A stretch of DNA of 64,000 bases from Morinoia aosen. Its lineage: Eukaryota > Arthropoda > Malacostraca > Amphipoda > Talitridae. Every line of letters starts with the position of its first letter. Positions within the stretch are counted from its first letter, which is position 1. The stretch is taken from NCBI GenBank assembly GCA_030386875.1, contig CM059575.1, positions 45,414,859 to 45,478,858 on the forward strand, read 5' to 3'. The translations under genes were made by a program, and so were the position numbers. This document shows, in pieces, positions 1 to 64,000 of the stretch. The notes beneath the pieces are model-generated. The model saw nothing but the letters and a program-made list of their open reading frames with translations, was not told the origin of the DNA and made no database searches.

Positions 1-419
1 GTACTCCAAATTTGATTTGATGGATGATCATGGCTTAGACGAACTTTCGTTGCAAACTTCAATGCAAGTTTTTACGGTGATAAACCTGATTAATATACCT
101 GAAACATTGGAAAAATGTAATTTAAAGATTATTTGAAAATATTTCAACACAATGGCATTTTGTTGAACAAACTGGCACTGTGTTGAACTAACTTTAACAT
201 AAGGTTGGGACCCTTGAACTTACCACGCTTTACTCAATAATCACATGGTTGAACGCTATTATAAAGTGGCAAGGACTTTAAATTTGAAACATATTCGAAA
301 AAATCAATGATTTGAGAATGGCAGAGAAATGAAATGTTGAAGTTAGGAAATTATCTTTACTATGGATACAGAAAATAGAATGGTAGCGCGTTAAAGATAT
401 TCAAAAGATAATCAACAAA
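1..419. other. AT-rich sequence, no gene seen
   Basis: No open frame with recognisable similarity and no clear repeat. It lies outside the first TIR-like end at 420, so it is probably flank of the nested transposon cluster. Confidence 0.5.
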
Positions 420-592
420 CACCTTTTCTCGTTTTATAACCACATTCTTTCAAAATGTACCGACGAACTGCAAATTTAACAACGAAGAACCATTGAATAT
501 AACAGGGAATAGAAATATAGTGTAACAACGTTCAAAAAGGATAACAATTATACAAAAAATAGTAACGTGCGTAAATATTATTGTAACAAATT
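420..592 (-). repeat. Terminal segment of Tc1/IS630-like element, split copy
   Basis: Reading on the minus strand, this matches the segment downstream of the transposase gene (11850-12131) and ends at the family terminus CACCTTTTCTCG at 420. It is built of roughly 20-bp degenerate units with a TAACA core. It stops at 592, and the matching continuation resumes at 8700, so the LTR element between them inserted here. About 70 bp present in the other copies is missing near 531. Confidence 0.8.
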
Positions 593-1846
593 TGTTATAT
601 CCTCATGATATAACCTCCCTACATCTATATTCATAAAGGAATCGCAACGAGGAATATTGAAATGCTTCGTCTGGCCAACGACTTTCATCTCCTCGAAAAG
701 AACCGCATTAAAGATAAGTTCTCGCGGATAAGCGCAACTTCGAATCAACTCCACAACATATCTCTCATGCTATTTCCTTCAACAACATCGTCAGACGACA
801 CTACGCCTTACCATCATAGTGCTACCCTCTTGACATCATCACCACGACGCAACCGGAGGACTACGAGATCAAGTTATCAGATACCTCTTTCTCTTTTCTC
901 TACCACAATGTATTTCTTATCTTTCTAATCTTAATCATCTAGGATGTTATAGTATTCATTTATAAAGATTGGATGCAGGATCGTAATTATTGTTAGTCAG
1001 TATTGTGGGTTTTCCATTTATTAATGAGAAGCTACTGTCGTAACGTGTTTGTTCTCTGAGGTAGAGACGCGCCCTCATTCCTTCAAGCTAGCGGGCGCCG
1101 GGCAACAGTTAGTCTTACGCAGAGTCTTGCGCGGGGAGGCAGTCGAGAAGGTTCCTTCATTAAAGAGTAACAGTACAAGATCATATAAACTTATTAGTGT
1201 CTTCCCCTGCGGTTCATCGCCATGAACCCGCTTTGTTGTAAACGACTTCTAGTGTCAAAGATACTTAAATTTCTCTCTAAATTACCTGGAGATCCATCTT
1301 GCTCCAATTATTCATTATAAATGGATCGCAAAGGCACCAGCCTCCTCGCAAATACTTCGACATCACCCAAACTGGATTCTGCAGATAAGTTAACATGTTT
1401 ACTAAATGTCTAACCAGCTTCTCTCTCGACAGCATTGTGAAATATTAGGTGTCTGCGTTAATAACGAACCTTTGTAATCTTTCGTGTCTTCAATTTCCTT
1501 TGTAAGTTAGAGAGAGATGATGAAGAGATGATGATAATGATGATGATATAAAATGATGCACATACGTAAGTCATAGCCTTCCGCTCTTATACTAACGTTA
1601 CCGAAGATCTTGAAAATATGTCTTATAAATATAAATATTGTTTGTCCGAGTCACGGACTGGTGGCAGCATTGAAAAGCTATCGTGATTAATAAAGACTAG
1701 AAAATAAAAAGATAGTGACAAATAATAACGAATGTCACGAAATAACATGCATCACAACAACGAACGTCGGCAGAGATGTGGAATAGGAACAAGCGATCAT
1801 TACAAATGATGTGACAACGGCGGGATAAAATATAGGAACCATCACA
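593..1846 (+). repeat. 5' LTR (1,254 bp)
   Basis: Starts TGTTATATCC and ends in CACA. Compared by eye with the 3' LTR it shows about ten substitutions, a 7-bp deletion at 1222 and one A-run indel before the last 15 bases, so the insertion is fairly young. Near the 3' end it has AATAAA-type signals (about 1690-1710). A TATA-like ATATAAA occurs near 1184 and a GAT-rich microsatellite at 1515-1556. The 88-codon frame at 662-928 is shared by both LTRs but has no recognisable domain and is not called as a gene. Confidence 0.85.
594..614. other. Hairpin at the LTR 5' terminus
   Basis: GTTATATC and GATATAAC form a perfect 8-bp stem around a 5-base loop directly at the LTR start. The same structure is at 4194-4214 in the 3' LTR. 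Confidence 0.7.
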
Positions 1847-4192
1847 AATGGCGGCTGAGCGGTTGGGATCTGAGTTTTACAGTAATGTAAATGTTATTGT
1901 CGAATCTCAAACCGAATCCACATCTCCGATAAATAATATAATATGTGCATTCAAATTAAATTTTAATTTTCAATCGATTAATCAATATCTCTAACTTACT
2001 CATCTCGTCTCTCTCTTTCTAACGAAAACCCATCTGCAGGATGTCATCAAAACGATAAATTAATGATGCATTAATGTTTTATGTATTATTCCCATGTTAA
2101 CAATGAACTTGTAGGATGTACGTATGTCCAATGTATCTCTTTATCAATTCATTTTCAATGACCGCATGTGTATCAACATTTTCCATACTTTCAACGTTAA
2201 AAAAATGTAGTATAACAACATAGCTATGTTGTAGGCGTATCTTGAGTCCCACATTCGCGGCGCCTGAAAGCACTTGAGTCACACCCTCGCTCTCCTCGAC
2301 GCTGGAATGCTAGACATAAACAAAGCCCTTGCATCCTCGTAAGAAAGACCACGACTAGCACACTCACTACAGCCTTACGCGATTGAGAAATTCGATAGCA
2401 CCTACGATAAAAGTAAATTTTCGTGAATCTCAAACGATTAAAATTTAGACATGTAATACTTTAATTCTTCAAACAATAATCTGATAACATGTCAGAATAT
2501 AAGATTTCGTTTTTTCATTATTATTACATGTAACTTTTGCGATGAAATTAGTAAACCTATAACGATCCTGTGCGACATTAGTCTAACAAACTTATTACAG
2601 ATGTCAGAAAATTGCTATTACAATTTATACTTAAAAATTACGTTTTCACTTAATGCTTTTTGAAATCTACGTGCCTCATAAAATAATTCATGTCGACATC
2701 ATATTTCTTAAAATGAATGGAACCATTTAGAATAAGAATTAGGTATACGAATAATCTTAGGTGTGGTTCGAGTAATTCCAATATGCGACGTGAACATTTC
2801 ATTTCGTGTTATTTTTCATTTAATAAATTTTCAAATGCGAATTATGTTCATTAGGATGTGTTTAAATATAAATGTGATCAAATTTATTTCATTTTAGAAT
2901 GTCATTTGTTATAATAAGAAATTTGCGTAAAGAACGATTAAATCAGTTTCATTTTGAAATGTCATTTAGTAATTTCGAATTTTGCGTGCATAAAAATTGT
3001 GATTTTATGTCCTTTATGTAAATATCACTATTCTGTTGAGAGGGATAGACAGCTGGGACATTGGTAATGTGTTTGACTTGGCTGGTTTTGAAAAATGAAA
3101 TACGATCAAACGTCTAAGAATTTGGAACCCCTTGCAGAACGGTCGAATCAGGCGATGCTGAGATGGCTGCCACACACACCAAGCAAGGCATTTCTCACCA
3201 CATCTGGCGCGTTCACCACCCTCACCACTCCCATTCATCACGTTCACCACTACGGAAGAGGGCTGGGCACGGCAACGACAACGCGGGTGGACGTTTGCGT
3301 GCGTGCGTGCGTGCGTGCGTGTGCTGTGTAGCGCGTGCACCTTGGACTCGATCTGGGCATGGCGGCTGTATACACATGGGTGCACGTCTGCGACGTACAT
3401 GTGCCGAACACAACACAAGCACAGCGCTGAGGCTGGCGCGAGGGCGAGCACCGCGGCTGGAGCAGTCACAAGCGAGTAATAATGCCTCATTCAGATGCCT
3501 GCCTTGCCTCCGTCGCATCGCGAGGGTAACCTGACACGCTTACGTTATTCACAGACATTTCGCGTACGAGCAGCAGCTGATAGACGCCAGGCAGACGTGG
3601 CGCAATTTCAGGACTCCCACATCAGGCAAGCACCGGCGTTGGAAAGAGATACAACGAGAGATTTGGTGGAGTGACGGCATATTGTGGTTGACTGCGAGAT
3701 CGATCATCGATGAAAACGGCAGCGATTTTCTTTAACTCCCGGACGATATAAAAAAGATGACGACATCCCATCTACGAGGAAAACGTCCACTCTTTTCAAG
3801 ACACATGGAGTTCTTCAACTCAAAGAAATTTTCTTTTGCAAGAGGATCAACATAATGAGGCCCCCTCGGACTTTATGCGACTGAGGTTCATTATTGGAAT
3901 CTTATTTCCCGGAGTTTTTTAACTTCAAGGTTACTACGCGTGGTAACCATATACAGTCGGGGAGGATTATCGGTCTCAATCTTCAGGATCAGGTTCTGCC
4001 CAAGAACAACTGGATCGAGATCTTCACATGGCACCTCATATCAGCGTTTCTTCAGGAAACAAACCTAGACTGTTTGCTTCAATGTTTTTCCTCGATACTG
4101 CACGTCTTTCGTAATAGCAGTCGCACATGACGCGTCGCGAAGGAGCTTATATTCAAGCAGGAGCTTGAAACAAAAAACGGCACCGGGGGTAT
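1847..4192 (+). other. Internal region of the LTR element, no gag/pol
   Basis: All frames are short and none resembles gag, protease, RT, RNase H or integrase. It contains a (GTGC)n microsatellite at about 3297-3322 and a diverged direct duplication of about 62 bp near 2880-3000. The last 25 bases before the 3' LTR are purine-rich with a G run (4168-4191), a plausible polypurine tract. The length of 2.35 kb without coding suggests a large non-autonomous (LARD-like) derivative, or capture of unrelated DNA. Confidence 0.6.
1849..1866 (+). promoter_or_regulatory. Candidate primer binding site
   Basis: Two bases after the 5' LTR the sequence reads TGGCGGCTGAGCGGTTGG. A TGG start immediately downstream of an LTR is the expected signature of a tRNA primer site (complement of 3' CCA). 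The matching tRNA was not identified. Confidence 0.4.
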
Positions 4193-5373
4193 TGTTATAT
4201 CCTCATGATATAACCTCCCTACATCTATATTCATAAAGGAATCGCAACGAGGAATATTTAAATGCTTCGTCTGGCCAACGACTTTCATCTCCTCGAAAAG
4301 AACCGCATTAAAGATAAGTTCTCGCGGATAAGCGCAACTTTGAATCAACTCCACAACATATCTCTCATGCTATTTCCTTCAACAACATCGTCAGACGACA
4401 CTACGCCTTACCATCATAGTGCTACCCTCTTGACATCATCACCACGACGCAACCGGAGGACTACGAGATCAAGTTATCAGATACCTCTTTCTCTTTTCTC
4501 TACCTCAATGTATTTCTTATCTTTCTAATCTTAATCATCTAGGATGTTATAGTATTCATTTATAAAGATTGGATGCAGGATCGTAATTATTGTTAGTCAG
4601 TATTGTGGGTTTTCCATTTATTAATGAGAAGCTACTGTCGTAACGTGTTTGTTCTCTGAGGTAGAGACGCGCCCTCATTCCTTCAAGCTAGCGGGCGCCG
4701 GGCAACAGTTAGTCTTACGCAGAGTCTTGCGCGGGGAGGCAGTCGAGAAGGTTCCTTCATTAAAGAGTAACAGTACAAGATCATATAAACTTATTGGTGT
4801 CTTCCCCTGCGGTTCATCGCCTTTGGCGATGAACCCGCTTTGTTGTAAACGACTTCTAGTGTCAAAGCTACTTAAATTTCTCTCTAAATTACCTGGAGAT
4901 CCATCTTGCTCCAATTATTCATTATAAATGGATCGCAAAGGCACCAGCCTCCTCGCAAATACTTCGACAACGCCCAAACTGGATTCTGCAGATAAGTTAA
5001 CATGTTTACTAAATGTCTAACCAGCTTCTCTCTCGACAGCATTGTGATATATTAGGTGTCTGCGTTAATAACGAACCTTTGTAATCTTTCGTGTCTTCAA
5101 TTTCCTTTGTAAGTTAGAGAGAGATGATAAAGAGATGATGATAATGATGATGATATAAAATGATGCACATACGTAAGTCATAGCCTTCCGCTCTTATACT
5201 AACGTTACCGAAGATCTTGAAAATATGTCTTATAAATATAAATATTGTTTGTCCGAGTCACGGACTGGTGGCAGCATTGAAAAGCTATCGTGATTAATAA
5301 AGACTAGAAAATAAAAGATAGTGACAAATAATAACGAATGTCACGAAATAACATGCATCACAACAACGAACGT
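4193..5373 (+). repeat. 3' LTR, upstream part
   Basis: Direct copy of 593-1774. It retains a perfect 11-bp-stem hairpin with a TTT loop at 4811-4835, half of which is deleted in the 5' LTR. Interrupted at 5373 by the LINE; its end (5360-5373) is the left LINE target duplication. Confidence 0.9.
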
Positions 5374-8300
5374 TGTTCCTCCCATCCCTCCCATCAACTT
5401 AACATACTACAATTAAACATAGACGGCATCACAAACAAACAGATGGAACTTAAACACACACTCACTACCCACAACATACACATAGCCGCTATCTAGGAAA
5501 CAAAACTTAGGAACACTTCACTTACACCTAAGTTTCCTGGTTACACGACACTTAGACTCGACAGACAAAGAGACGGCGGCGGCGGCCTTATCACCCTCAT
5601 ACACAAGGCAATCCCATTCACAAACACAACAGCCCACACACTCGCAAACATGCCCCAAGACAACACTCTAGAAATACAGACTGTAAGAATTAGGGTACAC
5701 AAACACGACATCAACATCGCAAACATTTACATCCCTCCGACCTCCTCATGCCCCCCAGGATACTCCCCAAACACATCATACGCAGAAACACTACCTGACA
5801 TCTACGTCCTGGGGGACCTCAACGCTCACCACACTACATGGCTCACCTCCCAAACAAACGATACCCGCGGACACCTCATCCTTCAACAACTAGACTCCCT
5901 GGTAATCCTCAATGACCCCGACACACCCACCCGCAAGCCCTATAACATTAACACCGCCCCCACCTCCCCTGACATATCCCTGGCTTCACCATCACTTGCC
6001 CTCAGATGCTCGTGGCATGCGCTCCACGAACTCCCCTCCGATCACCTCCCTCTTCTCATTACACTCTCATTTCACAGACCACTCCCCTCACTACACTCAC
6101 GCTCATTCACAAATTACAAACACGCAGATTGGCACTCCTTCACCGCATCAATCGAAGACTCTTTACACAATTTCACTTTGAACAACTACACCAGCATTGA
6201 TGCGGCAGTACAACACTTTAACACAGCCATCACGAACGCAAACAAACACCATATCCCAACAGGACACAGAAGACACTTTAATCCAACATTCAAACGCGAT
6301 ACAAAACTCAAACTTCAAACTAGGAACCATCTTCGCTCACTTCCCCTCACACCCAACACCCTGGCTCGAATACAAGAACTCAATGTAGAAATAGACAACA
6401 ACATCAAAGACGAACAACGAGCCAGGTGGAAACAAACACTAGACACGATCACTTTTGACACTGACCCAAGTAGACTATGGAAACTTCTGAGGGGCCTCAA
6501 TAACAAATACACCGACAACACTACCACGCACGAGGCCATCCTCTCTCACCACACAAACATCCCCACAGACAAGCAGCAGGCGGACACACTCATTAAACAC
6601 TACTCAAACATTAGCCGACTCCCACACAAACACGAGAATAGGATCATACTGCGCCGCCTGCATGCTCTACAGATCGACAACACGTACACGCCCTTTACAC
6701 CTCACATGACGGCAGTGGCCGTCTCCAACACTAAACATACAGGCAGCACTGGACCTGATGGCATCTCATACATTCACCTCAAACACTTAGGACCACAAGC
6801 CATCAGGGCCCTCACAGACATCTTCAACCACTCAGTCGCAAACAACAGCATACCCAACATCTGGAAGACAGCCAAGATCCTACCCATCCTGAAGCCCAAC
6901 AAATCACCGACAGATCCAGCCTCTTACAGACCTATATCACTTCTGTGCAACCCTTCAAAGATACTAGAGAGGCTGGTTCTTCACAACATCTCACCACACG
7001 TCCCACTCTCACCCTCACAACACGGCTTCAGGCAACAACACTCCACTAACACTCTCCTCACGCACATGACACAAACAATTCTCGAAGGCCTTAACTCTCC
7101 CAAACCTGCTCCACGCACACTGTTAGCTGCCATCGACATAAGCAAGGCCTTCGACACAGTTCCACGTCACTTACTTATTAACAAAATACTCAACACACAC
7201 ATCCACCATAACCTTCAGAAATGGCTCGCCAATTTTCTTTCGGGCCGCCATGGCTACACAACATACAACGGCAAGTCCTCCATAACAAAACACTTCACCA
7301 ACGGAGTACCGCAGGGCTCCGTGCTCTCACCTACACTATTCAACTTATTCCTCCACGACATACCGGCCCCTACACACCCACAAACACACCTCCTCACATA
7401 CGCAGACGACCTAACCATCTTCTCCCTACACCCTAAACACGAGACCGCCGCCACTCAACTACAAGACTACATCCACATAATAGAGAACTGGCTAGAAACA
7501 AACAGACTCAAGGTCTCCGCAAACAAATCCTCACTCACACTCATCACACCTTATAATAGAGAATACAACATCCATCCCCACGTCACATTAAACAACACCC
7601 CCATCCCCTACACAGACACACCCAAAATCCTTGGAGTTACATATGACAGAGGTCTTACGTTCAGCCCACACACTAACAATATCAACACTAAATGCAACAC
7701 TAGACTGAACGTCCTCCGAGCACTAACACACACTACATACGGCCACTCCAAGGAAGACATAACAACAGTATACAAACAGTTCATCAGACCCATCCTCACT
7801 TACGCACACACATCTTGGTACACAGACACTGCTCGCACACACTTACAGAAACTACAGTCCACACAAAACACAGCGTTGCGCATTGCCACGGGCTGTACAC
7901 GATCGACCCCTATAACACACCTACACGAAGAAGCCCTTGTCCTCTCCCTCCTTGACCACATGAACACGCTAGGGACAAACTTCTACACCTCCACACAAGA
8001 CCCTGCCCACCCGCTACACTACATGCAACAACCCCGGCCAACCCAACGAACATTACACACCACCCCGGCCACACACCTCAGAACACTATATGACTCCCTC
8101 CCTCCCTGCCCCCCTGACACCTCACTACGCACACACATACACACACAGTTCACCTCACGCGCCCTCGCTGCCCTACCCCCTAACTCCCTCCTCGGAGTGA
8201 GACCCCCCCCCCGTCCCCTCGACGGAGCGATCCCTCCCCCGGCAGGATCGAGTCCACCTGGCGCGGCTGCGGTGCGGGCACCACACTTCACTCCCCTCAT

Positions 8301-8509
8301 ACATGCACAGAATGGGACTTGCGGAGGACGACAGCTGCGTCTGGTGCCATGCCAACGTGGGCGATCTTCCGCATGTCCTCCTACACTGTCCCGCCCTACA
8401 CGCACACCGACACACACACCAGATACATGCACTGGAGCACCTCTGGACTCGCCCTGCGGACGTCGTGAGGTTTCTGCACGACGCGGGCGTCTTCCAGAGG
8501 CCCATATAA
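5374..8509 (+). pseudogene. LINE ORF2 (endonuclease-RT), one nonsense and one frameshift
   Basis: The protein nicks target DNA and reverse transcribes the element RNA. The frame is open from 5374; the first endonuclease motif (LQLNIDG) is at 5407-5427. A TAG at 5494-5496 replaces the codon just before ETKL, where the family usually has Gln. From the downstream ATG at 5650 the frame runs 1003 codons: endonuclease LGDLNAHH (residues 54-61) and SDH (130-132), then RT with DISKAFDTV, GVPQGSVLSP and catalytic YADD (residues 584-587, nt 7399-7410). The native C-terminus is in another frame from about 8213 to the TAA at 8507-8509, carrying a cysteine motif CVWC-x8-H-x4-C. The switch falls in a run of ten C at 8203-8212. 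No RNase H is seen. Jockey-like assignment is likely but not proven. Confidence 0.88.
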
Positions 8510-8605
8510 CCACACCCCTCTTCGCCTCGAGCCGGGCCCGGTCTGGGGCGGCCCTGGCCGCGGCGGACCCCTTCGAGCGGCCGTCGGGGCAAAACAACAA
8601 CAACA
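5374..8605 (+). mobile_element. 5'-truncated APE-type non-LTR retrotransposon (LINE)
   Basis: Inserted in the 3' LTR with a 14-bp target duplication ACAACAACGAACGT (5360-5373 and 8606-8619). The uninterrupted 5' LTR copy at 1760-1774 serves as the empty site. It begins exactly at the endonuclease coding region, so ORF1 and the 5' UTR are absent, as expected for incomplete target-primed reverse transcription. The 3' end is a short GC-rich UTR followed by a CAA/AAC repeat tail. Plus-strand composition is strikingly C- and A-rich and G-poor compared with its surroundings. Confidence 0.9.
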
Positions 8606-8699
8606 ACAACAACGAACGTCGGCAGCGATGTGGAATAGGAACAAGCGATCATTACAAATGATGTGACAACGGCGGGATAAAATTCAAGAAACCACAACA
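8606..8699 (+). repeat. 3' LTR, downstream part
   Basis: Resumes the LTR after the LINE, starting with the right copy of the 14-bp duplication. It matches 1761-1846 with only a few changes up to GATAAAAT, then about 15 diverged bases to the terminal CA at 8698-8699. Confidence 0.85.
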
Positions 8700-8834
8700 A
8701 ATTGACAATTTCTGACACAATTATTTATAAGCAAAATAAACAGTTAAGTAGCCATATAGTGTAGTACATAGTGAATTTTGAAACTATGCATACAAAATTA
8801 TTATTAATTACAATAAAGAATGATCATCATATGT
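8700..8834 (-). repeat. Continuation of Tc1/IS630-like terminal segment
   Basis: Minus-strand copy of sequence found just after the transposase gene (11717-11850) and at 12354-12490. It is the partner half of 420-592; AATT at 8700-8703 is the right LTR-element target duplication. Confidence 0.8.
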
Positions 8835-9051
8835 ATCACACGTGAACCGGTTACGTCAGAGTTGTTCTGGGAAATTCCGTTACTTCACGGTCAGCGGATA
8901 TTGCATATTCCAATGACCGGGAAGTAATGGAATGTAGTCCTACATGTATTATTGTCGGGTGGCATTCAGACTCCCGAAAGTCCAAATCTCGAATGTCGAA
9001 ATCCCGTATATTTAAATACCAAAAATCAAAATCCCGAATGTTTTAATCAGG

Positions 9052-9836
9052 GTTACCAACTGGCATGTACAGTACATATTTCTCTGTCAAATATGGTCGG
9101 GAATTAGATATTTTAAATTTTGATTTCTGGAATTTTGACATTCGGGATTTAAAGCTGAACCCATTTTTTTCAATTTTTTTAATATGGAAGTGTAAAAAAA
9201 TATTTCTCTCGTCAATAGGAGTTTTAAAGATGTTACATCTTATGAATTTTCGTTACTATTTTTTGCATCTGTTACATTACTTTGAACCTATGATACTGGC
9301 CATACACCTTTTCTCGTTTCTATAACCACACGTCAGAACAATATAGCAACCGTTTGCACAATAATACAACAGCGAATAAAAACTAATAACAGCGGCTCAA
9401 ATATAACAACATCGAGTACAAATCTAGTGACGATGCTGCAAAATTGATAACAGATGCAAAATGTAGTGACAGAGGCAAATAACTGTAACGTTGCTTCAAA
9501 TTGTATGACACTCTCAGAATGTTGCAACAGACGATCATTTTCTTTAACAAATAGTCAAATCTTGTAACAATGCTTCGAATAGCCAGTATCACAGGTTCAA
9601 AATAATGTAACAGATGCAAAAAATAGTAACGAAGAGTCATAAGATGTAACAACATCTTTTAAACCCTATTGACGAGAGAAATCTTTTTTTTTACACTAAC
9701 ATATTAAAAAAATTGAAAATAATGGGTTCACCTTGAAATCACGAATGTCAAAATCCCAGAAATAAAAATCTCGAATATCTAATTCCCGACAATATTTGGC
9801 AATGAAATACATACTGTACATGCCAGTTGGCAACCC
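9052..9836. mobile_element. Inner inverted-repeat unit with hAT-like ends
   Basis: Within the foldback, 9052 starts CAGGGTTACCAACTGGCAT and 9836 ends with the complementary GCCAGTTGGCAACCCTG. CAGGGTTGCCA-type ends are typical of hAT elements and match the ends of the hAT at 42757-44411. No 8-bp duplication is visible, so this may be an inherited part of the arms rather than an independent insertion. Confidence 0.4.
9305..9660. repeat. Degenerate ~20-bp periodic array
   Basis: At least 14 successive units of 17-25 bp share the pattern TAACA then a purine-rich stretch then CAAA. The section 9305-9560 begins with the family end CACCTTTTCTCG after TA and is the reverse complement of 12950-13221. 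Confidence 0.65.
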
Positions 9837-10448
9837 TGATTACAACATTCGGGATTTTGATTTTTGGGATTTGGACATTCGGGTTTTCGACATTTTCACT
9901 TTCGGGAGCATCAATGCCACCCGACAATAATACATATGGGACTACATACGTACATTCCATTACTTTCCGGTCAATGGATGATGTAATATCCGACCGGGAA
10001 GTACTGGAATTTTCCAGAACAACTCTGACGTGGCCGGTTCACGTATGATACACAGCGTTAGTTCCTCCACAGTTGTTGACCGTTGCCGCACAAATTTCTG
10101 TAGCTCGTAAAAATGCCTCCTCATCGCCGCACCGTAATTTTAGAAGTTGACAAACAACGCATCGTAGACAAGTACCTGGCTAATGAAGACTTCCTTATTA
10201 CTGCTCAAGAACTGGGAGTGAAGCGTACCACCGCTTATTCCATTGTTAGGTCCTACCTACAACGACAGTCTGTTGCCAGCGGGCGTGAGGCTTGTGGTCG
10301 CAAGAAGAAGATTGATAGTGAGAGTCTGGATTAACTTGTAATGTTGATTGAGGCTACTCCAACCATCACCGTCAAGGATCTCAATAGAACTCTTCGTGCC
10401 ATTTTCGACCGCAAGCCTTACGTCTCAGATGCCACAGTTGCCCGGGCC

Positions 10449-10967
10449 GCACACACTCCAAACCCGCAGATTTGGACTCCGCCCCTCCACCTCCGTGTTG
10501 CTACATCGCGTTGCCATTCGCGCCAATTATTTAACTATGTAGTACTTCTGAGGTTTATTAACCTATCTGTTCGTTATATATTAATTATTATCCAATGCAT
10601 AATAAACACTACATGTATTTAGTAAGTGGATACTACAGCGGAATACCAAAGTTAACCTGTATTAAATCATTATAATAAGTTTTGACAACGACCGCTGGTG
10701 TTTGGCTATTCTACCCTCCACCTCGGCACGCAAAAACAGTCATTTTTAAACTTTTTTAAGTTAACCTTAACTAACTGAACTTGGCCTAACCTTACCCAAC
10801 CTAACCTAACTTAACCTAACCTCTTAACCTAACTTAACTTAACTTAACCTAACCTAAATAAATTTAACCTAACATTTTTGTAGCTGCTCGGAGGTGGTGC
10901 TGTAGCTGCTTGGAGGTGGAGGGAGAGGGGTGGGCGGCGTCCAAATGTGCGGGTTTGGAGTGTGTGC
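10449..10967. mobile_element. 519-bp MITE inserted in the transposase gene
   Basis: Terminal inverted repeats of about 50 bp begin GCACACACTCCAAACCCGCA. They are flanked by the direct repeat GCCCGGGCC at 10440-10448 and 10968-10976. Removing the insert plus one repeat rejoins the transposase frame exactly. A 9-bp duplication with longish TIRs would fit a Mutator-like family, but no transposase of that type is visible here, so the class is tentative. Confidence 0.85.
10772..10876. repeat. Degenerate CCTAA/CTTAA tract
   Basis: A run of 5-mers dominated by CCTAA and CTTAA inside the MITE. CCTAA is the complement of the arthropod telomere unit TTAGG. Short size and decay suggest an interstitial or simple-repeat origin rather than a chromosome end. 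Confidence 0.7.
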
Positions 10968-11750
10968 GCCCGGGCCCTGGACGGCGAACTGATCACCGTC
11001 AAACAGTGCCGCAACGTCCCCACACAGCGGAACGCCGAGGAAACAAAAGTGAAGCGACTGGAGTACGCCCACTACATGTACGAAACAGGCCTTCATAAGC
11101 ACAGGATCTACATTGATGAGATGGGGTTCAACCTACACACGAGACGCACGTTTGGTAGAGCAGGCAGGGGGGAGCGTGTAGCAAGAGTTGTTGGTGGGGA
11201 TAAGGGCGGCAACATTACTGTCATTGCTGCTATTTCAGATCAAGCAGGCCTTATCTATCATGAAACAAACACGCAATCAACAACAAAAGACGTTTTTGCT
11301 GGCTTCTTGCATTCGTTGGAGGTAATTCTTGAGGATGAACCCGACGCTGTTCTCATTTTAGACAACGCTTCATGCCATGGATCAGTGCAAGAGGTACTGC
11401 CAAATCGCAACGTCCGCTTCCTTCCACCCTGGTCACCCTTTCTCAACCCGATAGAAAATTGTTTCTCAGTGTTGAAGATGACAATGAAGCATCGTCTGAA
11501 TGGCATCGCGGAGACATGCATTGTGGCGGCAGCGCGCAGAGCAGGCAAGTCCCTGCGTCAGCACCGGGAGGAGGTTCTTTGTCGTCTCATTGACACGTGC
11601 GTGCCGTTTGTTACCCAACGCATTGTGGCAGACAACTACACCCATGCCAACAGCTACTTGATCAAGTGCCTTAATAAACACGATATTTTTTTTGAACATT
11701 GGTTCAATATCTCACATTTGATGTTCATTCTTTATTGTAATTATCAATAA

Positions 11751-12131
11751 TTTTGTTTGCATAGTCTATGTATGCATCGTGTACTACGCTGTATGCTACT
11801 TTACCGTTTATTTTACTTATAAAAAACTCTGTCAGAAATTGTTAATTTGTTACAATAATATACACGTACGTTACTATTTTTCGTGTAATTGTTATCCTTT
11901 TTGAACGTTGTTACAATAAACCGACTCGTTCACTACACATTGTTTCTTTGTTCTGATATATAGTTTCATTGTCATTCATTTTGCCTGGTGTCGCTATAAT
12001 TTGTCGTTGTTATTTTTTGCGACACTGTCTCTATATTTCTATTCCCTGTTATATTCAATGGTTCGTCGTCGTTAAATTTGCAGTTCGTCGGTACATTTTG
12101 AAAGAATGTGGTTATAAAACGAGAAAAGGTG
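11751..12131 (+). repeat. 3' flank and right end of IS630-like element
   Basis: Follows the transposase stop, carries TGTTAC-rich ~20-bp units and ends in the inverted family terminus CGAGAAAAGGTG, followed by TA at 12132-12133. The last 171 bp (11961-12131) recur at 12595-12768 and 12773-12946. Confidence 0.75.
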
Positions 12132-12139
12132 TACTGTAC

Positions 12140-12352
12140 AACATTCGGGATTATTATTTTTGGGATTTAGTTATACGGGATTTTGACATTCGGGATTTTG
12201 ACTTTCGGGAGTCTGAATGCCCCCCGACAATAATACATGTAGGACTACATTCCATTACTTCCCGGTCAGTGGAAGATGCAATATTCGCTGACCGGGAAGT
12301 AACGGAATTTTCCAGAACAACTCTGACGTGGCCGGTTCACGTGTGATGCATA
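12140..12352 (+). repeat. Third copy of the foldback outer arm
   Basis: Same orientation as 9838-10048 and inverted relative to 8835-9050. It contains the CATTCGGGATTTTG units and a perfect 13-bp inverted repeat (12257-12269 with 12288-12300, 18-base loop). It ends at CCGGTTCACGTGTGA. Confidence 0.75.
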
Positions 12353-12353
12353 T

Positions 12354-12768
12354 GATGTTCATTCTTTATTGTAATTATCAATAATTTTGTATGCATAGTT
12401 TCAAAATGCATTATGTACTACACTATATGGCTACTTAACTGTTTATTTTGTTTATAAATAATTGCGTCAGAAATTGTTAATTTGTTACAATAATATCTAC
12501 GCACGTTATTATTTTTTGTATAATTGTTATCCTTTTTGAACGTTGTTACAAGAAACCTACTCTGTCACAACATATTGTTTCCCTGTTTTAATGTATAGTT
12601 TCACTGTCATTCATTATGCTTGGTGGCGCTATAATTGGTCGTTGTTGCTATTTTTGCGGCACTGTCTCTATATTTCTATTCCCTGTTATATTCAATGGTT
12701 CGTCGTTGTTAAATTTGCAGTTCGTCGGTACATTTTGAAAGAATGTGGTTATAAAACGAGAAAAGGTG
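12354..12768 (+). repeat. Second copy of IS630-like right end
   Basis: Homologous to 11717-12131 at lower identity in the middle. Ends CGAGAAAAGGTG then TA. Confidence 0.75.
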
Positions 12769-12772
12769 TATA

Positions 12773-12946
12773 TAGTTTCATTGTCATTCATTTTGCCTGG
12801 TGTCGCTATAATTTGTCGTTGTTGTTATTTTTTGCGACACTGTCTCTATATTTCTATTCCCTGTTATATTCAACGGTTCGTCGTCGTTAAATTTGCAGTT
12901 CGTCGGTACATTTTGAAAGAATGTGGTTATAAAACGAGAAAAGGTG
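12773..12946 (+). repeat. Third copy of the 174-bp terminal unit
   Basis: Nearly identical to 11961-12131 and 12595-12768, abutting the previous copy across a TA. It therefore looks like a tandem terminal duplication or an insertion at the adjacent TA. Confidence 0.75.
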
Positions 12947-12949
12947 TAT

Positions 12950-13221
12950 GATGCATGGTTACAAGATTTGATTATTTGTTACAGAAAATGAATGTCTGTT
13001 GCAACATTCTGAGAGTGTTATACAATTTGAAGCAACGTTGTATTTAATTGTCTCTGTCACTACATTTTGCATGGGTTATCAATTTTTCAGCGTCGTCACT
13101 GGATTTGTACTGGATGTTGCTATATTTTGAGCCACTGTTATGAGTTTTTATTCGGTGTTATATGATTGTGCAAACTGTTGCTATATTGTTTTGACGTGTG
13201 GTTATAAAACGAGACAAGGTG
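12950..13221 (+). repeat. Diverged terminal unit, ends CGAGACAAGGTG
   Basis: Reverse complement of 9305-9560, with the same ~20-bp TGTTAC periodicity. Ends at 13221 followed by TA, and abuts a transposase relic on its right. Confidence 0.7.
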
Positions 13222-13234
13222 TAACGCTCATCTG

Positions 13235-13335
13235 TTGCAATACAAGTGATTAATGACTGCCGAACGCAGTCGAAGACACCAGGAGTTTCATAAATTCTAG
13301 CGGAGGCTTCTACAATTCTACTGATCCATGGGGCC
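13235..13335 (-). pseudogene. Transposase C-terminal fragment (mariner-type, same family as 32541-32798)
   Basis: Minus-strand translation contains EASARIYETPGVFDCVRQSL, a C-terminal motif of a mariner-related transposase family common in arthropods. It closely resembles the copy at 32677-32740. Only this short piece remains, truncated by the repeat that ends at 13221. Confidence 0.6.
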
Positions 13336-13770
13336 TTCTTCGAAATGAATCGGTGTTTTGTGCACCAAACTCGTTCAATGTTCTCAGATGTAGAAATCAA
13401 AGGACGTAATATCAGAAAAACTTATTGGCCATGTAATATGGCTAATCCCTTGTCTTCATAATAAAAGTGGTTTCCCAACTTCTTCATTTCATTTCCCTAC
13501 CACTCTCAAAGTACGAATTTTTCTCCAATACATTTCAAATTTCAAGTCCTGGAAACTTTTGAACGAAGCAAGTTCGATCACACGATTGTTGAAAAAAGTG
13601 TTAACTTCACCGGGTCCAACTTTCTGTTCAAGTTTGTTCTACAAAAGCCGATCACCCTGTATGTATGTGAACACATTTCTATATATAATCATTATGTGCC
13701 CGTTTTTGCTTAACATTACAGAAAAAATATACAAAGATACAAACCAGGAAAACTCAGCTCCCTCACTACG
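13336..13770. other. Non-coding, nothing recognised
   Basis: AT-rich with short frames only. It may include untranslatable upstream parts of the flanking relics. Confidence 0.4.
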
Positions 13771-14177
13771 TACTGCTTGATTTCTTCATAGCATTCGGCA
13801 ATGTTGAGCATAAAAAACTTCTGCAAAAAAAATATCGGACCTCAAAATAGATACTCAGTGGTTTGAACGCTACCTACTGAACCGCTCTCATGAAGTGTGC
13901 TTAGATAATAAATTGTCACCATTCAAACAATATAACAATATTCAATCTTTGGCTAGCTCCGATTTTCAATTTTCATCAAGGATTTCACCACCATGCAAGC
14001 AACCACAAAAATCTCAAATTTTGCTGATGATATACAAATTGTGAGGAAAAGTTTGTTAACCGATTTTAAAGAAATACAGGTCAAAGCGGAAAGCCTTCAA
14101 AAGAACCTGAAATTAAGGTATGACCAAGATGACCTTAAACTTATCGCAAGTAAAACGCAATGCATTATTTTTTGATT
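13771..14177 (+). pseudogene. LINE reverse-transcriptase relic, N-terminal part
   Basis: Frameshifted but recognisable RT: a region resembling LDFSKAF...HKLLLQK near 13775-13830, then WFERYLLNRSHEVCLDNKLS (about 13858-13917), the active-site motif FADD at 14020-14031, and LKLIASKTQCIIF ending at 14174. Several intervening codons are lost. It is an old copy of a CR1/L2/Jockey-like LINE, later disrupted by unrelated DNA at about 14178 and by the Penelope pair at 16278. Confidence 0.75.
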
Positions 14178-15675
14178 GTTGCCAATATTCCGTACTTCTT
14201 GCGGCTTTGGCGACGCAAAAGAAGCTCTCTTCTGAAAGACTGTCGGGGTGGAAAGAGAGAATTTTTGAAACTGTGTAGACTGTATACGTACTTTTTGCTC
14301 CTTTGTATTCTGTTTTACAGCAGCAATTTACTTTTCGTTTTGCTGTGTTGGAATTTAACTGAAATGAATCTAATTAAGCATGAGCTTCTTACCAGACCTG
14401 CTTTAACTATTAAATTGCTTATATTAACCTTACCTGGCGCATTCGCGTGTGTTAATTAAATTTGAGCTATCTTTGCTTGGGCAGCATGTACGAGTAGCTC
14501 TTTAAAAAGTGGGTCTGGTGCCTCTAAATTATTTTCTCTTACTTGAATACAGTCTAGTTCTGCGCCTTAAAACGCCTCGACCCGGCTCATGGAGCTTCCT
14601 TAATAGGAATTTAATATTTAAGGTAATTACTTGCAGAATATATATTAAAGTTATACTGACATATTTAAAGTTGAAAAAGATATGACCGTTTCGATAATCT
14701 ACTAGCTGGTACCTTACAAGTTTTCGTGTCTCTTTACTCAGAACGAACATAAACTATTTTCATGGAGTTTCTTGCAGATGGCAGTCAACGCCAATTTCTT
14801 CTCAACATTTTTATTGGAGCATATTTTTAAAAACTAATCTCCTGCTTAGGAGATCTTCGTACTCTGAGAAAGTTTTTAACGGAATTTAATAAATAAAATA
14901 ACTACAGAGGACACTGCTGTGCGCTAATAGAAGCTGCTAGAGCACTGGGGAAAAAGCGGAAGCCTCAGGATGTTCCTGTATTGGGTGGTGTTTACCTTTG
15001 TTGCACAAATCAGGAAACGAGATTCAATTTTCCAAAGTTGTTCCGTTCTTGAAAATAAATGTTTGAACAGTTACTTTTAATTCTTGAATCGCAAAAGGAT
15101 CAAAAGAATATTTTTATCAGTGTAAGCGCCATCCTGCATTCTTGTATAAGAACATGCAGAACGAGATCGTAGCGTAAGCATCTACGCTCGTGAGCTTCGC
15201 TTCGCATCCCACTTTTGTAACCCGTGACTTAGGTTTAAGGAATTCTGTGAATAGTGCATAGGTTTCAGTCGATGTGATTATATAAATTCGTTTACCTGTG
15301 ATGTATATTGTTTTCATATATTTCATATACGCTTCGATTATTCACATTTTATAATTCATAGCTTTTTTCATAGCATCCTAACTTTTATTTCTTTCTCGTA
15401 TTAAGCATATATTGTTTATTTCAGATCAATCATATCCAACGAACCCAATAATTTGAAACTGCTTTCTATTTATCTATCGATCATCTGTTTGTTCTCCTAT
15501 CTGATGAAATTACTACTAGACATTATCGGCGTTAATAGCGTTTACGGTGTAAGTGCACCTCGTCTTGTTTCGATATGATGCAGAGAACTAAAATTGTGGC
15601 TCTGTTGGACTGTGTGCTACCTACTGATAATAAACGTTGGAACGCCCTCGTTTGTCTTTCGAACTACTAGTATCA
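14178..15675. other. ~1.5 kb of non-coding sequence splitting the LINE relic
   Basis: No recognisable coding. It separates the RT palm segment from the RT thumb segment of the same relic, so it is probably an insertion whose ends are no longer visible. Confidence 0.4.
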
Positions 15676-16262
15676 GATTATTGAAAAATACTAAATGAAG
15701 GAGCCTTGAAGTTCGGGCCTTCAATCAGAAAATCCCTAAAATTTACGCTGACGTTTAGACATGATATAATCGAGCCCGTCGATAAAGTAAAAACCCTTGG
15801 TGTTTGGTTTAACAAAAATATCTTTCAACCCACACGTGGAAACCATGTCAAAAAAATTAAGGGAACTTAATTTTTTTTCATCTCATTATAACACACTTAC
15901 GAAAAAGCTAGATTATTGGTGATTCAGTCTTTAGGATTATCGCTTTTGACTGTTGCAGTCCAGCCTAGGGAGACGCACCTCATCTCATTATAAAAAAATT
16001 GCCAACATGCATCAACTTTGCAGCCAGAGTCGTGTGCAAAGGTAATTTTAGGAAACGCTACCACGCAACTCCTCGCTTAATTAAGAGAACTTGACTTGAC
16101 CCTAATACCACCAAGATATAACTTCCATTAAGCCCAAGTGTTCCCGTCTCTCTGCTTCTCTAAGAGTAATGCAGAAGTTGTAAAAGTTCATCCATCCAAT
16201 ATTCCGCACAAAAAACAAATTGGAGGAATGATGTTTTAGTTACCATTCATATGAAGTGGGAC
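15676..16262 (+). pseudogene. LINE reverse-transcriptase relic, C-terminal part
   Basis: The translation includes VDKVKTLGVWFNKNI (about 15781-15825), the usual LGV motif downstream of the RT palm, then degenerate thumb sequence with stops. It continues at 22433 after the Penelope insertion. Confidence 0.7.
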
Positions 16263-16277
16263 AATAAGGATCTGTTT
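16263..16277. repeat. Left target-site duplication of the Penelope pair
   Basis: AATAAGGATCTGTTT, repeated exactly at 22418-22432. Confidence 0.9.
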
Positions 16278-16520
16278 TTTATAAAGTCAGAGAAGTTGCT
16301 TTTCTTCAGGCGAATGATCATTAGGAATTTAAAAACGAAGAATGCACTACATATTGAAATCATATTTATATTTAATTAAGATGCTACACTAACTATATAT
16401 TCGAAACCAAGTCAATTCTATAAAACGTTTCGGAGACCAGCTCCATCTTCAGTTAACCGTCTGCAAGTAAAAAGTAAAGAAAATCAGTCTTCTATACAAA
16501 ACACAAGGGTACAATAAAAT
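16278..16520 (-). repeat. Penelope pseudo-LTR, outer left
   Basis: Minus-oriented. Contains the ORF-downstream block, then the start of another unit truncated within codons for KKSNFSDFIK. Same sequence as 19038-19253, inverted relative to 22220-22417. Confidence 0.8.
16426..16452 (-). ncRNA. Hammerhead-like ribozyme motif (candidate)
   Basis: On the minus strand the block has CTGAAGA, a GGAG/CTCC hairpin and then GAAAC, the order of the hammerhead catalytic core. Hammerhead motifs are known in Penelope-like pseudo-LTRs. An extra U sits between the core and stem II, and the cleavage-site strand was not pinned down. Confidence 0.35.
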
Positions 16521-19037
16521 TTACAAGTGAATTTGTAATGGGTATGAACTATTGGCGCTATTAAGATCTGGTTTTTCTTTTGAAATAAAAAGAGATTCTA
16601 AATTACGTAGATCTAAGTCATTGGATGCTGTGCGCAAGATTGAAAAATTTTCCTCTGCTATTCGGTCACAACACTGCTCGCTGTGAAGGCGGATAGATGA
16701 ATGAGGCGGTTGGGTCAAAGGTCTTCCGCTACGGTAGCTGACTCCACGGTGTTGGGCAATCCTAATATAGAATGGCAAAGTCGTCATGCCGACATAGCCA
16801 GATGTACACTGTACACAACTAAACTTATACACAATGGATGCCCGCATCCGTTTAGGAATCACGTCCTTGTAGCGAAAGAACGACCCAACTTTAAGTGAAT
16901 TAACCGACACAATACACAGTTTTACAGCAGGAAAATGACGTTTAAAAAGAATTTCCAAATCTCGCGACATTTTATCAGTATAGTCTCCAAAATACGGGAA
17001 AACGCAATAAAGACGTTGCAATGGTTCTATCACGACATTTGTGACGGAGTATTTTTTAGCCAAAAATTTTTTAATATGAACATTGACAATAGACGTAGGG
17101 TACCCATTTTTTTGTAAAAAATTTTGTAAAAAAGAAAACTCCATATGAAGATCAACGTAATTAGAACAAATATTGAAGGCACGATTTAACAAGGTTTTTA
17201 TAGTATTGATTTTAAATCTATAGTTACAGAAGCTAAAAAAGCTTAAGCCCAAACCCGTGAATGTAGGTTTGCGATAGACAGATGAACTGAACGTATGGCC
17301 GCTTCTAGTAATTTTAGAATCCAAAAAAGATAAACAATTATTTGACTCCATTTCAATTGTGAATTTTATTGACGGGTGTTTAGAGTTTAAGTATTCTCTG
17401 AACAAAGGTGCATGACTAGGATCTCTAAACAGTAAAAACGTATCGTCAATATATCTGCGGTAGAATTCAGGCTTAAACTCTGTGGGACAATCAGCCAACC
17501 ATTTTTCTTCCCAATGGCACATGAAAATATTGGCAAACATAGGCCCCAGGGGTAGACCCATACCGAGACCCTCAACTTGCTTATACATCTTTCCTGCAAA
17601 AATAAACACAGAATTCAACACGGAAAGTTCAAGGAGGGTTTTAAAATGAGTTTTTCCTAGACCTAAAATCGTGTTTGTTGATGTAACAAAAAGGGTATTT
17701 ATAATTATATTTATAGTTTCCGCTAATGGAATATTGGTGAACAAATTTTCCACATCAAATGAAGCCATTGTCATTACATTTGGATTCTGAAAAGAAGTAA
17801 TCTCCCTAACGAACTGAGAAGAATTTTCCAACGTGTAAACATTCCTGGTTAAAGGACTTAATAAGGGTACCAAGAATCGAGCTAAATTGAAACTAGGCGT
17901 GTTACAAGCAGCAAAAATAGGCCGGAACTGAAACTTAGATGGAAAGTCTGGCTTGTGCACTTTCGGTAAACCGTACAATACTCCTGGACATGAACCAGAC
18001 ACGTACAACTTGGAATATATTTCAGATGACAAAACCTTCAAATTTTTTAGCTTCCGCAAAAAGTTATAAATTTTATCTTCAATTTGGAGAATAGTTTTTT
18101 CCCATGACTCAGTAATCAATTTAAATTTAGATGCATCAGATATTAAAGCTTCCATTTCAGTATTGTATACGGACTTATCAAGAATTACAATGCCTCTGCC
18201 TTTATCAGGTTTACATACTATAATTTTGTCATTGCGGCCCAATTCTTTCAGCGCAGATACATCGTTCTTCTTAAACACGGTTGAGAAAATTTTCTGCGGT
18301 TTAAAACTATAGAAGTAACGATGGGCTAAAGAACGTAAAACTTGCAAGAATCTCGTACGATCAGCACACTGTAAAGATTTACTCGAATATGCAAGTTTTT
18401 CGTAAGATAAGAAGTATTTGTAAAAGTCCAATTTAAAAATGGGTAAGCAGAAGTCGAGGCCAAAAGCTAAGAGTAATTTTGTACGTTCCGGTAACAACAT
18501 TGCACTGTAGTTGAATATCACTTGGTTAGGATCACATGGGTTAATATCGTATTGCACACCAAGGTTTTCAAGTTTCCTATTATGCACCCTGAGAGTAGCT
18601 ACTTTGAACTTAGCATCTTCCGACTGCCGAAAACCACGAACGCACAACGCGTCCAAGCGGGAGAAGAAAGCGCTAGCTTCAGCTTCAGCGGTTGCCACTT
18701 TTCCTGTCAAGTTACGCACAGCATCTCTTTTCTGTTGTAACTCCTGCATTAACAACTTATTCTGCCAGGACTTGTAGAAATGAGAGGTGTGGAGAGATCT
18801 TCTGTGGAGTTTAAACCGTAGAAACTTGGGCACCACACCAAATATTTTGCAACGTGTTAAAAATTCGACGTCTAAAGATGCCTTCATCAGTTTGCGAGAT
18901 AAATCACAGTATTTCCGTAGTATCTTAAAACCATCTTCGCCGTATTTGTTTTTTATAAAGTCAGAGAAGTTGCTTTTCTTCATGCGAATGATCATTAGGA
19001 ATTTAAAAACGAAGAATGCACTACATATTAAAATCAT
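16521..19037 (-). CDS. Penelope-like element polymerase (RT + GIY-YIG endonuclease)
   Basis: An 838-residue protein that cleaves target DNA and primes reverse transcription of its own RNA. Visible motifs: KPDKGRG (276-282), LPKVHK (357-362), FDVENLF (427-433), GLGMGLPLGP (490-499), catalytic YIDD (529-532) and FLDSKI (571-576). The C-terminal GIY-YIG nuclease spans about 735-830: VYKFSC with a CxxC pair (741, 744), YVG (748-750), an Arg near 759-769, Glu 814 and Asn 826. The length fits complete EN+ Penelope proteins. The frame is open throughout, with about 11 residue differences from the plus-strand copy. The chosen start is the first ATG; it lies in sequence also present in the pseudo-LTR, so a later ATG (residue 15 or 19) is possible. 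Confidence 0.93.
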   Translation of the reverse strand: MILICSAFFVFKFLMIIRMKKSNFSDFIKNKYGEDGFKILRKYCDLSRKLMKASLDVEFLTRCKIFGVVPKFLRFKLHRRSLHTSHFYKSWQNKLLMQELQQKRDAVRNLTGKVATAEAEASAFFSRLDALCVRGFRQSEDAKFKVATLRVHNRKLENLGVQYDINPCDPNQVIFNYSAMLLPERTKLLLAFGLDFCLPIFKLDFYKYFLSYEKLAYSSKSLQCADRTRFLQVLRSLAHRYFYSFKPQKIFSTVFKKNDVSALKELGRNDKIIVCKPDKGRGIVILDKSVYNTEMEALISDASKFKLITESWEKTILQIEDKIYNFLRKLKNLKVLSSEIYSKLYVSGSCPGVLYGLPKVHKPDFPSKFQFRPIFAACNTPSFNLARFLVPLLSPLTRNVYTLENSSQFVREITSFQNPNVMTMASFDVENLFTNIPLAETINIIINTLFVTSTNTILGLGKTHFKTLLELSVLNSVFIFAGKMYKQVEGLGMGLPLGPMFANIFMCHWEEKWLADCPTEFKPEFYRRYIDDTFLLFRDPSHAPLFREYLNSKHPSIKFTIEMESNNCLSFLDSKITRSGHTFSSSVYRKPTFTGLGLSFFSFCNYRFKINTIKTLLNRAFNICSNYVDLHMEFSFLQNFLQKNGYPTSIVNVHIKKFLAKKYSVTNVVIEPLQRLYCVFPYFGDYTDKMSRDLEILFKRHFPAVKLCIVSVNSLKVGSFFRYKDVIPKRMRASIVYKFSCVQCTSGYVGMTTLPFYIRIAQHRGVSYRSGRPLTQPPHSSIRLHSEQCCDRIAEENFSILRTASNDLDLRNLESLFISKEKPDLNSANSSYPLQIHL

Positions 19038-19253
19038 ATTTATATTTAATTAAGATGCTACACTAACTATATATTCGAAACCAAGTCAATTCTATAAAAC
19101 GTTTCGGAGACCAGCTCCATCTTCAGTTAACCGTCTGCAAGTAAAAAGTAAAGAAAATCAGTCTTCTATACAAAACACAAGGGTACAATAAAATTTACAA
19201 GTGAATTTGTAATGGGTATGAACTATTGGCGCTATTAAGATCTGGTAAGATTG
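19038..19253 (-). repeat. Penelope pseudo-LTR, inner left
   Basis: Upstream block of the minus-strand element, including the last few codons of a preceding truncated ORF copy. Near-identical to 16386-16573. Confidence 0.8.
19100..19126 (-). ncRNA. Hammerhead-like ribozyme motif (candidate)
   Basis: Identical core to 16426-16452, minus strand, upstream of the ORF. Confidence 0.35.
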
Positions 19254-19545
19254 AAAAATTTTCCTCTGCTATGTCGGCATGACGACTTTGCCATTCTATA
19301 TTAGGATTGCCCAACACCGTGGAGTCAGCTACCGTAGCGGAAGACCTTTGACCCAACCGCCTCATTCATCTATCCGCCTTCACAGCGAGCAGTGTTGTGA
19401 CCGAATAGCAGAGGAAAATTTTTCAATCTTACGCACAGCATCCAATGACTTAGATCTACGTATTTTAGAATCTCTTTTTATTTCAAAAGAAAAACCAGAT
19501 CTTAATAGCGCCAATAGTTCATACCCATTACAAATTCACTTGTAA
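19254..19545 (+). pseudogene. Truncated C-terminus of a Penelope ORF at the inversion junction
   Basis: Encodes the last 88 residues (GIY-YIG half) of the Penelope protein from 19279, identical to the plus-strand copy. About 25 bp at 19247-19271 come from the minus-strand element, so the head-to-head joint lies at roughly 19270, with a small internal deletion on the left side. This is a 5'-truncated upstream tandem unit of the plus element. Confidence 0.85.
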
Positions 19546-19702
19546 ATTTTATTGTACCCTTGTGTTTTGTATAGAAGACTGATTTTCTTTACTTTTTACA
19601 TGCAGACGGTTAACTGAAGATGGAGCTGGTCTCCGAAACGTTTTATAGAATTGAATTGGTTTCGAATATATAGTTAGTGTAGCATCTTAATTAAATATAA
19701 AT
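19546..19702 (+). repeat. Penelope pseudo-LTR, inner right
   Basis: Non-coding block between the truncated ORF and the full ORF. Same as 22220-22376 apart from a few substitutions (for example ACATGCAG in place of ACTTGCAG). Confidence 0.8.
19614..19640 (+). ncRNA. Hammerhead-like ribozyme motif (candidate)
   Basis: Plus-strand copy of the CTGAAGA - stem - GAAAC core. Confidence 0.35.
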
Positions 19703-22219
19703 ATGATTTCAATATGTAGTGCATTCTTCGTTTTTAAATTCCTAATGATCATTCGCCTGAAGAAAAGCAACTTCTCTGACTTTATAAAAAACAAATACGG
19801 CGAAGATGGTTTTAAGATACTACGGAAATACTGTGATTTATCTCGCAAACTGATGAAGGCATCTTTAGACGTCGAATTTTTAACACGTTGCAAAATATTT
19901 GGTGTGGTGCCCAAGTTTCTACGGTTTAAACTCCACAGAAGATCTCTCCACACCTCTCATTTCTACAAGTCCTGGCAGAATAAGTTGTTAATGCAGGAGT
20001 TACAACAGAAAAGAGATGCTGTGCGTAACTTGACAGGAAAAGTGGCAACCGCTGAAGCTGAAGCTAGCGCTTTCTTCTCCCGCTTGGACGCGTTGTGCGT
20101 TCGTGGTTTTCGGCAGTCGGAAGATGCTAAGTTCAAAGTAGCTACTCTCAGGGTGCATAATAGGAAACTTGAAAACCTTGGTGTGCAATACGATATTAAC
20201 CCATGTGATCCTAACCAAGTGATATTCAACTACAGTGCAATATTGTTACCGGAACGTACAAAATTACTCTTAGCTTTTGGCCTCGACTTCTGCTTACCCA
20301 TTTTTAAATTGGACTTTTACAAATACTTCTTATCTTACGAAAAACTTGCATATTCGAGTAAATCTTTACAGTGTGCTGATCGTACGAGATTCTTGCAAGA
20401 TTTACGTTCTTTAGCCCATCGTTACTTCTATAGTTTTAAACCGCAGAAAATTTTCTCAACCGTGTTTAAGAAGAACGATGTATCTGCGCTGAAAGAATTG
20501 GGCCGCAATGACAAAATTATAGTATGTAAACCTGATAAAGGCAGAGGCATTGTAATTCTTGATAAGTCCGTATACAATACTGAAACGGAAGCTTTAATAT
20601 CTGATGCATCTAAATTTAAATTGATTACTGAGTCATGGGAAAAAACTATTCTCCAAATTGAAGATAAAATTAATAACTTTTTGCGGAAGCTAAAAAATTT
20701 GAAGGTTTTGTCATCTGAAATATATTCCAAGTTGTACGTGTCTGGTTCATGTCCAGGAGTATTGTACGGTTTACCGAAAGTGCACAAGCCAGACTTTTCA
20801 TCTAAGTTTCAGTTCCGGCCTATTTTTGCTGCTTGTAACACGCCTAGTTTCAATTTAGCTCGATTCTTGGTACCCTTATTAAGTCCTTTAACCAGGAATG
20901 TTTACACGTTGGAAAATTCTTCTCAGTTCGTTAGGGAGATTACTTCTTTTCAGAATCCAAATGTAATGACAATGGCTTCATTTGATGTGGAAAATTTGTT
21001 CACCAATATTCCATTAGCGGAAACTATAAATATAATTATAAATACCCTTTTTGTTACATCAACAAACACGATTTTAGGTCTAGGAAAAACTCATTTTAAA
21101 ACCCTCCTTGAACTTTCCGTGTTGAATTCTGTGTTTATTTTTGCAGGAAAGATGTATAAGCAAGTTGAGGGTCTCGGTATGGGTCTACCCCTGGGGCCTA
21201 CGTTTGCCAATATTTTCATGTGCCATTGGGAAGAAAAATGGTTGGCTGATTGTCCCACAGAGTTTAAGCCTGAATTCTACCGCAGATATATTGACGATAC
21301 GTTTTTACTGTTTAGAGATCCTAGTCATGCACCTTTGTTCAGAGAATACTTAAACTCTAAACACCCGTCAATAAAATTCACAATTGAAATGGAGTCAAAT
21401 AATTGTTTATCTTTTTTGGATTCTAAAATTACTAGAAGCGGCCATACGTTCAGTTCATCTGTCTATCGCAAACCTACATTCACGGGTTTGGGCTTAAGCT
21501 TTTTTAGCTTCTGTAACTATAGATTTAAAATCAATACTATAAAAACCTTGTTAAATCGTGCCTTCAATATTTGTTCTAATTACGTTGATCTTCATATGGA
21601 GTTTTCTTTTTTACAAAATTTTTTACAAAAAAATGGGTACCCTACGTCTATTGGCAATGTTCATATTAAAAAATTTTTGGCTAAAAAATACTCCGTCACA
21701 AATGTCGTGATAGAATCATTGCAACGTCTTTATTGCGTTTTCCCGTATTTTGGAGACTATACTGATAAAATGTCGCGAGATTTGGAAATTCTTTTTAAAC
21801 GTCATTTTCCTGCTGTAAAACTGTGTATTGTGTCGGTTAATTCACTTAAAGTTGGGTCGTTCTTTCGCTACAAGGACGTGATTCCTAAACGGATGCGGGC
21901 ATCCATTGTGTATAAGTTTAGTTGTGTACAGTGTACATCTGGCTATGTCGGCATGACGACTTTGCCATTCTATATTAGGATTGCCCAACACCGTGGAGTC
22001 AGCTACCGTAGCGGAAGACCTTTGACCCAACCGCCTCATTCATCTATCCGCCTTCACAGCGAGCAGTGTTGTGACCGAATAGCAGAGGAAAATTTTTCAA
22101 TCTTACGCACAGCATCCAATGACTTAGATCTACGTATTTTAGAATCTCTTTTTATTTCAAAAGAAAAACCAGATCTTAATAGCGCCAATAGTTCATACCC
22201 ATTACAAATTCACTTGTAA
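19703..22219 (+). CDS. Penelope-like element polymerase, second copy
   Basis: Same 838-residue protein as the minus-strand copy, with all RT and GIY-YIG catalytic residues retained (YIDD at residues 529-532). Differences from the sister copy are single substitutions, for example residues 3, 19, 180, 233, 295, 324, 366, 500, 651, 672 and 812. Neither ORF has a stop or frameshift, which is unusual in this otherwise decayed region and suggests both are recent. No intron is seen. Downstream non-coding sequence carries the same hammerhead-like motif as the other three flanks. Confidence 0.93.
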   Translation: MISICSAFFVFKFLMIIRLKKSNFSDFIKNKYGEDGFKILRKYCDLSRKLMKASLDVEFLTRCKIFGVVPKFLRFKLHRRSLHTSHFYKSWQNKLLMQELQQKRDAVRNLTGKVATAEAEASAFFSRLDALCVRGFRQSEDAKFKVATLRVHNRKLENLGVQYDINPCDPNQVIFNYSAILLPERTKLLLAFGLDFCLPIFKLDFYKYFLSYEKLAYSSKSLQCADRTRFLQDLRSLAHRYFYSFKPQKIFSTVFKKNDVSALKELGRNDKIIVCKPDKGRGIVILDKSVYNTETEALISDASKFKLITESWEKTILQIEDKINNFLRKLKNLKVLSSEIYSKLYVSGSCPGVLYGLPKVHKPDFSSKFQFRPIFAACNTPSFNLARFLVPLLSPLTRNVYTLENSSQFVREITSFQNPNVMTMASFDVENLFTNIPLAETINIIINTLFVTSTNTILGLGKTHFKTLLELSVLNSVFIFAGKMYKQVEGLGMGLPLGPTFANIFMCHWEEKWLADCPTEFKPEFYRRYIDDTFLLFRDPSHAPLFREYLNSKHPSIKFTIEMESNNCLSFLDSKITRSGHTFSSSVYRKPTFTGLGLSFFSFCNYRFKINTIKTLLNRAFNICSNYVDLHMEFSFLQNFLQKNGYPTSIGNVHIKKFLAKKYSVTNVVIESLQRLYCVFPYFGDYTDKMSRDLEILFKRHFPAVKLCIVSVNSLKVGSFFRYKDVIPKRMRASIVYKFSCVQCTSGYVGMTTLPFYIRIAQHRGVSYRSGRPLTQPPHSSIRLHSEQCCDRIAEENFSILRTASNDLDLRILESLFISKEKPDLNSANSSYPLQIHL

Positions 22220-22417
22220 ATTTTATTGTACCCTTGTGTTTTGTATAGAAGACTGATTTTCTTTACTTTTTACTTGCAGACGGTTAACTGAAGATGGAGC
22301 TGGTCTCCGAAACGTTTTATAGAATTGACTTGGTTTCGAATATATAGTTAGTGTAGCATCTTAATTAAATATAAATATGATTTCAATATGTAGTGCATTC
22401 TTCGTTTTTAAATTCCT
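22220..22417 (+). repeat. Penelope pseudo-LTR, outer right
   Basis: Follows the plus ORF and ends in a truncated next-unit ORF start (AFFVFKF codons) directly against the right target duplication at 22418. Confidence 0.8.
22288..22314 (+). ncRNA. Hammerhead-like ribozyme motif (candidate)
   Basis: Fourth copy of the same core, downstream of the plus ORF. Confidence 0.35.
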
Positions 22418-22432
22418 AATAAGGATCTGTTT

Positions 22433-22507
22433 CCGGAGCTGTATTGTGGAATGAAGTTCCCCAGCACATAAAAAACTCAAATTGTAAAAGAATCCAAAGC
22501 AAATGAG
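22433..22507 (+). pseudogene. LINE ORF2 C-terminal relic
   Basis: Directly after the right Penelope target duplication the translation reads SGAVLWNEVPQHIKN, a typical C-terminal LINE motif (A-LWN-LP). It rejoins the relic at 15676-16262 and so confirms the insertion site. Confidence 0.75.
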
Positions 22508-23277
22508 TCTCCATTCGCATCTCAGTTTCAGAGAATAATGTGCTGCAGAATTTTGTTGTAAATTTAAACTATACGATTAACTGCTTGGCCTTAAATCTAC
22601 TCATTGCTACTTTGAGGTCAGCATTTAAACTCTATATGAAGCTGAAATGCATTTACACGTGCTAGCTAATTTTATTCATTTCTTACAATCCCAACGGCCA
22701 AGACCTCACTTAGAGCTTGTGTAGAGCAGTTAATTATGAAATTACAACTAGGTTCATTCGGGATCTAGTGTGTGTGTAGAAATTTTACACTTATTTATTA
22801 CTATTAAGCGATATCAATATAACACGGTGCTTCTACTATATTTCATGTACTCTGTTTGTGTGTTATTAAAAGGTATACTGAGAGAGTGAAAAACCTAAAA
22901 TGTTTTCTGTTGTCAATAGACTGTAACTTAATTTATTTACAATTTTGTCAGATAATTAAAATTTAGACTAACTTTGTGTTTTCTCAAGTCTTTGTTCAAT
23001 TATTCTTTTTCTTTTAACTACGCTGAAAAATACAGTCATCAGTTAGTTGAAGTAGGAAGGAGTATTTATTTTTTTTGCGAAAAATAACGAAATTTCAAAT
23101 TGATGACGATTACCTATCGCTAAAAGCCCTGCGATCAGTTAATATTGCACTTATTAATCGAAAATACCTTGATATTCCAGGAAATATTAGGGATGCTGGA
23201 AAATTCTGTCCTCTTTTCTTTTAGCAAACTTTGAAACATAAGAATTAGTTTAAAAAGCTGTTTTCAAGGTTAGATCA
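22508..23277. other. Non-coding, probable LINE 3' region and flank
   Basis: No recognisable frame; AT-rich. Confidence 0.35.
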
Positions 23278-23562
23278 GATGTCAGATATTCAGTTGGACT
23301 TCACATTTAAATGAATCTATTCCAGTTAATATTTTAAACACATCTATAGCTCTTGGAAAAAAAGTTTCAAAGTGAATCATATGCGTCATTGCATGTTGTA
23401 TGAATTCCGCAAAGGTAGCAATCCAACAACAACAGCGGTGAAAAACATAAACGCTGTTTATCCACCTCGAAACTTTTCATTTCTATGGGTTATAGATGTG
23501 TTCAAAATATTAACTGGAGTAAATTCAGTTGAATTTAAAATTTAACTGAATATTTGACATCA
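23278..23562. repeat. Inverted repeat, ~95-bp arms
   Basis: 23278-23372 pairs with 23468-23562 with moderate divergence around a ~95-base loop. It abuts the mariner-type relic and may be a MITE or a rearranged TIR pair. Confidence 0.7.
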
Positions 23563-23569
23563 AATGCCA

Positions 23570-24350
23570 GCCAATCTGCTATTAAATTGGCAACAAAAGC
23601 AGAAGTTAGTCAGACTGCAATACGCTGACTCATGGAAAATGATCCCAAGTTACTTCTTTATAAAATTTAGAAAAAAGCATGAACTTACACCCACTCATGA
23701 AATTATGAGACTCGATAGAACTCGTCACATTGTTAAGCTCATGAAAGATGGCATGCCTCCAAATTTGGTCTTCACGGATGAGAATAAATTTGATGTTCAA
23801 CAAAGTGTAAATAGTCAAAATGATTGAGTTCAGGGTACAAACGCTGAAAGGCAGAAGAGTTAACAGACGTTAAAATCAACTGTCTGTGATGGTCAGGACA
23901 GCTGTAACTGCCAATGGAAGGCTTCCTTTTGTTTTTCCTTTAGGAATCGAACTTAACAGCCTGCGATACATTTACATTTTGGACGCAAAACTGCTTCCAT
24001 GGGCAAAAGAACACTTTGTTGGTGAGCCTTGAACCCTTTAACAAGATTCTGCCTCGTCACATAACTCAAAAATGACTCATTAATGGATTTTGGTGCACAT
24101 TCCAACGTTGCTCAGCAGAGATGCCCTCTGGATGCTCCGATCTGAACCCTTCAGACTTTTCTGTGTGGTCCATCATGGAGAAGAATGCCAGTAAAACTCC
24201 TCAAGGTTCGCTTGGTTTCCTCAAGTCTAAATTTTATCGAGAATAGGCTCTGATTCTACATACAAGAATAACGTAATGCCTCCTGTGAAGCTTTCAAAAG
24301 CAGACTTAATTCCATTGTAAAAATTAAAAGAAGCCATATTCAATAAATGT
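23570..24350 (+). pseudogene. Mariner/Tc1-type transposase, multiply frameshifted
   Basis: Reading across frames gives a helix-turn-helix with IRRLMENDPKLLLYKI (frame of 23612), then HELTPTHEIMRLDRTRHIVK and LVFTDENKFD containing the first catalytic Asp. Next comes TANGRLPFVFPLGIELNSLRYI...LLPWAKEHF, then QDSASSHNSK with the second Asp, and SDLNPSDFSVWSIMEK with the third acidic residue as Asp. It ends near CEAFKSRL. At least three frameshifts and several stops make it dead. It belongs to a family widespread in arthropods; D as the third residue favours a mariner-type element. Confidence 0.8.
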
Positions 24351-26740
24351 TATTGTTAATTGTTAAAACTTTGACCACATCGTTCGTCACCGATGGGCAC
24401 GGACGGAATTTTCATAATGCTGCTGACCGACAGTAGTCACTAACACGATTTTCATAAGTTTTCGCGGTACTACTGTTCATGTTCTTCAGTATAAGAATGA
24501 AGATACAACTATTGTCCGTGACCCACACTAACTGATATATTGTTGATGTGAATGTGTTTTGTGGGAATAATTGTAAGACTGCTTCAATTTTTCGTGCGGA
24601 AGAACGACTGGCAGTGGTTGTGTGCATCCTCACAAGTGTGCACATGATAGCTGCCTGCAGTCATATATTGGGAGAACAACTGTCCCAGAATTTTTATGCC
24701 AGAGCAAAATTCAAGTATTTCTCTCGAAGCTGATCATCCATATTCATCCTCATCCCTGTCAGATATTCAAGACAATTGGAGTAGTTCAGATCACACTTTC
24801 AAAAATTTTGATTTTTTATACGCATTGTAATGATGAGGATGAACTTTCAAAATTGCTTAACATTCTGGTTTGTAGGATACAATAACATAAGGGTCAGAGT
24901 GGATTGAAACTATACGTTGCTCCTACGTTGTAGTTTTATCATATGAATGAGCCAAGTAGCTAAGTTTTTTTCATTCTTTCTCAGTATTTTAATTTCACTT
25001 TATTATATTTTTCCAGCTTCAATGATGGCAAAACAGGAACATGACTGAAAACTTTCGTTAGTAATGGTGCTCATTTTATACTTGGTTCTCCTACTCATTA
25101 GACTTAAACTGTAATGTATTACACAATTAAATCTTTGCGTTATTTCACTTCTAACAAGTCTATGAAGAGTAACGTTTTAAACATTCTTGGGAACGAAAAT
25201 TGAAACGAGGAATAAAAACTCCCAGAAGTATAAGGCATAGATAATTCTAAAACAGAAATTCGAAATGACGCGAATCCATTCTAAGAATCCCATAAAAGAT
25301 AAAATGTTCGATATTTGCTACCTATGATAAGTTAGGAAGAAAATTAATAATAAACAGTAACCATGAATTCTGAGAATAAAAGAAGCACAAAATAGTACTT
25401 GTCACTGCCACAGTCCTATACATAGTTACAAGTTGATTATTACAGCATGCCCGTTTCAATATTCTATCTGAAGCTGACTTTAGGGGGGACAAACAAAGGT
25501 AGGACAACTTACAGGTCCGTGAACAGGATGTCAGGCCTTAGCAAATTGAAAAACCATCATCGAAAATCTGTGATGAGCGCAATCCCAATAGTGATATTGA
25601 AGACTAAAGATAGCGACAATATTAAGTGAGATGATGAGATAAATTGCAGTTTTAGTTCTCAATTTTGTTAACTTGAATAATTATTATTTCTTATAGGCAT
25701 GGTATTTCTAAACAAAAATGAAGTTCTGCTATTCTGGCGAAGTTAATAATACAAATGGCCCTCCAATCAAAAATGTCGATAATTAATAATCTATTTATCT
25801 ACCCAATTAATTGCCACTTAGGAAATGGCCAACTTGAGCTTTCATGCTTTAAGATTAATAAATTTTAATAACCGTGCAATAATAACATTATGAAAAGTCT
25901 CTGATCTGCACAATCCTTAGAACGAAACCGGAAACTTTGAGCAACATTTCAACGTTCTAAAAGTATTAAACTCTACCTCAATGCTCTTCCTTAACTATCT
26001 ATAATTATGTATTTTACGTTAACCAATGTCTTAGATTCTATTTTGCGTAGCAGTTAGGAACTATATAGCCATGGATTTACTGAAAAAGCTATATTTAATT
26101 AAATGCGATAGCCTCAGCTAGCAATGCCAGAAAATCAGCTGAGTTGTTATTCCCAGTCGTTATTTTTACTTTAACTATAACTTCAACAGCCTGAAATTTC
26201 AGATGTGTCTTTATCGCACTCAGCTGTCCTCGCCGAGGCATTGCACTGGTGTACTCTTCAGGGCATCTAGTGTTTGAGCTCATCACTGCCAATTGAACTT
26301 AATAACTGCTGTCCTGCTAGCAAAGTCCGTCACTCTCTTCGTTACCAACCCATCTTTTGTTGTTTGTGAGACTAGTTTTATTTGAGTTTTATTACGTTCC
26401 TTCCAATGGTAATCATGATATGCTGTTGAAGCTCCACTAACACTGTTGTAGATTCCTTAACCTCAACAACTGTACAGAAAGTTTCCCAAAACATAACTTT
26501 GTGTTCTCATTGCCTTACCAAGCTAATATTCTATTTTTACTATCTATAGTATTTTGGAAACCCAAAACCAGAAATCACAGAGAAAGTGATTAACGTGTGC
26601 TTAGGGTTGCAATTTAAAACATTTCCAATATTCAATTATTTTACTACTATTACCCTTTAGTTCAATAATTTGAAGGATTGTTCGATGAGAATATCAAAAA
26701 GAAATGAATTTACTTCAATGTTATTGAAATTAGGTATGAA
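24351..26740. other. 2.4 kb AT-rich non-coding
   Basis: Only short frames without recognisable domains. No tandem repeat or TIR pair was noticed. Confidence 0.4.
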
Positions 26741-27163
26741 TACTTAACCCGGATAGTCAAAAATTGAGCTCGAAAATCTGACTCTCCAAATTTTACTTTC
26801 GAAAGCACTTGAAAAATAACCTTACCGTCACTGGTGCTTTTCCTCTGTATGATATGTCTCTTCGCACCTTGGGTAATTTTCGTGGACGGGCGGAAGCCTG
26901 GATTCCTACCAAGACAAGTTTTTTCGCGTCTCAACACTAACTTGGGCACCTTGCCACGCGAGACGTCTCCCTCCCCTATCGCAAGAAAATACTAAAAAAC
27001 CGGCTCGTGTGAGCCGGTCCACAAAAAACGCGAACGGGCAAAGGTGCATATCATAGTCGTGAAGGTAAGGTTATTGTTCATGTGCTTTGGAAGGTAAGAT
27101 TCGGAAAGTAAGAAAGTCATATTTTTGAGCTCAATTTCTGACTCTCTGGGCTGGCGGTTATGG
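26741..27163. mobile_element. MITE, ~420 bp, with ~100-bp inverted termini
   Basis: The left end begins AACCCGGATAGTCAAAAATT. The right end (about 27050-27163) is the imperfect reverse complement through TGAGCTC...TCTGACT...ATAACCTTACC. The GC-richer core (26880-27045) has a short perfect hairpin ACCGGCTC/GAGCCGGT near 26999. A related half-element is at 28211. Confidence 0.65.
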
Positions 27164-27213
27164 GGAGGGCCTGGAAATGGCGGGTGGCGTCGGCTTCAAA
27201 TTATTTTTGCTAA

Positions 27214-28082
27214 TTGTTTGAGCGAATAACTGTGGTGCTGTCAAATTACGCGGCCGTCTCATTATTAATTCTAGGTCCAGTTCCAATTATAACTTTTATC
27301 AATCCTGCTTCAGTTAGACTTTTTGGCCTTTGAAATGATATTATTCGCTATAATTTGTTCAGTGATTTTAAGAATAAGACAGTAAGAGTGTTGTTGAAGA
27401 ACAATTGTCGTTTAAGCAATTTAATTATAACTTGAGACACAAAATTTACTCAGTGTGGTACTATTACAATCACAACTGCTTATGATGACTCTGCGTATGC
27501 TCTAGTTTATAGAGATTTAATTGATAGAGTTGTAAACATAATAAAAAATTCGCAGTATGGAGATGAAGGTTCTGGATCTAAAAAGAAAGCCTAGAATGAA
27601 AAAAATAAACGTAAAGTGTTGACTTTTTATAATACGACCAGTAGTGCCATGTTCTTTGCTGAAGCTACTTTATAGAAAACTAATGATGATGCAATGATAA
27701 ATCAAACAAATCCTGATCCTTGTCCGTATACGTAAAATAATGATGGTCAATGTCCTTATTAGTGAAAGACGAAATGCATCAGAACTAAATGCCGCATTAC
27801 GCCAGTTTAGGTAATTATATAATGTACATCACATTACCGAAGATGTTAGATAGTAATTTCACTTCTATCAAATTAGCCTGTAATTTTGTTTTAGAACAAA
27901 AGGTCATTTACGAAGTTATGCTTAATGATGCAGGAAGTATGATGACAGAATAATTTATTGAGCCACTTCCTTGACTTAATCAACTTATGGACATTCCTTT
28001 CATACTAGTGATAACCGTTATCATCCTCGCGATGTTCTTCCTCCGTATGTATAACAACCATGTAACCTGCTTCATTCAATAA
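27214..28082 (+). pseudogene. Decayed unidentified protein gene with C-terminal membrane segment
   Basis: One frame stays coherent from 27214 to 27759 apart from isolated stops at 27331, 27433, 27592, 27673 and 27733, each one substitution from a sense codon. It carries residues such as LLKNNCRLSNLIIT, TAYDDSAYALVYRDLIDRVV and a Cys-rich tail (CPY twice). A shift of frame then gives 27789-28082, ending in a strongly hydrophobic stretch (IPFILVITVIILAMFFLRMY, about 27984-28043) and a TAA. So it was a protein of about 280 residues with a C-terminal transmembrane anchor. No RT, transposase or integrase motif is present. I do not recognise the family; a captured or viral-derived origin is possible but unproven. 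Confidence 0.5.
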
Positions 28083-28210
28083 AAGTAAAACACATAAAAT
28101 GATTTTCATATCTTTCATACGATGAAAGAAACTGTCAGAATTAGTGGAAAAAATCTGACTTTATGACCTTCCAAAAGTCAAAAATATCTTGCAGTCTGAC
28201 CATTTAAAGT

Positions 28211-28510
28211 TCCAACCCGGAAGGTCAGAAATTGATCTAGAAAATCTGACTTTCTGACTCCCCGATTCTTACCTTCGATGGTTCTTGACAAATAACCTTA
28301 CCTTGATTATTAATTTTCCCTAGGGTATGTTCCTTCGTCCGGTCGTGTTTTCGTGGACTTTCGGGGGCTCGCGGAGAGAAGGGGGGAGGGGGGGGGGGGG
28401 GGGGGGGAGAGTGGAGGAGAGAGGCAAATGCCCGAGCCAGGGGCGTATAGGCGCGCGAAAAAAATTAGTCTTGATGGGTGCGCGCAAGCGCGCACGGTGG
28501 TGAAGAACGC
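28211..28510 (+). mobile_element. Partial MITE related to 26741-27163
   Basis: Starts AACCCGGAAGGTCAGAAATT and follows the left half of the other MITE through ATAACCTTACC and TTCGTGGAC. An uninterrupted G-rich run lies at about 28381-28408. The matching right end was not found. Confidence 0.55.
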
Positions 28511-29861
28511 CTTTTAGGCACATTCTTCATTTGTATCGAAATGTGAGTTTCGCAAGCAAAAAATAAAAGAAAAAAGCAACAAGAGCTTTCAAATTTTCCA
28601 GCGTTTCACCGTTTTTTAATTTTGTCAACAGTACATAAGGTCTTTTCAAACATGCGCAAATCCCACTGGTATATCGATTTTTGTGTACATCGCTCAATTT
28701 ATCAACCATTGGTATGATCAATCTGAACATGAATGATACTTACATGGTATCTTAAACCCAATGTTGCATTGCATTTTTTGTATCAACTTTAATGGAAATA
28801 CTACATATGTGCTATTCTTCTTTTCATGCCATCTTAAATGTCAATTCACTTTTCCAGAAAGTAATTTCGTTCGAGTTTGCTGCTTATCATAAAATACGTG
28901 TTCAGGTAATGCCTAGTATGGGTAGGTACTACTTGCCTGAAATGTTCGATTTTTAAGCAGTGAGTGACGCACGTCGCAAAGGTTTCTTTTGTTATGGCAT
29001 TAGTACAGTATAATGTAGTTAAAATGATGTGCAAAAATTAGTAGTGACTAAGACGTCCAACACTGAAGTATTAGTCAACGTGGTGTCATTTTTTGAGGTC
29101 TCTCGGGACAGTAAGAGCCACTTCCCGAGAAGAGCGTGTAGATTCCGTGACTGGAGAGCTGCGAAAATCGTTGGCTAATTTTCAGCGACGATGATATTTT
29201 GTTAATTTTTGACCACTCACAGCTCTATAGAATATCACTACATCGCTTAAAGCTCACAAACGCATCAACTTCCATACACCAACACAGTGTAAAAACACTA
29301 GGGCCGTATTCGCAAGATAAAATATATGTTACGTCTCAAGTTCAGCGCGAAAGGGTTGATAGCAACCTAAAAAACATACCTTGCATCCCCTTACCACCAG
29401 CAGTTAAATTAATCAGGAAGTCGTTTGAAAATTGCAGAATAGAAGCTGATGCAATTAGTGGTATTTAACAAGCAAAATAGGAAAAACTCAGTAGTACAAA
29501 GATTGAAAGTTTCTTTATGACAAAATGTGCCAACGAAAGTTAAAGTATAATGGCTTAAAGAAATTTTTGATAAAAGTTATAATAATTAGACGATGAGAAG
29601 TTCTAGGTATAATTTCGATTCGACTAATATCTTGCAAATATTAATCTTGGTAGCACAGTGCCGTGATCTGAGTGATCCGTGTAACTGACGCATACGCAGG
29701 ATTATGCTGAATTTTCTTACAAATATCTTGTGTGGAGCTACTGTCACTGCTACAAGGTCCTAGTACATAAATATAATCTAAGAACTTGTTAGCGTCAAGC
29801 AGCTGCGAGGTATTAGGTATAACCCAATTTCTGTCGGAGCATCCTTGAATATTTTATCTCG
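28511..29861. other. Non-coding, nothing recognised
   Basis: A frame at 29199-29468 (89 codons) has no recognisable domain or support. Confidence 0.4.
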
Positions 29862-30085
29862 TGGTTACCGTGGCCGACTGGTTAAGAACGCGTCCTTCCG
29901 AGAAAGTGTCGGCAGTTCGAATCCCGGACCTGCACGGTGATTTCTCCCCTTTGGGTAAAGGGAGAACTCAAGCACAGTTTCCCACTCTACCAAGGTGTCT
30001 GAAATGAGTACCGGCTTGTTCGGGGGTAACCGTCATTGAGTCCTGGTGTTAGTTATAAGGCATTTTAAAAACCAATGTACAAGAT
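29862..30085 (+). repeat. tRNA-derived SINE
   Basis: The head has polymerase III box A-like TGGCCGACTGG (29871-29881) and box B-like AGTTCGAATCC (29913-29923) at tRNA spacing. It is followed by an unrelated body containing GTGTCTGAAATGAGTACCGG, a SINE-body-like motif. The acceptor stem does not close, so it is not a functional tRNA. 3' boundary approximate. Confidence 0.7.
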
Positions 30086-32540
30086 GATGTGTATTAGGCT
30101 TGATTGATTGGAATAACGCTTCCTTTCTTCCTACGAAGGTATTTGAGTTAGTTAACATAACATAAAAAACGCATGTTCCAAAATTTTAGATTATATTCTA
30201 GAACCAACATGTTCATTCTACAAGTAAATTACTCCTTTCTATTACTGCTCCAAAAGTGAGTTCAATAATTGCTATTATCGTTGGTAAGTATTTAAGGAAA
30301 AGTTTCCGCTTAGTTTTTTATTCTTTTGACCTTGCAAACCGTAATAGCATTGTTCCCTGTTTTTCGGTAAATATTTTCATTTTATAAAAGCTAATTACAA
30401 ACTTATTCCGTAGAATTGTTCCTGAGATGAGTAAAATTCCTTAGACGCAGTAACATTTTTCAGATTTAGGCCTTTCCTTATTAAATATTCCTACGGTTTT
30501 TCATACCTTCATGAGCGTAAACTGAGGTAAAATGCATCGACCAGAATTGGAATTATAATATTTTTTCTTCAGTGTTACTGTTTTTCAAAATAAATTCTTA
30601 AAATTATGAAGTTTGACATTCTTATTACCAACAGTTTTAACTTCAGCGTTCGAGCTTAATACATTTACAGCTTTGATTTAGTAAAATTTACTAGCATTTG
30701 AATTTGTATGACCTTTTTGAGTGGTTTTTAAAAGATATTAAAGAACAATTCCTAAAAACATATCATTGAACATTTTTTAAGTTTAGTTCGAATTACCGTT
30801 TAATGAATCATGTACTGCAGGATTTGCAGGAGCAATAAGACTTAGCTTAAATTAAAATTTTGGATACAACATTTATAAAAATAAGCTATCAATTCATTTA
30901 ACTTCTAAGAACTTATGTTATCATAAACTTAATTGAATTTGAAGCGATTTTTATGTTTTGAAATGAACGAAAAAGCTACTCATCAAATTGAATTAAGGTT
31001 TATGGCAGACGGTGGTAGTTTTTCGTCACTCCTTTTGCAGTAAAAAAGATTGAACCTCAAAGTTGATTATTCCGTTAGGGTTATAGGGAAACTTGGATTA
31101 TAACCCCGACACACAAGTTTGTAATTGAAGGTGTAACAAATGAAAAAATTATTCAACACTAACACCTAAACTCCATTCGTGGCGTATCAGTAGAAGAAAT
31201 ACAATATACTTACGTGCTCAATTTACTTTTGCAATTAAGGGTATAAGAAATTTTTATTGAAATTTGAAGTCATTGAAAAACGCTTAATTTTTACAAAATT
31301 AGCAAAAAAGTTTGAGTTAGCGTACTAAAACACTACCTAAGTAAAAAAAATTAACCATCAATATTATACTTATATGCGTGCACATACTATTTGCTCACTA
31401 ATCTCTTTGGCAATCACATCCAGTAACTCAAATAACTGTTATTGAGTGCAGAAAGCACACAACTTGAAAGGTCTTCGTTTTAAAAACAGCATGGCGTTAA
31501 CAGGTCTGTTGTTTAAATTGCAGAACATTATTGTAAAACTTAGTGTACATTACCCTGGCAGTATTGGAAGACGAATGGAGCTTTTCCTTTCCACAAGTTC
31601 GGTATTCCACACCGCTGGCAATAAAACACCATCTTCAACAAAATATCAATAAAAGGACAATTTAGAGACAATACAATGATTAAATCAAAATAAATTTCAA
31701 CAAACAGTTCTGCTCGCAACATAGTATGATCTGTAACAATTGCTTTAATGAAATAAATTTTAATGCGACCACTTGTTTGCATAAATTTTAATGGATAAGA
31801 TAACGGACAGTTAAATTTAGACAACACATTTAACGCATTACAATGTTGTACACACTTTACGAGCATTTTAGGAAATAACCGAGAAATGAATTTCTCTTTG
31901 TGGACGCAGTCACTCGCCACCTCCGCACAGCCACGAAGCACGCAACCGTCTGTTGCCGGCAACCCGACTTGCAGCTCACAGCATTCCTAATGGTTCCGAT
32001 GACATACAATTTAATTTCTATTCATAATATGTAACTATTGGGAATAAATTCTCTCGAAATAAACTCCAGTGTAAATTTGGAAACTTAAATGTGCATTTTG
32101 GCAACTATAAGCAAGTTAAGTCATGTTTTATAAGTACTCAATTAATTAAGAAGCTAATTTTAACAGAGAAGTCTCCTTCAGCTAATGGTAAATATCGGAC
32201 TGTAAACAGCTTTCCGCAAGGCCTGCCAAGTTAGAAATCTCACAGAATCGATTAAAAAATATGTGGAACTAGGAAATTGCGGTCAAGCTGTTTTTCATTT
32301 TAAGCGCCTGGGTGAAGGGGGGAAATACTGGTCCCTAATGAAGGAGTATGGGAAGCAGCAGTTCTTTCTTTTCATGGCAGGGAGGGAAACTGGGTTGTTG
32401 AGTTGAAGGATTCTGCGTCGTACCACCGATAATAGAGCTGAATTCCATTAACCGATAGTACAGCTCTTGGAATATCAGTTAAAAATTGCGTGCGTATGCT
32501 TTTGTGCTCAATAAGTATTCTGTCACTACCGCTGGATTGA
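30086..32540. other. 2.4 kb AT-rich non-coding
   Basis: No convincing coding. The frames at 31446-31652 (+) and 31540-31962 (-) overlap each other and look random. Confidence 0.4.
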
Positions 32541-32798
32541 TCTAGGCGGCGCCATCATATGGCCACCTGATAAAACACCTCTAGATTTTTACTTCTGAAG
32601 ACATTTGAAAAGTTTGAAGAACGAAACACTGTTTCATTTCGAAGAAGACCTCATCGTTTTTCTACTGAAGCCTCAGCAAGGATTCGTGAAACTCTTGGTC
32701 TGTTCGATCGCGTCCGGCAACCATTGCACCTGCGTTTGAATGCATACACCGCAACAGATGCGCGTCATGTTGAACATCTTTCGTAAGTAACTAATCTA
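32541..32798 (+). pseudogene. Mariner-related transposase C-terminus
   Basis: The translation RWIDLGGAIIWPPDKTPLDF matches the catalytic third-Asp block of a mariner-related transposase family. Next come HLKSLKNET and, after a one-base shift, ASARIRETLGLFDRVRQ and ARHVEHLS ending in TAA. One in-frame stop and one frameshift are visible. The N-terminal two thirds are absent. A second fragment of the same family is at 13235-13335. Confidence 0.75.
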
Positions 32799-33649
32799 AT
32801 TTAAAAATTCGTTTATTGAGGTCATAATAATTAAACCTCTTATCCTTTTTCTAATTGTTATAATGAAAATGCTTTCCTAATTTTTACATTTAATTATTCT
32901 GCCACTCCAGAATCCGTATGGAGAAGAAGGAAGTTTGTTCTTTCTATTAATTCGTCATGCATGTCTCGCGTAAGAGGAATTTTTTTGTTAGGTTACTAGG
33001 TGATTATTCATCCGTTGACGTTTTTAATTTTCATTACTGGATAGGTACACTTTTGAACACTTAAAAACGCCAAATCGACTGAGCGTGAAGGTAGCTTGTA
33101 ATAAGCGAATAAACTTTTCAAAGCTTCAAACTTAAGAACTCGAACTCTCCCAAAACTTTTTATTTCAACTAGGCGGAAGGCAATTTATTAGCTCAACCGT
33201 TTTAATTAAACCGTTTCTAAGTTAAATTAAATCAACCGTTTTACATCAGCGGACTGATGACTGACCCATGAAGCAGGTGATAGGGCTCCAGGTCTACTAT
33301 AATACAGCCTGGTTAAAATCCTACAATAGAATTATCATTCACGAGTCCCTGATCGCGTGTAATTTACGCAAGTTTAAATTTAGGGTAGCACGCGTGTCCC
33401 CATAATCTGGCCGTCCTCCACCCTGTATGTGCAGCGCACGGTCAGTATCCAACAGCTAACAATGCCGGAGCTCATCACACTCATCTCAGGTTACGAACGG
33501 CACCTGGTGGCCCAAAGCGCCTCCAACAGTAGCTAGCCGATCGCATGAGCAGCTGGATTTACAAAAATTATGTAACAAGAAAAGAAAGAAAAAATACATG
33601 TCAACATATAGGCTTTTAAAAAATTGTTCATGAGACGTCCTAAAACAAA
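32799..33649. other. Non-coding, nothing recognised
   Basis: Short frames only. Confidence 0.35.
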
Positions 33650-33781
33650 CGTTCCATACGAGGAGTACTAATAAACAAACTATCCCAGGTGTACAATTAG
33701 ATAAAACATACGAGGCGTAATAATAGACAAACTATACGAGGTGTACTAATAGACAAACTATCCGAGGTGTACCGATAGATA
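33650..33781. repeat. 26-bp minisatellite, left part
   Basis: About five units of 26-27 bp with core ATACGAGGYGTACTAATAGA. The array resumes at 35161 beyond a 1.4-kb insert. Confidence 0.85.
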
Positions 33782-35160
33782 TGTATGAGTCGGGTTTTCT
33801 TCCGCTCTTTCTTGCCTTATGGCCTTAAAGTTCATTTAATCCGCGTCAATCATGAAGTATCTGATGAGTTTTATTGAAGATAAAACTGCCAATACTATGT
33901 AATTCGGGTTATTTTCTGCCCGCTCCCGATATGATTTCTGTTATTTGAGTTCTCCGATGGTTTTGAATAAATCATGAATCATTTAAGGAGAATTAATGAC
34001 GATAGCTAGCTGCCACCACGAGGCTTAGATAGCCTCGACTAAAATTAGATATGAAAGGAACGTGCGTATTTCTTGGTAGCAATGGCGGCGGTAGGCGCGT
34101 GTTTCTAGCGCTAGTTTACGAGAGAGATGAGAGGTAAGGGACGACGACTGACGATTTAATCATTTATTAGGTCAATGCTAGCCGGTTGAACACATTCACG
34201 AGTTGAGATTGACGCCAAGATCTAGCGGTAATTAACCTGATCCGCGAGTACTTTACCAAGACTTTACAATCAACTTGTCCCAACAACACGCTAAACGGGA
34301 GCAAGTCTCGACACTTATCACGGACAGTTTAACAAGTATTTGAACACAACTCGACTCTTCCTATGAACGTCTGCATACGTCGACAACAATCCACGGAAAA
34401 CGATCCAAAGGGGACGTATCACAAACGCCCGACAACAATCCAAGGGACACGATCCAAAGGTGAACGTCGCGCATACGCTTTGCCACAATCACAGTATTGA
34501 AAATACACTAATGGAAACGCCGCTCTTAAGTTATGAACTGCAATTACGGGAGCCTCTACTGCCCGAACTCCGCTCGACGTGTTTTATTTACTTTACTCTA
34601 CCCGTCTCTGGTCCCTCCCGACTCGAGCCCTTGACTGCTCACACTCACGACCGGCGACCGAATGCTTTCTCTGAGCCCGCTCTCCCCTGGTCTCGCGCCT
34701 CCTTCCCAAAAAGGGGGGTAGGTTTTGTGGGGAGAAGGGATGCAGGGGTGAGCTCTCGTGGGGGCCCCGCTTTCTCCGACCATGACGTATTCAGCCCTTA
34801 TTGCCCTCCCGCTCTGCCCGTCGTCCCGCGACCGAAGCTGGCCGTCGTTTTATATATTTCCAATAACTTATAGTGCCCTTGACCAATCTACGTGGTCGCG
34901 CTCTACGAGTCCTGCGTCGTCTTTATGACGGAGTGACCGCCGCAGCCCAAGCACATCCAATTATTAAATTTACTATGGCAGTGTTTCGTAATGAGAACGT
35001 CTCTCTCATATCTTTCCCAAGACCATAGCACGAAAGCTGGTACAAACTTTACGACCCGTGTCATTTAAGATCCAGTCTTAACATTAAATATATTCTTTTC
35101 GCTCGGCAATGCCAACGGCAAAGATGGGATGAATCTGACTTCATACCCTGACTTTATACA
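33782..35160. mobile_element. Probable solo LTR (1,379 bp) inserted in minisatellite
   Basis: Begins TGTATGAGTC and ends GACTTTATACA (short inverted TG...CA termini), flanked by GATA at 33778-33781 and 35161-35164. The same minisatellite continues on both sides. Inside are an imperfect ~57-bp tandem duplication at about 34380-34475, a hairpin CGAGGCT/AGCCTCG near 34020 and a CpG-rich section at 34540-34860. The 137-codon frame at 34460-34873 is unrecognised and probably fortuitous. Confidence 0.6.
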
Positions 35161-35250
35161 GATAGACCATACGAGGCGTACTAATAGACAAACTATACGA
35201 GAGGTACTAATGGACAAACCATACGTGGCGTACTAATGGATTAACTCTGC
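35161..35250. repeat. 26-bp minisatellite, right part
   Basis: About three further units of the array at 33650-33781. Confidence 0.85.
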
Positions 35251-35389
35251 CAAGGGATAGTTAAATAAAAAATAAAAAAATATCATCTCTTGGATATTTT
35301 ATATTCCAGCGATGGCTGACAACTTTCAAATGATTCAAATACTACTAAAGAATTCTTCGGAATTCCTAAGTTATTAGTTGAATCGAAGT

Positions 35390-36965
35390 AAGAAAAGACA
35401 AAAAAACACTACACCGAAGCAGATTGAAATACCATCGTAAATGACTGTGAAGTATTGAGAAAACGTTAGTCACAAAGTAATTTATCAAGAACATCGCGCA
35501 ACACAGCACGCACGTCCAGAAATGCGTAAACAAACTTACACGCAAAAGTAAAATTCATGGCTTGTTCAGCATACGAATAGAGATAATTTTTTCACGAGTA
35601 CTTTATTTCATTTGTCTGTTTACATTTTTCATTTCTTCTGTTCACAGAAATGTCCTCCGGGGGAGTGATCAATCTATTTTTGAATCGTTAAGCAAGTGCA
35701 ATAAATATATTCATTTCTAGAATTTGGTGCAGTGTTAACTGGTCGCAGAGCTTTAGGTAAAATGTAATGTGTCTTGAGGTTTTGCTTCTACGCAAAAAAT
35801 AGATATATAAATATATATATATATATGCATTTGTGCGCATATACATGTGTGAACATGTACATAGACACACACGTATGCGTGTGTACACAGACACATACAT
35901 GTACACACATACGACTATTCATATATATATACGTTTTGAAAATGAATATAAAAAATAATAATAAACGTAAAAACAATCTTTCTCTTGCTACATCTAAAAT
36001 GATAGTCAAGCTCTGTGTAATCGTAAGAAATAACCAGCGGAAAAATAAGTTATAAGAAAAAAGACCTCGAAAAACATAAAAATGAAATGGTTTTTAATTT
36101 CCTAACATAAATTAAAAAAACTCAAGTTATCGTCAAGGAACAATAACAACAACAAAAAAAGTTTTTCACATCCTTTCGGTAGTCTCTGCAACATCATGCG
36201 GACATGGGTACATGGGATAAAATAGAGATACAATGTAAGCCGGATATCACTTATGATTAGCAAATATCTACAAAATTTTTGACAGAAATACGTAAATAAA
36301 CATATACTCAAAATGAAAATTCATAGCTTATTCAACACACGGACAAAAAGATAATTTTACCACATTCATATGCTCAAATTGCGCTTTATTTCACTTGTCT
36401 AATTGTATTTTTAATTTTTCCTATTCACAGAAACGCCCCTTGGGGGAATGATAGATCTATTTTTGTAATCATTTCGCAAGTGCAAAACACATAATTAACC
36501 GAATTGTTTTCACGTAAAAAATAGAAATAGAAACATGTATGTCTATCTATGTAGATATACATATACCTATATACGTACACACATATATTAATATATATAC
36601 CTATCGAAAATGAATATAAGAAAAAATACATATACATATAAAAACCTACCTCCTACCACATCGAAAATGACAGTCGAGCTCAATGTAATCGTAAGAAATT
36701 GTTCGAAAACAATAACTAATAAGAAAAGGAGACTTAGAAAAATGTAAAAAAAGAACAGGTTTTTACTTTCCTAATAGAAATTTTAAAGAAAACTCAGGTT
36801 ACAGTCAAGGAACAACACAACAGCAAAGAAAACATCTCGGAGCTTACATCCTATCGGTATTCTCTTCAGCATTATACGGACATGGGTACATGGGATAAAA
36901 TGGAATAACATTGTTGCCGGATATCACTTCTGAGTGGCGAATATTTACAAAATTTGTCACGTAAA
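35390..36965. repeat. ~0.7-kb tandem duplication, two diverged units
   Basis: Unit 1 (about 35555-36305) and unit 2 (36309-36965) share ordered blocks: a CACAGAAA/GGGGGA block, a microsatellite, AAAATGAATATA, GTAATCGTAAGAAAT, CAAGGAACAA and GGACATGGGTACATGGGATA. Related upstream blocks recur in a weaker third unit at about 37085-37580. No coding seen. Confidence 0.75.
35806..35930. repeat. Alternating purine-pyrimidine microsatellite
   Basis: Mixed (AT)n and (AC)n/(GT)n tract, largely alternating over ~120 bp, inside unit 1 of the 0.7-kb repeat. A shorter counterpart is at 36534-36605. Confidence 0.85.
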
Positions 36966-37111
36966 GGTAGATTAAACAGTGGTCCAGAGTAATAATTTTA
37001 ATTAGGAAAATTTTGAATTTTTTCTGATTTGAAAGTTCGGTGCTAGTGTGAACGCACTAAAAAAAAGTTTAATTACCCCCTCCCTTCAGCTCAGACAAAA
37101 TAGATTGAAGC

Positions 37112-37285
37112 ATTTTCGTGAATGATTTCGAAATAGTGAGACAACGTTAGCCAGAAGTTAATTTATCAAAAACATTGCAAAACCCTAACATCTATAAAAC
37201 ATGTATCTTCGTGAATGATTTCGAAATCGTGAGGCAACGTTAGCCAAAAGTTAATTTATTAAAAACATAGCACAACCCTCACATC
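37112..37285. repeat. ~85-bp tandem duplication
   Basis: Two copies beginning TTCGTGAATGATTTCGAAAT and ending ACATGTAT, about 90% alike by eye. Confidence 0.85.
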
Positions 37286-38340
37286 TATAAACATGTATAT
37301 TGATGTACACACAAAAATGTATTTCATAGTTTGTTTCTCATACGGATGTTAAATAAAATACAGAAAAGAGAGTATAAAAAGTAAAGATGAGAAAATACCA
37401 CTAATTATGGATAAACGACTTCATTCCGCTGCATTGAACTGACGGCTGTGGTGCTCATTATGGTCGACAGAAATAAGTAAGATCAATATTAAAATGACTT
37501 AGCGAAGGTAAAATGAAATAATTTCTAATTTTCGAATAGAAATTTCAGGAAAATCAAAATTTCAGGTAAATGGGAAGTCCACAGCGCAGAGCAAATAAAG
37601 AAATGGATCAACGAGAATTATTCCCAATAAAATAAGAAATACAAAAGGTGTTTCAGAACGAGAGGTACAAAATCGAAAACCAAGTTGAAAATGGGAAAAT
37701 AAACATTTTTCCTCTATGAAATTTTATGAAGAAATCGAGTTATTGAGATATTAGCTGTCCATTGTTTTAAATGATTTAATTTAATCACACAATTACTCGC
37801 AAATTTATTTTGAATTTATGTTACTCTCAGGCAACGCATGGTGGCGTCGAATCCATTATTCAATAGTTACTCACGATAATTCAATATTTTCTTCTAAGTG
37901 TTTGGGCTGTGGCATTACGAAAAATAGATGAGTTATCCCCTAGCTTAATGTGTCTACGCTAATGATTCTTGCGTGCATTTATTTTAGTTAGCCCTTAAGC
38001 ATTATTTGCATTTTATTTCACTACCTCAACATTAGTTTGATTACCTAACTATTTAAGATACTAATACAACACGAATGTTTTACATGTCTTTGCTGTATTA
38101 TGCTGTTGGTCATGTTTGTAAGCATTGTTTTTGCAAAACGAAATAGATCACAGTCTTTGCTGAAATGTATCCGTATATGCACTGTAATGAGAATCAGTAA
38201 GTATGATGATTCATCGTAAAATAAAAAATACCCTTTCTCCATTTCATAAAGTCTTTAGTCCTAAGAGACACCTCGCCTAAATAAGGGGATTTAAAGGATC
38301 ACCTTGCGAGGACAAACTAAGTTAAATCGTTTTGTCGCAA
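37286..38340. other. Non-coding; weak continuation of the 0.7-kb repeat then unique sequence
   Basis: No coding recognised. Confidence 0.35.
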
Positions 38341-38705
38341 AGGAAGACAACTGTCGTAGTCCAGCGAATCAGTGATTACCCTGAAAAGCTCTAACGGAAT
38401 CATATTACGTAGACAGTTGTAGGTCTTCCTAATAGTGCCGCCGTAGTTCAGCACAAACATCAATTTCTTTTCTGCTGCTCTAACGGACTAATTAAGGCGT
38501 AGGCGGTACCCACACAAACCTCAGGAAGACAACTGTCGTAGTTCAGCGAATCTCGGATTACTCTGAAAAGCTCTAGCGGAATCATACGGCGAAGACAGTT
38601 GTACGTCTTCCTAACAGTGCTGCCGTAGTTCAGCATAAACAGAGATTTCTTTTCTGTTGCTCTAACAGACTGATTACGGCGTAAGCTGCACCCTCACGGA
38701 CTTCA
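38341..38705. repeat. 185-bp tandem repeat with internal hairpin
   Basis: Two units (about 38341-38522 and 38523-38705) each start AGGAAGACAACTGTCGTAG. About 75 bases later each has a near-complementary GACAGTTGTA-GTCTTCCT, so each can fold into a long stem-loop. A second shared motif is CCGTAGTTCAGCA. Confidence 0.85.
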
Positions 38706-39397
38706 GGATGGGTAGATGCGCGGAAAAGCCAGCGCCCCGGAAGCACCCACGTCAACCTCGAACATTCTTAGCGTGCTTATGAGAGTTCGTGTACGTTTAT
38801 GGCTCTCTGGAGTAGCAGTCACATGTTGCTGTGTGACATAACTTTAGTGCGAGCATTTATTATGGCATAGCTTTGCTATATAAGTATTATTTAATAATGG
38901 AATAAAATGCTCTATGTTTCATTTTTCACTTAAAAGTTACCAAATGCGATACTGCGATACTACCGTGAGTCATAATGTATTGTTCGCATGTCACAATGTA
39001 TTGATAACAATGCAAATCTCATTTAGTTTGTGTTACAAATTAGTAGTTAATTCGAGCAGTTATCAGGTGCTTTATAATATCAATTAAATAAAAGTATTCT
39101 AGTGCTGAAGCGTTTCGTAAGTTACCTTGCATGCATATTTGCGCCAAATGAATTCAATTATTTAACATAGAAAATTTTTGGGAAAAAAATTATGCGTTCA
39201 TATCAGTATATTTAATTACAATTCAAAACTATCTGGTAATAGAACTCCTTCCATATTGCATTTAAGCTCGCACTCTGCATGGCCATTTTCAAATCATAAC
39301 TAGCACTTTTTTGTAAGCAAGCGCATAACCGAACTGCATTGCGACATCTGGAAACTCATAATAGTTAAGCGACACAACGACTTCTGGCCATGAGGTA
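38706..39397. other. Non-coding; contains a block shared with the next foldback
   Basis: About 24 bp at 38739-38762 (GCGCCCCGGAAGCACCCACG onward) are repeated at 39485-39508 in the loop and right arm of the inverted repeat. Confidence 0.5.
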
Positions 39398-39586
39398 AAC
39401 TCTGGACCAGTGCACATGACGCACACAACACGCATACGGACGCTACAACACACGTACATGAAAATGTGCGAGGTTGACGTAAGTGCGCCCCGGAAGCACC
39501 CACGTCAAGTTCGCACATTTTCATGTACGTGTGTTGCAGCGTCCGTGTACGTGAAGGATGCGTCTAGTGCTCTGGTCCAGAGCTAA
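39398..39586. repeat. Foldback inverted repeat, ~85-bp arms
   Basis: 39438-39480 and 39502-39544 pair over 43 bases with about three mismatches around a 21-base loop. Weaker pairing extends outward to CTCTGGACC/GGTCCAGAG at about 39400 and 39583. Confidence 0.85.
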
Positions 39587-39735
39587 AGCTTGGTTTAGAC
39601 GGAGGGTTTCTTCCCCAGGGTGACGCCCCCACCCTACCCCTCTCACCCGCTCAAGCTTCCCCACTTGCGTTCAGCAAATGTACAAGTTCCCCTTACAAAA
39701 ATGAATTTTAATTTCTCTGGCGTGAGAATTTTACT

Positions 39736-40149
39736 ATGGGCAACTTCATGAAAAGGGATCTATTGATTTCGAATGACAATAATTTCAAAATAAATGAAGG
39801 CAACCCCACAAACTATGTCAATATAAATGAGATTTATTTTGGTGCTGCTGCAGAAAGCATTCTCCTGGGAAATGTCAACAAAATATGTACCAAAAAACTA
39901 GAAGAGTTTGGATTGAAAGATCTCAATAAATGTAATTTAATAACACCATATTCAATGCATTTCTCCAATTTCGTGAAAGAAGAGCAGCATGAAAAGGTAA
40001 AGATGAAGTGGCGAGAACTGTTTGTTCAAGATGCTCCTTTCAAGACAGAAATTGTGTCTGAAAAATTCTGGTACGCAGCTTTGTTACTCGGTGCTTCCCG
40101 AGTTCATGAAACAGCTTATGTCAATACCGCATTATTTTGCTGCAGCTAG
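39736..40149 (+). CDS. Hypothetical frame, 137 codons, unrecognised
   Basis: Frame starting MGNFMKRDLL with a fairly protein-like composition (Lys, Asn, Glu rich, no low complexity) up to about residue 130. The sequence continues open in an overlapping frame (40022-40204), which hints at a frameshifted relic. I do not recognise a family. It lies downstream of a short GC-rich block (39597-39660) resembling the arms of the Harbinger composite, so a transposon-derived origin is plausible. It could also be chance. Confidence 0.25.
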   Translation: MGNFMKRDLLISNDNNFKINEGNPTNYVNINEIYFGAAAESILLGNVNKICTKKLEEFGLKDLNKCNLITPYSMHFSNFVKEEQHEKVKMKWRELFVQDAPFKTEIVSEKFWYAALLLGASRVHETAYVNTALFCCS

Positions 40150-42756
40150 AGAATTTTTTGACCTTAACTACATAAAAACAAAAAACAGGATTTCGTTAAA
40201 ATGAGCAAGACTAAATGCACGAATGTTTTCAAAATTTACGTTAGAGAACATAGATTGCACAAATTGGAACCACCACGGTAGCTTAGTCAACAAATCAAAT
40301 AAAAAAAGTTTGCAGATGAAGGAAGTAGGAAAAAATTTCATCCAAACAGGAAAGTAGGTAAAACCTTACAATTTTCGTTTTATTGCTAGTTAAATAGACT
40401 TGGTACACTTTAACAATTTTTGGTACGTTTTCATTGAGGTTTTATACAATCAGAAAAAAATCGGCAACCCTGGAGATAACAGTGACTGAGTGAGGATGTC
40501 GAAATGTAATTCAAGGTACGTGCAAAAAAGAAGATGCTATTTTTAAGCTGTAAACTATTTCACCGAGGCCGGCATAAGATATCAACGTATTCGTGGAGAA
40601 TTCAAGAATTACTTCTTAAACGAAGGCCAAGTGCCTTGACAGAAACGAATGTGTCAATTGGTTTAATAAGGAATCGAGGCAAATCAATAAAACTTCGCGC
40701 AGATATAGCTTCTTTTATGACGTTATTTTTAATGCCCAAACTAAAGAATAACGAAATATAACTTGCCCTGCAGATGTATATAGAGACCAAAATAAATGAA
40801 ACATGCGCGATAGAGTCTGATAACAGGAAATAGAAATAAGTAACAAAAATTATATCTGTCTAAGTCCTATCACGAGCCATCTTGTGTTAATAATAGCATG
40901 ACAGCGAACAATTTGTGTTACTATTGTTAGAGGTAATTATGTGAGGAACTACCTCGACACATTTGACTGAACAGCCGTTTCGACGCTGCAAAGATTAATA
41001 AAGACAAGGACACAAAGTTTCCAAATGTAATTTTTTAATCAGTCGCCTGAACGCCAAGGAAGATTCTTAATAGTAACAAGGCAACAATTACTTAACCAAA
41101 CACAATACGGCAAGTAGCCGATTTACAAAGTATTAGTTTAAAAACAAAAGGACTAATTCGCCCTCAAGTATCGTATTTGTTTATTCCTTTATTTATTGAT
41201 ATATTTATTTATTTATTCAGGTTAAAATGCGCATGTAAATTTAAGGTTCAAAGTTAGGGTGCCAGGTAATGCCAGTCTTCAGGCGCAGGAACGAGGAGTC
41301 TGGGGAAGCTCTTCGCTTCAGGTCCCACAGCGCCAGCTTTAACGGACGTCACGGGGTATCGACCGCACTTCAACGTGCGAGCTTACCACAAGCACTCCAG
41401 GAAGACGGAAGTTAGCGCCAAACTGACGCTACACGAAGGAAACAGGCACGGCGACTGAGGTACTACCAGGGCCAGAGCAGCTAAACAGTGACCAATGCCT
41501 CCAGTCCCTTCACAGCTGTACATAAAGATGAAAAAATGTACACAGGAAAATAAATTAAATGAGCAAATACATATTACGAAGCAGCGCTATACAAAGAATT
41601 TAGAAAGAATATAGTAGTTAATGGTCAACGTAATTACCTAGTTGCGGCTACTGCTGTCCCACAAGATGGCTTAATTGGCTATCAACGTTGTGAAGCACGA
41701 AGTGCGCAGTGCGACGAAGTGCCAGCTAGATACTGAAAAAGTAGGTACCGGGTAAGAACAAAGTTAATCTTCTTGATAAAGGTAAACAGAAATATTAGGT
41801 TTCAATAATCGGCAAATATTAGACACACGAAAACAACCTGAAGAATTTATCCTCCAGTGCGCATAGCGACTGTTAGACGATGGCAGTAATGGCGATATAG
41901 AAGTCGCAATACAGTTTCAATAGTAATGGAGGCAGAAGCCCAATAGTAGTTAATAGATAATAGGTAATAGTTAGAGTTAATAGTAATAGTTAATAAAGAC
42001 GGCGGTTCACTGCGACAGGGTAAGGTTGGCCCCCTTTTAGAGCAGCGAACACGCCTTATTAGAAGAAAGTTAATTGCGGTTCGTAACCCGCCTTAATCAT
42101 GCAATTAATTAATGGAAAAGAACCTAAATTCAACGCTTTCACACACACAATCAAACCATGAACTTATTGAACATGCAGGAAGAAGGGATGGAAGAGTTAG
42201 GCTGGCGACCGTCACCACTACACGTCACGAGCCGAGCGTACTACCGACGTGCCGACGTAACAGAGACCTCCGACCGAGACTCAGCCTGGCTTCCTGTTAA
42301 CCTAACACCACACCCCCATGATATGCGCTGCTGCTGCGCGACCTTACCTGCCACGCAGCACCAGCAGTTTATGTTAATAGTACAGAAATTGAAGTACACT
42401 CCGAGCGAATCTGTGGGGAATTTTCCCCTCAACTACTTTTGAATTAGATCGAAAATCATTTAAAGCTACAGATCATTTCTGCGATTGTTCTTGGTAAAAA
42501 AATTATATTTACAGCCGTAATAAATTCAATCAGACTGACACTTTGCTTTCAATAAATTCATCAATGTGAAAACTTTAGCCTTCAGCCACTTTTCCAGATC
42601 AGGAGAGACTTTTTGGATTGAGATTACGCATGAGAACATGACGACAGAGCAGCTAAGACATACATCCTAACCTCAAGACTGTCTGGAGCGCACTGTCTCT
42701 CCGGGACCGAGTCCATGGCAGACGAAACTTAGTCTACCATGACCGAGTCCGACCGA
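40150..42756. other. 2.6 kb without recognised genes
   Basis: Contains a moderately GC-rich section (41260-41520) and a TAATAG-rich simple repeat (41940-41995). No supported coding. Confidence 0.35.
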
Positions 42757-44411
42757 CAGGGTTGCCAGATCCTGTGAGTGACATTATGCCAAATTGCTGA
42801 AGCTTCACTGCCAAATCTAGCGCTTTACTGCCAAAAAGTCACCCTAAGATATTTTTGTTAAAAACTTATCAAAGTTTTACCTCTCGTGTGCTTTCAAGTT
42901 TTGAATAATTATATTAAAGTAGGGTGAAATTAAGGTCAATGTCCAACCTTCTATGGTGTTTTGAAATTTTAAAATTAAAATTAACAAAAGTTTATCCCAT
43001 GATACAAACACTACAATAAAAATAGTAAACGTTTCACAAAAAATTTCAACAACAATATCCAGAAGACATCTTTCACTGAATACAAAGTGCTAAAGATGTC
43101 TTTTGGATATTAGTTCTGAATACAAAGTGCTAAACTTTGACACGGGCACCTCATTGTTATGCAATGGAGAAATTTGTGATTAATGCGAGACCAGAGAAAA
43201 TTGTAATTTCCTGTCACGTTGCTAGCACCGTCACTGCAATAGCCAGTACAGTCTTTCAAAGCCATGTTATTCTTCTCAAGTAGTGACGTAGTTGCGTGAA
43301 ACAAAGCTTCACATGTTTCTAGCACAGACACAAGCCCCAACAGCAAAGTTACGATATTTTGAGGACTGCTATCATAGTATGGAACGCAAACACACATGTT
43401 CTCGTCACTTGATACATCAGTCGACTCGTCGATCACCAAGCAGTATTTTTTAGCTTCGATAATTATATCCCGTAGTTCATTTTCTAGCGCTGGTGATATC
43501 ATCTTCGTAACTAGCATCGAACACTTTTTTCGGTGAAGCTGTATGTTCTCTAATTTACTTCCAGCGAAATTATTCTTAATTACTTCGCACAAAATATATG
43601 ATCTGTAGCAGACACTGAACTGTGACAGCCGATAACCAATGCAAGTAACTCAGCTTTCTTCACTTCATCTCTAGGTCGTCCTTGAGTTTTCGCGGCTCTC
43701 TGAAAAATGTTAGATCTCACTGAGCTAGTTAACTACGGAAGCCCCTGTTTTGTGTTCTTTCCTGTCAGCATGAAGCGTAATCGTAGTTTTTCTGAGGTGC
43801 ACATTCTTGGAATATACCTTACAAAAAGCAGACTGTGTACCATCTTTGGCTTTTGTCAGCCATGGAAACTCTTTCTTCCATATCACTCTGTAGGTATGTC
43901 CCGAGTCATAAGACTTGTTCCACTTCAACATAATGACGAGTTTATCTTTCAATAGCTGAACACAAACGATAGTTCTGACACAAACTAAAAATCACAACGG
44001 TTACTGACCCTCACGCGCCTGCGAATTGAACTGTGGCGGCGTGGCCCGGCAGGCAAGGGCCGCTAAAGGCGTCTGTCACGCGTCTGTGCTGCAACCGGAC
44101 CGGCCATCCGCTGAGTTACAAACACGTTTGATCGAAGCTTGAACAATCATCGTTCGATCTTCGATAATACGTATTACGTTGCAGCTCTTCATGTCTACAA
44201 CGTCTAAAAAGGGCGTCAATTCGTTCGCTCAATTTGTGAAAATAGCAAAGCGACTTCTTTCATACTAGTTTACTGACAAAAATAACTTCAAATGCCAAAT
44301 TCCATTGTTTTCATTGCTAAATGCCAAATTGCAATTTTTCATTGCCAAAATGACTTTTCACTGCCAAAAATGACCAAATTTGGCAGTGAAATATGCCAGT
44401 TGGCAACCCTG
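42757..44411. mobile_element. Decayed hAT transposon (1,655 bp)
   Basis: Ends CAGGGTTGCCA (42757) and TTGGCAACCCTG (to 44411), with subterminal CTGCCAAA repeats at both sides, typical of hAT. The flanking 8-mers CCGACCGA and GGGACCGA agree at six positions, consistent with an aged 8-bp duplication. Encodes hAT transposase remnants on the minus strand. Confidence 0.8.
43110..43952 (-). pseudogene. hAT transposase relic
   Basis: Cut-and-paste transposase. The N-terminal piece (43725-43952) resembles the zinc-finger entry region (WKKEFPWLTKAKDGTQSAFC). The catalytic piece (43110-43592) has LVIDESTDVSSDENM, with the first acidic residue, and DCTGYCSDGASNVTGNYN followed by CPCQSLALC. The C-terminal dimerisation block is missing, since only about 350 bp remain before the TIR. 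Intervening codons are out of frame, so it is inactive. Confidence 0.8.
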
Positions 44412-44463
44412 GGGACCGAGACTCCGTCCGAGTCCGTCGGACTCGTTCCCCCGGCAGTCCCAG

Positions 44464-44760
44464 CATGTAGGGCAGCAGCGTCGACACGCATGGGGTAGTA
44501 GTGGGAGGCGTTAGACCGGGGAATTGTTTTTTTTCAAGAGGCGGGGAGGGAGAGAGGGCGTTGCCCCGGGGAAGTCATCCTCCGTGTAAACCCAACTTAA
44601 GGCCGGTATCACACGGAGACCAAATGGTAATGTTTCGTCATAATCGTCTACGTAGCGCTACCATTTGGTCTGCCTAGCGCTACGAAACCGTCAGATTTCG
44701 GCCATGAGCTAGGGTGCATTTTTGGTATAGGTATCGTTACCATTTGGTGACCAATATTGC
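44464..44760 (+). repeat. Left inverted arm of the Harbinger composite
   Basis: Includes two copies of TAGCGCTACCATTTGG-type sequence at 44654-44690 and the putative TIR start GGCCGGTATCACAC at 44604. Confidence 0.7.
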
Positions 44761-46857
44761 GGACAACTAGGTTAGCGAACGCTTATGTAATTAAATTTAT
44801 GGATTATTTCCGTTTTTGACGCAGCTAACTGTTTTAAATGGCTTAGTATTTATTTTTAACGTAGCATCTTTAGTTGAGTGTATTTTGTTTAAGTGCTCTG
44901 GTCTGGAGTCGCTCAAAATAAGCCTAGCTGATTTTGACCGGAGTAAAGTTGGGGGTTTTAAAGGCTTGCTTTTGAGAAAGTGATCTACATTATGAAGATG
45001 ACAAATTTCGAACTGTTGATGGTAAGTTTTAAATGATTCTATATATACCGCAGGCAGCGTATGTATGTGATTTAGTCTCTAATGCTCTATTTACCCATGT
45101 ATTCTTTTGATTTTCTTAGTAGTAATCACACACATGTAGTAAATGATGAATAGGGAGAATAATTTTCTTGTAGAAAAGCCTTTCCCAAACAAATATAAAA
45201 TTCATTGAAGGTATATAATGACTGGAAAAATAATAAATTTTGGACCTTAATCAATTTAGGGATAAATTAGCTCTGTTGGTCATCTTGTAACATTTTATGA
45301 GCTAGTCTTGAAAATGTATTTTTTTACTATTCATCTGCTGAAAGCCAACTATTTTGAGATCCATTAAACTTCTTTCAGACCAGAGTTGATGTGTTTAAAA
45401 TTTTGAGAAGTATTATTAGCAGGCTTCTGGTTTGAGAATTGAGATTTTGTATCTGGATGCAGAGAAAACCTTTGCTATTATACTCTGGAAGTTGTTAGTT
45501 TCCTTTGAGATAAGATGCATAAAAGAGTCAATTCCTCATTGTTTATGAGATGACCACTATAATATTATAAATTCCAAACTTCAATAAATAATTTAGTAAA
45601 GCTTGCAAACTACCTTGAATGGCTTAAATAAGTCATTGTGACATGTCTAATGCAAAATAGTGTCTTGTTCAAAATGTTTAGGCTGTGTTTTAGTATTTCT
45701 TGTGTTGAATAGCGCACTGGGGAGATAATTTCTAATATAGGCTTGATACATGCAACAATATCTTAATACACAGCACATTTATTAACCCACATTACAAACT
45801 TAACTTTGTGCAGTACAGAACATATAATATATGAATTTAAGAAATTGCCTTGATATTCTTTGGTATTGTTCGCAGTCAATTTTTTGCTAGTATAACAACA
45901 TGATGTAAGGCTAAAATAAAATTAGGGATGTATCTTTTGTTGTCATTCTATATCCTACATTTTAAATTTATTCAAGATAAAATTCCACTAGCAAAAAATG
46001 ATTTAAAAAAAATTTATACCTCACTCTTTATCATTCAACATTAAAAGCTTGTCTATTTTATTCAGTGGATACCCTTGTTATTTCATAACCTAGGATGAAA
46101 TGATGCATTGTTTTATTTGTGTTTATGTTTCCTTAAATTAAAGTTTTTATTGGCCAAGTATGACATCTTGGAGAAATGCCATATGCTCACAGAATGAGGG
46201 GTTGGTTTTCAAATATTTCTTAATTTACTAGGGAATAGATTGACAAGTAGAAAATGTCAGTAATGTATGTAAAATAAAATTCTTTTTCTATTCCTGGTTC
46301 TTTGTTTTAACCATGTTTTGTCTAAGGTGAATCCACTATAAACCAGTATATTTTGGCATTTGACCACATCATATTTGAGGGCTGGTATAATGCTTGAGGT
46401 GTCCTCAACTGTCATGACTAGAGACTAATAAATTTTTGGTCTCTCCGAGGTTCAAGTGATCTATTACTATGTTATCTTTCAGTGGAATTTAAATAATTTC
46501 CTTCAAGTATTACAGATATATTGTTTCTATGCTGTATAATTGATTTATACTAAGAGTATCGGTGTACATTCACCATTCTTCCTCACTATGTTTTCACACA
46601 AATTTATTTTTTCTTTTCACATGTCTATATTGGTAAAAATTTTGAGACTTCACATAAAACAAATTGAAGTTTGGACAGAAATTAAATCCAGTTAAAGAAT
46701 CCACATTCAGCATTTGTTCCTTCTTTTTCTTTGATGTTGTTACGGAGCATGGTTAATGAGTAAACTTCTGCTCCGCACTAATTTCAGATTAATGCAACTT
46801 AGTTTTTTCTCCATCAGCAGTTCCTGCAAAATGGGATGACTGATGTCCTAAAAAATT
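44761..46857. other. AT-rich, inside the composite; no confirmed exon
   Basis: An ATG followed by GATGGTAAG (44992-45025) could be a first exon with splice donor for the partner gene, but this is only suggestive. Confidence 0.3.
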
Positions 46858-46998
46858 GAGCGTTTCACGACGTGCCGGTTCAAGAAATCAGGCTCAGCTG
46901 CTGCCCCCTGGGAGCATGAGGATCACCTCAGCTTCTTGAAGGACACTATCACGGCTGACATGAGTCTAACCAATTTGGATGCTTCACTTCTTGACTGA
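46858..46998 (+). pseudogene. MADF/Myb-like Harbinger partner protein fragment
   Basis: The translation contains KKSGSAAAPWEHEDHLSFLKD and SLTNLDASLLD, which resembles the segment after the MADF domain in proteins encoded next to Harbinger-type transposases. The frame ends in TGA at 46996. No upstream MADF domain was found, so this is a fragment at best. Confidence 0.45.
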
Positions 46999-48317
46999 GA
47001 GCAGTAGTTTCTCAACTGTAAGTTGATATGAATCAGTCAAATGAGTTGACTATTTCTTGTAGAATATCTATGTCTGCCATTAGAATTCCAAATACTGGCA
47101 CTAAAAATGCTGTGAGCTCCAATTCAGTATTGGTTGACCAGAGAAGTGTGTTGATGGCTCAACTGAGGGTTTTAAGTTCGACCTGTCACTCAAACCTGGA
47201 ACAGAAAGTTCTATGATGAGAATTGATAACTGGTTTGGACTATTTGAGTAACAAGATAGTAGGGCATTTTCTCTCCTACTTGATTTTGGAATATTTACTG
47301 AGCATAGAGTAGCCTGCCAATAGGCTGCCATTGCAGGATGAGAATTTGTGTACCTTCTAAACATCAGGTGAAAAGTCACTACATCAAAATGGTCATTTGA
47401 GGTCCCAGGTGACCCAAATCAAAATAAGGTTGTGGTTCCTGATGGAGTTTTTGTTTCTTCACATGTACTTGTTAAAAATGTAATTTTTCAGTTTACATTG
47501 TTCCATTACCATTTGAAAAGTTGAAAATCGTCAATCGTTGAATCACAGTAATATACCTTGCAACTAGGGTATGTTACTATTAGCCGTGTTTAGTGTCAAT
47601 TCAATTTTTACACTTTAACATATATTTTTTCTTATTTAATGACATCCTTTATTGGAGTTTTGTGTTGACAGGAGCACATGAACTTCAGTGTCTAGGGGCT
47701 ATCATCTCTATTGGTGAATTCATTTTTGAAACATAATAGCAAGGCTCATGACTACAAACGACCAGTATTTGAGACAATAACAGGGCTCGCATGACTATAC
47801 TGATGTCTCTGGTTTGCTGAGGATTTTTTGATGCTCAGTCGCTTCTCACTATTGCGAATTTTTTAATATAATGCTGTCCCAGTCTTGATAAATATAATTT
47901 TATAGTTTTTGGGGTATGGTTGATTCATTTGTTTCCCCAACACTCGTATGGTTGAGTCGTTTTTTGAAATTTGCTTTGAAACATTGCTGAGCGCCAACCT
48001 CTCCAGCATGTTACCGTCCTTGGATTTGAGCGTGTGGAGGCGGTGTGGGAACTTCAAGTGGAAGACACCATCTCTTCATCCAGCCTGCTGATAACTGCAA
48101 ATTCGCCTTCGATCTTTTGTGAAGAACTTGTTGATATGTCTCCTATTCTTTTTAGAACCATAACTAGTAATATTCACAGACCATCTGGCATGATTTCTTG
48201 AGACCTATTCGCTAGAGTTTCTTCAGAAGGACAACTATGGTAAGAAGCGTGTCTATTGGGTAAATGTTAGACTCGAGTTAAAGAATCGGTGTTTTTTTTA
48301 AGTAGAGTAGGGTTTTG
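46999..48317. other. Non-coding, nothing recognised
   Basis: Overlapping short frames on both strands only. Confidence 0.3.
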
Positions 48318-48642
48318 CGTTGATGCACAGGACACAACGCGTGAAGCACCAGGTCAGAGAAAAAGTTCAAACAAGAAATGAGTTAAAAAAAAAGTAGTAG
48401 GTGCTGAAGAAAAACATGAAAATGAATCGAGAAATGATTGGTTCTTCAACAATGTGAAACCCTATTCTATTATTTATATTAATAATAATAGAATAGGATT
48501 TTATTTAGTTGAAGAACCATTCATTTTTCGATTCATTTTCATCCTATTCTTCAGCGCCTACTAATTTTTCTTCAACTTATTTCTTGTTTGAACTTTTTCT
48601 CTGACCTGGTGCTTCACGCGCATTGTGTCCTGAGCATCAACG
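48318..48642. repeat. 325-bp foldback, ~150-bp arms
   Basis: 48318-48475 and about 48486-48642 are near-complementary, meeting at an AT-rich centre ATTCTATTATT/AATAATAGAAT. Each arm holds the GTAGGTGCTGAAG/AAGTT segment of the local 330-bp retroposon, so it may derive from two such copies in opposite orientation. Confidence 0.85.
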
Positions 48643-48984
48643 CACGTGGTACTACGCTAGGATCGATGTCCTATGTGGGAAGAGCACATGGTGCATAAAA
48701 TCCCAGGGGACGTGTCCATACCAGGTGTTCCATTCCTCGCAGTCTGTGATAGCACTTTTTTGTTGTGGAAACGGAGCCTTAACTAAAAACTAAAGCACAC
48801 ATGTTTGGTAGAGCAGATCCTGCTGTTACTTAAAATTGAATCATAACCTGACTCGCCGCTGACAGAGAAGCACTTTCTGGTGCTAATTTCGTGTGAGATA
48901 GTTCGTTTCTGTGCAAGATTCCTCGGATCCCTAAAGATCCCTATATACTTCTTAATATTTCCATGTATTCTTTGTATATGTATG

Positions 48985-49190
48985 GCACTCGCTTTCCAGT
49001 CTCAGAAGTCCATTAGCGCTGTTTCTCTAGTCTCCCAATTTCACATTTGTTTCTTCAACCACGTCTTCGGTGTCCGTAAAGCTGATTGGAGTGTATTGGT
49101 TCATGTCAGTTTTACGAAGTAAATTATGCAAGAAACATGTAGCAAGACGATTTGATTTACGTTCGGCACGGTTGTTTCAATCGATCTGGT
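48985..49190 (-). pseudogene. Duplicated fragment of Harbinger transposase
   Basis: Near-identical to 50420-50615 in the same orientation. It encodes part of the C-terminal region on the minus strand, so a second Harbinger copy or an internal duplication is present. Confidence 0.65.
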
Positions 49191-49437
49191 TGAATTAGTT
49201 CAACTGCCAGTAAAATGTTCGAATAAGTTCAAATTTGAGCTACATGTTACGCGGAGAATAATTTGCTTACGTTAGGATTGAGACCATTTACGCATATTAA
49301 TATATATGGTTAGCAGCAAGTGTATAAGTGCTACGCTACCACGCTGGTTCTGTAACTGGCATTCCGAGGACACAAATGTCCTATATTATAAAATATATAC
49401 TGGATTGAATTTAACAATAATTTGTTATTTCTTTGAT

Positions 49438-49783
49438 CCCCTCAGGGGGATACAACTATTGTATCTATGGGAATTAGCGCTCCCAGGGGGACTATGTAAG
49501 GGCCTGAGCCAAAGGTTAGGTAGGCTTTCTTTTTTGTTGAAATAGAATAGGTTTTGTTATGGACCATCTTTTTTCGGTTCACTGCTGTCCTGTTTTTCAG
49601 CACCTACTACTTTCTTCAACTTTTTCTCGTTTCATGAACTTCTTCTTAGCTTTCTGTTTCTGTGCCCTTTCTGCATAGATTCCACGTTTCTCTAACTCCA
49701 TACTAAATGGTGCCTTCTTCCTTCCCCTCTTTGGATAGCCTTTGTTGCGGATAGGGAAGCTTAAACTAACTGAAAATCTGATC
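49438..49783 (-). mobile_element. 330-bp SINE-like retroposon, minus copy
   Basis: Full-length copy of the family found seven more times at 54.7-61.5 kb. Flanked by a 15-bp duplication TGTTRTTTCTTTGAT (49423-49437 and 49784-49798, one mismatch). Confidence 0.85.
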
Positions 49784-49838
49784 TGTTGTTTCTTTGATAT
49801 TGTTCTACCGCAAACTTTTACTTACAAACGGACTCCTC

Positions 49839-49906
49839 ATTTTGTGGATATGAATAATTATTCATATCCACAAAATCTCGTGTAACTTATAAGTTACACG
49901 AGATTT
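49839..49906. repeat. Two overlapping perfect palindromes (38 and 34 bp)
   Basis: 49839-49876 is a perfect 38-bp palindrome with no spacer, and 49873-49906 is a perfect 34-bp palindrome. They share four bases. Both can extrude as cruciforms. Confidence 0.95.
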
Positions 49907-50298
49907 CTGCACACAACCCAATGACAAGATTCTCTAGCACCTGCATTTTAATGTTCATTCATTGGTGCTTTAATTGTGTGACTGAGATGTTAATGGTCGG
50001 TTTACTTGTGATTATTTTATTGTGAGGTCGAACTGATGCAGTACATTGATATGTACAAAAGCTTTCTCTCCTTTAATAATGCTCTAAATGAAAATTGATG
50101 AAACTTTCTTGAAACTATTCTCGTATGCAAACGTAATTGAAGTCAGAATGAATATAAAATCGTTTTAACTAATATATTATGAGTACTTTGGTTACCTATA
50201 GAAGAAAGGAATTAGAAAGGAATTATGCGCTCCTAAATTTTCTTCTATGCAACGTAATGCACGATGTAGCTGAGGGAAATCATGTCCATACGAAGAAG

Positions 50299-51545
50299 TT
50301 AAGTACAAGGCGAGTGAAACAAATCATTTCCTTTCGTTTTATTGTGACGATGCATGGGTAGTTTTCCCTCTACTTGCTGATAATGTCGTCTCGATCCGAA
50401 AGGGCTTTGTGAAGGGCGTCGACACTCGCTTTCAAGTCTAAGAAGTCCATTAGCGCTGTTTCTCCTGTCTCCCAATTTCACAGTTGTTTCAACCACGCCT
50501 TCGGTGTCCGTAAAGCCGATTAGAGTGTATTGGTTCTTTTCAGTTTTAAGAAGTAAATCATGCAAGAACCATGTATCAAGACAATTTGATTTACGTTCGG
50601 TACGGTTGTTTCGTTTGGCCGCCGGAAAACCTGGGACCGACTGGCAAGTATGCCAAACGCATTTTCCACGCTGCTCAGCGTGTAATTAAACATGAGTTGT
50701 TTCTTGTTTAGTCCTTTTTGTGGATAAGGCTTCATGAGTTATTTTTTGTTAAAGGGAAAGCATCATAAGATGGAAACTGGAACAATGATATTAGTATCCG
50801 GCAATCTGTACTTTCTGGCATCATTAGAGAATTGCCGTCAATGTGACCTTTGAGGTGAGACTTCGCGTATACATCTTCTGAAATTCGCCTATTTGTACCA
50901 AAATTTGCCTGTTGAACATGGAATTTGAGGTTGGCATCCACGACCGGTAAAGGAACAGCGGTAAATGACCCGTTGTAAGTGAAGAACGAGATGCACTGTG
51001 ATTAGGTGATCGGATAGCTTTGTACTTGCCGTCCATAGCACCTAGATAGAGGGAAATTATAAAGCTGCTAGAATTGTGTTGCCATAACCATCCTTCAGTT
51101 TTAGATGGTCCGAGATGCAAACGGCGAGTAAACGAGTTATTGCTTCAAAATCTCAGTAATGCCGCTGACTGTTCACCTTCGCATCCGAAATTTAAATTTG
51201 TGAGAGCTTCTGTTTTCCCCTGAAACAAACAAATTTTCGGTAACTGGTACTTCAGTTCGGAACAGGTCAGGTGAACCAAATGAATACAATCACGTATCAC
51301 TTCGAGGTGACTTTGACTCTCCAAAAATGACGTGTTGCCTCAGTACACCAACATTTTGATGGCTCCGATAACATAGAATCGACAAGCCTGTTGCCAGGTC
51401 CTTTAGAGTGACGGCCAAACAAACGATCATGTGCTGAAATTTTGCTCATGTTCGTGTCCCTCTTTTGGATAATAGGAGTGACTCCAGTAGCCAGGAGAAG
51501 ACGCTGGTGCTCATCCTCACGAAGTTCCTGGAAAAAATCGGTCAC
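50299..51545 (-). pseudogene. PIF/Harbinger transposase, frameshifted
   Basis: DDE transposase in at least four shifted pieces, reading from 51545 down. LLLATGVTPIIQKRDTNM is the N-terminal region. GAMDGKYKAIRSPNHS carries the first catalytic Asp (about 51030). MDANLKF...ISEDVYAKSHLKGHID is the region where the second Asp is expected; here the usual SDGG is changed. MKPYPQKGLNKKQLMFNY and SSVENAFGILASR carry the catalytic Glu. The C-terminus follows with GFTDTEG. Frameshifts between the pieces and the altered second-Asp motif make it inactive. No intron boundaries were resolved. Confidence 0.8.
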
Positions 51546-52645
51546 TTTAAACTGTAAACAAAGTTAAAGTTGCGTTCTGGGTAGCATTTGGATTACTGTT
51601 CAAATTGGTGCTCATTAGCGGGGAAATTTTGATCCAGAAATGAAAGTAAAATTGTTTAACATTAGCAGTAGTGATGAACAAGTCTCGAAGGTTACAGAGC
51701 TGAATATTTTGTTTGTAAAAGTTCATTAATTTTTACCAATCTGACGGTTTCATTTTGGAAAGAGACATAGGAAAATTGGAGTTATGTCTCTAAAAGTTTT
51801 ATAAAATGTGGATTCTGAGAAACCAAAAACGTGCTCAGTATCAGACGGAAAAAAGTACTGTTATTTCAGCATTATAAACTTTGGTTTGAGAAAATATAAA
51901 TACTTGCACTCATTCTCACAATTGAAGTGGGTTTAAATTTCAAACATATTTTTTCCAGCACAAGCTGGGAAGACCAAAAATTGCAATGCGCTGGTGACCC
52001 CGATAGGAAGGAATTAAGTGCTTGATTGAGTCAAAGAGATTTTCTGGAGATGCAAATTTTCATTAAAGACAGCAAAGCCAACAATGATTAAAGATGAAAA
52101 ATTTATTTGCATAGTTTAAAAAGTTCTAAAACGGGATAATTTGCATATTTTAAATGATACTACAAAAACACATTTTCATAGCTTAAAAAGTTTAAAGCTG
52201 GATAATTTGTGGAATTTAGTACAGGGCTCTTTGAAAATACACTGGCCCAAAGCCTACATCAGAATGCATATCTGAATACTGCGGTAAACCTGCAACACAG
52301 AGTTTATACAGTCGTATAGTACAAAGCGTGATTTGTCAATATGTACAGTATTATAAATTGTAAAAATAAATATATAAAACTTTAAATTCATTATATTCGT
52401 ACCTGTAGGAATCAGCGTCTTCCAATCGCATTGTTTTACTAAAATGTTCGCAAGTACTTGGTCATTATATCTTTTCAAAATCGAAGCTCACAACATTTTC
52501 CCTTTTGGTTGTTCAACATTTTTTACCAATAGAGCAATTTCATAGAGCGTGATGAAGTCTCGAACTTGAGAAAAACTTGCGTCGCCATCCGCCTTGCACG
52601 GTTGCTTGAGAGCGACTGAACTTCACTGAAGCAAATGTAAATAAA
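51546..52645. other. Non-coding part of the composite
   Basis: AT-rich; no recognised domain. Confidence 0.35.
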
Positions 52646-53487
52646 GGGGAGTGTACCCCCAAAATATCGAATTTTCTGGAGATATTGGGTTTTAGCTGCT
52701 ATAGGAAGGGTAAGATGTCAGGTACATCCTGTGAAAAAAAGAAGTTCGTACGTTCATTGGTTCGCCCGCTATACGGGGGTTTGAAGTATGGGGCAGAGGA
52801 GAGGAGGAAGTGATATTTTATCATGTTACACCTTCCCCTTGGCACTTTCTTCACGATTTACCGTTGCTGTGTCTCCTTCTATGTCTCTGAATTACTCTAT
52901 AATGATTTCAGGGGTCTAACCTGAACCAAAAAATTAAAAAAAAATTTGATTTCAATTGTCTATGTTTCTTTGTTTTGCTTATCCTGTAAACAATGGATTT
53001 GAAGGGTCAAAATGTATCTCCTCCTACAGTTTTCGAGCTACAGTGATGATTTTGGTGTCATTGGATGCGGCAATACGTGGGCATTCCAAAAACTAAAAAG
53101 CCATTCGGAAATTAATTTTCAATCGAAAGTTGTGACGTCATAAAGTACGAAATTTCACGAAAAAAAAACTTTTTTTTAATTTTTCAATTTTTTCAACTTC
53201 AAACCAACGTTTGGAGAATGCCAAGTTAGTTTTTGACATCTACAAGTATTTCCGCATACAATGACACTAAAATCATTAATGTAGCTCAAAAACTGTAGGA
53301 GGAGAAGCATTTTGAAACCCCCCCCTCCCAGAATCTTGTTTTCTATGAATATCTCGTTTTCTATGGGGAAAATCGCATTTTTTCACGAATGGCAAATGAT
53401 TCCAAATTGCATTTCCTATCTGTATATAAAATGTCATTACTATAGGTTCAATAATAAAGAATTTTTTTTTAAAGGGGTACACTTCCC
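52646..53487. mobile_element. 842-bp palindromic MITE
   Basis: TIR ends GGGGAGTGTACCCC and GGGGTACACTTCCC, flanked by TAAA (52642-52645 and 53488-53491). A second internal inverted pair (53003-53093 with 53226-53318) is about 85% complementary. No transposase. Confidence 0.7.
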
Positions 53488-53705
53488 TAAACCAAATGGT
53501 CACGGATCGCTACAAAGCCTTGAAGCGTGTGACAGCTCTCTTCATAATTCCGTCAAGCTACCCGATTAATTTGGTAACGTAGCGCTACGGTTTGGTCATC
53601 GTGTGACGCCGGCTTTGATGCTGGGCTTACACGGAGGGTGACTTCCCCGGGGCAACGCCCTCTCTCCCTCCCCGCCTCTTCAAAAAAAAAACCAATCCCC
53701 CTGTC
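53488..53705 (-). repeat. Right inverted arm of the Harbinger composite
   Basis: Reverse complement of 44520-44700 over ACACGGAGG, CCCCGGGGCAACGCC and the GAGGCGGGG block. Continues at 54120-54170 after the MITE. Confidence 0.75.
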
Positions 53706-53708
53706 TAA

Positions 53709-54116
53709 AGGCACCGCCACACCTTGCAACTTCGAGTACTCCATGCCGCACCGACGAGTTGCCCAGAGCTCTCTCACCGCTCGGGCAGCCACATGAACAA
53801 AAGTCCAGCCCTCCTGATTCACGTAGCCAGACGACACCGCACAGCAGAGCCAGTGCGAGCCAAGCAGTCATTGAGTACGGTTGTCTCGCTCAAGCGCTCA
53901 CTGTTGTCTCGCAAGCGTGTTCCGCGAAAGTCCGAGCGCAGCTGCTTTGCAGAGCACATTGTCGTCTGACGTCCTCCTCCTCTCAAAGCTTATATGCAAC
54001 TGACTGCCGCGCTTTGTCACGCGCTCATCCAAAAGCTCGTTAAGCCGCAGCGGTTGTTCTGCGACACGAACAAAGTTACAAGTAGCATTGACATAGGGCA
54101 AGGTGTGGCACGGGCT
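53709..54116. mobile_element. 408-bp MITE with TAA duplication
   Basis: TIRs AGGCACCGCCACACCTTGC and GCAAGGTGTGGCACGGGCT, flanked by TAA at 53706-53708 and 54117-54119. Removing it restores GTCTAACGCC, exactly as in the opposite arm of the composite (complement at 44508-44517). A 3-bp TAA/TTA target fits PIF/Harbinger MITEs. Confidence 0.85.
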
Positions 54117-54170
54117 TAACGCCTCCCACTACTACCACATGCGTGTCGACGCTGCTGCCCCACATCACGG

Positions 54171-54684
54171 TATACTAAAGGAGGTAAAGTCACTTCTACG
54201 GGTACAGCCGCGCACATTCGCTAATTCGACTGGCCAATAGAAAGCTTCGTATCAAACAAGCCGGATGACATCACTCGCACGCAGCATGACGTCAGCGGCG
54301 GCAGCGTGCGTACTACCACGCAGCGTACTCTGCCTTTCAGACGTACGATCAACAACAGGACCGACTGCCGGTATGCCTGCACGTATCCGGATTTGGATTT
54401 TTGGAAAATTTAATTCCGTCCGGCTACGTGCAAATTTACAAGAACTAAAAGGTCGTCCATCTTCAATTTAATTATAACAGTAGCTTCGTAAATTGAAAGC
54501 CCTTTCCGAAAAAATAGAAAATTTACTTTAATCAATCATGGAAGACGTTTTATTATCTTTTCATGCGGATGAGGCTGACGATTGCGCACCGGATCGTAAG
54601 GATAATATAAACTTCTGTACTTATATGTTTATTTGAAATAAAACATGCTATATATTTCGCTTCACTAGAAACGATTATACGCAA
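54171..54684. other. Non-coding, moderately GC-rich
   Basis: The frame at 54265-54471 has no recognised domain. Confidence 0.3.
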
Positions 54685-55025
54685 TTTTAAGCCTCCGTGA
54701 CCGCTACATGAAAAGGCGTATCGAAGAAAGGAAGGAGGAAGGCACCATTTGGTATGGATTTGAGAAAATGCGGAATCTATGCACGAGATGCATAGAAATA
54801 GTAAGCTATGCAAGAAGTTCATGAAACAAGACGAAGTTGAAGAAGAAAGTCGTAGGCGGTGAAAAATAGGACACCAGTGAACTGAAAAAGATGGTCCATA
54901 ACAAACCCAAAATCTTTTCTATTTCAACAAAAAGAAAGCCTACACAACCTTCAGCTCGGACCCTCACATAATCCCCCTGGGAGCACTCATTCCCATAGAT
55001 ACAATAGTTGCATCCCCCTGAAGGG
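54685..55025 (+). mobile_element. 330-bp SINE-like retroposon, copy 1
   Basis: Starts at the AAGCCTCC head and ends in the 3' double-hairpin block. The extreme 5' end is trimmed and no clear duplication is seen. Confidence 0.8.
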
Positions 55026-56291
55026 AAAATACCCTGTACACAAAAATATTAAATTGAGGAGCAAGATGACAAAATTAACGCTGAAGAAGAAAATCATAGG
55101 TGATGAGAAACGGAACAGCAGTGAATAAAAAGAAAAGAGTTTTTGAGAAAAGAAAACAAAGCTTTTAAATTGTAATAAAAAGAAGCCCTACGAAACTCAA
55201 ACCTTGGGACGTAACATAACTCGTTCTTCAAGAATGGGGAGCAAAAACAAAGAGACAGTAGTTATTAGTCCCTGGAAAAATATTCTCCACACTTAAAAAT
55301 ACACTAAATTTGTATCACGTACATTTTTGGCGATAATGAATGAAATAAACTATTTTCCTCTCAAAACATTTGGTAGACCTCTCTATGCGCGTTTCGACAT
55401 TTTCCAGTTATAAATTCCAAAATCCACACAAAAGAAACAACATAAAACTAATTGCTTGAATCTAGGAAAGGACTTGAGTAATCACATACGACGAGTGACT
55501 AATTAATAATAAGCTGCAGCACTCCCAATGCATTAGCGCTATATTCAAACATCAGGACACTCTCCGTGCCAGTAAGTAAAGAACTATAAAATAAAAATAA
55601 CCTGAACACTTACAATTCACAAATGAATAAATTTAGTTTAATGGATTATAAAAATAAAGTTTAGAATGACCAGTTAGTCAAAATCACAATTTGAGTACCA
55701 ATTCTTTTAACTCTGCAATACTGCATGAAACAATATATATCATAGTTTTGCAGAGGTTTCCATAAGTTAGTTATAAACAACCTTTCCAAAAAAGTTGCAG
55801 TGTAGAGGGAGAATGAATAGAATAACAAATACATATAGCTCATACATAGTAATTCTTTTTGATGAAATTTTCACTTAACTGTGCACTGTAGTAGTAGTAG
55901 TAGTAGTACCATGAATTTGCTAGCGCTTCAGTAGGTCCTACTATATCGCGCCGAAGGTCTCGCGTCACAATTATCGGCCTATCGGTCACATCACCGGCCT
56001 ATCGGTCACATACATGTATAATTTAAGGAATTAATTGCAACTTAAAATAAGGTTCAAATAATGATCACCTTACTCTTTAAGGTAATATTACCGGTGCTGA
56101 AACCGCTTGGGCCATGGGCCCCTCGGCATTTACCTACTTATACTAATTTAGCTTCTGCCCTCAGATAATTTTCTCAAGAGAGCCCACAAACCCTTTCACT
56201 TGAAATTCCTTTTTTTTTGTATATTTAAGTAAGTAACTTTAGATCAAATCAATCATAAACTGCTGAAAGTACTTGAAAGATTATTATTATA
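55026..56291. other. Non-coding; diverged retroposon piece at 55055-55260
   Basis: A weak copy of the family (GAAGAAGAAA...GCAGTGAA) is present at 55055-55260. Confidence 0.4.
55888..55908. repeat. (GTA)7 microsatellite
   Basis: Seven perfect trinucleotide units. Confidence 0.95.
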
Positions 56292-56497
56292 TAAGGAAGT
56301 TTTAGCCTCCCTTAATTGCACGACAAAGATGTTCTAAGAGAGGAAGGAGGAAAACACCATTTAGTATGGAGTTGAGGGAACGCGGAATCTATGCACAAGG
56401 TGCACATAAACAGAAATCTAAGAAAGAAGTTCATGAAACAATAAAAAGTTGAAGAAGAAGGGTAGTAGGTGCTAAAAAACAGGGCAGCAGTGAACAT
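56292..56497 (+). repeat. 5' half of the retroposon, directly upstream of LINE ORF1
   Basis: Matches the family from AGCCTCCC to CAGCAGTGAAC, then diverges 24 bp before the ORF1 ATG at 56521. It may be the true 5' UTR of the LINE rather than a separate insertion. Confidence 0.65.
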
Positions 56498-56850
56498 TAC
56501 TTGAAAGATTGACCTACCCAATGGCCAATAAAGAAAAATCCCTGGAGGCCCTGGGTCTAGCAACACCAAGGGAAAAAAAAAGGAATGCATCATTATTCGC
56601 AACCCATTCTAAGAGAAAATGGAAAGATAAAATCTTCCAAAAAAGGTTATCCAAAAGTCAGGAGTTCAAAAGGTAATCCAAAAGTACTACCCTAACTCAA
56701 CCATCTCTATCAGAAATGCAAATGCACGAAAGTCTTGACAACAATGCAATATTAGCAGTTACAAATGAAACTGAAAAGCCCACTAATCCACAAAAACAAA
56801 CTTTGGATGAAAGCCTTGAACCTGCAGAAAAAGAAGCTCATGGGAAAAAG

Positions 56851-57226
56851 ATTAGATTATAAATTAGATTATAAGTTAGTTTAAGCCTCCCTAACCGCTT
56901 CAAAAATAGAGCGTATCGAAGAGAGGAAGGAGGAAGGCACCATTTAGTATGGAGATAAGAAAATGAGGAATCTATGCTGAAGGGGCATAGAAACAGTAAG
57001 ATGAGAAATAAGTTCATGAAATAAGATAAAAGTTGAAGAACAAGTGAGAGGTGATGAAAAGCAGGACAGTAGTGAACCGAAAAAAGGTGGTCCTTAAAAA
57101 AACAAAAAAAAAAAAACTTTCATTTCAACAAAAAGAAGGCCTACCTAACTCTCAGCTCGGGCCCTCACATTTTTCCCCTGTGAGCGCTAATTCCCATAGA
57201 GACAATAGTTGTATCCCCCTGAGGGG
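56851..57226 (+). mobile_element. 330-bp SINE-like retroposon, copy 2
   Basis: Flanked by TCATGGGAAAAAG (56838-56850) and TCATGGGAATAAG (57227-57239), 13 bp with one mismatch. The head motif ATTAGATTATAA is repeated. It interrupts LINE ORF1. Confidence 0.9.
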
Positions 57227-57719
57227 TCATGGGAATAAGAAAAGGAACTTAAGCAACAACTTGAAGTTTGGTACAACTGACTTATCCTTTGAGAGCAATC
57301 CATCTGCAGTGATACCTAGGGGTAGGTCTCTAAATACAACTATAGATACCATTACTAACAACCAAGAGCAATATACAAACAATCAAGCAACTTTCTCACA
57401 ACCAAGATCTGCTAAAATTGATATGAACCTGCCAGAAAACATAGATAAAATACCTGATTCTTCCAGTCATGTCATAATCTCTGCAACAGATGAACAGATC
57501 AAACTCACAAAACTGAGTCCATTCAGAGTGCAGAGCCTAATCAATCAAATTTGTGGCCCAGTGGAACAAGTGGAATACAAAAAAAAAAACAGGAAGCTTA
57601 ATAATAAAAGTAAAAACCTTTGAACAAACAAAAACATTACTTGAAGCCAAATCCTAGGATTAAATTTCTATTAATACTCAAATAGCCTGAGGAGCTCCTA
57701 CTAAATGTGACAAGATTTA

Positions 57720-58049
57720 GATTAGATTATTAGTTAGTTTAGGCCTCCCTATCCGCAACAAAGGCGATCCAAAGAGAGGAAAGAAGAAGGCACCATTTAG
57801 CATGGAGTTAAGGGACCGTGGAATCTATGCAGAAAGGGCACAGAAACAGTAAGATGAGAAAGAAGTTCATGAAACAAGATCAAAGTTGAAGAAGAAAGTA
57901 GGAGGTGCTGAAAAACAGGACAGCAGTGAACCGAAAAAAGATGGTCCGTAACCAAATAAAAACCAATTTCAACAAAAATAAAGCCCTTTACATAGTCCCC
58001 CTGGGAGCACTAATTTCCATAGATACAATAGTTGTATCCCCCTGAGGGG
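57720..58049 (+). mobile_element. 330-bp SINE-like retroposon, copy 3
   Basis: Exact 14-bp duplication TGTGACAAGATTTA at 57706-57719 and 58050-58063. This defines the element as 330 bp from GATTAGATTATTAG to CCCCTGAGGGG, with no A-tail. Confidence 0.95.
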
Positions 58050-58675
58050 TGTGACAAGATTTATGCACCTGAATTTCCTGGCGAGTCTCTGGATGAACAG
58101 CTGCTGCATCTTGCCCCTACAGGAATAGTAGGTATCAGGAAAATGTAAATGGACCCAAAGCGAGCTGACTCTCTTATGTTCGTTTTGACTTTCTAGGAAC
58201 ATAATGCCCTAAGGAGATTAAGGCAGGATATTTCAATTACAAAGTCCATCCTTTCTATCCAAACCCAATCCATTGCACAAAATGTTCGAAATGGGGCATA
58301 CCGTTTCCATCTGCCGAAGCAAAAAAATTTGCAGAAACTGTTCATTAGCAGAACATGATGAAGCAAGCTGAAAATCAGACAAATACCATTGCCCTAACTG
58401 CAAAGGGAATCATTCTGCTAACTCCAAAAACTGTCCAACACATGTCCAAGAACACAAAAATTGCAAAATCAAGGCCAGCAAAAATATTTCTTTTGATGAA
58501 TCACGTGCCATCTACTCTCAACAACAAAAAACCAACTATAGATGAACACGGAACAATATATTGCCCTCGCATCACAGCACATATTCCCGGCTCTGACTCA
58601 GCCACAAGAGCAAAATTTCTCTCGGAATACATATGCAGCTGCAACCCGATCTTATAGTACACACCCCCTTGACAA

Positions 58676-58705
58676 CAGAACCACCTCTCAGAAGAGGTGG
58701 TTCTG
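58676..58705. other. Perfect 13-bp stem-loop followed by T run
   Basis: 58676-58688 pairs perfectly with 58693-58705 around CAGA; six T follow shortly after. It resembles a bacterial terminator but lies in a eukaryotic LINE relic, so that function is unlikely. Confidence 0.9.
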
Positions 58706-59129
58706 CTTTTTTGCTAACAAAAAACATAAGCAGATGATAACCAGCCAAAGCTGCAGGAATCAATTTAGAAGAAGAATCAAACTAGAAGAAGCCAACACGC
58801 TTCCCTGGGCTCAAATACATTGCCTGAGACTGATGTAGCCTCTGGTTATCCTCCAGATCACAGGAACATGCTAGAAAGACAATCTCAATTAAGAGATGCA
58901 AACAACTCAAATGCAACACCACATCTGCCGAAAATCTCCCAGGAGAAACAAATGGTGGGCTGCTTTAAAAATCTAACCATCCAACTTCTCCCTGCTATTA
59001 TCAAAATCTTACTAGCAAACACTATAACTGAAAAATAGACAGCCTAAAAGAAATAGAAAATATATTAGAAGCTGGTGAACTAATTTCCGAGTTACTCACA
59101 AAATTAAATGTTACCTCTCTCATCATTCA

Positions 59130-59512
59130 AGCATGAACTTACAATCCTACAATGGAATCTAAAAAGATACTTTGCAAAACTACCTTACCTTCACTTGCTT
59201 ATTGATCAACATCAGCCAGGAATTATATGTATTCAAGAATCATTGTTACAACAGCACCATAACATATAATTGAAGAATAACTTCAGCCCTTTCCGATATG
59301 AAAGAAGGGAAGGTAGAGGAGGTGGGGGTGATCACTTTCATTCACGCCAGCATGCTAAACATAACAACACAATTGACTACTCCATTAGAACTTGTGCTCT
59401 GCAAAATATTTATCAACAAAAAGCCTATCAATAAAATAAATATGTATTTGCCACCCCATTTGGATAGTAATGGTTTAATGCAGAAGTTGCAGGACATCAG
59501 TTATCAGATTAC
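59130..59512 (+). pseudogene. LINE endonuclease (APE-type) fragment
   Basis: The translation has TILQWNLKRYF with the catalytic Asn and, after a gap, GIICIQES with the catalytic Glu (about 59218-59240). A shift then gives FRYERREGRGGGGVITFIHAS and KINMYLPP. This matches the N-terminal APE endonuclease of Jockey/I-group LINEs. Coding similarity stops near 59512 and no RT follows, so the element is truncated or disrupted. Confidence 0.7.
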
Positions 59513-59600
59513 AGGATAACTGATTACTGCAGCACTTTGCATGCTGCAGAATGCCTCAGATGCAATTCTTGTTTGGCCCTTCAAATCTTGGTTGGGGGCT

Positions 59601-59732
59601 TCAAATCTCTTCCACTTCCAAAAAAGGAAAACTTCCTCCGATCTCGGTGGCTCCGTTGAACACCACTGCAGCCTTTTGTTCCTCTTCAGACACCTCAATG
59701 ATAAGTGGAATTACTTCACTTTCTTCCGGCAC
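59601..59732 (-). CDS. Candidate 3'-terminal exon of a host gene
   Basis: On the minus strand, a strong splice acceptor (CTTGTCTTTCAG, ending at 59733) precedes 43 sense codons and a TGA at 59601-59603. The product begins VPEESEVIPLIIEVSEEEQK and ends FPFLEVEEI. It is acidic and protein-like, with no transposon motif. It starts in phase 0, which fits the phase-0 donor of the exon at 60861-61006. The acceptor, open frame and phase match are seen in sequence; membership in one gene is inferred. I do not recognise the protein. Confidence 0.5.
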   Translation of the reverse strand: MPEESEVIPLIIEVSEEEQKAAVVFNGATEIGGSFPFLEVEEI

Positions 59733-59969
59733 CTGAAAGACAAGATCAAATGTGAACTCAAGTTGACAATTTTTTTAATGAAGTCTTTTGCTTCATAAGC
59801 AAGCATTTCAGTTGCAGTTAAGAGTACAGATTTAAATCTGTTAGAGAAAATGGAGCTAATATGATAAATTGAGACGCAGGTGAGAGCAATTAGAAAAAGG
59901 GGTCAGTTGTGAAGAACTACGCTGAACAGGAAGTACCTTTGAAAAGTATACGAAGAAATGGAGATGATA

Positions 59970-60310
59970 TTCTTAGTTAATTTGAGCCTCCCTATCCATA
60001 AAAAAGGCGACCCAAAGAGAGGAAGGAGGAAGGCACCATTTAGTATGGAGTCAAGGGAACGCAAAATTTTTGCAGAAAAGGCATTAAAACAGTAACATAA
60101 GAAATAAGTTCATAAAACAAGATCAAAGTTGAAGGAAGTAGTAGTTGCTGAAAAACAGGACAGCAGTTAACCGAAAAAAGATGGCTCGTAACACCATAAA
60201 AGCTTTTTATTTCAACAAAAAAGGCCTACCTAACTCTCAGTTTGTGCCCTCACATTGCCCCCTGGGAGCGCTAATTTGCATAGATACAATAGTTGTCTCC
60301 CTCTGATGGG
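59970..60310 (+). mobile_element. 330-bp SINE-like retroposon, copy 4
   Basis: Exact 14-bp duplication AAATGGAGATGATA at 59956-59969 and 60311-60324. Lies in the putative intron of the minus-strand gene. Confidence 0.9.
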
Positions 60311-60400
60311 AAATGGAGATGATAAACTGTAGCATAATATTAAATTTAAAACTATAAGGGTCTCAATTGAGAAAGAGAAGAAAAGAGACAAAAAGCTAGG

Positions 60401-60500
60401 ATTAGATTATATGTTAGTTCAAGCCTCCTTAACCGCTAAAAAAAGCAAGTTTAGAGGAGAGGCAGGAGAAAGGCACCATTTAGTGAGTAAATAAAAGAAC
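60401..60500 (+). mobile_element. 330-bp SINE-like retroposon, 5' fragment (copy 5)
   Basis: Head from GATTAGATTATATGTTAG to CACCATTTAGTGAG; the rest is missing. Confidence 0.75.
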
Positions 60501-60860
60501 GCAATGTGGGATATCATGGAGGAAATAAGATTTAAGGGGGAAAAAAAAACTATTGATAGTAATAGGCAAAGAAGTGTGAAATACATGGCTTAAAACAAAA
60601 TCTAAGTTTATGCACTCTATTTCCCACAATTCCTCTCTAACATTGAATGTTGTCTAATATATTTAGATTTTTGAGAGACATTAAATAATAATCCTAGCCC
60701 ACATTTTTGAAAACTTTCAAAGAATAAGTATAAAAAATGAAAAAATCTATTTAATAAGACTCCTAATAATTGAGTCGAGAAAATCTGTCTATAATCTGGA
60801 CATCATAAATTTTATTCTGACATGCATGTATTCCTTAGCGGGTTACCAGACTCATCTCAC

Positions 60861-61006
60861 CTCTGCTAAACAGCCCAAGGTCTCTCTTAATTGCTCGTCA
60901 GGAGCTGTCTCGCAATTGGAAGCAGGAGGAGCTCGAATGAGAGAAGAGCCAGAGAAGAGCAGTGAGTGATCAGCAGCTTGATTGGATGGCATGTCAATCC
61001 CATGTC
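60861..61006 (-). CDS. Candidate internal exon of a host gene
   Basis: Minus-strand 146-bp open segment bounded by an acceptor (TTTTTTATTTTTCAG, ending at 61007) and a donor (GAG then GTGAGA, 60860-60855). It contributes 2 nt of a split codon plus 48 codons (HGIDMPSNQAADHSLLFSGS onward, ending ETLGCLAE) and ends in phase 0. This is compatible with splicing to 59732. The intron between (about 1.13 kb) contains two retroposon copies in opposite orientation. No upstream exon could be assigned with confidence. The protein family is not recognised; this is the best cellular coding candidate in the window. Confidence 0.5.
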
Positions 61007-61172
61007 CTGAAAAATAAAAAAATTCATATGAAAGAAACAGTATGTAGCAACACTTTATGTAAAAATTAAGTCTCTCTCTGTAATGAAATCTTGAATGAAC
61101 ATATAAAAACAAAAATATTGACCCTAAATGATAACATTTAATTTTAACGAGTTTTTAAATATACTAAAAAGA

Positions 61173-61510
61173 TGAGATTAGATTATTAGTTAGTTTAAGC
61201 CTCCCTATCCTCAACAAATGAGATCCAAAGAGAGGAAGGAAGAAGGCACCATTTAGTATGGAGTTAAGGTTACGTGGAATCTATGCAGAAAGGGCACAGA
61301 AACAGTAAGATGAGAAAGAAGTTCATGAAACAAGATCAAAGTTGAAGAAGAAAGTAGTAGGTGCTGAAAAAAAACAGGACAGCAGTGAACAAAAAAAAGT
61401 GTTATTTTAACAAAAAGAAAGCCTACATAACCTTTAGCTCGGGCCCTCACATTGTTTCCCTGGGAGCGCTAATTCCCACAGATACAATAGTTGTATCCCC
61501 ATGAGGGAAA
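61173..61510 (+). mobile_element. 330-bp SINE-like retroposon, copy 6
   Basis: Flanked by ATACTAAAAAGA at 61161-61172 and 61511-61522. Confidence 0.9.
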
Positions 61511-62799
61511 ATACTAAAAAGAACTCAATACAATCTAACAAAGCTAATGAAGAATTTAAATTCAAATTTTGAAAAATAATTACCTTGGAAGAGAAAAACT
61601 AGACCAATAAGAACTTAGAAGAATTTTTAAATACTCTTGATAACAAAAGTTCAATGGATTTAATCTTTAGCTTATGAACATAACATACCTTGTAATGGAT
61701 TAATGTATTAGATATTTTTATACAACACTTAGAGATGTTGCAATTCTCTATGAAGAAAAAGTTCATCAGAATCAATTAGATAACTAAACACTTAAAACAC
61801 TTACAGTAAAAATGGGCTCTTAAAATGAAGGCCCAGTAAGTCACTGACAGATTGAAATTTAATAAAGGAATTTTGTTGTCAACTCTTTGTACTGAATTTA
61901 TTATGAAGATCAACTAGCTTTTATGAAGAACCAACTTGCAAAAATAAATGTTTCATTATGTTTATATCCACTAATATGGATGAGTCAAATTTGAATTATG
62001 AAAATATAGATACCAAGAATATGTATGGATGAATCTTGAACAATGGCTGCAGCTGCACCATTTGCAGTGAAAACACAGCTTAATGGAGTACTCTATAAAG
62101 TCATTAAGTGTGCAGAACTCATATTTGGCATGAAATTAAAAGGTGCTACCTGTGGATAATAACTGGATATGTATGCACAATATTGCCTTAATTCTAATAT
62201 CATAACTAACAAGAGTCACCCATGATGAGCTATCATTATGGGGGTACTTATGGATATAGATTCTCAAAAACAATACTACCCAATACATGAAAAGAAAAAT
62301 ATGTATAACAGGATGTCTACTGATATATTTCATTTCCAAATTTCAATAGTTTTCTACTATTTTTTTCAACATCCAAGAATTATTACCTATTTTATACATA
62401 ATGAATGTCGTTAACATGTAAGCAATTGGCTTATAAAGAGCAGTTTCAGTCATTAATACACTCAATAACACAGGTTCAAAAAAAGGTTGAAGTTTGTTAA
62501 TACTTAATACTAAAAGCAGCAACCAATGCATTATTGCCAAAAAGTTACCTAAATTCCTAACATAACCAGTCCAAAATGTACTCTTAACAAATGTTCAGCA
62601 AAGACCTTGTCTTAACATCTTCCAACTATAAGAGCAACAGTTCATCACATGAACAAATCAACAGACTAGAAACTAGTAGACACCGGTGGATTGTCAGATC
62701 CACTGACAGACATATTTCCAATAAACTGCAACAAATTCCTGATTATTTGAGAAAGAAATGGGTAAAAGTTAATAAACACTTTAAACATAGGTACATAAC
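61511..62799. other. AT-rich, no gene recognised
   Basis: A minus-strand donor-like GTAATTAT near 61583 lies upstream of the internal exon, but no convincing exon is attached to it. Confidence 0.35.
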
Positions 62800-63640
62800 T
62801 GTCAATTTTTATGGAATTATCCCACTTCATAATGAAATTGTCCCACTTATCATACAACCTAGATATTTGTATTCTTCTGTTCTACCTATTCTGATTTCCC
62901 CAATATTCCAGAGTCTGTCGCTATCAGTCTCATCTCTGTTTATAACCATAACCCTAACTTTATCAGCACCAAAGTTTATCTTAAAATCTGTTCTATATCC
63001 ATTCACAATGTTAAGCCTCCTTTGTAGTTCATGCCCATGTTCACTAACCACAATATCATTAGCATACAACAAACAGCTCAGTCTCTCCTTACCAACTTTC
63101 AATTCTAAGCTCCTCATTTTGAGTCAAACTGCCAATTCTTCGGTGTACAATCCAAACAACAGGGGAGACAGAGTACAGCCCTGCCTAACTCCTCGAACAC
63201 TCCTCACTTGCCTGTTTCCAAATTTCCTAATCTGTAGATAGCACTTGTGTTCTCCTACAGACTTTGTACAATATTTACTATCTTTTGGCTAAACACAACT
63301 TTTCTCAAAATTTCATAGAGCCTACCACAATCCACTATGTCATACACTTTCTCAATATCCAGGAATGCTAAATATATATTCTTATCATCCTTACTCATTT
63401 GCTCAATTATTTCACTTACTACAAACAGATTAGCTTTTCCACGGCTATCTTGCGTAGCACCATTCTGTTTTGGAGTCCTGGGAGAAGTCCCACGACTCCG
63501 AATTCCTCAACTAAATGTTTCATTCTCTCATTCAAAATACCACAAAAATCTTACATACAGTGTCAGCCAGTGCAATTGGTCTGTAAATTTTAAGTAAAGT
63601 AGGCCTACTGTCAGCAGGTTATTTTCAAGAAAAGAAATTT
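62800..63640 (-). pseudogene. LINE reverse-transcriptase relic
   Basis: Reading down from 63640: YRPIALADTVCKIF with GILNERMKHLVEE, then a degenerate motif near AFLDIEKVYDIVDCGRLYE, then YENT-A-YRLGN and GVRQGCTLSPLLFGLYTEEL. A TGA follows at about 63118, then LSCLLYANDIVV, where the catalytic YADD reads YAND. The end is MVINRDETDSDRLW and EYKYLGCMIS. Several frameshifts and stops and the Asp-to-Asn change in the active site make it dead. The LINE type differs from those at 5.4 and 14 kb (QGCTLSPLLF form). Confidence 0.85.
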
Positions 63641-64000
63641 TGGTCAATATGTATTTTAGGTGCCTCACGGAAATTAATAATTCCGTTCCAAGCAATCACT
63701 AAAGAAACACATTTATAAACATTTTTAATATAACCTTTCTTTTGTTTTCAACTAAAACATCCTAGAAGTGGGCTCAGGTCCGGGGGGTTAGCGAATAATA
63801 AATTACGCAATATATTGCAGAAACAACTTTTCTCCTGCCTGCCGCGCTCGTTGCGTTGTTGGAACGCACGCTCCTTTGGCACAACAAAGACAGTTCATGA
63901 GCGACACTCCTATAACTTCAAAGTCGAATAACTCTTAAAAAACGCATCAGCAAGCAGAATGACATTCATGTAAAACGTTTTTAAATGTGTTCCTTTAGTG
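63641..64000. other. Non-coding to window end
   Basis: Nothing recognised. Confidence 0.35.

Follow-up and report, generated by a model that had tools for sequence, protein, structure and literature searches.

The repeats that crowd the window, by which is meant the whole 64,000-nucleotide stretch of Morinoia aosen DNA that was analysed, are very probably copies of a non-autonomous retroposon of about 360 nt, the RNA of which would run from a double-hairpin end to a (TAATC)n or (TAA)n end, and which has been brought together here by a carrier transposon. The hairpins are the 5' end of the retroposon and not a LINE recognition site. The family is a recently active, common short retroposon and as such an ordinary kind of genomic parasite, which works like a SINE although classical SINE membership is not claimed for it. 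The copies are most likely made by target-primed reverse transcription.

Copies of the repeat in the window

The original prediction described seven or more copies of a defined 330-bp unit within 7 kb. The repeat family is real, but full-length genomic units with an ordinary tail measure about 350-375 bp and fall into several subfamilies, and the region from 54.6 to 61.6 kb is made up of five long copies (B, D, E, F and H), one truncated copy (C), an 85-bp fragment (G) and weak repeat fragments near 55.07-55.22 kb. A further copy (A) is present at 49438, as had been stated, and is a full-length element (49438-49784) running from head to tail on the forward strand, opposite to B-H, which all lie on the reverse strand. 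Target duplications, which had been claimed for several copies, do flank A, C, D, E, F and H. Those of copy A are found at 49424-49437 (GTTATTTCTTTGAT) and 49785-49798 (GTTGTTTCTTTGAT), and those of the full-length copy D (56851-57226) at 56839-56850 (CATGGGAAAAAG) and 57228-57239 (CATGGGAATAAG), with one mismatch in each pair. Copy C (56283-56497), which is 5'-truncated and has no hairpin end, lies between two occurrences of TACTTGAAAGATT (56270-56282 and 56498-56510). The long copies E (57720-58049), F (59970-60309) and H (61173-61510) are bordered by TGTGACAAGATTTA (57706-57719 and 58050-58063), GAAATGGAGATGATA (59955-59969 and 60310-60324) and ATACTAAAAAGA (61161-61172 and 61511-61522), respectively. 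Around the long, diverged copy B (54673-55028) and the tail-end fragment G (60400-60484) no duplication was seen in the window.

Direction of the element

Which end of the element is the front? On the strand opposite to that of the first reading, the copies begin at the hairpins (CCCCTCAGGGGGATACAACTATTGTATC) and finish in a (TAATC)n or (TAA)n repeat of variable length, which in the sampled copies lies opposite the hairpins; the predicted lack of an A-tail is borne out. Truncation was compared in four copies each way: the hairpin end is missing in truncated copies that have duplications (copy C of the window, L090, L102 and, more weakly, L095), and the four copies truncated at the non-hairpin end have no duplications. 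At the tail-side target boundary a T^T step is preferred, with T at -1 in 24 of 33 sites and at +1 in 25 of 33, the -1 bias weakening to p ~0.001 once it is allowed for that the last base of the tail is excluded when duplications are extended maximally, and at the hairpin-side boundary of the same 33 sites a T bias is absent. The variable microsatellite tail, the retention of duplications in copies truncated at the hairpin end and the restriction of the T^T bias to the tail side together make the hairpin end the 5' end.

The end that had been called 3' is therefore the 5' end, and the family had been read backwards. The earlier version, in which a tailless SINE RNA ends at two hairpins that form the recognition structure of the partner LINE, draws on the precision of the hairpin end, on hairpins that fold on either strand, and on the T-runs of at least four, of which that strand has only one and the other strand seven. 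It is also consistent with a LINE 3' region (L107) that has 21 of 22 nt in common with that strand, opposite to the proposed sense strand, a match equalled by 1 of 300 shuffles in one of ten comparisons; this match, however, stops short of the 3' terminus in both sequences. Read in that direction, moreover, the long variable microsatellite would fall at the 5' end, the truncated copies with duplications would be 3'-truncated and the target bias would be on the wrong side, such that a hairpin-only 3' terminus as LINE recognition is contradicted and the earlier version is very unlikely. The retroposon that starts at its hairpins was also compared with six LINE 3' regions, from a genome that has thousands, and none of the six shares the family tail.

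The two adjacent hairpins themselves exist as sequence. The suggested covariation check, made on only 12 copies, gave no sign of compensation: the head hairpins had no compensated pairs, four broken pairs and two one-sided changes.

Abundance and target duplications in the genome

The exact head 28-mer has 9,711 matches in the 1.99-Gb genome and its reversed control none, and the exact tail has 5,627 matches against a control of 0, so that the family is repeated far beyond chance. The number of full-length copies can be roughly estimated at about 24,000, which is the number of exact heads divided by 0.4, a factor taken from the 8 of 20 full-length exact-tail copies with an exact head at the start of contig C1. 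Genome-wide samples of copies support the claim of retroposition with 12-15 bp target duplications: the 33 sites that were pooled have duplications of 11-15 bp, and of 40 head-anchored copies 26 passed the duplication threshold; the 14 that missed it include degraded, nested and broken ones.

The same length range bears on whether the family could be a MITE or another short DNA transposon with duplications. Such an element would also be short, numerous and non-coding and could have a precise hairpin end, but terminal inverted repeats and duplications of fixed length are not what is seen. Here duplication length varies, the two ends are by sight not inverted repeats of each other, one of them is a variable microsatellite, and the duplications survive one-sided truncation. 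This interpretation was rejected as exceedingly improbable.

For the retroposon, insertion can be described as a series of steps. The RNA would read 5'-CCCCTCAGGGGGATACAAC... from the hairpin end to the (TAATC)n or (TAA)n end, and a LINE-encoded endonuclease would cut the top target strand between two Ts (T^T), so that the end set free there could serve as primer on the UAAUC/UAA tail. The variable length of this tail may be due to slippage at that stage. Reverse transcription would then either reach the exact 5' end of the RNA or halt early, which would leave a 5' truncation, and second-strand cleavage would give rise to the 12-15 bp duplications.

The carrier transposon and the crowding

The high density of copies, presented in the original prediction as a feature of the family, is not an independent property, as copies B-H all lie inside a single DNA transposon of 11,743 bp. 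This carrier begins at 54166 with CACGGTATACTAAAGGAGG, preceded by its left 8-bp duplication (54158-54165, CCCCACAT), occupies the window to its end at 64000 and runs on to 65908 in window numbering. It is itself multi-copy: elements sharing its ends occur at four places and come with 8-bp duplications. P-element or hAT-like DNA transposons make 8-bp target duplications and have CA...TG ends with short imperfect terminal inverted repeats. The carrier resembles them in all of these features, and no transposase was identified in it. The crowding in the window arises because copies inserted into the 11.7-kb transposon and then multiplied with it, and an insertion hotspot was rejected as the cause since B-H sit within one mobile carrier.

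Insertion is known in both filled and empty form at two sites. Empty target sites are found at 56728-56740 (GAAAGTCTTGACA), where the insertion is present in other carrier copies, and at 58863-58876 (GGAACATGCTAGAA), where it is present in locus L022. A first genome search had suggested six identical or nearly identical SINE copies, the flanks of which proved to be shared. Among the 30 loci of this search, 25 are flanked as copy E is, L030 represents an insertion elsewhere in the carrier, and L019, L020, L023 and L024 join the left flank of one site to the other site's right flank, as would result from a deletion between two copies. All 30 were left out of the duplication statistics.

Head, promoter and possible origins

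The family is short, interspersed and of high copy number, with target duplications of variable length and a simple-repeat 3' tail of variable length, (TAATC)n, (TAA)n and relatives, all of which are SINE attributes. A Pol III RNA head with an internal promoter, which is a further attribute of classical SINEs, is not recognisable. The claim that the element has no tRNA, 5S or 7SL head agrees with the searches, in that ARAGORN found no tRNA and Rfam, searched with six copies at E up to 10, gave no match concerning the element. The joint score of Pol III A and B boxes was equalled or exceeded in 38 of 200 shuffles, and the seven sense-strand T-runs, five of which are 5 or 6 long, are spread across the element body.

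Within the retroposon reading, one picture, somewhat less likely than not, is of a very abundant, recently active non-Pol III retroposon, possibly transcribed by RNA polymerase II or by read-through from a fixed double-hairpin 5' end (CCCCTCAGGGG) and mobilised by a putative LINE priming on UAAUC/UAA repeats. A classical Pol III SINE with a small-RNA head that has decayed past recognition would be compatible with the size, tail and duplications, and GTTCACTGC at consensus position 145 matches a short B-box pattern in all but one position; set against the box scores, the T-runs and the empty ARAGORN and Rfam searches, this origin is rather unlikely. Similarly doubtful is an internally deleted LINE derivative that keeps the 5' and 3' ends of its LINE and a Pol II promoter. 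The absent Pol III signal and the exact 5' end speak for such a derivative, but no LINE with the head or tail of the family was seen, and among the 40 head-anchored copies those diverging after the head run into differing sequences.

Relationship to known elements

SINEs with a simple-repeat 3' tail rely on a LINE, according to the general account of their build in PMC8010984. Like the elements of that account, the present family is short, non-coding and numerous, has 12-15 bp duplications, an exact 5' end and a tail of variable length, and includes copies truncated at the 5' end. It differs from them in having no recognisable small-RNA head, Pol III boxes no better than chance and T-runs in its body. 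Among arthropod-type short retroposons with duplications, which the family also resembles, the cockroach SINEs described in PMC9191728 have tRNA promoters and the Helicoverpa SINEs described in PMC3272025 have tRNA or 5S heads. The insect SINE families named in the abstracts of these two sources all carry a small-RNA head, whereas the present family shows none.

A text search of a library of papers with five literal end sequences of the family gave no match. SVA and RIME are non-autonomous retroposons, Pol II or LINE-derived, that are mobilised via a LINE and have no Pol III promoter of their own. The family would be akin to them if it is LINE-mobilised in the same manner, a LINE origin of its ends being only putative.

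The correction of the strand matters because the uncorrected reading would have suggested that LINEs can recognise an end of a novel type. The high-copy family offers insertion sites in filled and in empty form, within a carrier that is itself multi-copy. SINE-like families in which no Pol III head can be recognised are less common, and the promoter of this one is a testable question.

Orientation of the retroposon

In this retroposon family the element starts at the end carrying the two hairpins (the head). On the sense strand, which runs from the head to the simple-repeat end (the tail), a copy reads 5'-CCCCTCAGGGGGATACAACTATTGTATC ... GGGAGGCTTAAACTAACTTATAATCTAATC-3' and is then followed by the target duplication. 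Within the head-anchored sample, 40 copies (L047-L086) fetched among the 100 genome places listed, the far end, where intact, is a simple repeat that varies in unit and length: (TAATC)n, (TAATCT) or (TAA)n, L085 carrying a long run of TAA. Simple-repeat 3' ends are known from many LINEs and SINEs, and the variable repeat at the far end is a first reason to set the 5' start at the hairpins.

The polarity of truncation argues in the same direction, since it is the hairpin end that is absent from the incomplete copies that keep their duplications, namely copy C of the window and L090, L102 and L095 (the duplication has one mismatch in L090 and is weaker in L095). The far end is lost in four head-anchored copies (L049, L050, L051 and L054), and these show no duplication.

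The third reason lies in the target itself. At the boundary where the first nick is expected for this direction there is a T^T preference: of 33 pooled sites, 24 have T at -1 and 25 have it at +1. The opposite boundary of the same sites has no such bias, which again argues for the hairpin end as the start. Against a T content of 0.31 the probabilities are about 1e-6 and 2e-7, respectively; because each duplication is extended maximally, the base that ends the tail cannot stand at -1, and a null of 0.45 that allows for this rule gives about 0.001 and 0.0003. Of the 33 sites, 24 come from the 26 head-anchored copies passing the duplication threshold, with L065 (a second copy of one insertion) and L082 (ambiguous) omitted, and 9 from a set of 20 tail-anchored copies, chosen for an exact duplication adjoining the element; the other 11 were mismatched, lacked a clear duplication, were nested or fell within a microsatellite. 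The original prediction of a hairpin-terminated 3' end is contradicted by the tail, the truncation polarity and the T^T boundary.

Mobility, age and copy number

Retroposition with target duplications had been rightly suspected, with 26 of the 40 head-anchored copies passing the duplication threshold. Duplications at the 33 sites measure 14 bp (16), 13 bp (11), 12 bp (3), 15 bp (2) and 11 bp (1). Two insertion sites were found both filled and empty, as counted by exact match, which misses changed copies: GAAAGTCTTGACA stands once at window position 56728 and twice in 9 of 38 loci (L001-L038; 7 distinct places, as some loci overlap), and GGAACATGCTAGAA stands once at 58863 and twice in L022. 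Divergence from the subfamily consensus across 26 aligned copies, one duplicate omitted, ranges from a minimum of 0.6-0.8% to 13.5%, and the family has therefore been active in recent times as well as over a longer period. Family copies lie inside or beside one another in L052, L068 and L070.

The genome has 9,711 exact matches to the 28-nt head and 5,627 to the 25-nt tail, with no occurrence of either control (reversed for the head). Among the first 28 exact-tail places on one contig (C1), 8 have the exact head, and of the remaining 20, which were fetched, 12 have the full length and an altered head. If the share on this one contig holds, full-length copies would number roughly 24,000.

Copies in the window and their carrier

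The window contains the copies first read there, at least seven between 54.7 and 61.5 kb and one at 49438. Five of those in the cluster are long (B, D, E, F and H), copy C is truncated and copy G is an 85-bp fragment, with weaker fragments near 55.1 kb; copy A (49438-49784) lies on the other strand. Target duplications stand on both sides of A, C, D, E, F and H; those of A and D each contain a single mismatch, and B and G have no evident duplication. Elsewhere in the window are two 842-codon open frames in inverted orientation (16320-19246 and 19494-22420), 99.5% identical over 2,927 bp, which by look alone, rather than family search, we take to be Penelope-like.

The first genome search gave 30 loci, and in 25 of these the flanks of copy E recur on both sides. 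The enclosing repeat begins at 54166 and ends, in window numbering, at 65908, beyond the window end, and is 99.58-99.68% identical to three other places over about 11.75 kb. Its left boundary is CACGGTATACTAAAGGAGG and its right boundary CTTTCGTCTACCATG, the two forming an inverted repeat that is short and imperfect. The flanks differ between places, with 8-bp duplications of gccgaggt, gccaggat and ccaaggag elsewhere and ccccacat in the window, where the right-hand side carries 6 extra bases. Given these shared ends, differing flanks and 8-bp duplications, the crowd of copies B-H is the cargo of a DNA transposon. No transposase was identified in this multi-copy 11.7-kb carrier (L039), which from duplication length we guess to be P-element or hAT-like. 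It holds, besides copies B-H, fragments of at least two LINEs. Four carrier copies (L019, L020, L023 and L024, around 1500-1860) combine the left flank of one SINE site with the right flank of a different one, as would result from loss of the intervening stretch by recombination between two SINE copies.

Head, transcription and hairpins

That no tRNA, 5S or 7SL head is recognisable, as first read, agrees with the searches. ARAGORN found no tRNA in the window or the family consensus. In Rfam, nothing in the window reached the gathering score, the weak hits across 54600-61600 at E up to 5 were all unrelated, and a search of six copies at E up to 10 yielded three weak hits, each to an unrelated family. 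The best A/B box pair of the consensus was matched or exceeded by 38 of 200 shuffles, and its sense strand has seven T-runs of at least four, five of these being of five or six. Together these results argue against a Pol III transcript of the full length, and Pol II or read-through transcription therefore seems more likely.

In copy E both hairpins fold whichever strand is read, and the element as a whole folds no better than shuffles (z of 0.01 and -0.66). A small, selected sample of 12 full-length copies, fetched for a head that departs from the exact 28-mer, contains 6 changes in 22 stem positions and 11 in 6 loop positions, and this low stem rate hints at constraint on the stems. Four stem changes break a pair, two keep it and none is compensated, so that covariation of the hairpins finds no support in these 12 copies.

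The probable helper and the nature of the family

The helper would probably be a LINE with an endonuclease. From 52,382 first-look RVT_1 candidates in the genome 150 were scored, and six LINE regions (L107-L112) were read downstream of the reverse transcriptase, tandem tails being taken to mark the 3' ends. AACAAGT-like repeats terminate five of them and GTTCAA repeats the sixth, which makes simple-repeat 3' tails common in this genome; none of the six shares the SINE tail. At about 116-137 of the L107 region, TGGG.GCGCTAATTCCCATAGA matches the SINE head at 21 of 22 nt, antisense to the sense strand, a match equalled by 1 of 300 shuffles in one of ten comparisons. It is an unexplained lead that may reflect chance, shared ancestry or exchange.

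The general build of SINEs is described in PMC8010984; the nine SINEs described from the German cockroach all have tRNA promoters (PMC9191728) and those of Helicoverpa have tRNA or 5S heads (PMC3272025). Five literal end sequences of the present family had no match in the literature text searched, and Repbase or Dfam, which lay outside that search, may hold an entry for it. The retroposon is an ordinary kind of element that had earlier been read in reverse.
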